A DNA stretch of 64,000 nucleotides from an uncultured Prochlorococcus sp. (lineage in GTDB: Bacteria > Cyanobacteriota > Cyanobacteriia > PCC-6307 > Cyanobiaceae). Shown one piece after another: positions 1 through 64,000 of the stretch. The notes under the pieces were generated by a model. It saw only the letters and a program-made list of their open reading frames with translations, searched no databases and was not told where the DNA came from. The DNA is taken from NCBI GenBank assembly GCA_902538515.1, contig CACBFH010000001.1, positions 62,001-126,000 of the forward strand, read 5' to 3'. Position numbers and translations under genes: made by a program. Numbering within the stretch: the stretch's first letter is position 1; the number at the start of each line of letters is the position of its first letter.

Positions 1-25
1 GGGTGAGAGGATTACTGGATTTACA

Positions 26-364
26 TTGAAATCAATTTCAGAGTTAAGTATCCAAAGTGAGACAAATTTTCATAATCTACCTTTTTTCCATAATATTCTT
101 CTTGATCCACTGTTACATGTTCTTTGTATCTTTTTAGGTTGGGTGGGATGGAAAAAATGGCCTAATTTAAGTTCTTTGCCGAGTAGAAAATATAGTTTGT
201 TTTTTTTATTGGTATCTTTATTTTTTGCTTATTATGATCTCTCATGGGCTTCCACAGTTCAACATATTAGAAATGATCAAGAGATTTTCGAATTTCTCTT
301 ATCTACTGGAATCTTCATGCATTTTTTAGAACAATTTAAATTTTTAAAAAACTCTAAAAAATAA
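26..364 (+). CDS. hypothetical membrane protein
   Basis: Intact 112 aa ORF with hydrophobic segments; no family recognised. Confidence 0.5.
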   Translation: MKSISELSIQSETNFHNLPFFHNILLDPLLHVLCIFLGWVGWKKWPNLSSLPSRKYSLFFLLVSLFFAYYDLSWASTVQHIRNDQEIFEFLLSTGIFMHFLEQFKFLKNSKK

Positions 365-548
365 TTTTATATTCATGAATAGATAAATCATAAATATTTC
401 TCATGGTAGAGAGTCATGGAGAAATCCAAATTAGTATCATTAAAGAAAAATAAAAAGTTTTAGTTTAAAAAGTGCATTTTATAAAATATTTAAACAACTC
501 TTATCTCTCTTTCAAAATAATGATTTTTACGAATTTATTTAAGAAAAA

Positions 549-1748
549 CTAAATAGAGTTTTTTCTTAAAAAATAAAATCCACCACTTATTGAAATTACT
601 ACTGGAAACCAAGCTGCAATTATTGGAGGAAGTAGTCCCTTAACACCAAAAGAACTAAATATAAATGACATCACATAATAAACTAATATAAGGATCACAC
701 TCAATCCAAAACCCTGACTTTTAGAAGACCTTAGACGAGATTGAGATCCCAAAATACTACCTATCAATCCAAAAACCAAACATGCACAAGGTAAAGTAAA
801 TTTCTCTTGAATCCGCACTTGTATCTTTCTAATTTCTTTGAGATTACCTATCTTTTTATATATTCTTTCAGCCTCTAAAGCTTCTTTTAAAGACATATCA
901 CTTGCATCCTTTGGTACTTTTGCAAGATCTAAAGGGCCTTCAGTAAAAGGATATATATATTGTTTGAAATTAATACTTGTTGTTTGACCTATAGAGTTTG
1001 TTGAGACAATATTTCCATCTGTGAATACCCAAGAAGAATTTTCTTTATCAAAGATGGCACTACTTGCAGTCAGAGTCTGCTTTATATTTACTCTGGAAAA
1101 ATCTAAAACCGTAACTTCTTGCATAATATTGTTTTCAAATCTAGAAGCATAAAATATGTGAGTTAGGAATGTATTTATTTTTGTTGGATTATTGTTTGGA
1201 TCAATTCTTGATCCTTTTCTAGAAAAAATAATATTATTTTTACTTTTTCCTTGATTGAAAGAACTTCCTATTCCTGATCTTAAAGTGGATTCTGCAAGCT
1301 TATTGCTGGCGGGCACCAAATTATCATTGAAATAAAAAGTTAATCCTGTCATGAATATTGAAACTGCAATAGCTGGAGATATAATCCTTGAGGTTGTGAT
1401 TCCTAATGACCTTAAAGCTAATAATTCAGAATTAGCTGATAGCTTCCCATAGGATAATAACGTGGCCAATAAAACAGCCATTGGAAATGATAAGACTAGA
1501 AAGCTGGGAAGACTAAAAATTAGTGTTTGTAAGGCTTTTAATATAGGCAAACCATACTCAACTATTTTTCTTATCAAATCAAACATTACTCCTACAGAGA
1601 GAGAAATAACAGTAAAAGCGGAGATGGCAAATATCATTGGCGGTATTATTTGCCCTAATAACCATCTATCTATTAAGGGTATTGAATACCAAGGGGAAAA
1701 TATCTTATTAAATGCTGTTTTAATTAGTGATTGATTTGAAAGTTTCAA
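549..1748 (-). CDS. LptF/LptG (YjgP/YjgQ) family permease
   Basis: 399 aa; N-terminal DRWLLGQIIPPMIFA..., long periplasmic domain, C-terminal TM segments typical of LptF/G. Confidence 0.85.
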   Translation of the reverse strand: MKLSNQSLIKTAFNKIFSPWYSIPLIDRWLLGQIIPPMIFAISAFTVISLSVGVMFDLIRKIVEYGLPILKALQTLIFSLPSFLVLSFPMAVLLATLLSYGKLSANSELLALRSLGITTSRIISPAIAVSIFMTGLTFYFNDNLVPASNKLAESTLRSGIGSSFNQGKSKNNIIFSRKGSRIDPNNNPTKINTFLTHIFYASRFENNIMQEVTVLDFSRVNIKQTLTASSAIFDKENSSWVFTDGNIVSTNSIGQTTSINFKQYIYPFTEGPLDLAKVPKDASDMSLKEALEAERIYKKIGNLKEIRKIQVRIQEKFTLPCACLVFGLIGSILGSQSRLRSSKSQGFGLSVILILVYYVMSFIFSSFGVKGLLPPIIAAWFPVVISISGGFYFLRKNSI

Positions 1749-1928
1749 AGGGAATTTATTTAATTTGTACTATTTTTTTATTGCATTATAAAATATTAAT
1801 GATTAGAGACCAATAATAAATTATTGGTTAAACAGAATTTTTTTATTAAAATTCAAAGAAAAAAATAAAATATATTTGTACTTGCAATTAGTCAAAAAAT
1901 TTGGTTTCTTTAATAAAAAAGGACTTTA

Positions 1929-2048
1929 ATGAAAAGCGAGCCTTTATTAAAAGATTGTAAATGTATACACTGCCAACAAAAAACACATCAGATTAAAAGT
2001 TCAAGTTTATATTGGGAAAAATTAATCTTAAGTAAAAAGATTGCATAG
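1929..2048 (+). CDS. candidate microprotein, 39 aa, CxCxxC
   Basis: Manual translation MKSEPLLKDCKCIHCQQKTHQIKSSSLYWEKLILSKKIA*; not in track. Confidence 0.35.
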   Translation: MKSEPLLKDCKCIHCQQKTHQIKSSSLYWEKLILSKKIA

Positions 2049-2442
2049 ATATTTTGTAAACTCAAAGAAATCATTAGAAACTTTGAATCATCTTATTTTT
2101 GAAATTTATTAATGAAAATAATAAAGTTATTGAAGCTTATTTTTAATTCCTCTCTTCATTTTTTTAATTATTAAGACTTTTGATTTTTTTTGTAGATTTT
2201 ATTTTCTCTATTAAAAAGAAAAAGTAAGATAAAAATACAAGAAGGAATGAGAATAAAATCTAAAGACATATATTAATTCAGTCTATTTTCTTCTTAGCAA
2301 ATTAATTAATATTTGACATTATTTTCTTATCTTCAACATCTTATTCAATAAGTCAAAAATTATCTTTCTGTTTATTATGTTTGCTTTCATTTAAAATTGA
2401 GAGAGCCTGCAAGTATCCCACCGGCAAGCTCATGACGACTTA

Positions 2443-2518
2443 GTTAATTCAGATTTTCTGATTTAACCAGCTAAGCACTTCCTAAATGCTGTAGTTATTC
2501 TACTAAGTAAAATTACTT
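2443..2518. ncRNA. candidate structured RNA / long 5' leader (four consecutive hairpins)
   Basis: GTTAATTCAGA-TTT-TCTGATTTAAC; AGCACTT-CCT-AAATGCT; GTAG-TTATT-CTAC; AAGTAA-AA-TTACTT; about 200 nt upstream of an hli gene. Confidence 0.35.
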
Positions 2519-2719
2519 ACTGTGGGTATAAATGCTTATTTTAATGATTGATTTGCGGATTTAATAATAAAAGTGATTTGATAAAAAAAATATGGCTTTT
2601 TAATTTTTCTTAAACAGATATGCCACATATTGATCTATCAAATAAATACTCAGAGGAAAATCGTCGGAAATTTTGGTTTACATAAGTTAATATTTGTGTT
2701 ACTTTAATTAACAATTATT

Positions 2720-2935
2720 ATGCTTTTAATGTCAAAATCAGGAGTAACTACAGAATCAGGTGGAAGACAGAATATGTTCCCATCAGAAACTAGACCTTAT
2801 ATCGATGAAACTGTGTCTTACGATGGATATCCTCAAAATGCGGAAAAAGTAAATGGTAGATGGGCTATGGTTGGTTTCGTTGCACTATTAGGTGCCTATG
2901 TAACAACAGGCCAGATCATTCCAGGAATTTTTTAG
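2720..2935 (+). CDS. hli: high light inducible protein (HLI)
   Basis: AEKVNGRWAMVGFVALLGAYVTTGQIIPGIF, chlorophyll a/b-binding-like ExxNGRxAMxGF motif. Confidence 0.9.
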   Translation: MLLMSKSGVTTESGGRQNMFPSETRPYIDETVSYDGYPQNAEKVNGRWAMVGFVALLGAYVTTGQIIPGIF

Positions 2936-3493
2936 TCCATAAATAACTATTTTTTAAACTTTTCAGAGCTATACTACGAAGTTCTTGAAAATAAATTTAA
3001 ATTTTATTTTAAATTAATTAATTTCTTATTTAGATCGATTAATTATTTTAAATTTGAAAATAAGAAAAACCAAATAAAAGTTATAGCATTTAAGCTAAAT
3101 ATTATTCCGAGAAATATATAAGCAAACTTTTTGCCAATAAATGCCGTCTCTGGTTCAAGCTTTACCCGCATTAAAACCTCGAATCATGTGGATAAAGATA
3201 GCATCATTTACAAATAAATTTAAGTTTTATAGAAGAAGAGTATTTAAATTAATATTTCTCTCAAAATGTAATATTAATGTTTATCATTCATACCTTAGCT
3301 TGAGTTTTTCAGCAAATTTACATTGTAAAATTAATTAAAAAACCTCTCAAAATCGTCGTGCAAAATGTGATTGAAAGTAAAACAAAAGCTTGAATCTAAT
3401 TTTTAGAAAATAGATAGTCATCTATACTAATATTTAGAATAATTTTTGTTCGATATAAGATAATTATATAAACTTAATAAAGACCATTTATTA

Positions 3494-3540
3494 TCAAAAA
3501 AAATAGCCCAATTAAAAACTAATTTAAGTGGGGCTATTTG
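3494..3540 (-). terminator. Rho-independent terminator downstream of hli pair
   Basis: Minus strand AAATAGCCC...GGGCTATTT followed by T run. Confidence 0.7.
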
Positions 3541-3558
3541 AAAAATAAGAATTTTATA

Positions 3559-3699
3559 TTAGATAAAACCAGGAATGATTTGACCTGTAGTTAAATATGC
3601 TCCAACTAGAGCTACAAAACCTAACATTGCAAATCTACCATTAAGTTTTTCTGCAATGATTTTCTCTTTTTCAACTATTTTTGGTTCATTATTTTTCAT
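3559..3699 (-). CDS. hli: high light inducible protein, 46 aa
   Basis: MKNNEPKIVEKEKIIAEKLNGRFAMLGFVALVGAYLTTGQIIPGFI*; true start is inside track ORF 3559..3777. Confidence 0.85.
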   Translation of the reverse strand: MKNNEPKIVEKEKIIAEKLNGRFAMLGFVALVGAYLTTGQIIPGFI

Positions 3700-3806
3700 T
3701 AGAACCAGCCTGGAATGATTTGGCCAGTTGTGACATAGGCACCAACTGCTGCAACAAAACCTAACATTGCTGCCCAACCGTTAAAACGTTCTGCTTCTGG
3801 AGTCAT
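3699..3806 (-). CDS. hli: high light inducible protein, 35 aa, overlapping next gene (TAATG)
   Basis: MTPEAERFNGWAAMLGFVAAVGAYVTTGQIIPGWF*; manual translation, absent from track. Confidence 0.85.
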   Translation of the reverse strand: MTPEAERFNGWAAMLGFVAAVGAYVTTGQIIPGWF

Positions 3807-3987
3807 TTTTTTAATGTAATTTGTAAACAAATATAACATATTTATTTAATAATGTAAAGAAAATAAGGGATTTCCCTTTTTTTTGTCAGGTAAAGTTAAA
3901 AACTGCTACATATATGTGTCGAAATATACCTTTTTTAAGTTTTTATTTTTATCCTTAATTTGTAAATTGCAAAAAAAATATAAGCTT

Positions 3988-4016
3988 TTGACCTTGTTTT
4001 ATTAGTGGGATATCCT
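3988..4016 (+). promoter_or_regulatory. candidate sigma70-type promoter
   Basis: TTGACC - 17 nt - TATCCT. Confidence 0.3.
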
Positions 4017-4037
4017 CATTTAGAAGTAATTTAAATT

Positions 4038-4097
4038 ATGATTATGCAAGGTCAGCTAGTAGGGATACAGGCTGACTCTTTTTATAGGGATTTTTAG
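4038..4097 (+). CDS. candidate 19 aa micropeptide overlapping a terminator-like hairpin
   Basis: MIMQGQLVGIQADSFYRDF*; GTCAGC...GCTGAC hairpin then T-rich run at 4051-4083. Confidence 0.2.
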   Translation: MIMQGQLVGIQADSFYRDF

Positions 4098-4165
4098 ATT
4101 TTGACTAAAAGTAGTTTGTAGAATTCAAATAATTGCTATTAATAAATTAAATATATTATGAATTT

Positions 4166-4330
4166 ATGTCATTTACGACTTACTACATGCATTTAATTTT
4201 TGGAAGAATTCCTTCAATTACTAGCTCTGATCTAATACTTTATATCTTGCCTGCTCTTACAATTTCAATATTATTTTTTAGCATTACAATAATTTTTTTC
4301 AAGACTCCTAAATTGAGAAAGGTTAAATAA
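4166..4330 (+). CDS. small single-TM protein, 54 aa
   Basis: MSFTTYYMHLIFGRIPSITSSDLILYILPALTISILFFSITIIFFKTPKLRKVK*; not in track. Confidence 0.5.
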   Translation: MSFTTYYMHLIFGRIPSITSSDLILYILPALTISILFFSITIIFFKTPKLRKVK

Positions 4331-4380
4331 TCCAAGATTTTAAAATTATTCTTTTTACTTAAGCGACCACTTTTTTAATT

Positions 4381-4998
4381 TTGGATAAAAGACTTTTTTT
4401 TTCGGCTACTCAAAGAAATAGAGACTGCATTGGTAATGTACTATCCAAAATTATAAAAAAAGGTTCAGTACTGGAAATCGGGAGTGGCAGCGGTGAACAT
4501 GGGGTGTTTTTTCAAAAACGCTTTCCTGAAATAATCTGGCATACAAGTGACCCAGAGTTAGTGCATAGAAAAAGTATAAGTTCTTGGATTAAGTACGAAG
4601 ACTTAACTAAGAAAATGCCCCAGCCTCTTGATATTGATGTAGAAAGAATTCCTTGGAAAATTCCATTGAGATTAGCTCATTCTTTGCAAGGAATAGTCTC
4701 TATAAATATGATTCATGTAGCACAGTGGTCTTGTACTTTAGCACTCTTTAGAGAGTCAGGAAAATTACTCAATAAGGGACAATTTTTGATTTTGTATGGG
4801 CCATTTAAAATTTGTAATAAGCACACAAGTGAAAGTAATTATTTTTTCGATAATTCATTAAAAATGCAAAATGATCTTTGGGGTATTAGGAATCTTGAGG
4901 AAGTTTCATATGAGAGCAAGAAAAATGGCTTTTCTCAAGAGGATATTATTAGGATGCCTGCAAATAATTTTTCAATAATTTATAGAAAAGTTTCTTGA
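4381..4998 (+). CDS. DUF938 family SAM-dependent methyltransferase
   Basis: VLEIGSGSGEHGVFF motif; TTG start. Confidence 0.8.
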   Translation: MDKRLFFSATQRNRDCIGNVLSKIIKKGSVLEIGSGSGEHGVFFQKRFPEIIWHTSDPELVHRKSISSWIKYEDLTKKMPQPLDIDVERIPWKIPLRLAHSLQGIVSINMIHVAQWSCTLALFRESGKLLNKGQFLILYGPFKICNKHTSESNYFFDNSLKMQNDLWGIRNLEEVSYESKKNGFSQEDIIRMPANNFSIIYRKVS

Positions 4999-5049
4999 TA
5001 AGGCAAATACAAATATCGATAAGTTATTAAAATTTATCTTATTAGATGA

Positions 5050-5211
5050 TTAACCTGATAGTTTTTTGCTCCATTCTTTATGCTTTTGATCTAAATCTGA
5101 AATTTTTTCGCCTAAATTCAACTGTATTTCTAATAATTCAACTTTTGTAAGTGTTATTTTTTCCGAATAAAATTTAATAGGCTGCTTACCATGCAAATTG
5201 TCGCCACTCAT
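5050..5211 (-). CDS. hypothetical small protein, 53 aa
   Basis: MSGDNLHGKQPIKFYSEKITLTKVELLEIQLNLGEKISDLDQKHKEWSKKLSG*. Confidence 0.45.
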   Translation of the reverse strand: MSGDNLHGKQPIKFYSEKITLTKVELLEIQLNLGEKISDLDQKHKEWSKKLSG

Positions 5212-5328
5212 AGAACTATTAGTTTTGTAGTATTTTCTAAGATGAAAAATTTGTTATTGCTAATTCTTTTATATTCTTTTCAGATTTGCGTAAATTAATG
5301 TGATAAAGAATTGATGCTTATCGTGTTT

Positions 5329-6495
5329 TTAATCCACTTTTTTGTATGAAGATTGCCATATATATCTCCCTCTATTGATTTCTGACTCAACAGCAACGCA
5401 ATTGCAAGCAATATTCCATAGAGCTTTGTGTATTGGGTCAGGATTAAAAAGATATGCTTTTTTAAAGGCTTTTTTAATTAAGACAGTTGCCTTTTTTGCA
5501 TGATAATGAGGGATCGTTGGACATACATGATGAACGACATGGCTAGAACCTATATTATGGTGAAGAAAATTAAGGACTCTACCGTAAGGCCTGTCAATAG
5601 ATAGAAATGCGCCTCTCATAAAGGAAAATTCCGTATTTGAAAGATGAGGAACGTCTGAATCTGTATGATGGAGCCATGTATAAACTACTAGCCAACAATT
5701 AACCACTAATAAAGGGCCAAAATACAAAGCAATTACTGGAAATAATCCATTCTTGAAAACTAAATAAACAACGCCCACTAATGTCAAACCTACGCCAATA
5801 TCTGATATCCAAACTTTCTTGGACCATATTGATGGCCATAATGCTTTAGAAAATGGTTTTGTTGGCCAAAAATGATTTGAAGTACCATATTTAACTCCCC
5901 CTGTACTACCCGTAAGTAAATAAGCAGGCCAGCCAAATATTAGATGTAAAACAAGTTGAAGAATTCCATAATTTTTCTTACCTAAGGAATTTGAAAAATG
6001 TAATTCTTTTTCTCCGCCAACTTTTTCTGTAACTCCATTCCCTTTAATGACTAAAGGGACGTGAGTTTCTCCATTGGTTATGTTATTTGTGAATCGATGA
6101 TGAATTGCATGAGAGCGCTGCCAAGAAAAATAAGGTACTAGAAGTAATGAATGTATTAAATAACCAGTTATAGATTCCAATGTCTTGTTTTTAGAGAATG
6201 CTCTATGCCCACATTCATGGGCAATTACCCAGAATCCCATTGCAGTGGTACCTGATAGTAATGCGTAAATAATCCAAATTGGGATCATTTTTGGGGTAAA
6301 TGGAATAGATAACCCTATCGCAACTACCAATGATTGAATTAAAGCTGATTGTAAAAGATACTTCAAAGAAGTTTTGGTATTGCACTTAAAGTAGTGATCT
6401 GGGATAACATCCTGAAATTCTTTTAAGCTTGGAATATCTTTATCCTCTATTACAAGCGCTTGGCCTTTAAGACCTGAAAATTTTATATTACTCAA
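5329..6495 (-). CDS. fatty acid desaturase (delta-12-type)
   Basis: Three histidine boxes HECGH, HAIHH, HVVHH. Confidence 0.9.
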   Translation of the reverse strand: MSNIKFSGLKGQALVIEDKDIPSLKEFQDVIPDHYFKCNTKTSLKYLLQSALIQSLVVAIGLSIPFTPKMIPIWIIYALLSGTTAMGFWVIAHECGHRAFSKNKTLESITGYLIHSLLLVPYFSWQRSHAIHHRFTNNITNGETHVPLVIKGNGVTEKVGGEKELHFSNSLGKKNYGILQLVLHLIFGWPAYLLTGSTGGVKYGTSNHFWPTKPFSKALWPSIWSKKVWISDIGVGLTLVGVVYLVFKNGLFPVIALYFGPLLVVNCWLVVYTWLHHTDSDVPHLSNTEFSFMRGAFLSIDRPYGRVLNFLHHNIGSSHVVHHVCPTIPHYHAKKATVLIKKAFKKAYLFNPDPIHKALWNIACNCVAVESEINRGRYIWQSSYKKVD

Positions 6496-6745
6496 ATTTT
6501 TTTTGGTTAAGAATTTTGTTATATAAAAGTGAATTTATATATTCTATTATCCACCACAGGATCTAATAATGAAAAGAATTGATAATTAATTTTTCGACAA
6601 AGTTATTAAGACTTTAATTAAATCTTAAAATAAAATTATTTGTACTGTACATTTGTTGATTTATTCTTTATCGCAATCTTTTTATTTATCAACTTAATTC
6701 TCTTTTATACTGATTGCTTTTGATCTTCTTTAAAACTAAATTAAT

Positions 6746-6877
6746 TTAAAGACCGCGTATATACTTCTTATGCAGACCAGATTGTTTACGTGGCTTTACT
6801 AGAATAGGCAAAACAATCACCCCTGCCGTAAAAAGACAGATTGGAGCAACTACCATCAATATAGATTCGAGGGACAT
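6746..6877 (-). CDS. small single-TM protein, 43 aa
   Basis: MSLESILMVVAPICLFTAGVIVLPILVKPRKQSGLHKKYIRGL*. Confidence 0.5.
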   Translation of the reverse strand: MSLESILMVVAPICLFTAGVIVLPILVKPRKQSGLHKKYIRGL

Positions 6878-7064
6878 GCATAACCTTAAACTTCTTAATA
6901 AATAGCAGGTTTTATTTTAGAAGTCATGCGTATTTATATCTATTTAGTGAGAATAGATTCAAAATTTTTATAAATTATTAAGTAAAAAAGAAAAAAAGAT
7001 TAAAAAATATCAGTTTTTTCATAATTCGTACTAATTACATAATTATTATTTTTAAAAATTACTT

Positions 7065-7232
7065 ATGGATGAAGAGAAAAAGTGGATGCTTATGACTTAT
7101 TATTGCCCAACCCATGGCGATTCAGGTTTTGTAAAACCCATTCAACTAACAAAAAAAGAAATTAGTAAAACATTCTTAAAAAAAACTAGGATTTCTAAAA
7201 TAAATCTTGAAATAAAACCTGAGATATTTTGA
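7065..7232 (+). CDS. hypothetical small protein, 55 aa
   Basis: MDEEKKWMLMTYYCPTHGDSGFVKPIQLTKKEISKTFLKKTRISKINLEIKPEIF*. Confidence 0.45.
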   Translation: MDEEKKWMLMTYYCPTHGDSGFVKPIQLTKKEISKTFLKKTRISKINLEIKPEIF

Positions 7233-7342
7233 AAATATTCTAAATTTTTATTGAAATCAGGTTAATTTAATTGATATCTTACAAAAATCCCATAAGCTGC
7301 TTTTTTATAAGCAGTATTGGTAAATATATTGAAAAACATAAA

Positions 7343-7495
7343 TTAATTTGTATCAGAATCGCACGTTAATTCACATTGATTAAGATCATGTGATGATATC
7401 TTTTCTAAAATTCTTAACATATCAATTTCGGAAAGTTCTCCATTGGAATTCCATTTTAAAGTTGTTTTTCTTTGCGGGTAATTTTTATTACTCAT
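7343..7495 (-). CDS. hypothetical small protein, 50 aa, overlaps twin-CX3C gene
   Basis: MSNKNYPQRKTTLKWNSNGELSEIDMLRILEKISSHDLNQCELTCDSDTN*; 8-nt ATGAGTAA overlap with upstream gene. Confidence 0.5.
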   Translation of the reverse strand: MSNKNYPQRKTTLKWNSNGELSEIDMLRILEKISSHDLNQCELTCDSDTN

Positions 7496-7697
7496 TTTGC
7501 AGCCCTCCCTTTAAATGAATTTCTAAACAACGACTTACACATTCTTGATGGCCGTCCACAATACTACATTCAGTAATACATTCAAAATATGAATTAATAG
7601 AATCTATTTCTGCATTTTGGTTAGTAGAAAAAACTGAATCTTTCATAAATTTGACAGATTTATTTGAAATAGAGATATAGCACAAATTTATAGTCAA
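7488..7697 (-). CDS. twin CX3C small protein
   Basis: ...YFECITECSIVDGHQECVSRCLEIHLKGG...; likely start at internal MKDSVFSTNQ. Confidence 0.6.
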   Translation of the reverse strand: MTINLCYISISNKSVKFMKDSVFSTNQNAEIDSINSYFECITECSIVDGHQECVSRCLEIHLKGGLQNE

Positions 7698-7976
7698 AAA
7701 TTAACTTTATTAAGCCTATTAGAAAAAATAAGTATTATTTACTACCTTATTTTTTCATTTGGCCTCCTTTAAGAAAAGTAGTAATAATATTATTTCCAAA
7801 GATGAGAAACAATTATAAATTTGATTACTTAAACTCGGTTTTACGATTTATATTTTTTAATTATTAAATTAAAAATATTATTTTTATAACGCAAGTTTCA
7901 AAAAAATCAGCATAAAGACTGATTTACTTTTGAGTAATTTAGTTGGAAAATTATAGATATAATTCTATTTTTTCAA

Positions 7977-8132
7977 ATGAAATTACTAATTAATTGGCTT
8001 GCGAAAATGTTAGAGAGTATGGCAAATGCTTTTATGCATCCTATAAAAAATGACTTGCCACCGTCTATAGGAACCCATGCTTATAGTAGTATTCCGGTTA
8101 AGCGAAAATTAAGAAGAAGGTTTAATTATTAA
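7977..8132 (+). CDS. hypothetical small basic protein, 51 aa
   Basis: MKLLINWLAKMLESMANAFMHPIKNDLPPSIGTHAYSSIPVKRKLRRRFNY*. Confidence 0.5.
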   Translation: MKLLINWLAKMLESMANAFMHPIKNDLPPSIGTHAYSSIPVKRKLRRRFNY

Positions 8133-8449
8133 TTTTGAAAGAATAGTATTATTCTTACTAATAAATTTCAACCATTTTAAGAAATTGCATACTAGATGTG
8201 AAATTTGATCTATAAAGCAAATGAATATTTGAGTTGTGATAGTCACTTATTATTAATTCGGTATTCTCTTAGATAATAAATATCCCAAAAATATATTATG
8301 ACAAAGCCTAATTCTGCCAAATTGTTATATTCAATTGGCTGTTACCCAGAATCATTTTATACATTTTTTATGATTTCCCTTCCTCTTGATTACTATATAT
8401 TTTAAGAATAATTTAATGTAAATTTTAAAAACTAATATCTTAGAAATTA

Positions 8450-8605
8450 CTAAAGAATAAATTCTTTAGACATAGTTCTCAATTGATCTAGATTTAATCT
8501 TTCTAAGTAATTTTTAAAGTCACTAAGATTCCTATTAGAGTCTGAATTTTTACTCTCGTAAAGAAGACTATTAGAAATTAACTCAATAAGATGATCTTTA
8601 TCCAT
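8450..8605 (-). CDS. hypothetical small protein, 51 aa
   Basis: MDKDHLIELISNSLLYESKNSDSNRNLSDFKNYLERLNLDQLRTMSKEFIL*. Confidence 0.45.
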   Translation of the reverse strand: MDKDHLIELISNSLLYESKNSDSNRNLSDFKNYLERLNLDQLRTMSKEFIL

Positions 8606-8689
8606 ACCCCCTTATAGACCATAATTTCTGTTTAAAAAATTAAGGTCTTGAATTCGAGATCATTAATTCATCTCTATAAGAGTAATAAT

Positions 8690-8908
8690 TTATAAATTTT
8701 TTAAATCTTTTTTTATTTTTTCTAATCTTTCAATTAACACTTTTTGTTCCTTAATTAGGGATTTTTTCTTTACTGCAAGTTCTTTGTTCAAAGGAGAATT
8801 GAAATATTTTTGGTAAGAAACAAAAAAAACAGCTATGGCTACTGTAATGCCAAGAGCACCAATTATTAAAATTGGAGATGCAGGAAAGTCATAAAATGGA
8901 ATTGACAA
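8690..8908 (-). CDS. small protein: TM helix plus lysine-rich coiled-coil-like tail
   Basis: 72 aa ORF. Confidence 0.55.
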   Translation of the reverse strand: MSIPFYDFPASPILIIGALGITVAIAVFFVSYQKYFNSPLNKELAVKKKSLIKEQKVLIERLEKIKKDLKNL

Positions 8909-9094
8909 TGTATTCTAGTAAAACCTAATTCTAGTTATCCCATAAACAATAAAATGAGTAATAATTACTTATTCTTCACAAATTCTTATTGGTAATAATT
9001 TTGCTAGTTATTTTATAAAAATAAATAAGGTTTATCTTAAATTAAATTTTAAAAATAAGTAATTCTACAGCTGTCAAAGAACGAATAACCAACA

Positions 9095-9448
9095 ATGATT
9101 AGATTAGTAAAAATTTTTTTCATGAAGAAAATCATAAATAAAAAACATAATAAAAATGAACCATGGTTTAAATGGTTAACGAGAGAACTTAATTCTCATG
9201 AAGCTTTTCAGGATTTTGAATCAGGCAAGAATCCACGAGATGTTGCAGAAGATTTTATTTCTAGAAATAGTACGGCCATTACAGAAGTTTTCGAGAATTT
9301 TGATGAAGAAGATAAATATACACTCGATCAGTTTCTTAAATTAACTGAATGCGAGATGCATGTGTTTAAAATTCTTGAAAAACAAATAGAGTTAAGAAAC
9401 AAGATAAGATTTGTAGATTTTAAAAAAAGAAAAAAAATAAAGAATTAA
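9095..9448 (+). CDS. hypothetical protein, paralog of 19768..20037
   Basis: Shared WFxW...IAExF-like...F.KL(S/T)E.E.H..K pattern. Confidence 0.65.
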   Translation: MIRLVKIFFMKKIINKKHNKNEPWFKWLTRELNSHEAFQDFESGKNPRDVAEDFISRNSTAITEVFENFDEEDKYTLDQFLKLTECEMHVFKILEKQIELRNKIRFVDFKKRKKIKN

Positions 9449-9732
9449 TTTCTATAATTTTTTTCTCATTAACGGTATTACCAAAGCCTAACCAGGTGAA
9501 CTATAAAATCTTTCCGAAGATAGTTATTAAATTAATAAAGATCCATTTCTAATCTTTTCCAAAATCTCTGATTTTTCTTATTTCAGTAGCTATTTGAGGA
9601 ATGATACAAACTATTGAACAATCATAGAAACCAAAAGTTTTTAAAAATATCGGGAGTTTGAGTAGAAACTATAATATTCGCTTTTTAACATTATCAATTT
9701 AATCTTCAATTTATCAAAATGGTTTTTATTTG

Positions 9733-9897
9733 CTAAATAGGATCAAATAAATTCATATCATTCGAATCTTGTTTTGGGATCTTATCTTGATTTGGTAATG
9801 AACAGAAACCGTCTTTGCAAATCATTTTTTCTTTTGCAATACTTCTAGTTTCTGAGAAAATATCTTTGTTATTGTTGTTTGAAGACTGTTTAAGCAT
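9733..9897 (-). CDS. hypothetical small protein, 54 aa
   Basis: MLKQSSNNNNKDIFSETRSIAKEKMICKDGFCSLPNQDKIPKQDSNDMNLFDPI*. Confidence 0.45.
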   Translation of the reverse strand: MLKQSSNNNNKDIFSETRSIAKEKMICKDGFCSLPNQDKIPKQDSNDMNLFDPI

Positions 9898-9976
9898 TTA
9901 TAAAAAAATAAATCCAATATTAAATTAATAACTCAATTTTTTTTAATAAGCAACAAAATTAATATTAATTATTTAT

Positions 9977-10072
9977 TCACTTTTTTTGATTTGGTAAGTC
10001 TCTCCAAAATAGCGCCATTACATAAATGAATAAAGATATAGAACAAATATAAAGCAAAGAATTTAGATGCAT
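9977..10072 (-). CDS. candidate 31 aa single-TM microprotein
   Basis: MHLNSLLYICSISLFIYVMALFWRDLPNQKK*. Confidence 0.35.
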   Translation of the reverse strand: MHLNSLLYICSISLFIYVMALFWRDLPNQKK

Positions 10073-10319
10073 GTTTATTTATTTAAAGTAATTATTAAGA
10101 TAAGGTATTTGACCAAAAAAGGGTTTTCTATGAATTGGTAATTGTTTAGCGGTTTTGCAAATTCTAATATTTATTTAAGTTTTTTATGATTTTCCCAAAA
10201 TCTGCATAATGAAAAGTGTTTAAGTATTAGGAATATTTTTTTAGTTTGTTAGAGTCTTAAGTCAAATAGCTTAATAAATCTAATAAAAATTATATATTTT
10301 TAAATGTTTTTTGTGATAT

Positions 10320-10460
10320 TTACGATCTATCCCTATCTACTTCTATTAAAGCTTTTCTTCCTTCTTTAAGGGTTCTTAAGATAAGCCAACTAAGAGAAGA
10401 AACAAATATAAAGGTAAGTATTATTAGGGAGATATGAGTTGAATCAATATTGTTGGGCAA
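10320..10460 (-). CDS. candidate small TM protein (TTG start), 46 aa
   Basis: (M)PNNIDSTHISLIILTFIFVSSLSWLILRTLKEGRKALIEVDRDRS*. Confidence 0.4.
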   Translation of the reverse strand: MPNNIDSTHISLIILTFIFVSSLSWLILRTLKEGRKALIEVDRDRS

Positions 10461-10499
10461 TTTAATTAAATTCTTTATGAGTTTTTATAATTAAAAAAT

Positions 10500-10682
10500 T
10501 CAAACGTCTGATCTAGAGTAAGCAGGTATCAGCATTCCACCATCTTGATCGTCATTATTGTCATCATCAAACCCACCACCCAGAACTAGTTCAATAATTA
10601 CAAGTACAGCTACTGGGTAAAAGCACCATAATATCGCTGTAAAAGGACTTACTGAGGAAGAAGCTGAGTAAAATTCTTGCAT
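10500..10682 (-). CDS. small TM protein with acidic DDDNNDDQDGG motif
   Basis: 60 aa ORF, one TM then FDDDNNDDQDGGMLIPAYS. Confidence 0.6.
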   Translation of the reverse strand: MQEFYSASSSVSPFTAILWCFYPVAVLVIIELVLGGGFDDDNNDDQDGGMLIPAYSRSDV

Positions 10683-10967
10683 AGTTCAATATTAATCTAA
10701 AGAATCAACAATTGTGGATACTATAGGTATTGTTTTATTCAATATTTCTATAAATATTTTTTAAAAACTTTTCTCTTTTGCACGAATAGATCTTTGGTAT
10801 GTATTGATATTTTTATTCTTCAAAATCAATTTGAATAATAATTTTCTGGAACTTACTGAGAAACTAATAATGACATAATGAATCGCTCAATTGTTATTTT
10901 TTATACTTAACAATAATTGTACAATTTTGATTCAAAAACTATTATTTATCTTGACTTTATAAATTCT

Positions 10968-11099
10968 ATGTTTTCTTTCACTTTTGATCCTTTGGCTGCG
11001 ATATTTGGCATATCAGGAATTGTAGGCTTCTTTTTCTTCGTTTCTGCTGCCAAGGGAACTTCCAGTATCAATACAAAACCAAAAAAGGAATTAGATTAG
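10968..11099 (+). CDS. small TM protein, 43 aa
   Basis: MFSFTFDPLAAIFGISGIVGFFFFVSAAKGTSSINTKPKKELD*; internal ATG of track ORF 10917..11099. Confidence 0.5.
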   Translation: MFSFTFDPLAAIFGISGIVGFFFFVSAAKGTSSINTKPKKELD

Positions 11100-11163
11100 A
11101 ACTTATTCTGCCAGAAAACTAAATTGAAATTTTAAATTAAGTATTTAAAAGACTTGTTAATTA

Positions 11164-11334
11164 TTACTTATTCCATTGTTTAGAAATAAATTCAAGAAAA
11201 TTTTTTAGATCCTCTTCAGGACAATTTGTTTGTTTTTGTAAATCAATGCAAATTTGCTTAATATTTTCAAAGGCCTTTTTTACTATTTCGTTTTTTTCAA
11301 TAACTTCAAAATATTCTTGATCAGTAAAAGGCAT
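11164..11334 (-). CDS. hypothetical small protein, 56 aa
   Basis: MPFTDQEYFEVIEKNEIVKKAFENIKQICIDLQKQTNCPEEDLKNFLEFISKQWNK*. Confidence 0.5.
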   Translation of the reverse strand: MPFTDQEYFEVIEKNEIVKKAFENIKQICIDLQKQTNCPEEDLKNFLEFISKQWNK

Positions 11335-11424
11335 AATATTAGTTTCCTTCTTGAAAATTATTTATTAATCATATTTTATCTACATTGACTTAACAGTAAA
11401 GAAGAAAAAATTTTTTTCTTAAGT

Positions 11425-11699
11425 TTAGCTACCCATTCGATAATGTTTCTTAATACTTTTGGTTACTTCCCATTCGCAGTAAAGTCCAGCAGAAAACTCA
11501 ACTAGATCTCCAGCTTTAATAACGTGAATGACACCGTTTTGGGCACTTATTTTCACTTGACCTTCAATAATTAAGAAATTTCCTTATCATTGTAATTCCA
11601 TTGAAATTTGCTTGGCTCACATTCCCAAATAGGCCAACTTTTTATTCCATACTGAATTATTACGCTTGCACTACAGGGAAAAGATATTAGAACTTTCAC
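11425..11699 (-). pseudogene. cupin-domain protein (EutQ-like/DUF861-type) disrupted by a frameshift
   Basis: Frame 1 VKVLISFPCSASVIIQYGIKSWPIWECEPSKFQWNYNDKEIS* continues in another frame as FLIIEGQVKISAQNGVIHVIKAGDLVEFSAGLYCEWEVTKSIKKHYRMGS*. Confidence 0.7.
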
Positions 11700-11819
11700 G
11701 AAATAGTTCGGATGTGTTTTTCATTTTTACAAATATAAAGAAATATTTATTCTCGAGAATGTGTATTTCTTTACTGTCTTTTATTTTTTTTCGTTTATCA
11801 TAAAAAAAATTTCTAATTT

Positions 11820-11954
11820 ATGGATGAGCTTTCTGTATTGTCAATTTCGCTATCTATAGCTTCTATAGGAATATTTTTTTTATTTTTCGCTTCAAATGAT
11901 GATGATGACCAAGATGGAGGTAAGTTGATTAAATCATTAGAAAGAATTAATTAA
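11820..11954 (+). CDS. small TM protein with DDDDQDGG motif, 44 aa
   Basis: MDELSVLSISLSIASIGIFFLFFASNDDDDQDGGKLIKSLERIN*. Confidence 0.55.
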   Translation: MDELSVLSISLSIASIGIFFLFFASNDDDDQDGGKLIKSLERIN

Positions 11955-12073
11955 TTCCAAGTAAATAAAACATTTAAAAGAGATTTATAACCTATAAAGC
12001 CTGCATAAATGCAGCTTAAAAAAATAACATAAACTTCTAATGTGCCTAGTCTTTTTTTCTTTAATGTTTTCAT
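11951..12073 (-). CDS. small TM protein, 40 aa
   Basis: MKTLKKKRLGTLEVYVIFLSCIYAGFIGYKSLLNVLFTWN*; convergent 4-nt overlap with 11820..11954. Confidence 0.4.
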   Translation of the reverse strand: MKTLKKKRLGTLEVYVIFLSCIYAGFIGYKSLLNVLFTWN

Positions 12074-12150
12074 TTTTTTGAGTGCTTATAAGGTAATTTT
12101 ATTTAATTTTATTTTTATTAACATGAGTATTTTTTACATTAACTCAGAGA

Positions 12151-13023
12151 TTAAAGAATTATTAATGTCAAGCCAAAAAATAAAAAACAAGTAAAAAATA
12201 TTATTTTTTTGGTAATTTCTCTTTCCTCATTCTTAGCAAAAAATAAAGAAATTACTGGGGATGTGCTTAATAAAGCCCATCCTACTCCTATGGGAAGGGT
12301 TTTAAACACAACTTGTTGTAGAAATATTCCTATATTTGTTCCAAGAAGTATTGAAATAAAAAATCTTTTTTGTTGTTTTTTGTCTATGTTCTTTAAGAAA
12401 AAATTAATCTTAAAACCTTTTAGACTAATCAAAAAAATTATTGCACCTAATAATCTTATTTCAGTTGTAAAGAACGGAGATAAATTGCTTTGAAGGAAAA
12501 CCATCCTTGATAAAAGACCTCCAAGAACAGCACATAAAACTGATAAAAAAGGAAAAGCAAAAATATTAAAGTTATTTTTTTCTGAGAAAGAGGAGTTTTC
12601 TTCTTTAAAATCGTTACCTTTTCTGAGAATTATGAATAGCGAAATGCTTACTATAATAATTCCAACCCATGATTTAGTTGTTAAATTTTCATTAATAAAA
12701 AATTCCCCTGACAAAGCAGCCATTAAAGGAGAAAGAGTTTCTATAGTTAAAGTTTTTCTTGTGCCAATTGTTTGTAATGACTTTAAATAGAAAGTATCAC
12801 CTAAACCAATACCTATTATTCCACTAGTTAGTAGTATAAATATGTTTTTTAATGCAATTGTAGAACTTAGATTGATAAAAGCAGGTATAAAAATTAAAAA
12901 AGCTATTATATTTTTTATTAAATTAATATCTATTGATTTATATTTTTTAGTTTGCGCGCGCCAAATAAAGCAAGCATAAGTCCAAGATGTAGCAGCTCCA
13001 AAAGCAGAAAGGATTCCAATCAA
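12151..13023 (-). CDS. EamA/DMT superfamily transporter
   Basis: 290 aa, ten hydrophobic segments, duplicated EamA-like halves. Confidence 0.8.
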   Translation of the reverse strand: MIGILSAFGAATSWTYACFIWRAQTKKYKSIDINLIKNIIAFLIFIPAFINLSSTIALKNIFILLTSGIIGIGLGDTFYLKSLQTIGTRKTLTIETLSPLMAALSGEFFINENLTTKSWVGIIIVSISLFIILRKGNDFKEENSSFSEKNNFNIFAFPFLSVLCAVLGGLLSRMVFLQSNLSPFFTTEIRLLGAIIFLISLKGFKINFFLKNIDKKQQKRFFISILLGTNIGIFLQQVVFKTLPIGVGWALLSTSPVISLFFAKNEEREITKKIIFFTCFLFFGLTLIIL

Positions 13024-13043
13024 AACGAATAATTTTTAAAATT

Positions 13044-13142
13044 TTATTTTATTAATTGAGTAAATGCTAAAAAGAATACATAAATAAGAATCAAGATCCC
13101 CGGTAAGTACTGAATTAGTGATTTGAAATTATTTATTTTCAT
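13044..13142 (-). CDS. candidate 32 aa single-TM microprotein
   Basis: MKINNFKSLIQYLPGILILIYVFFLAFTQLIK*. Confidence 0.35.
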   Translation of the reverse strand: MKINNFKSLIQYLPGILILIYVFFLAFTQLIK

Positions 13143-13159
13143 ATTTTTTAAAATATATT

Positions 13160-13396
13160 TTAAACAGTTTTTTTATTAGTAGGGTACAAACTCTCTAACT
13201 TCTTTCTTCTTTTAACTTTCTCATTAATTCTATCTTCTTTTTCTTTTTTCTTGATCTCATCATTTATCTTATTTTGTCTATATCCAAACCAAAGTAAAAC
13301 CCAAATAACAGAAGTTATTAAAAGGAGTGCAGTGTATTGACCAGTCATAGGAAAACTGGCCTCAGAATATTTAACGTAAGAAAATATTAGACTCAT
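13160..13396 (-). CDS. hypothetical membrane protein with charged C-terminal helix
   Basis: 78 aa ORF. Confidence 0.55.
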   Translation of the reverse strand: MSLIFSYVKYSEASFPMTGQYTALLLITSVIWVLLWFGYRQNKINDEIKKKEKEDRINEKVKRRKKLESLYPTNKKTV

Positions 13397-13581
13397 TTAC
13401 TTAAGTTAAAGCATAAAAATAACGACTGCGTTTATTTTTTTAGAAATTTAAAAATTAGTAAATTGCAACTATTTATTATGTAGTTTTAAAGTTTTTTATT
13501 AATTTTTTTTATGGCTTTTGGAGTAATTTTTCTTTTTTACTCCTTGCTATTATCAGATTGAAGCATATTAAATAATAAGTA

Positions 13582-14814
13582 TTGGAACCTTTTGATTTAG
13601 CAGTTGTAGGAGGCGGTGCAGCCGGTTTTATGACAGCAATAACTGCTGCTGAAAATGGAGTAAAAAGAATAATAATTCTTGAAGGTACTTCAAAACTTAT
13701 GGAGAAAGTAAGGATTAGTGGAGGGGGAAGATGTAACGTCACTAATGCGACATGGATACCTAATGAACTAGTTGAGAATTACCCCAGAGGTGGAATTCAG
13801 CTCTTGGAATCATTTAATCGTTTTGCTGCTGGAGATGTGTATGATTGGTTTGAGAAAAAAGGTTTAAAATTAAAAATTGAGGAAGATCTAAGAGTTTTCC
13901 CAGTATCTAATTCTTCTTCAGATGTTATTGATTGTTTGAGAAAAAGTGCTTTATCAAAAAACGTAGAGATATTAACAAAATTTTTTGTAAAAGAAATTTC
14001 AAAAACTCCAGATAATATATTCAATATTTTTAATCTTAAAAAAGCAAAGGTAACTGCAAAAAATATTATTCTTTCAACTGGAGGTAATCCAAGCGGATAT
14101 AAATTAGCTCAAAATCTTGGACACACCATTGTTAAACCCGTTCCATCGCTCTTTACTTTTTCTACAAAAGAACCAAATTTGGATGAATGTAGTGGGGTAT
14201 CAATCAAGGGCATAGATATAGAAATTAAATTAAACAATAAGAATTTTCAAAATAGAGGCGATTTACTAATAACGCATTGGGGATTTAGTGGGCCAGCAGT
14301 ATTGAAACTTTCATCAATTGCAGCAAGGGAACTTTATAGCCAAAAATATAAATTTAATCTAATCATTAAATGGTCTTCTTTAAGTTATGAGGAGTTAAAA
14401 GAAAAAGTTAATTATTTAAGATTAAATAAAGGAAAGGTGAATCTTATTAATAGTAGACCTGTTCCACTATTAACAAAAAGATTATGGATTTTTTTATTAA
14501 AGAAAATAGGTATTGATAAAGAGAAAAAGTGGGCTGATTTACTGGCGGATGAAAGAGAGAAAATGATAAATACTCTTATGAGGGATAAATATATAATTTC
14601 CAGCAAAGGTCCATTTGGAGAGGAATTTGTTACTTCCGGAGGCGTAAAAATTGATGAGGTTAATTTTAAAAGTATGGAGAGCTTAATTTGTCCAGGTTTA
14701 TTTTTTTCTGGAGAAGTTTTGGATGTTGATGGGATCACTGGTGGATTTAATTTTCAACATTGTTGGACAAGTGGATGGATCGCTGGGATGGCAGTCTCAA
14801 AGTTAAATCATTAA
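13582..14814 (+). CDS. NAD(P)/FAD-dependent oxidoreductase (HI0933/BaiN-like)
   Basis: AVVGGGAAGFMTAITAAE, GGGRCNVTN, C-terminal GEVLDVDGITGGFNFQHCWTSGWIAG. Confidence 0.9.
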   Translation: MEPFDLAVVGGGAAGFMTAITAAENGVKRIIILEGTSKLMEKVRISGGGRCNVTNATWIPNELVENYPRGGIQLLESFNRFAAGDVYDWFEKKGLKLKIEEDLRVFPVSNSSSDVIDCLRKSALSKNVEILTKFFVKEISKTPDNIFNIFNLKKAKVTAKNIILSTGGNPSGYKLAQNLGHTIVKPVPSLFTFSTKEPNLDECSGVSIKGIDIEIKLNNKNFQNRGDLLITHWGFSGPAVLKLSSIAARELYSQKYKFNLIIKWSSLSYEELKEKVNYLRLNKGKVNLINSRPVPLLTKRLWIFLLKKIGIDKEKKWADLLADEREKMINTLMRDKYIISSKGPFGEEFVTSGGVKIDEVNFKSMESLICPGLFFSGEVLDVDGITGGFNFQHCWTSGWIAGMAVSKLNH

Positions 14815-14816
14815 GG

Positions 14817-14846
14817 AACAAATCAATAAGTAACAAATCAATAAGT
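14817..14846. repeat. perfect tandem duplication of a 15-bp unit
   Basis: (aacaaatcaataagt)x2 two bases after the stop codon of the upstream gene. Confidence 0.8.
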
Positions 14847-14930
14847 TTATCTTTTTTTTATTAAGTATTAGACGGAAAAAGTTTTTTGAAGAAACTTTAA
14901 TTTTAAAGTTTTAATTATTGGTGAAGATTA

Positions 14931-15680
14931 ATGCAGAATCTTGTATCAAAAAAAGAAGAAGAGGAAAGAAGATTAAAAGCTTTAGCAGAATATAGGATTT
15001 TGGGAACCAAGCCAGAATCTTGTTATGACGATATTACAAAAATTGCCGCTACAACTTGTAATGTGCCTATTTCTTTAATGACTTTGGTAGACAAAGATAA
15101 ACAATGGTTTAAATCCAAAGTAGGACTTCAAATATCAGAAACTAGAAGAGATTGGTCTTTTTGTACATATGCAATAAAAGAAAATAGTCCATTAATTATT
15201 CATGATGCTTTCCAAGATGAAAGATTTATAAATAATCCATTGGTAACTGGAGATCCAAAGATTCGTTTTTATGCAGGTTTTCCCCTTAGAAATAGTGATG
15301 GTAATAAGCTTGGAACTCTTTGTGTAATAGACAGAAAGCCAGGAAATCTAACTACACAACAATTTAATATTATGGAATTATTATCCAAGCAAATAGTTTC
15401 ATTTTTAGAGCTTAGAAAAAAGTCATTAAATTTGCTAGATGCTTTGTCTAATTTGCATAAACAAGAAGGGATTTTATCTGTATGTTCATATTGCAGAGAA
15501 GTAAAAAATAAGGAGGGCGATTGGATGCATTTAGAAAAATATCTTTCGAAAATTAGTGATATAAGATTCAGTCATGGGGTTTGTGATAATTGTATGGAAA
15601 AACATTTCCCAGATGTAATTGAAGTATGGAATAAAAAGGATTTTTTTGAAGAAGGTCAAAAAAGGTTTTTAGAGTCCTAG
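14931..15680 (+). CDS. GAF domain protein with C-terminal Cys motif
   Basis: GAF core (CNVPISLMTLVDKDKQWFKSKVGL...TLCVID) plus CSYCREVKN...FSHGVCDNCM. Confidence 0.85.
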   Translation: MQNLVSKKEEEERRLKALAEYRILGTKPESCYDDITKIAATTCNVPISLMTLVDKDKQWFKSKVGLQISETRRDWSFCTYAIKENSPLIIHDAFQDERFINNPLVTGDPKIRFYAGFPLRNSDGNKLGTLCVIDRKPGNLTTQQFNIMELLSKQIVSFLELRKKSLNLLDALSNLHKQEGILSVCSYCREVKNKEGDWMHLEKYLSKISDIRFSHGVCDNCMEKHFPDVIEVWNKKDFFEEGQKRFLES

Positions 15681-15768
15681 ATGCAATACCTTACTTTTTA
15701 TTGCTAAATCTAATTTCTAAACAAATTCTCTATTAGATAGTTAGTATTGTATAAATTTTGACTAGAAA

Positions 15769-16254
15769 ATGTTATTAGGAACTTTATTTACAGGTGAAAT
15801 TGCTAAGAGCGCATTAGTAGCATATGTTCATTATTTAGGAATTATTTTGTGTTTCGGTTCTCTTTTGTTTGAAAGACTGACTCTCAAAGTAGGTCTTAAT
15901 CGAAATGAGACGATTTCAATGATAATTGCAGATGTGGTCTATGGGTTGGCAGGAGTTGCAATATTGGTTACTGGTATTTTGCGTGTTAAGTATTTTGGTC
16001 AAGGAGGTGATTTCTATACAGGTAATCCTGTTTTTTGGATAAAAGTTTCTCTTTACATTCTGGTGGGATTACTTTCTTTATACCCAACGACTACCTACAT
16101 CTTGTGGGCCATTCCATTAAGTAAGAATAAATTACCTGAAATTTCTGAAAATCTAGTAAAGAGGTTCAGACTTATCATTACTACCGAATTAGTGGGCTTC
16201 GCAACAATACCTTTCTTTGCCACTCTTATGGCTAGAGGTGTAGGTTTAGGTTGA
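15769..16254 (+). CDS. DUF2214 family membrane protein
   Basis: 161 aa; AYVHYLGIILCFGSLLFERLTL... pattern. Confidence 0.75.
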   Translation: MLLGTLFTGEIAKSALVAYVHYLGIILCFGSLLFERLTLKVGLNRNETISMIIADVVYGLAGVAILVTGILRVKYFGQGGDFYTGNPVFWIKVSLYILVGLLSLYPTTTYILWAIPLSKNKLPEISENLVKRFRLIITTELVGFATIPFFATLMARGVGLG

Positions 16255-16787
16255 AAAATTTATTTCTAGAAAAAAATTGTTTAATAAGTGCTAACAAACT
16301 ATATAGATGGAGTTTAAGTTATAAGATTTCTAAATCTACAAAGGAAATTATTTTTATTGGTTTAAATCCATCATTATCTGATGAAGTTTTCTTAGATAAT
16401 ACAACAAAAAAGATTATCAAAATTTCGAAAAACAATAATTACGGCAAAGTAAAATTAATAAATCTATTTGCTCTTATTTCAAGCAAACCAGAAAAACTTT
16501 TTAAACATAAAAACCCTGTGGGTTATCTAAACAATAATCATATTTATAAAAACTTAAAACACTGGTCTGAAAGTAAAAATTGTGATTTATGGTTAGGTTG
16601 GGGTAACAAAGGTAAATTTCTAAATAGAAATAAAAGAATATCAAAAAAAATAATGCAATATAACTCAATTAGGAAAAATAATTTTGCTAATCCTCTTGGA
16701 CCGCTTTTAATTAAGAAAACAATCAAAGATAATCCAATACACCCTCTATATTGTTCTGATAATTCCATCCTCCAATCTTATTTTTAG
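16251..16787 (+). CDS. DUF1643 domain protein
   Basis: IFIGLNPS...VKLINLFAL...LWLGWGNKG; TTG start. Confidence 0.75.
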   Translation: MKNLFLEKNCLISANKLYRWSLSYKISKSTKEIIFIGLNPSLSDEVFLDNTTKKIIKISKNNNYGKVKLINLFALISSKPEKLFKHKNPVGYLNNNHIYKNLKHWSESKNCDLWLGWGNKGKFLNRNKRISKKIMQYNSIRKNNFANPLGPLLIKKTIKDNPIHPLYCSDNSILQSYF

Positions 16788-16869
16788 GTAGTAAGGCTCA
16801 AATGCAAACCAGTACTTTTAGCTATTCCATTGAATATGTGTTAATTTCTATTTGTTAAGTTAAACTAAT

Positions 16870-16998
16870 ATGAAAATTTCAAAGCAGTTAAATAAACTAA
16901 AAAACTTGAATGTTAAGGCAGAAAAATGTTCTACAAGAGAAGAAGCAAAAAAAATAATTATTAAAGCAAATAAAGCGCAAAGTAAAATCAACAAATAA
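16870..16998 (+). CDS. small basic protein, 42 aa
   Basis: MKISKQLNKLKNLNVKAEKCSTREEAKKIIIKANKAQSKINK*. Confidence 0.45.
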   Translation: MKISKQLNKLKNLNVKAEKCSTREEAKKIIIKANKAQSKINK

Positions 16999-17085
16999 AT
17001 AAAAATTAATTTTACTTATTCATAATTTATAATTTTCAAAAATATTTAATTTACACAAACACTCCATATTTATTTCTTAGTATTT

Positions 17086-17817
17086 ATGTCTTTGAAAATA
17101 ATTAAAATAAGGAAATCTCACGAAAGATTTAGATCGACTAGAGAATGGCTAAATTCGATGCATTCATTTTCTTTCGCAGAGCATAGAGATCCAAAATGGG
17201 ATAATTTTGGGAAAATTAGAGTTATAAACGAAGATATTATTTCTCCTAATGCAGGATTTAATACACATTCTCATGCAAATATGGAAATAATTACTGTTGT
17301 AACAAAAGGAGCAATAACTCATAGAGATTCTTTGAATAATCTTGGAAAAATTCACAAAGATGAAGTTCAAGTTATGTCTGCAGGTACTGGGATCTCTCAT
17401 AGCGAGAAGAATGAAGAAAATGAGAACTGTAAATTGTTCCAGATTTGGATATACCCTCAAAAAGAAAATATCAAACCTCGATATGATCAAATTTCATTAA
17501 ATGAAAAGTTGTGGGATAATCTTATTTTTAATTACAAAGACGGTAAAAATAATAAGCTTTTTCTAAATCAAAGTATCTCTTTATGGCGTTGTAAATATAA
17601 GCCAATTAAAGAAAAAAAATTGCCATTAAAAATCGATAAATATAATTGGATACAAATAATTGAAGGTAATCTTTTATTAAAAAGTAAAGACTCTAATTCA
17701 AATATATTTCTCGAATCTGGAGATGGCTTGGGTTTTGAAGTTAATTATTATGATGATGTCTCTATAGATACTGAAAAAGACTTAGATTTTCTCTTATTTT
17801 CGATGCCTTCCTTATGA
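17086..17817 (+). CDS. pirin family protein
   Basis: HSFSFAEHRDPKWDNFGKIRVINEDIISPNAGFNTHSHANMEIIT. Confidence 0.92.
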   Translation: MSLKIIKIRKSHERFRSTREWLNSMHSFSFAEHRDPKWDNFGKIRVINEDIISPNAGFNTHSHANMEIITVVTKGAITHRDSLNNLGKIHKDEVQVMSAGTGISHSEKNEENENCKLFQIWIYPQKENIKPRYDQISLNEKLWDNLIFNYKDGKNNKLFLNQSISLWRCKYKPIKEKKLPLKIDKYNWIQIIEGNLLLKSKDSNSNIFLESGDGLGFEVNYYDDVSIDTEKDLDFLLFSMPSL

Positions 17818-17832
17818 TTTATCCCTTACTTT

Positions 17833-18153
17833 TTACTTTTCCCCATCAACTCCTTTATTAAATGCATTTAAGGCTTGCAAAGCCATATTAAGGTGAACTT
17901 CCATAGCACCAAGTGCAATTAGAGAATTTGGTGATTTATCTTTTAGTAAATTCTCTTTTCTTTTTGATAACTCATTAACTACCTTCTTAGTTGAAGCTTC
18001 CCAATTATTTATTAACTCTTCAAATTCTCTTTTTTCGGGACTTTCTATTTCTGCTAATTCATCAGAAAAATGAGCATCTTTTTGTGCCTTAAGCATCAAG
18101 TAACTTAATTTTTTATGACTTATTGCTTGAGGTAAATTGTTAGATTCACTCAT
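17833..18153 (-). CDS. conserved hypothetical protein
   Basis: 106 aa intact ORF. Confidence 0.6.
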   Translation of the reverse strand: MSESNNLPQAISHKKLSYLMLKAQKDAHFSDELAEIESPEKREFEELINNWEASTKKVVNELSKRKENLLKDKSPNSLIALGAMEVHLNMALQALNAFNKGVDGEK

Positions 18154-18239
18154 TGCTAGTAGTTAATTCATAATCAAAATCTAACTAATTAAGTGAATAT
18201 TTGCTAGAGGGTAAACGGTTGTGATGACCGACCTGAAAA

Positions 18240-19670
18240 TTACGAAATGATACTTGAACAAAAAAAGGATTTATTAACCTTTAATTTTTCACTTATTAGA
18301 TTCTTGAAATAATCTCCACGCTCTTCATAATTTTTAAATTGATCAAAACTAGAGCATGAAGGTGAGAATAATAATGTTCCAACCCTATTATTTTGTAAAT
18401 AATGAAAAACAAAATTTAAAAGCTCTTTTAGTTCTGAAAATTCAAAAATATTTTTTTTAAATCCTTCATTAATAAGCGCCATTTTTAGGACTTTTGAGCT
18501 TTCTCCAAAAAGGAAAACACATTTAACTTTTTTCTTTAAAACTTTTATCCACTCACTATATTCATTGCTTTTTAATCTACCCCCAGCAATGATTATTATT
18601 TGACCTTCAATTGAATTTATTCCCGCAATAGATGAGTCAAAATTTGTAGCTTTACTATCGTTAATGATTTCCAGATCATTATTTTTATAAATTGTTTCCA
18701 TCCTATGGGGTAATTGTTTGTAATTAGATAAAGAATCTTTAATCTTCTTGCCAGATAATCCAACTTTTCTTGCTGCTGCAATTACCAATAAAAGATTTTG
18801 AAGATTATGCATTCCTTTTAAAGAAAAATGTTCAAGTTTGAATAATTTCTTCCCTCTCTCAATAATGTATGCTTGATAATCTATCCAATAATCGCAATGA
18901 ATAAAATTTGATTTATCGAAACTAGTTGTTATCCAAACCCCTCTTGATAGCGAACTGTAGTGATTTCTTAGGTTTTTATCGTCATAATTATAAATTCTAA
19001 AATCAGATTTTTCTAACAAGCTTTTTTTTATGTTGAAATAGTTTTCAAGTGTTTTATGTCTTTCAAGATGATCTTCTGTGAAGGTTGTCCATATTCCAAT
19101 ATTAGGTTTTACTTCTGGAGATATCTCTATTTGATAACTGCTTAATTCAGCTACAACCCAATCAATTTTTTCATGATTTTTGGAGTGAGCATATTTACAT
19201 AAAGGTGTACCAATATTTCCAGCAAAAGGAGCATATAATCCAGTATCGCAGAGTATATGGCTTAGTAGATGAGTAACAGTAGTCTTGCCATTAGTGCCAG
19301 TAATACCTATCCAATTTGTGTCTTTTAAAATTTCCCATGCAACATTAATTTCTCCAATTACTTTAATTCCCTTTTTTTTTAATTCAATAATAGTTATATG
19401 GTCATAAGGTATTGATGGACTTACAACAACAGATTCGATCTCTTTCATAAAAGGTTGAATTTCTTCAAATACAAATTCTTTATTTAGAGAAACTATTATA
19501 TTAAGCTCTTCTAATGCTGTTTTTCTTTCTAAGAATTCTATCCCATCTTTACTTTCCCAAACAATTACTCTCTTATTGATGCTTCTCAAATACTTGGCAG
19601 CCCAAAATCCAGATTTACCTAATCCAATTACAAGATTAATATTTCTTTTACTTGAATGATTATCTATCAT
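18240..19670 (-). CDS. murD: UDP-N-acetylmuramoylalanine--D-glutamate ligase
   Basis: [18 protein letters not shown]; Mur ligase architecture; start likely at [10 protein letters not shown] within the track ORF. Confidence 0.9.
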
Positions 19671-19767
19671 TAAATTTATAATTGCATTTATATTAATTGT
19701 GTTTAAGGGGTAATTCAATCATGAGATCTTTCTTAAGTATTTATAGTATTCGCCAAAGAAAAGTTAA

Positions 19768-20037
19768 TTGATGGAAGATAATACTGCAAAATATTGGTTC
19801 TCTTGGTTTTATGAAAAGTGGGAGAAAAATGCTCCAGGTGAATTAATTGAACAAGGTTTAACTCCGTCTCAGATTGCTGAGCGCTTTGTAAATGAAAACC
19901 ATGATAGTTTTATTCAATTGTCAAAAAAAATTGATGAAAAAAATTATGATGCCTTAACAGAATTCATGAAACTCTCAGAGAGTGAATTACATATCTTGAA
20001 GTATTTTCTTAAGTTAGTAAAAATGAAAAATTTATAA
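19768..20037 (+). CDS. hypothetical protein, paralog of 9095..9448
   Basis: 89 aa; see paired feature. Confidence 0.65.
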   Translation: MMEDNTAKYWFSWFYEKWEKNAPGELIEQGLTPSQIAERFVNENHDSFIQLSKKIDEKNYDALTEFMKLSESELHILKYFLKLVKMKNL

Positions 20038-20961
20038 GAATTTATTAAGTATTGCAATGCTTTTTTCCCATAAATTTTTTCTTTCTTTTTTGTTCATGGC
20101 GAAAGGAGAAGTAGGGGATAGTTTTGGATGACCTCTGAAATTAAATCTTGGACCATAATGCTCACCGCCTCTTGCGTCTGGTGAAGTAGCTGCAAAAAGT
20201 TGAGGTAAAGCACCCATTTCAGCAGTTTGAAAAATAGGGCTAAATAATTCCAATGAGAATGTTTCTAATGGACCAGGGTTAGGTTTTTGGGCAGTAAAGA
20301 GATTTGTTTTTGCAATTCCTGGGTGAGCAGCTAAAGAAAGTATATTTTTGTGCTTTAAGTTCTCATTTAGTTCCAAAGCAAACATTACATTTGCCAATTT
20401 GCTATTAGAGTAAGATTCCCATTTGTTGTAGTAGTTCTCGGCTTTCAGATTTTTCCAGCCAACTTTGCCAAAAAATTGTGCTCCGGAAGTAACCGTCACT
20501 ATTCTAGATTCTTCTTTTTTTTCAATAATTGGAAGTAGCTTTAGAGTCAAAAGCATGTGAGCTAGATGATTAACGGCAAATTGTATTTCATATCCCTGGG
20601 CACTAAGAGTTTTAGGCGGATGCATAATGCCTGCATTATTGACTAGTAAATCCAAATTTTCAAAATTATCAAAAATTTTGGACTGAACTTCAACAATATT
20701 TTTTAAATCTGACAAATCTAATTCTAAAGGTGTAAATGATCCTTCAGGATTAAGACCTTTAAGTTTTTTGATAGTTTGATTAGCTTTTTCAAGCGATCTA
20801 CAAGCAATAATAACGTGAGCATTTTTTTCTGCTAAGGCCTTTGCAGTGTAGTATCCAAGTCCACTATTCGCACCAGTAATTAGTGCTGTTTTGCCTCTAA
20901 GGTTTGGAATATTGGATGTTTCCCAGTCAGAGATTTTAGGTCTTGAAATAGTGGCAGTCAT
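20032..20961 (-). CDS. short-chain dehydrogenase/reductase
   Basis: TALITGANSGLGYYTAKALAEK, NNAG, YxxSK. Confidence 0.9.
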   Translation of the reverse strand: MTATISRPKISDWETSNIPNLRGKTALITGANSGLGYYTAKALAEKNAHVIIACRSLEKANQTIKKLKGLNPEGSFTPLELDLSDLKNIVEVQSKIFDNFENLDLLVNNAGIMHPPKTLSAQGYEIQFAVNHLAHMLLTLKLLPIIEKKEESRIVTVTSGAQFFGKVGWKNLKAENYYNKWESYSNSKLANVMFALELNENLKHKNILSLAAHPGIAKTNLFTAQKPNPGPLETFSLELFSPIFQTAEMGALPQLFAATSPDARGGEHYGPRFNFRGHPKLSPTSPFAMNKKERKNLWEKSIAILNKFL

Positions 20962-21069
20962 TTAGTAATCCTGCAAATTGCTTTTGAATTTAACCAAAAT
21001 TTAATTACTTTTCTACTGTAAATACTTGAAGTCAGTATCGTGAGATCTTTTTGAAGGTACTACTTAATA

Positions 21070-21819
21070 TTATTTTTGAATTGTATATTGCCATTCGTTA
21101 TTTTGAAATAAATTTTTTTCTCTAAGTAACTGTAATTTCCTACTATTTATTTTTATAACTATCCCATTAGTTGGATATTTCTCGAATATTTTTCTCTCTA
21201 ACCAATTTTTTTTATATATTTGGATTTCGTTTGTATGATTTGTGAAGTAGCTGTCAGGGGTGCTGAAGCCACATTTTTTAAGATAGTTAAGGGTTTCGTA
21301 TTGATTAAGTCTTCCATTAAGTATTTGGAAACAGCAAAAGCGGAGACTTTCTCCAATCCCTTTCTTATTATTGAGGTATTTTCTTGTAATTCTTTGGGAA
21401 ATGCCGGCAACTTGGTTTGTAGCGTATAGTTCACCTCTAATTTGAAAATCTCGTTTGATAGGAATACAATTGGGGACATTTTTAATTTGTTCAATTTTGC
21501 TTGAGACATCAAATCCTTTTTTTGAAATAGCTTTATTAAACTTGCCATCTATATATCTAATTGCAATAGCACAGCCATCAATTTTTGGTTGAATGCTTAA
21601 TCTAGTTTTTGGAATTAAACTTTCCAAAAATTCTTTATAGTTTTCTTTAGCTAATTTTGGCAAAAGTTTATTATTTTTTTGATTAAAGTAGTCATGCACT
21701 GGATCATCAGGAATAAAAAGCTTTTCAAGTTGTTTAAATGCATCATCCGAAATTATGCCTTCACCTAATCTGTATTGTTCATCTAGATACTTAACATCTT
21801 TCACTAATAAATTATTCAT
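21070..21819 (-). CDS. NAD+-dependent DNA ligase-like protein (adenylation domain only)
   Basis: KIDGCAIAIRY (KxDG), RGELYATNQ, GIVIKINSRKLQ, terminal WQYTIQK resembling LigA PxWAIAYK. Confidence 0.7.
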   Translation of the reverse strand: MNNLLVKDVKYLDEQYRLGEGIISDDAFKQLEKLFIPDDPVHDYFNQKNNKLLPKLAKENYKEFLESLIPKTRLSIQPKIDGCAIAIRYIDGKFNKAISKKGFDVSSKIEQIKNVPNCIPIKRDFQIRGELYATNQVAGISQRITRKYLNNKKGIGESLRFCCFQILNGRLNQYETLNYLKKCGFSTPDSYFTNHTNEIQIYKKNWLERKIFEKYPTNGIVIKINSRKLQLLREKNLFQNNEWQYTIQK

Positions 21820-22074
21820 AATAATTTTGATAAATATTTAAAAATCTTGTAGAAAAAATAATCTAAATAAAGATTAGATTTTAAAAGTAATTGACCACTA
21901 AATATCCTCCTACACAGAGAGCAATTAAAGAGTATAAAATGTTCTAATAAGAAGTTTAAATTAAATACCTCAATCAAACAGATTTACTTAAAAGTGAAAT
22001 AGAAAAATTTAAGCATTGATATGCATGCAAATTTTTGAATTTTCTATCAATACAAAAAAAAATTTTTTAAAGTT

Positions 22075-23247
22075 ATGAGAAAAATGTCATTTTTATTAAA
22101 AGCCCAAAATACCTGGGAAAATTTTGCGAAATACAAAATTAATGATTACGCAAAATTAAGAAATTTTGATTTTGGCCCAAATAACGAAAGTTCAGTTTCA
22201 AAATTATCGCCTTTCATTACTCATAGAATATTATCGGAATATAATATGATTCATGATATTAAAAGTAAGTACAAAATAAAAAATTCAACTAAATTTGTTG
22301 AGGAAATATTTTGGAGAGTTTACTGGAAAGGGTGGATGGAAAATAGACCTAAAGTATGGAGAAATTTTATTTCAGAAAACAATCTCGATTTTGATTATGA
22401 GCTATATGAAAGTGCAATTAATGGCAATACAGAATTAGATTTTTTTAATTCTTGGGTCCATGAATTAAAGCAGTACAACTATTTGCATAACCATACAAGA
22501 ATGTGGTTTGCAAGTACTTGGATATTTAATTTAGGCCTTCCTTGGCAATTGGGAGCAAAGTTTTTCTTTAAATATCTTTTTGATGGTGATGCTGCATCTA
22601 ATCTTCTTAGCTGGAGATGGGTCGGAGGATTACAAACGAAGGGAAAACAATATCTTTTTTCATCATCAAACCTCAGAAAATTTTCAAATAATAGATTTAA
22701 TTCAGAAAAAATAAGTAATCAACAAATTTTGCTTGAAGAATCTAATCAAATACCATTAGAAGATGAGATTTATAAAAATGATATGGACCCTAAATCAGAT
22801 AATCTGATTATGTTTGAAAATGATCTTCACCTTGCAACCCTTAAAAATTTACTTAAAAGCTATAAAAAAGTATTTATTATCCTTTTAAAAAATGAACATA
22901 GACAAATTAAATTGTCTGAATCTGTTTTGAAATTTAAACAAGATTTGGTCTCTGAATTTGTAGAGTATTTTGATAATGTTGAACAGATTGATCCTTATTC
23001 ACTGGAATATACATTTAAAAATACCAACGAAATAGACATTATTTATCCTGGAGTGGGAGAAAATTATGATTTCATAACTGAGTTTAAAAATTTACACAAT
23101 AAAAAAATTTTTAACCTTGTTAGAGATGAAGATTTATTTGCATGGCAATTTGCTAAAAAAGGGTTTTTCAAATTTAAAGAAAACATTCCGAGGATTAATC
23201 AGAGAATATTTGAAAATTTTTCAAAAAATAATTTTCAACTTAGTTGA
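22075..23247 (+). CDS. cryptochrome/photolyase FAD-binding domain protein
   Basis: LHNHTRMWFASTWIFNLGLPWQLGAKFFFKYLFDGDAASNLLSWRWVGGLQTKGK. Confidence 0.8.
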   Translation: MRKMSFLLKAQNTWENFAKYKINDYAKLRNFDFGPNNESSVSKLSPFITHRILSEYNMIHDIKSKYKIKNSTKFVEEIFWRVYWKGWMENRPKVWRNFISENNLDFDYELYESAINGNTELDFFNSWVHELKQYNYLHNHTRMWFASTWIFNLGLPWQLGAKFFFKYLFDGDAASNLLSWRWVGGLQTKGKQYLFSSSNLRKFSNNRFNSEKISNQQILLEESNQIPLEDEIYKNDMDPKSDNLIMFENDLHLATLKNLLKSYKKVFIILLKNEHRQIKLSESVLKFKQDLVSEFVEYFDNVEQIDPYSLEYTFKNTNEIDIIYPGVGENYDFITEFKNLHNKKIFNLVRDEDLFAWQFAKKGFFKFKENIPRINQRIFENFSKNNFQLS

Positions 23248-23374
23248 GTTTCTAATCAGAAAAAGAATTTCTTAAAGTACTAAGTATAAATACTTAAATA
23301 GGTGCGACTTTTGCTGTTTAATCCACGATGGATACTGTGACTAGTTATTTTTACTTAAGGATAATTTTTTTATA

Positions 23375-23926
23375 GTGCTTTCAACAATTCTTACAAAGTC
23401 GTTTAGTAAAGATACTGCTTTATTAATTCTTAGAGTTATAACAGGTACTGTTCTCATACATCATGGTTATGAAAAATTAGCGAATATAGAAAATTTCGCT
23501 GATGCTTTTGTCAGACCTCTACATCTTCCATTCCCAATATTTTTATCATACATAGCAGCATTTTCAGAAATAGGTGGAAGTTGGTTACTAATTATCGGCT
23601 TAGCTACAAGATTCGGAGCTTTAGCAATTGTCGGAACAATTTCTGTAGCTATATATCATGCTCTTGTTACTTCAGGTTTTAATATTTTCTTGCTAGAGCT
23701 TTTACTTTTATATTTCGCTTCTGCAGCTTCAATTGCATTGACAGGGCCTGGTAATTTCTCATTAGATGAAGTTATTATCAGGATTTTGAAATCTGAAGAT
23801 GAAGAGGAAATTTTACCCTCAACAAAATCAAAATCTTCTAAGGAAGTTGAAGTTAAAGATGAAATAAATAAAGGTGGTTTATTCCAATTTCTGCAAGCAA
23901 ACATACTTTCAGATACTTCAAGCTAA
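23375..23926 (+). CDS. DoxX family protein
   Basis: LLILRVITGTVLIHHGYEKLANIENFAD; alternative start near GTG 23373. Confidence 0.85.
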   Translation: MLSTILTKSFSKDTALLILRVITGTVLIHHGYEKLANIENFADAFVRPLHLPFPIFLSYIAAFSEIGGSWLLIIGLATRFGALAIVGTISVAIYHALVTSGFNIFLLELLLLYFASAASIALTGPGNFSLDEVIIRILKSEDEEEILPSTKSKSSKEVEVKDEINKGGLFQFLQANILSDTSS

Positions 23927-24091
23927 CTTCTTAGGATAAAGGCTATTTATTAGCTCTAACCGTTTACGATAAATATTTCTCTTCTCGAGTTTTATCTTAA
24001 TTGTTGCTTCAGAAAGACTTATAAACAGTCCTATAGCAGTCACCCAAGATAAAAAAATAAAAGGGTTTTCTGGAATTTCTGAGAAATTCAT
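23918..24091 (-). CDS. small TM protein, 57 aa
   Basis: MNFSEIPENPFIFLSWVTAIGLFISLSEATIKIKLEKRNIYRKRLELINSLYPKKLA*; not in track. Confidence 0.55.
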   Translation of the reverse strand: MNFSEIPENPFIFLSWVTAIGLFISLSEATIKIKLEKRNIYRKRLELINSLYPKKLA

Positions 24092-24165
24092 ATGAATAAT
24101 ACTTCTTTTTTAAAATTGACTGATCACAATATGATTTTCAACCTAAATATACAATTTAGAAATAT

Positions 24166-24717
24166 TTAAGGATTAATTTCAACTTTTTCCCATTTCTTAA
24201 TCCTTTCCCAAAGATATCGTTTATGAACAGGCTGTTCTAATTTAAGAAGATCTACTGAATCGATTGCAAAATTTAAAACCACAAAATTTTCTGACTTAGG
24301 TAGATTGGAAAATAATTCATGAGCAGATTGCACTTTTGGGGTTATTTTCTCTCCAGGAGATCCCCAAAACCAAGAAGATTTTGATTTTTCTGATAGTAAA
24401 TCCCAATAATTTTTATTATCACTTAATTCACGTATTTTTCCTTTGAATCTATATTGTGACTTGGTTTTCAAAAAGAACCATAATATTTCTGCATTAGGGT
24501 TAGATTTTAAATGCACAATTTTTTCACTTCTTCTATCTGTAAAAATAATCATTGAATTATCTTTATACCATCCTCTGAAAACAACTGTTCTTAATCTTGG
24601 CTTGTTTTCTTCGCTTACTGTTGCAAGCTGTATCCATCTATTAGAGGGGGATTTGCCCTCTTTTTTTCTAGCGGATTTTAAATCTTGTCTCCAACTTGGT
24701 AAGTTGTTATCAGGCAT
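24166..24717 (-). CDS. pyridoxamine 5'-phosphate oxidase-like FMN-binding protein
   Basis: LATVSEENKPRLRTVVFRGW...FTDRRSEKIVHLKSNPNAEILWFF. Confidence 0.85.
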   Translation of the reverse strand: MPDNNLPSWRQDLKSARKKEGKSPSNRWIQLATVSEENKPRLRTVVFRGWYKDNSMIIFTDRRSEKIVHLKSNPNAEILWFFLKTKSQYRFKGKIRELSDNKNYWDLLSEKSKSSWFWGSPGEKITPKVQSAHELFSNLPKSENFVVLNFAIDSVDLLKLEQPVHKRYLWERIKKWEKVEINP

Positions 24718-25327
24718 TTAACTTAGGCAATATAAGACCACTTTTCTTTTTGTATTCTTCGAATGAATCATATTTTGCTAGGGATTTATCTTTTTTTATC
24801 ATTCTTGGTAGAAAAACAATAGAGAAAAATATTGAAAGAATTATTAATGGAATGAAGCTCATTGAAAGTATGGCGAATGATAGATAAATTAGTATTTCTC
24901 CTAGATAATTTGTATTCCTTATATTTTTGAAAAATCCCTCTTTAATAAGATCTTTTCTTAATTTAAGAGAAAAATATTTTTGTGCATCACTAGCAAAGTG
25001 TAAAAACACACCAATAATATTTATAGATATAGATGCAGCTATTACGATGTTTGGAACAGATTTCTGAGATGAGATAAGAATGTAAGGAGCTACCCAGTAA
25101 CTTCCAAGGAAAATAAAACCAGTAACTGAAGTTAAAAAATTGATTTTTTCTTTAAAATAGGGATCCGGAAATATCTTTTCTTTTAAGAGCCAAAGTAATC
25201 CATATGTACCATGCAGAGCCAGATAAACGTAAGAAGCGATTGTAAAATTATCAAAAAAGACCATAAGACCTACTACTACAAATGCTGTGAGCCCCTTATG
25301 AAGATTAATTATTTGATTAAGTTTCAT
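24710..25327 (-). CDS. DUF1295 / steroid 5-alpha-reductase C-terminal-like membrane protein
   Basis: FFKNIRNTNYLGEILIYLSFAILS. Confidence 0.65.
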   Translation of the reverse strand: MKLNQIINLHKGLTAFVVVGLMVFFDNFTIASYVYLALHGTYGLLWLLKEKIFPDPYFKEKINFLTSVTGFIFLGSYWVAPYILISSQKSVPNIVIAASISINIIGVFLHFASDAQKYFSLKLRKDLIKEGFFKNIRNTNYLGEILIYLSFAILSMSFIPLIILSIFFSIVFLPRMIKKDKSLAKYDSFEEYKKKSGLILPKLNA

Positions 25328-25394
25328 CTTTTTTAATAATCTAAAAAATGAAATTATTTTCTGTGGATATAAGCTAGGTGCTCAAAAGTCTTTA

Positions 25395-25466
25395 TGGGCG
25401 ATACTGGATTCGAACCAGTGGCCACTACCGTGTCGAGGTAGTGCTCTACCACTGAGCTAATCGCCC
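25395..25466 (-). tRNA. tRNA-Val(GAC)
   Basis: GGGCGAT TA GCTC AGTGGTA GAGC A CTACC TCGACAC GGTAG TGGCC ACTGG TTCGAAT CCAGT ATCGCCC A. Confidence 0.88.
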
Positions 25467-25515
25467 AAATTGAAGAATTTTAAATTCCCCCTTATAAGAA
25501 AATAGCAGGTTAAGT

Positions 25516-26307
25516 TCATTTTCTAAGTAATTTAACTTTCCATCTTTCTCTTTTAGTGATTTCTAAATTTAGAATTTCGATAAATCCTTTATTTTCTAAT
25601 TCTAGTTTGTCGCCAATTTTTAGATTAATAGTTGGTTTATTAACTTTGCTCCCATTTAATTTGAGCATTCCATTTTCTATCCTTTCAATAATTTTGGTTC
25701 TTGATATCCTAAAACCTGCTGAAGCTATAGCGTCTAATCTTGTTGAAGCTTCCACTGTGTTAACAAGTTTTTTTAATCTTCTATTTGGTATTTGTAATTC
25801 ATCTATACCTACTACATGAATTTTTACTTTTACGTCTCTTAAATAAAAAAACTCTTCATTTAGATATTTAGTATCAAAATCATCAATTATCCCTTGTGCC
25901 CCTCTATCGCCTATGGTCCATATATCTCCTACTTTTTTTTCATTTACTCCATTTTCAATTAAGAGGGATCTAAAGTCTTCTTGTTTTGCATTATCAAATA
26001 AAAAGTTGCCAATCATTTTTATTCCTTGTATCGGGAAATTGCTTATTAGGAAATCTTCTTCAGGAATATTATCTTCTCTAAAACAAGCTATTCTTGATCT
26101 CTGAGAAGAGGAAAATCCTCCATATACAAAAAATTTGAAATCATTTAAATTTTCAAAATCTTTTAAAATTTCCTCGCAAACGTAGGTAGAGTTAAATCCA
26201 GTCCAGTAAGTTTCCCAGTGTTTGTGAGCTAAGCTAGCAATATTTATTAATTCCTCAGTTTCTTTTTTGTAGTTTGAATTTCTTAAGATTTCTTTTAAGT
26301 CAATCAT
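25516..26307 (-). CDS. S4-domain RNA-binding protein (YlmH / PSII S4-domain type)
   Basis: RLDAIASAGFRISRTKIIERIENGMLKLNGSKVNKPTINLKIGD S4 domain. Confidence 0.85.
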   Translation of the reverse strand: MIDLKEILRNSNYKKETEELINIASLAHKHWETYWTGFNSTYVCEEILKDFENLNDFKFFVYGGFSSSQRSRIACFREDNIPEEDFLISNFPIQGIKMIGNFLFDNAKQEDFRSLLIENGVNEKKVGDIWTIGDRGAQGIIDDFDTKYLNEEFFYLRDVKVKIHVVGIDELQIPNRRLKKLVNTVEASTRLDAIASAGFRISRTKIIERIENGMLKLNGSKVNKPTINLKIGDKLELENKGFIEILNLEITKRERWKVKLLRK

Positions 26308-26874
26308 TTAGCTTTCTAAAAAAATTATATCTTTTGCATCTGTTTGTTTTATTAAAGCCCAAGGTAATTCAGTCCCAATTTGATTTTCTAGCAAAACAAG
26401 CCATTTACCTTCTTTATGAAAGTTAATAATTGATCTCAATTCTTTACCTCTATTAATATTGATACTTGCTGAAGAGACTACGCTTCCTAAATATCCTGAA
26501 CCCATTCCCAAAATACCTCCAATTAAGGATTCCCCGATGTTATTTAAACCAAGAAAGCTAAAAGTAGATAAGTTCGTCATGTTAGAAAAAGCTATTCCAG
26601 CTATAAAACCAAATGGCATTAACCATCTACTCATATCTTTTTGTCTGATATTCCTATCAAGTTTAGGATTTAAGATTCTTATATCTTCAAATTTTTGAGA
26701 TTTAAATAAAATATTTGATTTCGATTTTAGCAACTCGGCTTCATCGGATGATATTTTCTCACTTAATGGTGGGATCAAAATAGCTTCAGAAAGCATTACT
26801 GATTTTTCTTTAAAGAAATCGAATAGCTTTATACATTTATCAATGTCTTCAAATATCACAATACTTTTAGTCAA
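26308..26874 (-). CDS. conserved hypothetical protein, Gly-rich membrane segment
   Basis: 188 aa intact ORF. Confidence 0.55.
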   Translation of the reverse strand: MTKSIVIFEDIDKCIKLFDFFKEKSVMLSEAILIPPLSEKISSDEAELLKSKSNILFKSQKFEDIRILNPKLDRNIRQKDMSRWLMPFGFIAGIAFSNMTNLSTFSFLGLNNIGESLIGGILGMGSGYLGSVVSSASININRGKELRSIINFHKEGKWLVLLENQIGTELPWALIKQTDAKDIIFLES

Positions 26875-26973
26875 ATTTTAGTCCTCAAATGTTTGTGTGT
26901 TATTCAAATTAATAAAATTAGATACGTTCACTATAGATTAAGTTAAAGTAAAAGATTAGAGAACCTATCTTAA

Positions 26974-28560
26974 ATGACAAAAGTTCTAATTACGGATCCA
27001 ATTGATCAAACAGGAATCGATATTCTTTCAAAAGTTGCTCAGGTTGATCAGAAAATAGGAATTTCAAATTCTGAGTTAGCATCAATCATCGAAGAATATG
27101 ATGCCCTTATGATACGATCAGGCACACAAGTGACAGAAGAAATTATAAACTCTTCAAATAAACTTAGAATTATTGGAAGAGCAGGAGTGGGAGTCGATAA
27201 TGTAGATGTTAAAGCTGCTACTCAAAAAGGCGTTCTTGTTGTTAATTCACCAGGGGGAAACACTATAGCTGCAGCTGAACATACCATAGCTATGATGTTG
27301 GCCCTATCTAGGCATATTCCAATAGCTAATAGCAGTACTTTGTTAGGTAAATGGGAAAGAAAAAAATTTGTTGGGAATGAACTTTTTAAGAAAAAATTGG
27401 GAGTAGTAGGTTTAGGGAAAATTGGTGCTCATGTAGCGAAAGTTGCTAATGCATTAGGAATGGAGGTTTACGGATATGATCCCTTTGTCTCAACTGAAAG
27501 AGCTCAACAAATACAGGTTAAACTTTCTGAACTAGAGCTCTTATTCCAACAATCCGATTATGTGACTTTGCATTTACCTCGTACACCAGAGACAGAGAAT
27601 TTAGTAAATATGGAGGTGCTTAAAAGTATGAAAAGTAGTGCAAAATTAATTAATTGTGCTCGAGGAGGTTTAATTGACGAAGAAGCCTTGGCAGATGCTT
27701 TAAATAATTCCTTGATTGGGGGAGCAGCAATAGATGTTTTTTCTAAAGAACCTTTAGAATCGAATTCACCACTTCTAAAAGTTGAAAAAAATCTTATTCT
27801 TACCCCTCATTTAGGAGCTTCTACTCGGGAAGCACAAGAAAATGTAGCTGTTGATGTTGCCGAACAAATAAGAGATGTCTTACTTGGTTTATCCGCCAGA
27901 ACTGCAGTTAATATTCCTGGTTTAAGTCCTGACATTATGGATAGCCTAAAACCTCATTTGCAGTTGGCTGAAACATTGGGTCTGCTTATAAGCCAGCTTT
28001 CAGGCGGACAGATACAGAAACTAGAGGTCAAGCTTCAAGGCGAATTTGTACAACATCCTTCTCAGCCATTGATAATAGCTAGTTTAAAAGGCTTACTAAG
28101 TAAGGCTTTAGGAGATAGGATAAATTATGTCAACGCTTCTCTAGAAGCAGAATCTAGAGGTATTTCATTGGTTGAGAGTAAAGATGAGGCAAGACCAGAA
28201 TTTGCTAGTGGATCGCTTCAGCTAACAACTTATGGAGATAATGGTGACCACAGTGTGGCAGGAAGTATTTTTGCTGATGGAGAATTAAGAATTATTAGTA
28301 TTGATCAATATCCAGTTAACGTATCGCCAAGCAGATATATGTTGGTAACCAGGCACAGAGATATGCCAGGCATTATTGGCAAACTGGGTTCTTTATTAGG
28401 TAGCAACAATGTAAATATTGCCTCTATGCAAGTTGGACGCAAAATTGTTAGGGGAGAAGCTGTTATGGTTCTCAGTATTGATGATCCCATCCCTAATAAG
28501 TTGCTTGACACTATTATTGAAGTAGAAGGGATTACCAGTGCCAATCCAGTTACTTTATAA
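26974..28560 (+). CDS. serA: D-3-phosphoglycerate dehydrogenase
   Basis: VGLGKIGAHVAKVA, NPGGNTIAAAEH-type motif, C-terminal ACT domain. Confidence 0.97.
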   Translation: MTKVLITDPIDQTGIDILSKVAQVDQKIGISNSELASIIEEYDALMIRSGTQVTEEIINSSNKLRIIGRAGVGVDNVDVKAATQKGVLVVNSPGGNTIAAAEHTIAMMLALSRHIPIANSSTLLGKWERKKFVGNELFKKKLGVVGLGKIGAHVAKVANALGMEVYGYDPFVSTERAQQIQVKLSELELLFQQSDYVTLHLPRTPETENLVNMEVLKSMKSSAKLINCARGGLIDEEALADALNNSLIGGAAIDVFSKEPLESNSPLLKVEKNLILTPHLGASTREAQENVAVDVAEQIRDVLLGLSARTAVNIPGLSPDIMDSLKPHLQLAETLGLLISQLSGGQIQKLEVKLQGEFVQHPSQPLIIASLKGLLSKALGDRINYVNASLEAESRGISLVESKDEARPEFASGSLQLTTYGDNGDHSVAGSIFADGELRIISIDQYPVNVSPSRYMLVTRHRDMPGIIGKLGSLLGSNNVNIASMQVGRKIVRGEAVMVLSIDDPIPNKLLDTIIEVEGITSANPVTL

Positions 28561-28582
28561 AAAATCTTTCTCCATTTAATCA

Positions 28583-29500
28583 ATGTCTATTAAAGATTGG
28601 TATAAACTAACTTTTCAGATAGAAAGTGATTTAGAAGAAATTATCATTTGGAAATTAAATGAGTTAGGGATTTTTAGTTTTTCATTTGAATATTTGATAA
28701 ATACTGGAAATACAAAAGAAGTTAACATATGGCTCCCAATTGAAGAATGGAACGAGAGTTCTAGAAATAATTTTGAAAAAATAATTGGCGAATTTCTTAA
28801 TATTAATTACTCTAAGGATCAATTTTTTGATTGGAGCATAATCAAGGAGGAGGATTGGTTAACAAGCTGGAAGAAATATTGGGCACCTGAATTAGTTGGA
28901 AATCATTTTCTAATATTACCTTGTTGGATAAATTTGAATGAAAATTTTAATGATAAACAAATTATAAAAATAGATCCCGGAGCAGCCTTTGGTACTGGCA
29001 GTCATCCCTCGACTTATTTATGCTTAGAAAAAATGGAGAATATTTTATTTTCTGATAAAAAGGTTTTAGATATAGGGAGTGGTAGCGGTATTTTAAGCAT
29101 TGCTGCAATATTACTTGGAGCTAGAGAAGTTTGTGCAGTTGATAATGATTATTTAGCTATAAATTCTACTAAGTCTAATTTTGAAATAAATTTCGGTACT
29201 ACAAATACCTTAAACACATACTTGGGATCTTTTAATGAAGTATTTTTAGAACATCAACTCAAAAAATTTGATTGTGTTTTATGCAATATTCTCGCTGAAG
29301 TAATAAAAGAAATGATCCCGAACATTTATAAGTGTTTGAGAAGTAATGGCGAAGTTATTTTTAGTGGAATTCTAAATTCACAAAAAGATGAAATTATAAA
29401 GATATTAATTCAGAATAAATTGAAATTAGTGGATTTATCTTCTAGAAAGGATTGGGCATGTATTTCTGCGCAAAAAGCCAGCGATTCAACTTATGCATAA
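28583..29500 (+). CDS. prmA: ribosomal protein L11 methyltransferase
   Basis: [14 protein letters not shown] and [15 protein letters not shown]. Confidence 0.93.
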
Positions 29501-29628
29501 GTTTTTCTTATGCATACTCTTTAATACATTTTATTGTGTCATTTTTTACTTCAAAATCTCACATATCGTCCTAATCGATGTTAAAAATGAAGGTGATAGG
29601 TATTAATTACCAACAATTTTTTATTTAA

Positions 29629-29928
29629 ATGGCTTCTTACAAAGTTACACTCATCAGCGAAGGTGAAGGTCTCAATTCAACTATTGAAGTACCTGATGAC
29701 CAATACATTCTTGACGCAGCCGAGGAGCAAGGCATTGACCTTCCTTATTCATGCAGAGCCGGAGCATGTTCAACATGTGCTGGAAAAGTCACTTCAGGTA
29801 GTGTTGATCAATCTGATCAGAGTTTCTTGGATGATGACCAACTAGAAGCTGGTTTTGTTCTTACATGTGTTGCTTATCCAACATCAGATGTAACAATTAC
29901 AACTCATGCTGAGGAAGAACTGTATTAA
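29629..29928 (+). CDS. petF: [2Fe-2S] ferredoxin
   Basis: [16 protein letters not shown]...LTCVAYP. Confidence 0.97.
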
Positions 29929-29972
29929 TTTTAAAAAATTAACTTTTTTAAGTTGATTATTCCTTATTTCTC

Positions 29973-30001
29973 TGCCACCCTCAATGAAGGTGGCTTTTTT
30001 T
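29973..30001 (+). terminator. Rho-independent terminator of petF
   Basis: GCCACC CTCAATGAA GGTGGC TTTTTTT. Confidence 0.85.
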
Positions 30002-30005
30002 GTGA

Positions 30006-30380
30006 ATGAATAAATTTGAATTTTTCAAGACTGGAAGTGTACAGTCTAGTTTTGGAGGTCAGTACAGTTACAAGGTGATTGGACCATGTTGCCGGTTATT
30101 TGACAGAGAGGAGTTACCCTGGCCTTGTTCAAGGCTTGCTTGGAGAAGTAAGGAGCCTAGTTGGAGAAGAATAGGTTCTAGGTTTGTAGCTGATATGGCT
30201 TCAAGGAAATGCCCCTCTTACTCAGTTCAGATTTTGGAGCCTGGATCAAAACCTGTTGAAACAGTAATTACTCTTTTTTCAAAAAAGTTTTCTTCTGATA
30301 TACAAGAATGGTGGTACAGCAAAAAGCCAGTCTCAAAAGAGCCTGGCAATATCTTCCCTTGTGAAGTTAGTAAGCTTTAA
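30006..30380 (+). CDS. conserved hypothetical protein
   Basis: 124 aa intact ORF. Confidence 0.6.
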   Translation: MNKFEFFKTGSVQSSFGGQYSYKVIGPCCRLFDREELPWPCSRLAWRSKEPSWRRIGSRFVADMASRKCPSYSVQILEPGSKPVETVITLFSKKFSSDIQEWWYSKKPVSKEPGNIFPCEVSKL

Positions 30381-30383
30381 ATA

Positions 30384-30986
30384 TTATGCTTTTGGCTTTG
30401 GAGGCATATAACCTTTTAAGCCAGTGCATTCAAGACTATCAATGGTATCCACTCCAGTTTGTGAGTTAGTGCCACTGGCTCTTTCACATAATGATTTTCT
30501 CTGAGAAAGATCAAGATTTGCATCAGTAAAGTCTGCACCATCAATAATTGCTCCATCAAAAACACTTTTCATTAGCTCGCCATTAGTAAGATTTGCATCT
30601 GTAAAATCAGCATTATCAAAGCGTGTTGCATATGCAATAAGGTCTTTCATATTTGCTCCTTTAAAACTTGAGTTTTTTGCGGTTGTTACGCTCATATAAG
30701 CGCCTTGTAGATTAGCTTCACCTAAATCTTGATTAGATAAATCATATTTAACATATTCAGTATTGTGAAGGTCGGCGCCGTGAAGATCATCTTTTAGTAC
30801 GTCAACTGATGAAGGATCGCTAGGATAAAGCGCACTAGCAGAAATTGGATTAAGAAGTAAACCAATAATCAAAGGAAGAAAAATAAATAGTCTTTTTAAA
30901 GACTTATGTAGTGACGAAAAAATAGAAACCATTTCGATCAATATTAATATAGAAAACCTAAGACTATTATTCCACGGGTTGGTCAT
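30384..30986 (-). CDS. pentapeptide repeat protein with signal/TM segment
   Basis: A(D/N)LxxA-type repeats: HGADLHNTEYVKYDLSNQDLGEANLQGAYM... Confidence 0.85.
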   Translation of the reverse strand: MTNPWNNSLRFSILILIEMVSIFSSLHKSLKRLFIFLPLIIGLLLNPISASALYPSDPSSVDVLKDDLHGADLHNTEYVKYDLSNQDLGEANLQGAYMSVTTAKNSSFKGANMKDLIAYATRFDNADFTDANLTNGELMKSVFDGAIIDGADFTDANLDLSQRKSLCERASGTNSQTGVDTIDSLECTGLKGYMPPKPKA

Positions 30987-31018
30987 TTACGACCCTTCTT
31001 CTCACGAACTGTTGCAGT

Positions 31019-31957
31019 TTATTTAATTTCTGCAGTTAGAAAATCTTTAGCAAGCTGAGTATTAGGAAAAACTTTTTGCGCCTCTTTAAGTAAATCGCTT
31101 GGTGTTATTGCGTTTTTATTATTGTATCTTGGGCTTAAATGAGTAATAATTAATTTCTTTGAATTCGATAATAATGCTGTTTTGGCAGCCATGATTGTTG
31201 TGGAATGTAATTTTTCAAAGGCCATACTCTCATCCTCCTGTGAAAAAGTTGATTCATGTACAAGTAAATCGGCGTTTTTTGATAATGACACTGCTGATTC
31301 ACTAAAGACAGTGTCACTGCAATAAACAAAACTTTCACCCCTTCTAGGAGGTCCACAGAACTCTTTCCCATCAAATGACCTCCCATCTGCTAATAACACT
31401 TTTTTCCCTTGTTGCAGTTCTGAATAGATTGGCCCAGGTGGTATTTTCATTGATTTTGCCTTTTTGATATCAAATACGCCTGGTTTATCTTTTTCACTTA
31501 CTCGATAACCATAAGCGGGTATTTTATGTTTAAGGCAGGCGCAATTCACCTTTACTTTATCGTTTTCAAATAATATTTTATTTTCTGATGCGAAATTTTC
31601 AACTTCTATGAAATTTAGAGGAAATGATAATTTGCAATAACTACTAATAAGAGCAGAGTTTATAAAACCTCGCAGTGCTGAAGGGCCGTAAATTTCAATA
31701 CCTTTGCTATTACCTGATAAACCTAAAGTAGCTAAAAGGCCAGGCAAACCATAAATATGGTCTCCATGCATATGCGTAATAAATATCTTTTTGATTTGTG
31801 AGGATTTGATATTACTTCGCATTAATTGATGTTGAGTACCTTCTCCACAGTCAAAAAGAAATACTTCAGCATTTTGAGATAATTTTAACGCTAAGGAAGA
31901 GACATTTCTTGTTGAGGTGGGCACTCCAGAGCTTGTTCCTAGGAATGTGATGTTCAC
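31019..31957 (-). CDS. rnz: ribonuclease Z
   Basis: FLGTSSGVPT, FITHMHGDHIYGLPGLL. Confidence 0.95.
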   Translation of the reverse strand: MNITFLGTSSGVPTSTRNVSSLALKLSQNAEVFLFDCGEGTQHQLMRSNIKSSQIKKIFITHMHGDHIYGLPGLLATLGLSGNSKGIEIYGPSALRGFINSALISSYCKLSFPLNFIEVENFASENKILFENDKVKVNCACLKHKIPAYGYRVSEKDKPGVFDIKKAKSMKIPPGPIYSELQQGKKVLLADGRSFDGKEFCGPPRRGESFVYCSDTVFSESAVSLSKNADLLVHESTFSQEDESMAFEKLHSTTIMAAKTALLSNSKKLIITHLSPRYNNKNAITPSDLLKEAQKVFPNTQLAKDFLTAEIK

Positions 31958-32045
31958 TTATAGTAATATTGTTGTTTTTCTATCTTGATTAAATCTAGAC
32001 TTTTAGCAAAACTAAGGCAATTTCAAAATTTGTTTCTCTAACAAA

Positions 32046-33425
32046 GTGATATTAAAAACTATAGAAACTACTCATAAATTTTGTTTAATAAGCATAATAA
32101 CTTTTTGTTTTTTTCAACCCAGAATTGTTTTAGCTTCAACTGAGCCAAAAATAAGTGTTCTTATCCTAAAGGACAAAAATATTAGAATTAGAGCAGATCG
32201 AACAATTCCTCTAATAATCAAAGGTCAAAGATTTTCCAACAAAAACATTAGAGGAATTACTTTAACAAAAAAAAATCAAAGAACAAGATTGTTTTTTGAT
32301 AAGAATAAACAGAAAATATATGACTTGAAGAATAAAGAAAAATTTTTAGTGAGATCCTCAGATATGAGAGGTATTTGGGTCGGTCAGAAAAGATACGCAG
32401 GTAAATTAAAGATTTTGATACGTGAAAATGACATATTGGTAATTAATGTTATTGGGATTGAGAAGTATCTGGGCAGTGTTGTGGGTTCAGAAATGCCTGC
32501 TAAGTGGCCTTTGGAAGCATTAAAAGCTCAAGCCATTGCATCAAGAACTTATGCTTTGAAGCAAAAAGGAAATTCTCTATACGATATTGATTCGACTAAT
32601 AAGAATCAGGTCTATATGGGGCTAGAGGCTAGGACAAATAAAACTAAAAAAGCAGTAAGCAGTACAAGAGCATTAGTTTTGATATATAAAAATAAATTAA
32701 TTAATTCTTTATTTCATAGCAGTTCGGCTGGCATGACGGAAAATAGTCAAGATGTATGGAAAAATAAATATCCATATTTATCCAGCGTCAAAGACTTTGA
32801 TAAAAACAATCCAAAACTTAGATGGAATAAAAAGTTCTCAGAATCTCAATTGAAAAAAATATTCCCAAGGATTGGAGGAATTAACGAAATAGAAATTTTA
32901 AATGTTACGAGTACGGGTAGAGTAAAAAATGTAAAAATTCGTGGCGATTTTGGAACTGATCAAATTTCGGGAGTTGATCTTCGAAAAAGAATGAATCTTA
33001 AGAGTACTTTAATAAGATTTAAATTTATTGAAGATAATGATACTAAATTTAGTAATGAGAGTTCTAAATTATCATCAACAAATTCATTGAAAAATGAACC
33101 TTTAACCCATATTGTTCGAGTAGGAGATACCTTAATAGTTATTGCTGATCAATATGACGTAAGTGTTGATGCAATAGTAGCCTTAAATAATATTAAAAAT
33201 TCATCATTAATAAATATAGGTCAAAGATTATTAGTTCCAAGAAATTCTCTCAATTCATCATCAGAAAAGACTCTAGTAGTTTCGGGATATGGTTCTGGTC
33301 ATGGTGTAGGAATGAGTCAATGGGGGGCAAAATATATGGCGAATAAGGGAGAGAAAGCAGTAGAAATTTTAAAACATTTTTATAAGGGAGTTGAAATAAA
33401 ACCGTTTAAGAAATATTTTTTATAA
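32046..33425 (+). CDS. SpoIID/LytB domain protein with embedded LysM domain
   Basis: YLGSVVGSEMPAKWPLEALKAQAIASRTYAL; HIVRVGDTLIVIADQYDVSVDAIVALNNI; GSGHGVGMSQWGAKYMA. Confidence 0.88.
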   Translation: MILKTIETTHKFCLISIITFCFFQPRIVLASTEPKISVLILKDKNIRIRADRTIPLIIKGQRFSNKNIRGITLTKKNQRTRLFFDKNKQKIYDLKNKEKFLVRSSDMRGIWVGQKRYAGKLKILIRENDILVINVIGIEKYLGSVVGSEMPAKWPLEALKAQAIASRTYALKQKGNSLYDIDSTNKNQVYMGLEARTNKTKKAVSSTRALVLIYKNKLINSLFHSSSAGMTENSQDVWKNKYPYLSSVKDFDKNNPKLRWNKKFSESQLKKIFPRIGGINEIEILNVTSTGRVKNVKIRGDFGTDQISGVDLRKRMNLKSTLIRFKFIEDNDTKFSNESSKLSSTNSLKNEPLTHIVRVGDTLIVIADQYDVSVDAIVALNNIKNSSLINIGQRLLVPRNSLNSSSEKTLVVSGYGSGHGVGMSQWGAKYMANKGEKAVEILKHFYKGVEIKPFKKYFL

Positions 33426-33429
33426 AAAA

Positions 33430-34353
33430 TTATTTTGCATTAAGGACCAATTTAGGATTTATTTTATATTGTTCTTCATTAAAAAATCCTATGCCAAGCA
33501 GAGTATGCCTTTTATCTAAAACCTTTACAGGTTTTTTATAGTCAAAGGTACCAAATTCATTTAAGAAATTATTATCGACTTTAATTGCTCTTCCAGTTTG
33601 CCAAAAATTGATTTCTTCATCATTATTTAAGACAAATGTTGAAATGTGATTTAAAGCAGAAATTGTTGGGATAATAAAATTTGTAGCTTTGCTCACTACT
33701 TTTTCTTTTTCGATATCAGATATTTTTATAGAGTTTTGTTCATCAAAGCCACAAGCTGAAATTCTTTTTAGTCCTAGAAGGCAACCCCCGGAATTAAGAA
33801 TTTCTCCTAAATCTCTTGCAATTGATCTAATGTATGTACCCGCGGAACATTTAATTTTAATTTTAATTATTCCTCTGATTGGGTCCCAATTCATTAATGT
33901 CAGCTCGTCTATTTTTACTTCTCTTGGAGCTAATTCAAATTTTTCATTTTTATAAGATTTTTTATAAGCTCTCTCGCCATTTACATGTATGCTAGAAACT
34001 TTTGGAGGAATTTGTTTAATTTTTCCTCTAAATTTATTTAAATATAGATCTAATTTATCATCACTTATTTTAGGCCAATTTTTTTGATTAATAATTTCTC
34101 CGTGAATATCATCAGTTTTAGTCCTTATCCCTAATTGAATTTGTCCTATATAAGTTTTTACCTGAGGAAGATATTGAATAAATCTTGTTGCACTTCCAAC
34201 CGCAATAGGTAATGTTCCTGTAACTTCTGGATCAAGAGTCCCTGTGTGGCCAACTTTTTTTGTATTTAATAACCTTCTTATTTGTTTAACACAATCATGA
34301 GAGGTGCAACCGCTTTCTTTATTAACTATTATGAATCCATCTTCATTGTCCAT
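33430..34353 (-). CDS. truB: tRNA pseudouridine(55) synthase
   Basis: [38 protein letters not shown]. Confidence 0.95.
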
Positions 34354-34428
34354 TTCTAATATTAAGAATACTTTGAGAAAGATTTATCACCATCATATGA
34401 TTTTGTATTAGAAATTTAAAGTAAAAAA

Positions 34429-35169
34429 TTGAAAAACGATAATCTTATATTACAAAATTTTTTAGATAATGCTTTTAATTTGAAAACCCATTTAATGGAT
34501 TTCTTATCTATTAAAGAATGTGATTTAGATGAATTCCTTGCAAACGCAAAGATGAATTTAGCAAATTCACATCCTGGAGATACCTTGAATGATGTTTCAG
34601 ATTTTTATACTGAGATTGTTGGAGATCGTCATGTAGCTGATTTAGCTGCTTGGCATATCTCAAGCAAGGAATACATCGCTGATACTTTAAAACTGCAGCA
34701 GATTTTTTCTAGAGATTTAGTTTTAGACTTTGGAGGAGGGATTGGAACCCATGCCTTAGCTAATGCTATGTCTTCGAAAGTTGAGCATGTTTTTTTCGTA
34801 GATATTAATGAAACAAATAGAAACTTTGTTAAATTCAGAGCTCAGGAATTAGGAGTAGAAAAAAAGCTGACTTTTTGCAAGGCAATTAAAGATGCACAAA
34901 TATCGAAGTTTGATAGTATAGTTTGTCTTGATGTCTTGGAACATCTCGCAGATCCAGCTTTTCAAATTGAGATTTTCAATGATTATATGGATTCTAATTC
35001 TATTGCTTTATTTAATTGGTATTTTTATAAAGGGGAAAAAAATGAATATCCTTTTCATATCGACGATATTCAGACAGTTGAAAATTTTTTTAAAACTCTT
35101 CAATCAATGTTTTTAGAAGTTTTTCATCCTATTCTTATAACTACTAGAGCATACAAGAAAATTAAATAA
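34429..35169 (+). CDS. class I SAM-dependent methyltransferase
   Basis: [32 protein letters not shown] start. Confidence 0.75.
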
Positions 35170-35422
35170 CTATATTAACTCTTTTTCTATTTCTTAAATT
35201 TCTTTTGATGCTTTCGAAACTTACAGTTCCTTCTTTTAGTGCAAAAAGGGTATCATCCTTACCTTTACCAACGTTAATTCCTGGAAGAAAAGAAGTACCT
35301 CTTTGACGAATTAAGATAGATCCAGCCGCTACTTTTTCACCACCATAAGCTTTAATTCCCAACCTTTTAGAGTTGGAATCTCTTCCGTTTCTTGTCGAAC
35401 CTGTTCCTTTTTTATGTGCCAT
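35162..35422 (-). CDS. rpmA: 50S ribosomal protein L27
   Basis: [29 protein letters not shown]. Confidence 0.98.
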
Positions 35423-35436
35423 TTAAGAATTTAATT

Positions 35437-35871
35437 TTAAGATTTTTCGGATTTTGGTTTAGTTTCCTTTTTAACAGTTTCCTTTTTTGAAGAAGACTTA
35501 GAGGAGCTTTTACCTAATGTTATTGATTTTACCATAACCCTTGTAAGTTCTTGTCTGTGTCCCATCTTTTTCCTTGTCTTTTTTTTCGGACGCATCTTAT
35601 ATACAAGAATTTTTTGGCCTCTTTTATGCGAAACGACCTCTAATTCAATTTTTGCATCTTTTACGTAAGGTTTACCTACGTTTATAGAGTCTTTATCTTT
35701 TAAAAGTAAAACTGTTTCAAGTGTTATTTTGTCTTTTTCTTTGGCATTTAATCTATCGATATCATAGTATCTATTAACTTCGAACCAAAATTGTTGCCCA
35801 GAAGTCTCTGCAATTGCAAACAATTCACTATTTTTAGGAGAATTGTCTGAAGAATTTTTAGAATTTGTCAT
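35437..35871 (-). CDS. rplU: 50S ribosomal protein L21
   Basis: L21 core with KMRPKKKTRKKMGHRQ and a Ser/Lys-rich C-terminal extension. Confidence 0.95.
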   Translation of the reverse strand: MTNSKNSSDNSPKNSELFAIAETSGQQFWFEVNRYYDIDRLNAKEKDKITLETVLLLKDKDSINVGKPYVKDAKIELEVVSHKRGQKILVYKMRPKKKTRKKMGHRQELTRVMVKSITLGKSSSKSSSKKETVKKETKPKSEKS

Positions 35872-36015
35872 ATCTTGAAGACGCCATTAGGCTCAAATTT
35901 AAAACTTGATTAAGCCTAATAAGCAATCGTAATAGTTTGTTTATTTTCTTATTTTGTAGTGTAATAAGTCAAGGGTTGTTTTAAATCTTTTATATCAATT
36001 TGAGGAACTATAAAA

Positions 36016-36333
36016 ATGGCAGCAAGAAAAACTTATATTTTAAAACTCTATGTTGCTGGAAATACTCCTAATTCAATGAGAGCTTTAAACACTCTAAAAG
36101 AAATTTTAGAAAATGAATTTAAAGGAGTCTACGCGTTGAAGGTTATTGATGTACTTAAGCAACCTCAACTTGCAGAGGAAGATAAGATATTAGCTACACC
36201 AACCTTAGCCAAAATTTTACCTCCACCAGTTAGAAGAATAATTGGAGATCTTTCTGATAGAGAAAAAGTTTTAATTGGTTTAGATCTACTTTTTGATGAA
36301 TTCGCTGAAACTGAATATAGTAGAGATAAATAA
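36016..36333 (+). CDS. kaiB: circadian clock protein KaiB
   Basis: [65 protein letters not shown]. Confidence 0.98.
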
Positions 36334-36393
36334 ATCTTAGAAAACTATTATAATTAAAGACTAATTCAAAGTTTCTTTTTATTTAATTTCCTT

Positions 36394-37935
36394 TTGCAAA
36401 AAACTATGAAAGATAAGAAATTTGGTAAATCAAACAAAATGCAAGTACAAAAATTACCTACTGGTATAGAAGGCTTTGATGATGTTTGCAGAGGTGGCTT
36501 GCCTGTATCTCGAAGTACTCTCGTAAGTGGCACCTCAGGCACTGGAAAAACTGTTTTTTCACTTCAATACTTACACCATGGAATTTGCAATTTTGATGAG
36601 CCCGGTATTTTCGTTACATTTGAAGAATCACCCTTAGACATCATAAGAAACGCTGCTAGCTTCGGATGGAACTTACAAGAATTAATTGATCAAAATAAGT
36701 TATTTATATTAGATGCTTCACCTGATCCTGACGGTCAAGATGTCGCTGGTAACTTTGACTTGTCTGGACTTATTGAGAGAATTAGTTACGCGATAAGAAA
36801 ATATAAAGCTAAAAGAGTTGCTATAGATTCAATAACTGCAGTTTTTCAACAATACGATGCTATTTACGTTGTTAGAAGAGAAATATTTAGATTAATAGCA
36901 AGATTAAAAGAAATAGGAGTAACAACTGTCATGACGACTGAAAGGGTGGATGATTACGGTCCCATTGCTAGATATGGTGTAGAGGAATTTGTGTCTGACA
37001 ATGTTGTCTTATTAAGAAATGTTCTAGAGTCAGAGAAGAGAAGAAGAACTTTAGAAGTTTTAAAGTTAAGAGGTACTGTACATATGAAAGGTGAATACCC
37101 ATTCACCATGGGAATAGATGGGATAAGTGTTTTTGCCCTAGGAGCCATGAGACTTACGCAAAGATCTTCAAACATTAGGATTAGTTCTGGAGTTAAAGAT
37201 CTTGACGATATGTGTGGAGGGGGTTATTTCCAAGATTCTATTATTCTTGCTACGGGAGCTACTGGTACAGGTAAAACAATGCTCGTATCCAAATTTGTTG
37301 AGGATGCATATAACAACTGTGAAAGAGCAATACTTTTCGCATATGAAGAATCTAGGGCTCAATTGCTCAGGAATGCTACCAGTTGGGGAATAGACTTTGA
37401 AAAGATGGAAAGTGATGGGTTATTAAAAATTATTTGTGCATATCCTGAATCGACTGGTTTGGAAGATCACTTACAAATCATAAAAACGCAAATTAATCAA
37501 TTTAAACCGAAGAGAATGGCAATAGATTCTCTTTCGGCATTAGCCCGAGGAGTAAGTTTGAATGCATTCAGACAATTTGTAATAGCAGTAACAGGTTATA
37601 CAAAACAAGAGGAGATAGCAGGCTTTTTTACAAATACTGCAGAAGAATTTATGGGGAGTCACTCAATTACTGACTCTCATATTTCAACAATTACGGACAC
37701 TATTTTATTGCTTCAATATGTTGAAATAAAGGGAGAGATGGCAAGAGCTTTAAACGTTTTTAAAATGCGAGGTTCATGGCATGATAAACGAATAAGAGAA
37801 TTTATTATTACCAATAAAGGCCCTGAAATAAAGGATTCTTTCTCTAACTTCGAGCAGATATTTAGTGGTGCCCCTCATAGAGTTATTCCTGATCAAAATA
37901 TTCAAAACGTTTTTAAAGGTGTAGAAAATAGTTAG
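36394..37935 (+). CDS. kaiC: circadian clock ATPase/kinase KaiC
   Basis: Two Walker A motifs (SGTSGTGKT, ATGATGTGKT), phosphosite region GSHSITDSHISTITDTI; likely start at ATG 36406. Confidence 0.98.
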   Translation: MQKTMKDKKFGKSNKMQVQKLPTGIEGFDDVCRGGLPVSRSTLVSGTSGTGKTVFSLQYLHHGICNFDEPGIFVTFEESPLDIIRNAASFGWNLQELIDQNKLFILDASPDPDGQDVAGNFDLSGLIERISYAIRKYKAKRVAIDSITAVFQQYDAIYVVRREIFRLIARLKEIGVTTVMTTERVDDYGPIARYGVEEFVSDNVVLLRNVLESEKRRRTLEVLKLRGTVHMKGEYPFTMGIDGISVFALGAMRLTQRSSNIRISSGVKDLDDMCGGGYFQDSIILATGATGTGKTMLVSKFVEDAYNNCERAILFAYEESRAQLLRNATSWGIDFEKMESDGLLKIICAYPESTGLEDHLQIIKTQINQFKPKRMAIDSLSALARGVSLNAFRQFVIAVTGYTKQEEIAGFFTNTAEEFMGSHSITDSHISTITDTILLLQYVEIKGEMARALNVFKMRGSWHDKRIREFIITNKGPEIKDSFSNFEQIFSGAPHRVIPDQNIQNVFKGVENS

Positions 37936-39995
37936 ATTATTTCGCTGATTTCTGAGATTGAGTAAGCATCTTTATTATTAAAAGTTTGAGTTAACAATTC
38001 ATCTTTATCAGATTGTGCCAAAACTAAATCAAACCAGAAAGTTGTTCCTACTCCTAATTCACTAGCCATGCAAATTTTTCCACCATGTTTTTCGATAATA
38101 CCTCTTACTATAGATAAACCTAAACCTGTCCCTTGCTCAGTGTGGACCGCATTCTCCACTCTATAAAAACGATCAAATATCTTTTCTTGATCAGATTCAG
38201 ATATTCCTGACCCAGTATCGGCAATCTCAATTCTTACTTTTGGTAATGGTGAGACTAACTCACATTGAGGGGCTCCATCTTCTCTATTATTTGGGGGAAA
38301 GGCAGGACAGGTATCTGGCCAAGTATAAGCTCTTATCATTAGGTTGCTGTTTTTTGGACTAAATTTCAATCCATTACCCAGCAAATTATCAAACACTTGT
38401 AAAAGTAAATCAAAATTTCCAAGAATTGATGGAATTGTTTCTTCAATGTCATGGGACAATGTAACATTTTTTTCTGTAGCATTAAGCCTGTAATTTCTAA
38501 GAGTCTGTTCTATTGCCGTTTTTATATCCATTTCTTCTAGTTGAATTATTTTTCCTGACTCTAATCTTGATAAATCTAATACATCATTTACAAGTCTTGT
38601 TAACCTATCTGTCTCTGAATTTGCGATACCTAGAAATTCAAGTTGTTCTTCATTAGATAGTTGATCTTTTAAATCATATAAAGTCTCTACATAACTTTTA
38701 ATGTTAAAAAGTGGTGTTCTTAATTCATGAGAAACATTACTAATAAATCTATTTTGAGCTGCATTTAGTTCTACCTCTCTTGTTAAGTCCTGAATTGTTA
38801 CGGCAATCCCTTTTAATTCTACTTTGTTAGTGTCTAAGACGGATTGTAATACAATTCTTAGAGTTCTAGCTGGTTCTCCTAAACTAAATCTTAAATCATC
38901 GTTCTCCTTTTCTCTTTTTAAAATAGATTCAATGTTTGTGTGTAGGTCATTTGATAAAATTTCAGGTATCTCGTTTAAAAAATATTTACCTTCTAAAAAT
39001 CTTCCTTCCCAGCGAAATAATCTTTTTGCTGTTGGATTAGTAAGGACAATCTTTCCTCGGGAATCCAATAATATTGCTCCATCGGCCATAGTGGCTATTA
39101 GTGATTGCTGTTTTATTTGTGCCGCTTTCAGTTCTTCAATATTTGCCTCATCATAATTTTCTAACTGAGTGGCCATTCTGTTAAATCCATTTAAAAGTTC
39201 ACCTAAATCTCCTGTCATTGGTAAAGAGATTCTAGATTTGAAGTTTCCCTTTGAAATTTCTCTAACACCTCTTACTAACTCCCTAACAGGTCTAGTGATA
39301 GTCAGTGCATTGAATACAGCTCCAAGTATTACTAAAACCCAAATTGAGATAAAGACTGCTATTGTTACTTCTCTTGTTAGTGCTGCACTCGCTAGGGCTT
39401 TTTTATTAGGCGTAACTCCTAAAGCTAAAGTTCCAAGATATTTTCCTTTCCATAGCATTGGTACAAATACATCTGTTACTTGACCCTGAGGTGTAACATG
39501 CTGCCTGACGAGTGGGAATTGTGGTCTTTTCTTCAATTCTGATGGTAGTTTTAATTTTCTAGTTAGTTGGAACTGACTATCTGAACTTGTTGGAGTGGCG
39601 CTAATAGGTATCCCAAGTTGAACAATGTCTTCAGCATCAGTAAAAAATATGTAACGTAGGTTTCGACTTGATCTCCAAAACTTTTCAGCTACGTTTGAAA
39701 TTTCTTTTTTTTGATTATTAGCAACTAATTCTGTGACATTCCCAGATAACAATAATCCGAGATCTCGAGCATATCTAGTATCATTCATTCCTGCATCTCT
39801 TTGAATACTATTTAAAGCAAAAAAAGTTATTCCTGTCATTAGAAGGCTCACAACAAGAGTCGCTATTGCTAATAATTTTGTTCTTAAACTAAATCTGCTC
39901 CACCAGGCAAGAAGTCTATTAATCCAATAGTTATTGTTAATATCTTCATTTTCTGATTTATTGTACATTTTACTTTCTTGATTTTTGGTATCCAT
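37932..39995 (-). CDS. nblS: two-component sensor histidine kinase, NblS/Hik33/DspA type
   Basis: Two TM, HAMP, PAS, HisKA (FISNVSHELRTPLFNIKSYVETL), HATPase. Confidence 0.88.
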   Translation of the reverse strand: MDTKNQESKMYNKSENEDINNNYWINRLLAWWSRFSLRTKLLAIATLVVSLLMTGITFFALNSIQRDAGMNDTRYARDLGLLLSGNVTELVANNQKKEISNVAEKFWRSSRNLRYIFFTDAEDIVQLGIPISATPTSSDSQFQLTRKLKLPSELKKRPQFPLVRQHVTPQGQVTDVFVPMLWKGKYLGTLALGVTPNKKALASAALTREVTIAVFISIWVLVILGAVFNALTITRPVRELVRGVREISKGNFKSRISLPMTGDLGELLNGFNRMATQLENYDEANIEELKAAQIKQQSLIATMADGAILLDSRGKIVLTNPTAKRLFRWEGRFLEGKYFLNEIPEILSNDLHTNIESILKREKENDDLRFSLGEPARTLRIVLQSVLDTNKVELKGIAVTIQDLTREVELNAAQNRFISNVSHELRTPLFNIKSYVETLYDLKDQLSNEEQLEFLGIANSETDRLTRLVNDVLDLSRLESGKIIQLEEMDIKTAIEQTLRNYRLNATEKNVTLSHDIEETIPSILGNFDLLLQVFDNLLGNGLKFSPKNSNLMIRAYTWPDTCPAFPPNNREDGAPQCELVSPLPKVRIEIADTGSGISESDQEKIFDRFYRVENAVHTEQGTGLGLSIVRGIIEKHGGKICMASELGVGTTFWFDLVLAQSDKDELLTQTFNNKDAYSISEISEII

Positions 39996-40001
39996 GATGA
40001 A

Positions 40002-41333
40002 TTAATTTTCCAAAGAGAAATTTTTTCTCACTTGATGACCAATATCATTTCTAAAGTAAATACCATCAAAATTTATCTTTTTTAGATTTTTATATATTTT
40101 CTCAAAAACCAAATCAAAATCTTTATCTTGACAGACAATACTTAAAACTCTACCCCCATCAGTTAATAAATTACCATTTTTACTTAGAGTGGTACCTGAA
40201 TCGAAAATTTGACAATCAATTGTTTCAATTTTTCCTATTGTTATTGGAAAGCCAGTTTTATATTCCTTAGGGTATCCTTTCGAAACTGCTATTACACAAC
40301 CACTAACCTTTTGAGGGGGATCAATAAATTCATCACCAGTTAAATTTCCCATTGAGCATTTTTCTAAAAGGAATACAAAATTTTGATCCATCAATGGCAT
40401 TATTGTTTGACATTCTGGATCGCCAAATCTACAGTTGTATTCTATTACTTTTGGCCCAGATTTTGTGATCATTAATCCGAAATAAATTACCCCTTTGTAG
40501 TCAATCTTTTTTTTAATTAGTTCATTTATTGTTGGTTCAATTATTTTTTTGATTATATTATTGAGACAATCTTTTGTTAGCAGTGGAGCAGGAGAATAAG
40601 CTCCCATACCTCCTGTATTTGGACCTTTATCTCTTTCATTAAGACGTTTGTGATCCTGCGCGGCTGGAAGTATTACATACTTCTCACCATCACATAGAGC
40701 AAAAACTGAAACTTCTGGCCCTTGAATTTTTTCCTCTAGAACAACCAAATCCCCAGCCTTGCTAAACTTACCATTAAAAATAGATTCTGCTGCTTTTAAA
40801 CATTCATCTTTTGAATTTGGCACAAAAACCCCTTTACCTGAAGCTAGACCATCAGCTTTTACTACAAGTGGATAAGGAGATGAATGGATAATTTTTTTTG
40901 CATCTTCTAAAGAATTTACTTTCCAAAAGTTTGCAGTTGGAATTTTTGCATCTTGCATAAATTCCTTAGCCCATGATTTGCTATATTCCAATTTTGCTCC
41001 ATCTTGACCAGGGCCAAAAACTTTAAAGTCTTTTTTGCGAAGAAAATCAGCAAGTCCATTTGCTAAGGGTATTTCTGGACCTATTACAATTAAATCTATT
41101 TTTAAAAAATAGAGATTTTCGATTAATGCATTTTTATTATTAATATCTATATCAATTCGTTTACATTTTTTTATTCTTTCGGATCCAGCGTTACCAGGGA
41201 TTAAATAAACTTTTTTGACTAATTTATTTTTTTGAATAGCCCAAGCCAAAGAATTCTCTCTTCCTCCATTCCCGATTACTAAAACATTCTCTAATCTACT
41301 GAAGCTCTTAGAACCTACTGATTTGATACTCAT
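40002..41333 (-). CDS. purD: phosphoribosylamine--glycine ligase
   Basis: VLVIGNGGRENSLAWAI, ATP-grasp. Confidence 0.97.
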   Translation of the reverse strand: MSIKSVGSKSFSRLENVLVIGNGGRENSLAWAIQKNKLVKKVYLIPGNAGSERIKKCKRIDIDINNKNALIENLYFLKIDLIVIGPEIPLANGLADFLRKKDFKVFGPGQDGAKLEYSKSWAKEFMQDAKIPTANFWKVNSLEDAKKIIHSSPYPLVVKADGLASGKGVFVPNSKDECLKAAESIFNGKFSKAGDLVVLEEKIQGPEVSVFALCDGEKYVILPAAQDHKRLNERDKGPNTGGMGAYSPAPLLTKDCLNNIIKKIIEPTINELIKKKIDYKGVIYFGLMITKSGPKVIEYNCRFGDPECQTIMPLMDQNFVFLLEKCSMGNLTGDEFIDPPQKVSGCVIAVSKGYPKEYKTGFPITIGKIETIDCQIFDSGTTLSKNGNLLTDGGRVLSIVCQDKDFDLVFEKIYKNLKKINFDGIYFRNDIGHQVRKNFSLEN

Positions 41334-41467
41334 AAAATTTGTTTTTAAGGTTATTAGGTTTCGATGAATAATCAGTTAAAATGCCATAAGCTACTTTAAA
41401 AATTTGATCTCTATAAATATGTTAATTACAAATTTTTATTTTAGTAATCAAATGGCGCCTTAAATTT

Positions 41468-42196
41468 ATGAATAATAACTATAAATTAATCTATGAAGGC
41501 AAGGCAAAAAAAGTTTTTTCTCATAATGATGAAGACAAAGTCATAATTGAATTTAAAGATGATGCTACAGCTTTTAATGCTTTGAAAAAAGCTAAATTTG
41601 AGGGAAAAGGTAAACTAAATTGCTTAATCAGTGCAAGGATTTTTGAATTTCTTATTGAGAATAATATTCCTACTCATTTTATTGAACTAAAGAATGAAAA
41701 TACAATGATTGCAAAGAAAATAAAAGTAATTCCTTTAGAAATTGTTTTAAGAAACACGGCTTATGGTTCATTGTGTAAACAAACAACAATTAAACCTGGC
41801 ACAATTTTGGCAAAACCATTAATTGATATTTATCTTAAAAATGATGAACTTAATGATCCTCTTATTACAAAAGATAGAATTGATTTAATGAATTTAATAA
41901 GCTCTAATGATTTAGATTTAATAATAAATTTGACTTTGAAAATTAATACTGTTCTGAAAAGTTTTTTTAAAAATATTAAGCTTCAACTTGTAGATTTTAA
42001 GTTGGAATTTGGATATGATTTTAAAAATAATATACTTCTAGGGGATGAAATTAGTCCCGATAATTGTAGACTATGGGATCTCAAGCAGAAAAATGATACA
42101 ATTGTAAGTCTAGATAAAGACAGATTTAGAAATGATTTAGGTGGTCTAATTGAAGCTTATAGCGAAATTAACCGAAGAATAAACGAATTCATTTAA
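41468..42196 (+). CDS. purC: SAICAR synthase
   Basis: YEGKAKKVF...FKDDATAFN. Confidence 0.97.
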   Translation: MNNNYKLIYEGKAKKVFSHNDEDKVIIEFKDDATAFNALKKAKFEGKGKLNCLISARIFEFLIENNIPTHFIELKNENTMIAKKIKVIPLEIVLRNTAYGSLCKQTTIKPGTILAKPLIDIYLKNDELNDPLITKDRIDLMNLISSNDLDLIINLTLKINTVLKSFFKNIKLQLVDFKLEFGYDFKNNILLGDEISPDNCRLWDLKQKNDTIVSLDKDRFRNDLGGLIEAYSEINRRINEFI

Positions 42197-42233
42197 TTCT
42201 ACGAATAACGTTCCATCCATCATAAAAAATACT

Positions 42234-44366
42234 ATGCGAAAACATTTTTTGAAATTTACAAAGATTTCCACAAATATTGCTTGTACTCCCTTGATTTTGA
42301 TGTCAAATAATTCAGAATTAGTTGCACAGTATTTGCCACATGACACTAAAGAATCAACCACAACTTTAGAAATTAAGAACATTTATAGTGATTTAATTCG
42401 AGGGTTTGATATTGAAGATGAAAAAAAATTCCTTATTGCAGAAAATAAAAAAAATATTAACCAACAAAGTGTTCTTATTTCAGAAATTATTATCAAAGGT
42501 TGGGAAAATCATCCTGAAGGTAGAAAACTTGAATTGGCTGCATATGATTCTATGAGTATTAAGCCGGGAAGTATTGTTGATAATCAAATTTTAAAACAAG
42601 ATCTAAATGCAATATACGCTAGTGGTTGGTTTTCAGAAGTCAAAATAAAATCTCAAGATAGCCCATTAGGAGTGAAGCTAATTGTAAATGTGGTACCTAA
42701 TCCGATTTTGAAGAAAGTTGAACTTAATCCAAAAACTTCTGTTATCTCTAATGCATACGTTGACGAGATTTTCAATAATTTTTATGGCACAACTCTTAAC
42801 TTAAATGAATTTCAAAATAAGATTGAAATAATAAAAAAGAATTATGAAAGTAAAGGTTATTCTTTAATTAGAATTAGTGGCCCCGATAGAATAAATGAGA
42901 ACGGTGTAGTAACGTTAAATGTTTCAGAAGGCATTATATCGGATATAAAATTAAGATTTTTGGGATCTGATGGTGAAGCAATTATCGATGGGGAACCTAG
43001 AAAAGGGAAAACAAAAGACTGGGTAATAAAAAGAGAGTTAAAAACACAACCTGGCACTATATTTAATAGAAAAATTTTAGAAGCAGATATCGGTAGACTT
43101 TATGCCACATCATTATTTGATGATGTGAAGGTATCTCTTGGATCTGATAATGCAAATCCAGGTAAAGTGATAATCTTTCTAGATTTGAGCGAGCAAAGAA
43201 CAGGATCACTTACAGGTGGTCTTGGTTATAGTAATAGCTCAGGTGTCTTTGCTACGATTGGTTTGCAGGAAACAAATACACTAGGCAGAGCTTGGTCTAC
43301 AAATTTCAACCTAAATTTTGGAGAATATTCAACGACCTATAATTTTTCTTTATCTGATCCTTGGATTAAAGGAAATAAATACAAAACTTCTTTTAAAACA
43401 AATCTTTTTCTAAGTAGAGATTATCCTCAAGAATTTAAGAGTGAAAATAACGGACGTATTTATGCTGTAGATGACACGACTACTTCAACATCAGATTCTT
43501 TTTCATCGATAGTTTTAGAAAAAACAGGCGGTGGATTTGCTTTCTCAAGGCCACTGAATGGTGGAGATCCATTTAAGGCTGCTAAATGGAGAGTTCTTGC
43601 AGGTATGAATTTTAAGCAAGTAAAAATGATTGATAGTAATAGGAACAAAAAGCCTTATGGTGATATGACGCCAACTACAGGCAACATAAACGATATTATT
43701 TGTATTGGATTTTCTCCAAATGATGGATCATGCCCTGATGAAAATACATTGGTCAGTGTTATTGCAAGTACATCTAGAAATAATTTGAATAATTCTGTAA
43801 ATCCAACTTCGGGTAATAAATTAACTTTTGGTACTGAACAGTTTGTTTCAATGGGACAAAACTCTCCAACTTTCAATAGAATGAGAGCCTCATATTCATT
43901 TTTTTTACCAACAAGATTGATAAATTTAACCAAAGCATGTAAGTCCAAAAATGCTACTAGTGAAGATTGTCCTCAAGCTATTGGTTTTCAATTTAAGGCC
44001 GGCACTACTTTTGGGGAATTACCTCCTTATGAAGCATTTTGCATGGGAGGAAGCTCATCTGTTAGAGGTTGGGGATCTTGTGATTTAGCCGTAAGTAAAA
44101 GTTTTGTTGAGAGTACAGCAGAGTATAGATTCCCTGTTTGGAGAATGTTAACAGGAGCTTTATTCTTTGATGCGGGAAGTGATTTAGGTACTCAAAAGGA
44201 TATTCCTGGAAAACCTGGTAAATTATTGCAGAAAGAAGGTTCTGGTTTCTCTCTTGGAGCTGGAGTTGGAATAAAAACACCAATTGGTCCATTAAGATTG
44301 GATGCTGCTAGCAAGGATCTAAGTGGAGATTGGAGATACACCCTTGGTGTTGGATGGAAGTTTTAA
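42234..44366 (+). CDS. Omp85/BamA family outer membrane protein
   Basis: POTRA-like repeats, C-terminal barrel with GGSSSVRGW...PVGPLRLDAA-like and terminal GVGWKF. Confidence 0.9.
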   Translation: MRKHFLKFTKISTNIACTPLILMSNNSELVAQYLPHDTKESTTTLEIKNIYSDLIRGFDIEDEKKFLIAENKKNINQQSVLISEIIIKGWENHPEGRKLELAAYDSMSIKPGSIVDNQILKQDLNAIYASGWFSEVKIKSQDSPLGVKLIVNVVPNPILKKVELNPKTSVISNAYVDEIFNNFYGTTLNLNEFQNKIEIIKKNYESKGYSLIRISGPDRINENGVVTLNVSEGIISDIKLRFLGSDGEAIIDGEPRKGKTKDWVIKRELKTQPGTIFNRKILEADIGRLYATSLFDDVKVSLGSDNANPGKVIIFLDLSEQRTGSLTGGLGYSNSSGVFATIGLQETNTLGRAWSTNFNLNFGEYSTTYNFSLSDPWIKGNKYKTSFKTNLFLSRDYPQEFKSENNGRIYAVDDTTTSTSDSFSSIVLEKTGGGFAFSRPLNGGDPFKAAKWRVLAGMNFKQVKMIDSNRNKKPYGDMTPTTGNINDIICIGFSPNDGSCPDENTLVSVIASTSRNNLNNSVNPTSGNKLTFGTEQFVSMGQNSPTFNRMRASYSFFLPTRLINLTKACKSKNATSEDCPQAIGFQFKAGTTFGELPPYEAFCMGGSSSVRGWGSCDLAVSKSFVESTAEYRFPVWRMLTGALFFDAGSDLGTQKDIPGKPGKLLQKEGSGFSLGAGVGIKTPIGPLRLDAASKDLSGDWRYTLGVGWKF

Positions 44367-45203
44367 GTGTTTTCCTGGCCCACTAATTATGATTCTTGCT
44401 ACACATTAGCTGGAGTAATTTCCAGAGAAGGTATAGGCCTTCACAGTGGAGAATTAACTAGAGTGAAAATTTCTCCCTATGAGAAAGAGGGATATTATGT
44501 TTCATTCAAGGATCAACCCAATGAAATTTTTGAGTTAACTCAAGATTTAATAGGTAGTACTATGCTTTGTACAGCGGTTAAATTAGGAAGGAGAAATTTA
44601 TACACTATTGAACATTTATTATCTTCATTGGCTGGATGTGGACTAAGTTATATACATATTGAAGTTGATGGAAAAGAGATTCCTCTTTTAGATGGATCGG
44701 CAATTCAATGGATTAAAGATTTTGAAGAAGTAGGTATAAAAAAAGCACATAAACCAGATAATTTTTTTCGAGAGATTAATAAACCAATAATCTTAAATAA
44801 AGAAGACTCAACAATAGCAGTAACTCCCTCTTTAAAGACTACAATTATTTCAACCATATGTTTTCCCTATAAAGCAATTGGAAATCAAACTTTTGTGATT
44901 GATTTAAATCCTAAAAGTTTTGTTGAAATGATTGCCCCAGCAAGAACATTTGGTTTTAAGGATCAATTTCAAGAGTTAAGTGAACTTGGATTAATCAAGG
45001 GAGGAAGTTTAGAAAATGCCCTTGTTTGTGATGGGGATGGATGGGTTAATCCACCATTAAGATTTGATAATGAACCAATAAGACATAAAATTTTAGACCT
45101 AATTGGGGACTTGGCTTTGGTAGGGTTACCTAAGGCTCAAATTTTGGTTTATAAAGGATCACACTCTTTAAACGCTCTGTTAGCCTCATCACTTAAAAAT
45201 TAA
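44367..45203 (+). CDS. lpxC: UDP-3-O-acyl-GlcNAc deacetylase
   Basis: [39 protein letters not shown]. Confidence 0.96.
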
Positions 45204-45220
45204 CTTTATCTTTAATTGTT

Positions 45221-45679
45221 TTGGAAAAAAAATTATCAAGTGAAAATAATCAACTCACCTCTGAGAAAATATTAGGTTTATTACCACATAGATATCCTTT
45301 TGCTCTTGTTGATAAAGTCATAGAACATATTCCTGGAGAGCGTGCCGTTGCAGTAAAAAATGTAACTATTAATGAACCTCAATTTCAAGGCCATTTCCCT
45401 GAAAGACCTTTAATGCCTGGAGTACTTATTGTTGAATCAATGGCTCAAGTTGGGGGAATAATAGTAACTCAAATGCCAGATCTGCCCAAAGGCCTTTTCG
45501 TCTTTGCAGGAATTAATAACGTTAAATTCAGGAGACCTGTTGTACCAGGAGATCAATTGATAATTACTTGTGAATTGTTGACTATTAAAAGAAAAAGATT
45601 TGGAAAGGTTAGAGGTGAAGCACACGTTGATGGTAAGTTAGTTTGTACAGGAGAATTAATGTTTTCTTTAGTTGACTAG
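45221..45679 (+). CDS. fabZ: 3-hydroxyacyl-ACP dehydratase FabZ
   Basis: [30 protein letters not shown]. Confidence 0.96.
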
Positions 45680-45683
45680 TAAT

Positions 45684-46526
45684 ATGAAGAATAAAAATGA
45701 TGAATTAAGTACGGGCTTTAAAGGCATAAAAGTACACCCAAACGCTTTTGTTGATCCTAGTGCTAACTTACATGAAGGTGTCATTATCTCTCAAGGAGCT
45801 ATTGTCGGTCCTAATGTGACAATTGGCAAAGGAACTGAAATAGGACCTAATTCTATTATTACGGGAAGAACTCAAATTGGTAGTAACAATAAAATTTTCC
45901 CTAATGTTTTTATAGGTCAGGATCCCCAAGACCTTAAATATAAAGGGGCTTCTACAGAAGTAATAATTGGAAGTAACAATACTTTTAGAGAATGTGTAAC
46001 TATTAATAAGGCAACTGACGAAGGAGAAAAAACTATTATTGGCAATAATAATTTGTTAATGGCTTATTCCCACATAGGTCATAATTGCGAACTTGGTGAT
46101 GGGATAGTTTTATCAAATAGTGTTCATGTTGCTGGCCATGTAAAGGTTGAAGATAAAGCTATTGTTGGAGGTTGTCTAGGTATTCATCAATTTGTACATA
46201 TTGGATATTTAGCAATGATTGGAGGAATGACTAGAGTAGATAGAGATGTACCTCCTTTTTGTATAGCAGAAGGTCACCCAGGAAGATTGAGAGGTTTAAA
46301 TAGGATTGGGATTAAAAGAAGTGGTTTAATGGAAAATAAAGATTTTGATTTAAAATTACTTCAAAGTACTTGGAATCTTCTCTTTAAATCTGATAATTCG
46401 ATTTCAAATGCATTAGAAAAAGTGATGAAAGGAGAATTAGATATTTCATCTTCAAAATTATGTAGTTTTTTAAAAGAATCAATATCCAAAGAAAGAAGAG
46501 GACCAATGCCTATAGTGAATTTATGA
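45684..46526 (+). CDS. lpxA: acyl-ACP--UDP-GlcNAc O-acyltransferase
   Basis: Hexapeptide repeats, GQDPQDLKYKG; start at internal MKNKNDELS. Confidence 0.95.
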   Translation: MKNKNDELSTGFKGIKVHPNAFVDPSANLHEGVIISQGAIVGPNVTIGKGTEIGPNSIITGRTQIGSNNKIFPNVFIGQDPQDLKYKGASTEVIIGSNNTFRECVTINKATDEGEKTIIGNNNLLMAYSHIGHNCELGDGIVLSNSVHVAGHVKVEDKAIVGGCLGIHQFVHIGYLAMIGGMTRVDRDVPPFCIAEGHPGRLRGLNRIGIKRSGLMENKDFDLKLLQSTWNLLFKSDNSISNALEKVMKGELDISSSKLCSFLKESISKERRGPMPIVNL

Positions 46527-47701
46527 ATAAAAAGATATTTATAAGTACGGGAGAAGTCTCTGGAGATTTGCACGGAAGTTTGTTGTCAAAAGCATTATTA
46601 GATGAAGCGAAAAAAAAATCTATAGATTTAGAAATTTGTGGATTAGGCGGTGAAAGGATGAAAAAAGAAGGTGTAAAAATCCTTAAAGATACCACATCCA
46701 TCAGCGCAATTGGAATTTGGGAGGCTTTGCCTCTTATTCTTCCAACATTAAGAATTCAAAAAAGGTTTTATAAATTACTAAAAAAATATCCTCCAGATTG
46801 CTTAATTTTGATTGACTATATGGGTCCTAATATAAAAATTGGAATAAAGTTAAAAAGATCGAAGACTAAAATTCCAATTTTCTACTATATTGCCCCTCAA
46901 GAATGGGCCTGGAGAGTAGGGAATAATACTTCGACAAATTTGATAAATTTTTCAGATAAAATTTTTGCGATTTTCAAGAAAGAAGCAGCTTATTATCAAA
47001 AGATGGGTGGAAATGTTTTGTGGGTTGGACATCCAATGATTGATTTGACAAGAAAACTTCCTCTAAAGAAAGATGCACGAACTATTTTGAACCTTAGCCC
47101 AAATCAAAACATCCTACTTTTAATGCCTGCTTCAAGACCTCAAGAATTAAAGTATATACTGCCTACTTTTATGAAGGCGGCTAGAAAATTACAACAAAAA
47201 TATCCAAGTTTGGTTGTCTATATTCCCTCTTGCAGGGAAGTTTATGATGAAAGATTCAAAAAGGCTTTTATAAAATATCAAGTTAAAGGACATGTAATTT
47301 CTCAAAAAGATGATGCAAGATTAAAGCCTTATATTTATTCGCTCACTAAAATTGCTTTTTGTAAATCTGGGACGGTTAATATGGAATTAGCTTTATATGG
47401 AATACCCCAGATTGTTGGTTATAGAGTTAGTAGAGTAACAGCTTTTATTGCAAAATATATTCTTAATTTCAAAGTAAGATTTATTTCACCTGTTAATTTG
47501 TTAGCTAATAAGTTGATAATCCCTGAATTTGTACAGGGAGATTTTGACGACATGAAAATTTTCTATAAATCTTGTAGGATTCTTGAAGGGAAATCAGAAA
47601 AAGTAAAAGTTAAAAAGGGCTATGCTTTTTTAAAAAAAGAATTAGGAGAAAAAGGGGTAGTCCAGAGAGCTGCTAAAGAGATTATTAAATCGATAATTTA
47701 A
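46523..47701 (+). CDS. lpxB: lipid-A-disaccharide synthase
   Basis: ISTGEVSGDLHGSLL, PQEWAWR, HPMIDL. Confidence 0.95.
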   Translation: MNKKIFISTGEVSGDLHGSLLSKALLDEAKKKSIDLEICGLGGERMKKEGVKILKDTTSISAIGIWEALPLILPTLRIQKRFYKLLKKYPPDCLILIDYMGPNIKIGIKLKRSKTKIPIFYYIAPQEWAWRVGNNTSTNLINFSDKIFAIFKKEAAYYQKMGGNVLWVGHPMIDLTRKLPLKKDARTILNLSPNQNILLLMPASRPQELKYILPTFMKAARKLQQKYPSLVVYIPSCREVYDERFKKAFIKYQVKGHVISQKDDARLKPYIYSLTKIAFCKSGTVNMELALYGIPQIVGYRVSRVTAFIAKYILNFKVRFISPVNLLANKLIIPEFVQGDFDDMKIFYKSCRILEGKSEKVKVKKGYAFLKKELGEKGVVQRAAKEIIKSII

Positions 47702-47717
47702 ACTTTATAATAAAAGA

Positions 47718-48320
47718 ATGAAATATTTTGCATCTTTAATAATTGTTTTTTCAGTATTAATCAATCCTTTTAACACTCTTGCAGAAGAATTGATTCTTGC
47801 AGGAGGTTGTTTTTGGTGTTTAGAACATGATTTAGAGTCATTAAGGGGGATAAATTTTGTGCAAAGTGGCTATTCAGGTGGAGATTTACTAAATCCTACC
47901 TACGAAAATCATGAAGGACATCAGGAAGTGGTTTCGGTGGACTATGATCCCCAATTAGTGACTTTACCCGAGATACTTAGGCTCTATTTTAGAAATATTG
48001 ATCCTCTAGACGGCAAGGGTCAATTTTGTGATCGTGGAGATTCTTATAGGCCAGTGATATTTTTCAAAGATGAGACTGAGGAAAGTGATGCAAAAAATGC
48101 AATTCTTTCAGCCTCTAATGAATTGCGATTGCCATTAGAAAAAATATCTGTAGAACTTAAATCAAAAGGTAAATTTTGGTTGGCTGAAGAATATCATCAG
48201 GATTTTGCTGAGAGAAATGAATTAAAATATAAGTTCTATAGATTCTCATGCGGGAGAGATCAGAGGTTGGATAAATTATGGGGGGATAACGCTAGATCAA
48301 TAAATCTTTGGACTGAATGA
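47718..48320 (+). CDS. msrA: peptide-methionine (S)-S-oxide reductase with signal peptide
   Basis: AGGCFWCLEHDLESLRGINFVQSGYSGG. Confidence 0.93.
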   Translation: MKYFASLIIVFSVLINPFNTLAEELILAGGCFWCLEHDLESLRGINFVQSGYSGGDLLNPTYENHEGHQEVVSVDYDPQLVTLPEILRLYFRNIDPLDGKGQFCDRGDSYRPVIFFKDETEESDAKNAILSASNELRLPLEKISVELKSKGKFWLAEEYHQDFAERNELKYKFYRFSCGRDQRLDKLWGDNARSINLWTE

Positions 48321-48332
48321 TTTTAAATATAG

Positions 48333-49805
48333 TTATTTATTTTTGATCCATTGAACAAGAGTTTTAACTCCAAAACCGGTTGCACCTGATGGGTTTATTC
48401 CCTTATTCTTATCAGTCCAACAAGTCCCAGCAATATCAATATGAGCCCATTTAATGTCTTTATCAAAGAATTCCTCTAAAAACAAAGCTGCAGTTATTGA
48501 TCCACCTGCTCTAGGACCTGTATTTTTCATGTCAGCTATATGAGATTTTAAACCTTCTTTATAAGATTTTTGTAAAGGCATCTGCCATAATTCTTCGCCA
48601 GACTGGGCTGATGCAGCTTTTAGGTCATTTGCTAGATTATCATTATTGCTCCAAAATCCAGCTACATCATTCCCTAATGCAACAACAATAGCTCCTGTTA
48701 AAGTGGCGAGATCTATTATTGAATCCGGTTTTAAATTTGATGCGTAAGTTAAAGCATCAGCTAATGTGAGCCTACCCTCTGCATCAGTATTATTTATTTC
48801 AATTGTCTTACCATTAGATGCTTTAACTACATCCCCAGGATGTACTGCAGATCCATTTATCATGTTTTCGCAAGATGCCACAATAAAATGAATTTCTAAT
48901 CCCTTTGGTTTTATTGCTCCAAGTGCTTTTGCTGCTCCTAGAACTGCAGCGCTTCCGCCCATATCATATTTCATCATTTCAATTTGAGAGGCTCCTACTT
49001 TCAAGTTGTATCCTCCAGAATCAAAGGTTAAACCCTTCCCGACAAGCGCAATCTTTTCTTTTATAGGCCCCTCTGACTTTAAAGTAAGATGTATAAATTT
49101 AGGATCTAGATCAGATCCTTTTGCTACAGCTAAATATGCACCCATTCCTAAATCTTCACAATCTTTCGCCTCTAAAATTTTTACTCCCAAACCATGATCT
49201 TTAGCTATTTGAGAAGCTTGTATAGACATTTCCTGAGGAGTAAGGCTATTTGGAGGGGCGGCTACAAGTCTTCTTGCTAGTTCTACACCTTCACATATTT
49301 GTGCTGTCTCTTCAAAGCTAATATTCTCAAATTTTTTTAAATTCAAAAACTCTATTTCTTTAAGAACTTTCTTTTCATCTTTTTTCTTATTGAATCTATT
49401 GTCCTTATAGGCAGATAATCTGACTGACTCTGCTAATTGATTTATTTCTAGTTGTGAATTTATAAATTCCCAAGGTAGCAAAATGCTCATTTTTTCGTTT
49501 TTATCAACAGATTTCCTAACTAGATTTCCTATAGAGTTTTCTATATCACTTTTATTTAGGTCTTTTGATTTGCCAAGACCAACTATGAATAAAGTTTCTA
49601 ATTTTTGATCTAAAAATTCAAAGCTTAAAGTTTTTCCTTTTTCTCCCTTAAATTTTTTTTGAGTAACTTTTTTTAGTAATAATTTTGGGTCAATAACAAA
49701 TTTTATGTATTCAAGTTGGCTTGCAATTTCTTCCTCTAAAACTCCAAAAATTAATGAAGCACCTTGCCAGTTATCTAGATTTTTTTGGAATGTGGAAAAT
49801 TGCAT
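48333..49805 (-). CDS. pepA: leucyl aminopeptidase (M17)
   Basis: [14 protein letters not shown]. Confidence 0.95.
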
Positions 49806-49828
49806 TTGTAAATGGATTTAATTAACTT

Positions 49829-50440
49829 TTAGTTGTTTGTGAAAGAAGTTGCCCACCTATCTCGAGTTTCTTTATTAAAAGGTGGTAACCATAAATATAT
49901 CAGTTGCTGTTCTAATTTACGTCTTAATTTTACTTCTTTTGGTACATCTAAGAAGAAACGAATATCTTGGTGACTTGAGAGTTTGTTATGAGCTAGGGCT
50001 TCTTTATAGTTCATGAGGTAATTTTTACAGTCATGTTCTCCCTTCCATCTTTTATTTGCTGAATTTGTTTCTCCTATATAAAGGATTATTTTAGAATTCT
50101 CCATCGAGTCAATTACAAAATACATTGCAGGCCCATTGTGTATATATTGATTGGTTCTCCAAAAGTTCAATGATAATGGCTGCAAGGAAAACGGATCAAT
50201 TGTTCTTTCATTGGAAATTGTATTTACAGGAAGACTTGTTTGGTGCAAAGTTTTATTGTGAGTATCTTTTGAAATTTTGAATTGGTGATTATATATTTTA
50301 TCCCTCCATTCAGTTAGGATTTCGCCTTTAATTTTTAGATTATTTGAGTGTTGAAAATTAATTGATGTATTTACATTTGAACCAAATAATTCAAATTGTC
50401 TATTTTGGTTTGAAATATTATTTATGTTAAATTTTTCCAA
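49829..50440 (-). CDS. putative GIY-YIG-like domain protein
   Basis: KIILYIGETNSANKRWKGEHDCKNYL near the middle of a 203 aa ORF. Confidence 0.5.
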   Translation of the reverse strand: MEKFNINNISNQNRQFELFGSNVNTSINFQHSNNLKIKGEILTEWRDKIYNHQFKISKDTHNKTLHQTSLPVNTISNERTIDPFSLQPLSLNFWRTNQYIHNGPAMYFVIDSMENSKIILYIGETNSANKRWKGEHDCKNYLMNYKEALAHNKLSSHQDIRFFLDVPKEVKLRRKLEQQLIYLWLPPFNKETRDRWATSFTNN

Positions 50441-50589
50441 TATTTATGAAACATGTCTACTAAATTTAATTCTGAAAAAATATAAATCAAAGAATTATTT
50501 ATAAACTAAAATTTATTAATGTTCTAATCAATTTAAAAGATTCTTGTTATCTTGTAATTGAGCCTAAATCTGCGAAGTAAAAAATAGAA

Positions 50590-50913
50590 ATGGGATTTTT
50601 TGAGTCAGACATCGTTCAAGAAGAAGCTAAAAAGCTTTTTACAGATTACCAAGAACTTATGAAGCTTGGTTCTGATTATGGAAAATTTGACAGAGAAGGG
50701 AAAAAAATGTTTATAAAAAAAATGGAATCTCTTATGGATCGTTATAAGGTTTTTATGAAGAGATTTGAATTGTCTGAAGATTTTCAAGCAAAAATGACAG
50801 TAGAACAATTAAAGACACAGTTAAGTCAATTTGGGATTACTCCTGATCAAATGTTCGATCAAATGAATAAAACCTTAATAAGAATGAAGGATGAACTTGA
50901 TAAAACTTCTTAA
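50590..50913 (+). CDS. DUF1825 family protein
   Basis: MGFFESDIVQEEAKKLFTDYQELMKLGSDYGKFDREGKKMF. Confidence 0.88.
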   Translation: MGFFESDIVQEEAKKLFTDYQELMKLGSDYGKFDREGKKMFIKKMESLMDRYKVFMKRFELSEDFQAKMTVEQLKTQLSQFGITPDQMFDQMNKTLIRMKDELDKTS

Positions 50914-50932
50914 ATTTAATTGTTAAAGATTC

Positions 50933-52171
50933 ATGTCAGATAATTTAATATTGCCATCATGGCTGTCAAGAGGAATAGAAGAATATTTTCCAATTAAGGG
51001 AACAGATCAAACCTTTTCAGAGATAATTGATCATGCGAAAAAAAATAACAAAAAATTAAGGGTTAAACTCGGGATCGATCCAACTGGAACGGATATTCAT
51101 CTTGGACACAGCATATTGTTTAAAAAACTTAGGGCATTCCAAGATAATGGACATATTGCAGTTTTAATTATTGGGGATTTTACTGCTCAAATTGGAGACC
51201 CTACAGGAAAAAACAAAACAAGAGTTCAGTTATCGGAAAAACAAGTTAAGGATAATGCAAAAACATACTTAACCCAACTAGGGATGGGAAAGTCAGCCAA
51301 TGAATCTATTTTAGATTTTGATTCAAAAGATAGAATAGAAATTAGATATAACAGTGAATGGTTAAAAGGATTAAATCTTAATTCAATAATTGAATTAATG
51401 GGGAGCGCAACAGTAAGTCAAATGCTAGCTAAGGAGGAATTTAATAAAAGGCACAATTCGCAAGTTCCAATTGCTTTGCATGAATTCTTATATCCACTAC
51501 TGCAAGGTTACGATTCTGTAGTTGTTCAATCAGATATTGAGCTTGGGGGCACAGATCAGAAATTTAATATCGCAATAGGAAGAGATCTTCAAAGACATTT
51601 TAAACAAGATCCTCAATTTGGTGTTCTGCTGCCAATTTTGACAGGTTTAGACGGAATTAAGAAGATGAGTAAATCTGAATTCAACACAGTCGGTTTAACT
51701 GAAGATCCTCTATCAATGTATTCAAAATTAGAAAAAGTGCCCGATAACATAATACCCACCTATTTTGAATTACTTACTGAATTGGATTTAAGTTTTCAAG
51801 AAAACTTAAATCCTCGTGAATTACAGAGAAGAATGGCTTTAGAAGTTACTACTTTATTCCATGGTGCAGAAGAAGCATTAAAGGCGCAATCAAATTGCGA
51901 AAAATTATTCCTTGGACACAAAGAAAAAGTTGGAGAAATTCCAGAGATTTCTTTAAAAGAAGTAGTTTTTCCAGTAAAGTTTTTCTACTTATTAAGCGCC
52001 CTAAAACTTTTCAAATCTAGCAGCGAATCCAAAAGATCTATTAAGGGAGGGGGCGTAAAAATTGATAGTCAAAAAGTAATAAATCCTGATTTAGTTTTTA
52101 ATTCAAAAAATGATTTGGAAGGAAAAATTTTGCAAATTGGAAAAAAAATAATTAAGAGGTTTGAAAACTGA
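50933..52171 (+). CDS. tyrS: tyrosyl-tRNA synthetase
   Basis: [21 protein letters not shown]-terminal S4-like region. Confidence 0.97.
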
Positions 52172-52174
52172 AAA

Positions 52175-52906
52175 TTGATGAATAACAGATTTAATTCAGA
52201 AGATAAAATAATATTGGCAATTGATGGATTAGATTTAAGTCAAGCAAAATTACTTTTGGATAAATGTCCTGATATTAAGTGGGTGAAAGTTGGTTTAGAG
52301 CTTTTTGTTAGGGAAGGTCCAAGAGTTATTGAAATATTAAAAGGTTTAAATAAAAAAATTTTTTTAGATTTAAAATTTCATGATATTCCAAATACCATGC
52401 GTGCAGCATGTTTACAAGTTTCAAAATTAGGGGTTGATATAATTTCCATTCATGCTTCAGCAGGTTTAAAAGCTCTTAAAGATTCGAAAAAAGCATCTTT
52501 AGAAGGAGCCACCTCAGTCAGTGTGAAACCTCCATTGGTTGTAGGAATAACTGTTTTAACAAGCTTTTCTCTTAAAGATTTTCAAACTGATCTTGATAGA
52601 AATAATTCAATTGAAGAAAATGTATTGAGACTTGCAAAGTTGTCTTTTGATGCCGGATTAGATGGATGTGTTTGTTCCCCTTGGGAGGTAAATATGTTGA
52701 GATCTATTTATAAACATAATTTTGAACTTATTACACCAGGCATCAGATTAAATATTGACAATAAGGATGATCAAAATAGAATCATGACTCCCCATGAAGC
52801 TATAGATAATGGCGCTTCTAAGTTAGTCATTGGCAGATCAATCTCAAAAGCTATAGATCCTAATAAAGCTCTAATAGAAATATTCAAATCTATTGATTCT
52901 GATTAA
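52175..52906 (+). CDS. pyrF: orotidine 5'-phosphate decarboxylase
   Basis: [14 protein letters not shown]. Confidence 0.97.
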
Positions 52907-53483
52907 CTTTGGATTCTTCTCCCTTAAGTAATCTTGTAATGTTTGTTCTATGTTTCCAGATTACTAATAATGCCACAATTAAACTTATAAAAAAGTATGA
53001 GTGCATAAATTTACCTAGGTAAAAAAACATAAAAATAGGAAGTAACATTGCAGCTGAAATACTGGATAAAGAAACAAATTTAGTTTTTGTTATGACTATT
53101 AAAAAAATGCCAAGGGATGCGAGTCCAACTTTCCAAGAAAGAGCTAAAAACATACCTAATCCAGTAGCAACAGCTTTCCCTCCTTTACCTCTAAGCCATA
53201 TTGGCCAAATATGTCCTGAGATAGCGGATATCCCTGCTATTACCTCTATTAAGCCTTGATCTGTGTAATATTGAGCAATTTTAACTGCTAAAAGGCCTTT
53301 CCCAACGTCAATGATAAACACAAAAAGTGCTGGCCATTTCCCTACATTTCTCAAGACATTTGTGGCACCTGTAGATCCAGAACCCATAGCTCTTAGATCT
53401 ATATTTTTGAGATATTTTCCAATTAAAAAACCTGTCGGAAGTGATCCTAAAAGATAACTTGTAAAAATTATTAAGATATTCAT
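52890..53483 (-). CDS. plsY: glycerol-3-phosphate acyltransferase PlsY
   Basis: [36 protein letters not shown]. Confidence 0.96.
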
Positions 53484-53488
53484 AAACC

Positions 53489-54499
53489 TCAGTTTAGTTC
53501 AAGATCATCGTAAATTTCATTATCTGAACCAGCAAATGCAACCCATAACGGGAATTGAAGTATTGGAATTTCAACAGAGGTTTCTGCTGCATCGATAATA
53601 ATAAATGGCAATTCTTCATTGGCTTCTAATCTATCAGCTCTTTCGATTACACCTTCAGGCCTTTCAAACAGAACAATCCCACTATTAGGTCCAAAGTCAT
53701 CCCTTGTGAGACCAAGTGAATCTTGAAGAATTCTTCTCCATTCACCTAATCGTTCAGGCTGCGAAGCTAAAATAAGAGTCTGAAATTGATCTCCATATAA
53801 TTCGCCAAGAATAGATATTAAGCCAGCTGATAACAAGGCATTTTTTTGTCGAGATCCTCTACTTTCAAGAGAACCTCTTCCGCCCATGTTAAAGAACCAA
53901 TCATCCATAATTTCTATATCTGATGAATCAAGACTCCGTCTTAATTTCCAAGGTTCTGCATAAAAGTCGGGTTGTTCTGTGAAACTTGAAAAGCAACTTT
54001 TTATAATCTTTTCATCTGGCTTAAATGTCTCGGAAAGAGCAGGAACATTAACGACATTATTTATGCTATTGTTTTGCTTTTTCTCATCAAGGGGAGAAGG
54101 CTTTACGATTATTGGTTGTGAAACTAATTCAAGTTTCTCTACGTTTTGTGAAAGATTCTGCAAAGCTCCAGTTAAGTACTCTTGAAAACCTTTAACTCTT
54201 TTAGCAATATTATCCGACTGTCCTTTAAAATTTGTCTCAATATCTTTTTCTATTTCATTTTTTTTTGTTTCTAAATCTTTTATCTCTTTAACTAAAGAGT
54301 CTTTTTTTGACAAGAGATCTCTAAAAATTTCATTAGAAATTTCATCAAAAGATTTAGTTGATTTATCGTTTCTCGGTGTAATTTTTTTATTTTGAGTTGT
54401 ATTTTTCTTACTAATTTGTTTGGTTTTATCATCTGAAATTGACTTATCTATTTTTAATTCCTTTTCAGGATTATTGTCGGAAATTTCTGTATTGGTCAT
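53489..54499 (-). CDS. DUF3086 domain protein (cyanobacterial)
   Basis: 336 aa, coiled-coil N-terminus, C-terminal conserved domain. Confidence 0.7.
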
Positions 54500-54534
54500 T
54501 TAAATAATTTTGATGATTAGGCAAAGTCTGAATT

Positions 54535-54951
54535 TTAAGAATTTTTAATTTCCAGGGAGTCAACTTTTTTTATGAGCTCATCTTTTAATTGCTTTGGATT
54601 AAATAAAATTGGTAATAAATGAGGACTGGACTTTTCTCTAAAATAAAAAATACCCGGGATTATAGGGAAAAAGAATTTCCATGATATCCAGTTTTTAAAT
54701 GGAAAAGTTCTAATCTCTTTCCCTAATTGTAAAACGATAAAATCATCATTTGTTATTTTTATTCTTAAGGTGAATGACTGAAGTAATAAAAAAAAGCTAA
54801 AAGAAGCAAAAACTATTGTTGGCAAAGAACCAATATTCAAAAACAAAAGCATAAAACTTAAAACTGTTAGAATGATTGGCAACTGAAATGAGGGAGATAT
54901 TATTACTGGTTCCTCTTTTTTTGATTTAGTATTAAACATAAAATCATCCAA
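54535..54951 (-). CDS. DUF3119 family membrane protein
   Basis: 138 aa, two TM then conserved WISWKFFFPIIPGIFYFRE. Confidence 0.7.
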   Translation of the reverse strand: MDDFMFNTKSKKEEPVIISPSFQLPIILTVLSFMLLFLNIGSLPTIVFASFSFFLLLQSFTLRIKITNDDFIVLQLGKEIRTFPFKNWISWKFFFPIIPGIFYFREKSSPHLLPILFNPKQLKDELIKKVDSLEIKNS

Positions 54952-55699
54952 ATAAAATTTGCGTTAGTAATACATCCATTAAAGATACAGTAACGAGAGT
55001 CATTACAACTGCACCTGTTGTACTTGTCCCAACTTCTTTTGGACCTCCTTTAGTTGTAAGTCCATATCCACAAGCAATTATTGAAATAAGTAATCCGAAC
55101 ACTACAGATTTTATTAACATTGAAGTTAAGTCTGCACTGGTTAAACTTACATTACCTGATCTTACAGATGTCCAAAAAACTATGGGAGGAACTTTATAAA
55201 AAATTGTGCTCCAAATTTGTCCACTCCATAAAGCTACAGCTAAAAACAAAAGACACTGTATTGGAGACATTATTACCATCGATAGTAACCTTGGGACTAC
55301 CAAATATTGGACTGGTTCAGTCCTTAACATGGTTATTGCCTCTATTTGTTCTGTAACTTTCATAGTGCCCAGTTGAGCAGCATAGGCAGTGGCAACCTTT
55401 CCAGTCATTAAAGTAGCAGTTAGAAGAGGAGCCATTTCTCTCGCCATGCCTACTGCTAATAATCCTCCAATTTCACTTGAGACCCCCATACTTGTAAGTT
55501 GTGATGCAACTTGAATATTAAAAACTGTACCTGCGGCAATTCCTGTAATTAATACGATTAATAAACTGCCAGGACCTGACTCCATAAGTTGGTCAAAGAG
55601 ATCATTTTTGGAAATTTTACCCTTAAAGATAAAATTAATTGCTTGCCCGCCAATGACTAGGCTGCTTAGAAGTCTTTTGAAAAAATTAAGGTAATACAT
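54944..55699 (-). CDS. MlaE-type ABC transporter permease
   Basis: MGVSSEIGGLLAVGMAREMAPLLTATLMTGKVATAYAAQLGTMKVTEQIEA. Confidence 0.93.
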   Translation of the reverse strand: MYYLNFFKRLLSSLVIGGQAINFIFKGKISKNDLFDQLMESGPGSLLIVLITGIAAGTVFNIQVASQLTSMGVSSEIGGLLAVGMAREMAPLLTATLMTGKVATAYAAQLGTMKVTEQIEAITMLRTEPVQYLVVPRLLSMVIMSPIQCLLFLAVALWSGQIWSTIFYKVPPIVFWTSVRSGNVSLTSADLTSMLIKSVVFGLLISIIACGYGLTTKGGPKEVGTSTTGAVVMTLVTVSLMDVLLTQILFG

Positions 55700-55708
55700 A
55701 TCTTTATA

Positions 55709-57106
55709 TTAGTTTGTAATTAATTTTCGATCCCATTTTTTCATAATTAAAAGACCAATTATTACCAATATTGAGGGTATAAAACCAATACATAATCTAA
55801 TAGTTAATTGTGCTGAGTAGCATTGTTCAATAATATTTAGACCACCTTTATCAACAAAGCATGATTGATAACCTGATAAATACAATAAAAATCCTAATAA
55901 TTGAACACTAAACGCGATACCTATCTTCTGAATTAGTACCATCCAAGCAGTATATAATCCTGCTGGTTTCTCTGGGTCTTCGTCTATTGCATCAGGAAGC
56001 AGTGACCAAGGGATAAGAAAAGCGGTTGAAGCTCCAATGCCAATAAAACAGATTATGAAAATTAAAAGAATGAACAGAAATATGTTGCTGGTATTAAGGA
56101 ATAAATTATCTCCAACTCCTGAAATTTTTGATAAAGAAGGTAAAAATAAAGCTGCTGTACATGAAATAATCCACAAAATTGCTCCATAGTTTAACGCTGA
56201 AATCCTGTTTAATTTATTTGATACTCTTGTCCATATTTGTAAACCTACTAAAGCGCTAATTTGGAAAGGTATCGGGATCCACTTCGCAATATATGTTGGT
56301 ACATTCAGTACATCTTCGACATAGATTAACGCTACTGTTTGCATTAATTGTAAGGCGCACCAAAGAAGAATATAGAGCGTAATAACTTTTAGAAATTTTT
56401 TATTTCTGAAGATCCTTTTGAATTGAAGTGTTATAGCTTCAACTTTTCCTGAAGGCCTTCTTGCTTTTTTTGCAAATGGAGCTAATCCCCAACAAGAAAT
56501 TAATGTTGCAGCAACTGCAATACATCCGCTTATTTTACCCATTAAAAAATATTCATTATTTGCAGATCCTTCGGAACCTAATACAACTCCAGCAATTATT
56601 AAACCAGTTAGTCCTGCGATTATAGAGCCAGTAAATCTAGATGCGTTTAATCTTGTTCTTATTGCTGTTTTTTCAGAAATTTCAGTAGATAGAGCTGCAA
56701 AAGGAAGATTAATACTTGTATAAGCAGTCATTACGATTATAGAAATTATGGCATAGTAAATAGTCTTGGTTAGCACTGAACCAGTTGGTGTCCACCATAT
56801 CGCAGCTAAAGAGAAACCAAGAGGAACAGATGCTGCTACCATCCAGGGGATTCTAGGCCCCCATCTTGATTTAGTACGATCACTTAACCATCCAATTAAC
56901 GGATCATTTACTGCATCCCATATCTTTATTAACATTAATAATGATCCTGCAATTATTACTGGCAAACCCGCAGAAATAAAGAATTTGAAAAGAAAAAAAC
57001 CAAATTGTGTCGCGACTAAACCTGTGCCCGCATCTCCTAACCCATAAGAGAACATTAATCTTGTTGTTGATCTAGAAATATTTTTTTTCGAGTGTGAATT
57101 TTCCAA
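55709..57106 (-). CDS. MFS transporter, GPH (glycoside-pentoside-hexuronide):cation symporter-like
   Basis: FSYGLGDAGTGLV, IKIWDAVNDPLIGWLSDRTKSRWGPRIPWM. Confidence 0.85.
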   Translation of the reverse strand: MENSHSKKNISRSTTRLMFSYGLGDAGTGLVATQFGFFLFKFFISAGLPVIIAGSLLMLIKIWDAVNDPLIGWLSDRTKSRWGPRIPWMVAASVPLGFSLAAIWWTPTGSVLTKTIYYAIISIIVMTAYTSINLPFAALSTEISEKTAIRTRLNASRFTGSIIAGLTGLIIAGVVLGSEGSANNEYFLMGKISGCIAVAATLISCWGLAPFAKKARRPSGKVEAITLQFKRIFRNKKFLKVITLYILLWCALQLMQTVALIYVEDVLNVPTYIAKWIPIPFQISALVGLQIWTRVSNKLNRISALNYGAILWIISCTAALFLPSLSKISGVGDNLFLNTSNIFLFILLIFIICFIGIGASTAFLIPWSLLPDAIDEDPEKPAGLYTAWMVLIQKIGIAFSVQLLGFLLYLSGYQSCFVDKGGLNIIEQCYSAQLTIRLCIGFIPSILVIIGLLIMKKWDRKLITN

Positions 57107-57167
57107 TCTTTTTACTTTGTTTATTGTTTGATAATGTATTATTGCAATGGTAATTCTATTACTTAAT

Positions 57168-57238
57168 GCGGGCGTGGTTTAGTGGTAAAACCTCAGCCTT
57201 CCAAGCTGAAGATGCGGGTTCGATTCCCGCCGCCCGCT
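57168..57238 (+). tRNA. tRNA-Gly(TCC)
   Basis: GCGGGCG...CAGC CTTCCAA GCTG...CGCCCGC cloverleaf. Confidence 0.95.
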
Positions 57239-57239
57239 T

Positions 57240-59273
57240 TTAGAATAAATTATTTTTTGCCACAAATAATTCTTCTGAAATGATTAGTAAAGAGCTTCTA
57301 CTCTTTATTGAAACAGATTTTTCATTAATAGTTAAGGGTTCAAAAATCTCAGACATGCTAGTGTCAATAACTTTTAACCAATTATATTTACATTTCGGCA
57401 AGGGGAAATCGATACTTTGTGAATATGCATTTAAACCTATCCAGACCAGCGGATTAGTAATATCTTTGTTAATACTAAAAGAAACTGTGTGAGACCAACT
57501 ACTCCAGTCAGGGCTATCTAACTTTGTTCCATGCCAATGATATGTTGGAATATTTTTATTGCTTTGATTATTAGGGAAGAATGATGGATTGAAAATGTTT
57601 ATTAGTTTTTTTCGGATTTTTATGACGTATTTAAAATATTCTAATAATTCCAAATCTTGTTGCCCATGTTCCCAATTCATCCAGCCCAATAAATTATTTT
57701 GGCACCAAGAATTATTGTTCCCGCCTTGTGATCTTCCTATCTCATCACCCATAAGTATCATTGGAACACCTTTAGAGATAAGTAAACTAAGAATAAGATT
57801 TTTTTGTTGTCTTTTTCTTAAATCATTGATTAATAAGTTCGTAGTTGGTCCCTCAGTACCATGATTCCAAGAATTGTTATGGTTATCTCCATCTCTATTT
57901 TGTTCTCTATTGGCAAAATTATGCTTTCTATTGAAAGTTACTAAGTCTTTTAGAGTGAATCCATCATGTGAAGTTATAAAATTTATCGACTTTGGAAAAA
58001 TATTATCTTCTTTATAAATAGATGGCGTCCCTTTTATTTTATCGCTCATATTCCAAGCTGTATCTTTATCCCCCTTCCAAAATCTCCTTAAGTCATCTCT
58101 AAAATGTCCATTCCAAGTGAAAGTATTCTTAGATGGGAAATCACCTAATTTATATAAACCGCCACAATCCCATGGCTCACTTATGAACTTGATATCGATA
58201 AGCTCTGGTTCACATTCTATATCTTCAAAAATTGGAGGATTATCGAGTGGCGAGAGATTTTCTCCTCTTGATAGGGCAATTCCTAAATCAAATCTAAAAC
58301 CATCTACTCCAAATTCACTCGCCCAACACTTTAATGATTCAATTATTAGTTTTCTCACTAATCCTCTGTTTGCTGCAATAGTATTTCCACAACCTGATAC
58401 GTCATGATAATTTTTATCTTTTCCAATAAAGTAATAAAGGTTTTCATCTATACCTTTCCAAGATATTGCAGGTCCTTTGTAATCTCCTTCAGAAGTGTGA
58501 TTGTATACGACATCTAAAATAACTTCAATGTCTGCCTTATGACACTCCTCGACTAATTTTCTAAATTCCTCTCTATTCTTTTCAGCCGATTCATTCGAAA
58601 GGTATTCAAAATGCGGAGTAAACCAATTAATTGGACTATAACCCCAAAAATTCTCTAAACCATTTGGTGCATCAGTTGGATCAAAACAAAAAATTGGAAG
58701 TAATTCTATAGAGGTAATTCCCAGTTCTTTGAGATATGGAATTTTTTTTAAAAATTTCTTGAAACAACTTTCAGTTTTATCAGTTGATTCAGTGAAGGAT
58801 TTGATATGGAGTTCATAAATAATTGTTTCTTCCCAAGAATGTTTAGGTCTTGGAAAATCCTTAAAATTAAATAATTTTCTTTCGCAAACAACGCTTTTAA
58901 GACAAGAATTAGTATTTTCTTGCGTTTTTAATGCATTTTCTCTTTTATAACTTCCCCACCCTGTTATACCCCTTGAACATGGATCAAGTAATACTTTTTT
59001 TTCATAATTATTGTTTATCGCATTATTTTTTTGTTTTACTCTAAAAGCATAAATACAACCTTCATTTAGATTTTTTACCTCTGCATGCCAGTAGGGGCCT
59101 GTATTATGATTCTGATCTAATTTGAATATGCTTTTTGGGGAAATAGAGTCCTCTTTCTCAAACAATAAGATTTCTACATATTCTGCATTTGTGGCTACTA
59201 GGGAAAAATTAACCCCTTGTGAAGTTAGAGAACTTCCTAAGGGAAATGGTTTACCTTTTTTGATATGAGTCAC
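57240..59273 (-). CDS. glgX: glycogen debranching enzyme / isoamylase-like GH13
   Basis: VILDVVYNHTSEG, GFRFDLG, FITSHDGFTL, LMGDEIGRSQGGNNNSW. Confidence 0.88.
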   Translation of the reverse strand: MTHIKKGKPFPLGSSLTSQGVNFSLVATNAEYVEILLFEKEDSISPKSIFKLDQNHNTGPYWHAEVKNLNEGCIYAFRVKQKNNAINNNYEKKVLLDPCSRGITGWGSYKRENALKTQENTNSCLKSVVCERKLFNFKDFPRPKHSWEETIIYELHIKSFTESTDKTESCFKKFLKKIPYLKELGITSIELLPIFCFDPTDAPNGLENFWGYSPINWFTPHFEYLSNESAEKNREEFRKLVEECHKADIEVILDVVYNHTSEGDYKGPAISWKGIDENLYYFIGKDKNYHDVSGCGNTIAANRGLVRKLIIESLKCWASEFGVDGFRFDLGIALSRGENLSPLDNPPIFEDIECEPELIDIKFISEPWDCGGLYKLGDFPSKNTFTWNGHFRDDLRRFWKGDKDTAWNMSDKIKGTPSIYKEDNIFPKSINFITSHDGFTLKDLVTFNRKHNFANREQNRDGDNHNNSWNHGTEGPTTNLLINDLRKRQQKNLILSLLISKGVPMILMGDEIGRSQGGNNNSWCQNNLLGWMNWEHGQQDLELLEYFKYVIKIRKKLINIFNPSFFPNNQSNKNIPTYHWHGTKLDSPDWSSWSHTVSFSINKDITNPLVWIGLNAYSQSIDFPLPKCKYNWLKVIDTSMSEIFEPLTINEKSVSIKSRSSLLIISEELFVAKNNLF

Positions 59274-59896
59274 TTTCTCTTTATCATTGATTAATTAAAT
59301 ATTGAGATAATTTATGCAAATTACTGATATTAGAATAATAGATACAAAATTAAGAAAGAAATTAAAATTTAAGGTTTCACTAATCAACTTTATTAGACTT
59401 TGAGATTATTAACTTCCAATTAATTATAATTTCTTCGTTCATCTGCTAAGTACATAAAACGATTTATAGAGAAAGTTTAATAATTAGAAAACTAGATTTT
59501 TCTTGATTTCAAAATACAATTTGTGTTTTTTCATGTTGTGAGAAGGAAATATATCTGAAAATTAATAAATCATAATAAATAGCTCAAATTCTTAAATTTA
59601 CCCCCCTTTGACATTTTGCCCCTTTGCTAAATGTAGTTAGATTTTTAGTACTAAATCCAGTGATGCCAATGCTTTTTGCTGTTCTCTAAATGAAGAGGCT
59701 ATTTTTTATAAATAAAAAAGCACGGTTATGAAAAATAAATAATGTTGCTAAAAATGTCCTTAAAATTTGTATAAAGCTTTGCGCCGCCGGCATTTTCGGT
59801 TGCCGTATTTGTATTTGCTCCATATGATGTGAAAGTTCAAGGTTTAAAACTGATTTCAATCTTTTTTTTTAACCCTTAGCTTTAATTTAAATTTCA

Positions 59897-60172
59897 ATGA
59901 ACAAAGCTGATTTAGTAAACCTAGTGTCTGCCGCCACAGGGGAAACAAAAACTGTTGTCTCATCAATAGTTGATACGACTATTGAAACCATTGTTGATTC
60001 AGTCGTAGAAGGCAAAAAAGTCTCTATACTAGGATTTGGTTCTTTTGAACCTAGAGATCGTTCTGCAAGACAGGGATTAAACCCTAAGACAGGCGAAAAA
60101 ATAGCAATACCCGCTAAAAGAGTTCCAACATTCTCTGCAGGTAAACTTTTTAAGGATAGAGTTCAAGGGTAA
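59897..60172 (+). CDS. DNA-binding protein HU
   Basis: MNKADLVNLVSAATGETKTVV...GFGSFEPRDRSARQGLNPKTGEKIAIPAKRVPTFSAGK. Confidence 0.97.
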   Translation: MNKADLVNLVSAATGETKTVVSSIVDTTIETIVDSVVEGKKVSILGFGSFEPRDRSARQGLNPKTGEKIAIPAKRVPTFSAGKLFKDRVQG

Positions 60173-60204
60173 TCTTTTAAAACTATTTCTTCCTTTAATA
60201 ACAA

Positions 60205-60230
60205 GGTGCTCTTTTAGGGCATCTTTTTTT
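60205..60230 (+). terminator. Rho-independent terminator of HU gene
   Basis: GGTGCTC TTTTA GGGCATC TTTTTTT. Confidence 0.75.
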
Positions 60231-60305
60231 ATCGCAATAAAATGTAATTAGATAAATGACCAACACTCTTAACAAGGCATCCAAAATTTTAAATCTTAAG
60301 AAGTA

Positions 60306-60617
60306 ATGAAATGTTTAACTATTTTTTTCTTGAAATTTTTGTTGTTATCTAATTTTGTGATGGCTGAAACAATACCAAAAAAATCTAAGATCTTAAAACA
60401 ATCTAGTGATTGTTTTAAAGATTCTCGAACCCAATTATGTAAAGAATTAGTTTCTGAAATTGAGAAACTTCAATTAGTAGTATTTGACCAAAATAGATTC
60501 AAATGTCAATCAAGTTTATTGGGACTGCAAACGGAAATTATTGAAGCTTATTTTTTTAATAATTTCTCAAATGAGAGAATTTCATTAATGATCCCATATG
60601 TGATTAAAAATTGTTAA
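60306..60617 (+). CDS. putative secreted protein with four cysteines after the signal peptide
   Basis: 103 aa, N-terminal hydrophobic signal-like segment. Confidence 0.55.
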   Translation: MKCLTIFFLKFLLLSNFVMAETIPKKSKILKQSSDCFKDSRTQLCKELVSEIEKLQLVVFDQNRFKCQSSLLGLQTEIIEAYFFNNFSNERISLMIPYVIKNC

Positions 60618-60672
60618 TTATTAAAATAATTTATTTTTTTGGAATATTATAAATTTTGTTATTTAATTTGTA

Positions 60673-60915
60673 ATGGTAAAAGGTTTTTCTGATAATGAAG
60701 TTAAGAAAAATACTCAAAATACTCAAATAAAAGAAAAAAAAGGCTTAGCTGGTTTTCTTAAAGGCAAGAAATTTACTTACACTTTGCCAGGTAAAAAACA
60801 AATAAATATTTTTGGATCAATAGTAATAGGTTTAAATATGATTTTAGTATTGCTAGTCATCCTGTATTTAAAGAATCAAGCATTTCACGACTTTGTATTT
60901 AATGTTGGTCGTTAG
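60673..60915 (+). CDS. hypothetical single-TM protein
   Basis: 80 aa ORF. Confidence 0.6.
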   Translation: MVKGFSDNEVKKNTQNTQIKEKKGLAGFLKGKKFTYTLPGKKQINIFGSIVIGLNMILVLLVILYLKNQAFHDFVFNVGR

Positions 60916-60973
60916 CAATATTTTTAAATCGAAAAATTTTATTAGATGATATATTTAAATTTTAGAATATCTC

Positions 60974-61231
60974 ATGAAGGTAGTTAATTTAGTTTCTCAA
61001 GTATTTTTTTTGTTAATAACTTTTCTATTTTTGATATATTTTCTAACAGGTTATGACTCTGCTTTTGAGGCAGATCAAAATTGTCATTCATATCTTTCAA
61101 GTTACGATAACCCATCTGGAAATTATGGTTGTGATCATGATACTGAGACACATCAGTGGATACTTTACGAGTCCAATGAAAGTAAAGAACCAGCAAAAAT
61201 TATTAAGAAATTTAGGTACAAGTTTTTATAA
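60974..61231 (+). CDS. hypothetical single-TM protein with two extracytoplasmic Cys
   Basis: 85 aa ORF. Confidence 0.55.
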   Translation: MKVVNLVSQVFFLLITFLFLIYFLTGYDSAFEADQNCHSYLSSYDNPSGNYGCDHDTETHQWILYESNESKEPAKIIKKFRYKFL

Positions 61232-61438
61232 ATCAATTTTCTTATAAAAAAACTTTGCAGATATAATAGAAATAATAGCTGTAACGGTGAAAGTAAGATA
61301 TTGATATATGCTTCCTTCTAAGTAAATTTTATTTTTATAAAGAGGATAATCAATCAATGAACCTGATGTTCCCCAAATTATTACCCATAAAGATATGTAT
61401 AGGATTGTTTTGATTGGATTTGATTTTTTTTCTTCCAT
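61226..61438 (-). CDS. hypothetical two-TM protein
   Basis: 70 aa ORF. Confidence 0.5.
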   Translation of the reverse strand: MEEKKSNPIKTILYISLWVIIWGTSGSLIDYPLYKNKIYLEGSIYQYLTFTVTAIISIISAKFFYKKIDL

Positions 61439-61440
61439 TT

Positions 61441-61686
61441 TTAATTGATACCAAAAATTGAGGAAGTTACAGGCCTGCCACTAAAAACCAACTCGGTTAA
61501 TATAAGCATTAAGAATCCGATCATTGCTGCTCTACCATTTACAAGTTCAGCACTGCTATTAAATCCAAAAACATTCTTTACCTCATCTCCCTGATTGTCT
61601 ACCCATTTTGAGTATTCATTATCAGTTGATGATGTATTTGTAAAATCATCATTTTGATTTTCTATTGGAGATCTGTTTTCTTGCAT
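61441..61686 (-). CDS. hli: high light inducible protein (long N-terminus type)
   Basis: FGFNSSAELVNGRAAMIGFLMLILTELVFSGRPV. Confidence 0.88.
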   Translation of the reverse strand: MQENRSPIENQNDDFTNTSSTDNEYSKWVDNQGDEVKNVFGFNSSAELVNGRAAMIGFLMLILTELVFSGRPVTSSIFGIN

Positions 61687-61728
61687 AGAATTTTTAAGAT
61701 TTATTCTAGTAATTTTAAAACTAATTTA

Positions 61729-62757
61729 TTATTCAATTAAACTCGAGATTATAAAAAAAATTAAGACAAAAATTATTATCCATAAAAATTGTAATCTCAA
61801 AATTAATTGACAAATTAATTTGATTTTTTTTTCAGTGCAATTTTCTCCAGTCTCATTAATTATTGGCTTTTCAATAATTTCATTTTTATATTTACTTTTA
61901 CCTCCCAATTTAATATCGGAAATATAGGCAAATATAGCTTCTGAAATCCCAGCATTAGGCGAATCATATTTTTTACCATCAAGATAACTTTTTTTTATGA
62001 TTGATCCATACTCATTAACTTTGGAGCTAATTAAAGGTAACGTGATTAAAACTAATCTTGAAGGAATAAATGTAAAAATATCTTCGATTTTTGCGCTGAA
62101 AAAACCTAAGTATCTAAAATAATCATGTTTGTAACCTATCATTGAATCTAAAGTACTTATGGCTTTATAAGAAAAACCAAGTGATAAAGGCCCTGGCAGA
62201 AAAATTGAAAATTTAATCAAAACAATTCCAATAAAAATCCAAAATAATGGCCCAAATATTCCATCAACAGAATTTTCGGTAAGACTCTCTGTACTTGATC
62301 TCAAAAGATGTTCTAAAGAAGATGAACTTACATCCCTGCTTACTATCCTTTGAACCTTCTCTTTAATAACTCTATTATTTTGGTCATTAATTTCTTCGCG
62401 TTCTATTAGCGCTGCAATTTCTTTAACACTTGAAATAAGTCCCTTAGTCGCAATACAACTTGAAAGTCCAAAAAAAATTAGCAATCCACCAAAAAAATTA
62501 TTTCTTGATTGAAAATAACTGAGTTCTATCAATTTACCTAAACCAAAACTCATTCCAATGATTGATATGGCTACGATTAAACCTCCCCAAAATAAAATTT
62601 TTTTATTTTCTCCAAAATTATTTATGAGATAATTAGATATTTTTTTTATATAAAAACCAATTATTTGAACAGGGTGTATTAAGAATCTTGGATCGCCGAT
62701 CAATAAGTCAAAACCAATCGATCCAAGAAATATTAAAAATAAATTTATTTCAGCCAA
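61729..62757 (-). CDS. cbiB: adenosylcobinamide-phosphate synthase
   Basis: [34 protein letters not shown]. Confidence 0.93.
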
Positions 62758-63734
62758 CTGAACATCGAGCGCAAACCTTTACCAACTTTTTCAATTTCAT
62801 GTTTTGAGTTCTCTTCTCTTAATTTTGTCATTAAAGGTTTATTTTTATCGCATTCCTCTACAAAATTCTTAGCGAAAGTTCCATCTTGAATATCTTTTAG
62901 AATTTTTTGCATTTCTTTCTTTGTATCACTATTAATAAGCCTTTTACCGCTTACATAATCTCCATATTCTGCAGTATTTGAAATGGAATCTCTCATTTGA
63001 GATAACCCACCCTTCACCATTAGATCAACAATTAGTTTAACTTCATGTAAACATTCGAAATAAGCAAGTTCTGGTTGATATCCTGCCTCTACAAGAGTTT
63101 CGAAGCCTGATTTAACTAGTTCTGACAATCCTCCGCATAAAACGGCTTGTTCACCAAATAAATCAGTTTCTGTTTCTTCTTTGAAATTTGTTTCAAGTAT
63201 CCCAGCTCGTGTACCTCCAATACCTTTAGCGTAAGCCATCGCAAATGATCTCGCGCTCCCAGAAGAATCCTGCTCAACTGCAAATAATGCAGGAACACCT
63301 TGACCATTCTGATATTCCCAACGAACAGTGTGTCCAGGACCTTTTGGGGCAATCATAACAACGTCCACAAAACTAGGAGGTTTGATAAGCTCAAATCTAA
63401 TATTAAAGCCATGAGCAAAACTTAATATCTTTCCTTCTTTTAAGTTTGGTTCTATTTCTTTAAGGTAAACATCTTTTTGAAACTCATCTGGAAGGAGAAT
63501 CATAATCCAGTCTGCTTTTTCGCAAGCTTCAGTGACACTAAAAACTTGTAGACCATCGCTAATAGCCTTGCTTTCAGACTTACTCCCTTTATATAATCCA
63601 ACAATTACATCCATACCGCTATCTTTAAGGTTTAGGGCATGTGCGTGTCCTTGAGAACCATATCCAATAATTGCTATTGTTTTATTCTTAAGAAGACCTA
63701 GATCTGCATCTGTGTCGTAAAAGAGTTGGGTCAT
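62745..63734 (-). CDS. ilvC: ketol-acid reductoisomerase
   Basis: [31 protein letters not shown]. Confidence 0.97.
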
Positions 63735-63844
63735 AAGTTTTAGCTTCTTTGCATTTGATAATTAATATCTTAGACATTAAAGGGGTAAATAAACCAAAAG
63801 ATTATTGATTTAAAAAAGAAAATTAAAATATTTATTTAGAAAAT

Positions 63845-64000
63845 TTAAGACTGATTTGCTTCGCTTGGATGTGAGATTACTTTGTCAATTAAGCCATAGT
63901 TTTTTGCTTCTTCAGCACTTAGAAAATAATCTCTATCAGTATCTTTTTCAATTTTCTCGAATGATTGACCTGTCATGTCTGCCATAGACATATTTAACAT
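63845..64000 (-). CDS. clpP: ATP-dependent Clp protease proteolytic subunit, C-terminal fragment (runs off window)
   Basis: Reverse translation ...[42 protein letters not shown]. Confidence 0.88.

Follow-up and report, generated by a model that had tools for sequence, protein, structure and literature searches.

The locus raises the question of what a LigA-like adenylation domain encoded by itself is doing in a Prochlorococcus chromosome, and whether it is a working minimal enzyme, one part of a split ligase, a remnant of a host ligA, or something else. The window, by which we mean the whole 64-kb stretch of DNA analyzed, lies on contig C1 (62001-126000) of a genome of 1.15 Mb (74% complete) whose named relatives are Prochlorococcus, including the cultured MIT 9401 and MIT 9201; the labels HL and LLI used here for genomes are ones that we take from genome size and such named relatives. 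The open reading frame (Table 1) belongs to a gene, family A, that is present in most genomes of the genus with ~90% conservation and is therefore not a chance ORF. DNA_ligase_aden is the sole Pfam domain recognized (2.5e-16, 60.4 bits against a cut-off of 27), the NCBIfam LigA models are matched in their N-terminal part only (score of 54.6 against a cut-off of 444), and a profile search against the PDB matches the LigA adenylation domain at 3.8e-19. An AlphaFold2 model built from an alignment of the window and locus proteins (pLDDT 82, pTM 0.75) also retrieves LigA adenylation domains from the PDB with Foldseek (E to 3e-16, TMq ~0.70).

The intact frame, the Pfam match and the modeled fold bear out the preliminary description of a stand-alone LigA adenylation domain that ends before the OB fold and has no zinc finger, HhH or BRCT domain. 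The protein terminates after motif V, and there are no OB, zinc finger, HhH or BRCT remnants within the 64-kb window, including the frameshifted downstream remnants expected of a degraded ligA. The adenylation domain is not all that is present, however, and the protein is composed of a shortened Ia segment and the LigA NTase domain. The N-terminal stretch YRLGEGIISDDAF is an abridged NAD+-binding Ia domain (~residues 10–36, with Y16, R17, D25 and F28) which, in alignment with E. coli LigA, keeps the equivalents of Y22 and D32 and has Y35 replaced by F, position 23 (Tyr/His) by R, and D36 by K.

Table 1. Positions of the mini-LigA gene and its motifs in the 64-kb window, and of the ATP-dependent ligase gene of the same genome. 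Fractions refer to the 47 homologs of the window clade.
Feature	Position	Strand	Comment
Mini-LigA ORF (family A)	21070..21819	-	249 aa; ATG at 21819, TAA at 21072-21070; intact
Shortened Ia (NMN/NAD+-binding) segment DEQYRLGEGIISDDAFKQLE, residues 13-32	21724..21783	-	from alignment; signature YR..D..F(D)
Motif I, K79-I-D81-G82, nucleotidyl-acceptor lysine (E. coli K115)	21574..21585	-	invariant in 47/47
Motif III, R128-G-E130-L-Y (E. coli E173)	21424..21438	-	E invariant in 47/47
Motif IIIa, SQRITRKYLN (R200 kept as R143; R208 replaced by N150)	21370..21399	-	N in 45/47
Motif IV, YPTNGIVIK (D285 replaced by N218; K290 kept as K223)	21151..21177	-	N in 47/47
Motif V, WQYTIQK, protein end (K314 replaced by Q248)	21073..21093	-	E in 39/47, Q in 8/47
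Pmar-Lig of the window genome	G000:C17, locus L206, 4630-5958	-	in the ligA slot between c47 and c48/valS

The catalytic residues are unevenly preserved in the window clade (47 homologs; E. coli LigA numbering). K115, D117, E173, R200 and K290 are invariant in all 47 (window K79, D81, E130, R143 and K223), and the KxDG lysine of motif I that had been singled out earlier is present together with D81 and G82. D285 is replaced by N and K314 by E or Q in every one of the 47, R208 by N in 45 and the NMN-site D36 by K in 46, and in 45 the residue right after the lost motif V position is a lysine. The later LigA-type motifs named in the preliminary description fare differently, with RGELY (motif III) intact but GIVIKIN and WQYTIQK partly damaged, because ‘TNGIVIK’ has Asn at the motif IV Asp position and ‘WQYTIQK’, which is motif V, has Q at the lysine position and K one residue further on. 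The roles of K115, D117, G118, E173, D285, K290, K314, R200, R208 and D36 are presumed here from the mutational literature on E. coli LigA, not from assays of this family. K115, D117, G118, E173, D285, K290 and K314 are mostly kept in the other minis, even at 23–32% identity, with exceptions that include K290 changed to R in a group of phage sequences and one loss each in L112 and L142. In the basal sisters of the window clade R208 is already lost, with D285 and K314 still present, so the losses were stepwise. A minimal adenylating or end-processing enzyme, as first proposed, is plausible for the family, but unlikely for the window copy because its whole clade has replacements at four residues on which NAD+ use, adenylation or AMP transfer is expected to depend.

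Judged by its sequence, the window protein is a member of a clade that we define here as mini-LigA, with lengths of ~245–290 aa, the Ia signature YR..D..F, an end after motif V, and no OB fold; almost all minis have YR..D..F(D) in their Ia segment and W/Y-x-x-A-x-K at the terminus. In an ML tree of 53 sequences, a 98/99 branch divides the minis from full-length LigA (cyanobacterial, phage and T5) and the window clade is supported at 100/100, although there are several long branches and the deeper branching order is uncertain. A second gene of 249 aa (paralog B), ~50% identical to family A, accompanies it in most cases, the window genome among them (C13:3281-4012). Paralog B keeps all of the listed catalytic residues, has a pairwise dN/dS of ~0.17, and looks catalytically intact in the window genome. 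Divergent minis are present in HL genomes, in six of six LLI-type genomes tested (g26), and in one g45 and one g33 genome, and minis are also on ~22 IMG/VR viral contigs, counts that come from degenerate-pattern scans and depend on conserved stretches. In the six LLI-type genomes (G164:C1:411852-417288 and the equivalents in G062, G109, G127, G140 and G146) there is a pair of short minis beside full LigA, with open frames of ~212 and ~229 aa on opposite strands and ~4–5 kb apart. Three phage contigs (L188, L189 and L211) code for full-length NAD+ ligases with divergent motifs that are distinct from the minis, and are possible material for tracing the origin of the family. Among isolated phages, the best named matches that we inspected are full-length (KB12-38, MaMV) or T5-type rather than OB-less minis; several plasmid matches carry a LigA annotation, and we found no description of an OB-less bacterial mini-LigA in the open-access literature.

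The dN/dS of the window gene is 0.31, compared with 0.07–0.25 for six neighboring genes, a ratio that is affected by the oddly low synonymous divergence of the gene but indicates that it is weakly constrained, under relaxed yet still purifying selection. Together with the invariance of motifs I and III, R200 and K290 in 47/47, this value indicates that the protein has kept some function, perhaps binding or catalysis at a residual level. The family A gene is interrupted in G007, G014, G018, G033, G216, G231 and L078 and represented only by small remnant-like fragments in G015, G060 and G068, although the genomes are mostly draft assemblies and single-genome interruptions may include assembly errors. 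The residue losses, the relaxed selection and the broken copies in relatives together argue that the window copy is probably decaying and non-catalytic. Synonymous divergence among HL genomes is 0.07 for the window gene and 0.14–0.35 for the six neighbors, with a minimum at codons ~91–210; an overlapping alternative-frame ORF at 21198-21548 was considered as the cause and rejected, as it is open in just 36 of 42 homologs.

The window copy is in a fixed core locus common to HL genomes, with MurD, SDR, family A, photolyase-like, DoxX and PPOX genes (neighbor calls are from a simple ORF picker) and a tRNA-Val 3.6 kb off, and there are no adjoining integrase or phage genes. The divergently transcribed neighbor at 22075-23247 codes for a photolyase/cryptochrome-like FAD domain (PF03441) with an additional C-terminal part and no N-terminal photolyase domain, and its adjacency to mini-LigA is conserved in HL genomes. 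Elsewhere in Prochlorococcus, tyrosine recombinases adjoin divergent minis at four loci (L141, L143, L158 and L162), a serine recombinase, assigned from sequence, is beside the mini at L163, HK97-type capsid/protease genes are by the minis at L141, L143 and L163, and a primase-helicase gene is at L142. At the HL loci L141, L143 and L163 an HK97-type fusion of protease and capsid, an HTH gene and a recombinase gene are all found close to the mini, and these regions look like satellite- or prophage-like elements. On phage contigs, some minis are in a block with a helicase, a VRR-NUC-like nuclease, a C5 methyltransferase (from sequence), a primase/helicase and a minor tail protein, and others precede a RusA resolvase. 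Our reading is that mini-LigA is a phage and mobile-element family with domesticated copies.

The host lineage provides an unusual setting for such a gene. The LigA OB fold is in none of 37 genomes of the genus, compared with 23 of 23 other cyanobacteria, and is not found in the window's own genome at its 74% completeness; in a wider genome set there are only small LigA matches in all of the genus genomes and a LigA-sized match in all those from other genera of the family. The preliminary description had suggested looking for a full-length ligA elsewhere, and with the full LigA model only three of 88 HL genomes (87 with ≥90% completeness and the window's own) are positive, namely G206, G215 and G205, where the gene is interrupted. 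The other 85, including the window's own, have no ligA. The ATP-dependent ligase in HL genomes is Pmar-Lig (phmmer 1e-284 to 6rau), which is present in 81 of the 88 and missing from the three LigA-positive ones, and the two ligases never occur together in the genomes searched. Four HL genomes have neither, and an assembly gap is likely because the flanking gene is missing there too. The 17 genomes tested from low-light-type genera have LigA without exception, and none gave any ATP-dependent ligase match.

Synteny provides the strongest evidence for replacement of an essential ligase in place; a single slot holds either one enzyme or the other. In the gene order c44-c45-c46-c47-X-c48-ValS, X is LigA in G205, G206, G215, G164 and G173 (L152-L154, L156 and L160), and is Pmar-Lig, ~10–20 bases past c47, in G000, G022, G015, G066 and G177 (L205-L209). 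LigA of this lineage thus appears to have been replaced by Pmar-Lig, which presumably now joins Okazaki fragments in HL genomes. The G205 LigA gene (L154, G205:C1:1546002-1548002) is split by stops and frameshifts in a genome that also has no Pmar-Lig, and represents either sequencing error or a transitional state. All bacteria are said to carry an NAD+-dependent LigA (PMC4220977, PMC3290774) and Pmar-Lig was described as additional to the replicative NAD-dependent enzyme (PMC6698739), but neither statement is true of these genomes. We found no report of LigA loss in HL Prochlorococcus in the open-access literature, and small LigA-like genes like that of the window, which could be mis-annotated as ‘NAD-dependent DNA ligase’, may have masked it.

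Loss of LigA in the host lineage might suggest that the window gene is a truncated remnant of the host ligA, but we give this next to no credence. The minis form a clade apart from cyanobacterial LigA, including that of the HL genomes that keep it, minis and full LigA coexist in LLI genomes, and the ligA locus is elsewhere and occupied by Pmar-Lig; tree and synteny together rule out a degraded host gene. A role as the adenylation subunit of a split ligase, with the OB, HhH and BRCT domains encoded by a separate gene as in phages T5 and PR1, is very improbable. The T5 NAD+ ligase is split, and identity to its subunit A is 28% across the whole mini length, but that subunit retains the OB fold that the minis do not have. 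Moreover, profiles made for the LigA OB fold and for the other LigA domains, which recovered five of five controls (T5 subunits A and B among them), matched no ORF in the ~50 mini loci or the window, and the LigA OB fold is absent in 37/37 genus genomes, so that the partner with LigA DNA-binding domains proposed in the preliminary description has no candidate near these loci. It is somewhat less improbable, but still unlikely, that the window protein is an active minimal adenylating or end-processing enzyme that tolerates D285N and a shifted motif V lysine, with K249 standing in for K314. The lysine after the lost motif V position (45/47) and the invariant motif I lysine are in keeping with such activity, yet four independent positions expected to be essential are lost clade-wide and mostly kept in other minis, and selection is relaxed.

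A further possibility, to which we give a minor share of belief, is that the protein is functional but non-catalytic; it would bind NAD+/AMP, adenylated DNA ends or other proteins, and might serve as a regulator or act as a decoy or dominant-negative against active phage or mobile minis. Continued purifying selection, fixation of the locus in nearly all HL genomes, the invariance of K79, D81, E130, R143 and K223 despite the other catalytic losses, and the unusually low synonymous variation at codons ~91–210 are all consistent with it, but the gene is disrupted in or absent from several near-complete genomes, evolves faster than its neighbors, and has neither an identified partner nor a conserved operon. 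More tentatively than our preferred explanation, but with greater weight than this, we consider it possible that OB-less Ia + NTase proteins are a real phage and mobile-element enzyme class that uses NAD+ to adenylate nucleic-acid ends or another target, and that in HL Prochlorococcus, with its ligase exchanged in place, paralog B has stayed active and the window copy has become non-catalytic with a new role.

The explanation that we favor, with reasonable though not strong confidence, is that the window gene comes from a stand-alone Ia + NTase family circulating in phages and integrative elements, has become fixed in the chromosome and is decaying, and is most likely no longer efficient in its chemistry. 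The family probably consists of NAD+-dependent adenylating enzymes, in which the motif I lysine would take up AMP from NAD+ and the AMP would then be handed to a nucleic-acid 5′ end, with joining completed by another ligase or a putative partner. Having lost Asp in motif IV, Lys in motif V, Arg208 and Asp36, the window clade would no longer carry out this chemistry efficiently, and the window copy has probably lost all or nearly all of its catalytic activity and is domesticated. Its gene would then persist under relaxed selection in a LigA-less lineage.

If active, mini-LigA would rank with the smallest enzymes known to adenylate with NAD+, and would put to the test how much a covalent nucleotidyltransferase can do when it has no OB lid. 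The host lineage is itself an exception to a textbook rule, since most genomes of a hugely abundant photosynthetic lineage have no LigA, and an ATP-dependent ligase is at the ligA position in the loci examined. That ligase, Pmar-Lig (PDB 6RAR/6RAU; PMC6698739), which occupies the ligA locus here, is a complete DB-AD-OB enzyme of a different cofactor and ligase class from mini-LigA. The closest known likeness is to the adenylation domain of bacterial LigA (Ia + NTase; PDB 3jsl, 1tae and 7k72), which the window protein resembles in fold and in the motif order I-III-IIIa-IV-V; however, unlike LigA adenylation-domain constructs it is a natural 249-aa protein with a shortened Ia and no OB fold, and without D285, K314, R208 and D36. 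The T5-type split NAD+ ligase (LigA/LigB; PHROG 3359; PR1 heterodimer 9hu3/9i5i) likewise has a small separate phage adenylation module (28% identity), but T5 subunit A (323 aa) has an OB fold and a LigB neighbor and the minis have neither. One viral NAD+ ligase reported to have no OB fold or HhH domains, and of uncertain activity, is alike by description only, whereas the minis form a diverse clade shared by phages and Prochlorococcus. Solo Nlig-Ia domains are a further case of an NAD+ ligase piece living alone in phages (PMC9503650); these have no NTase domain, whereas the minis keep both Ia and NTase and dispense with the OB fold.
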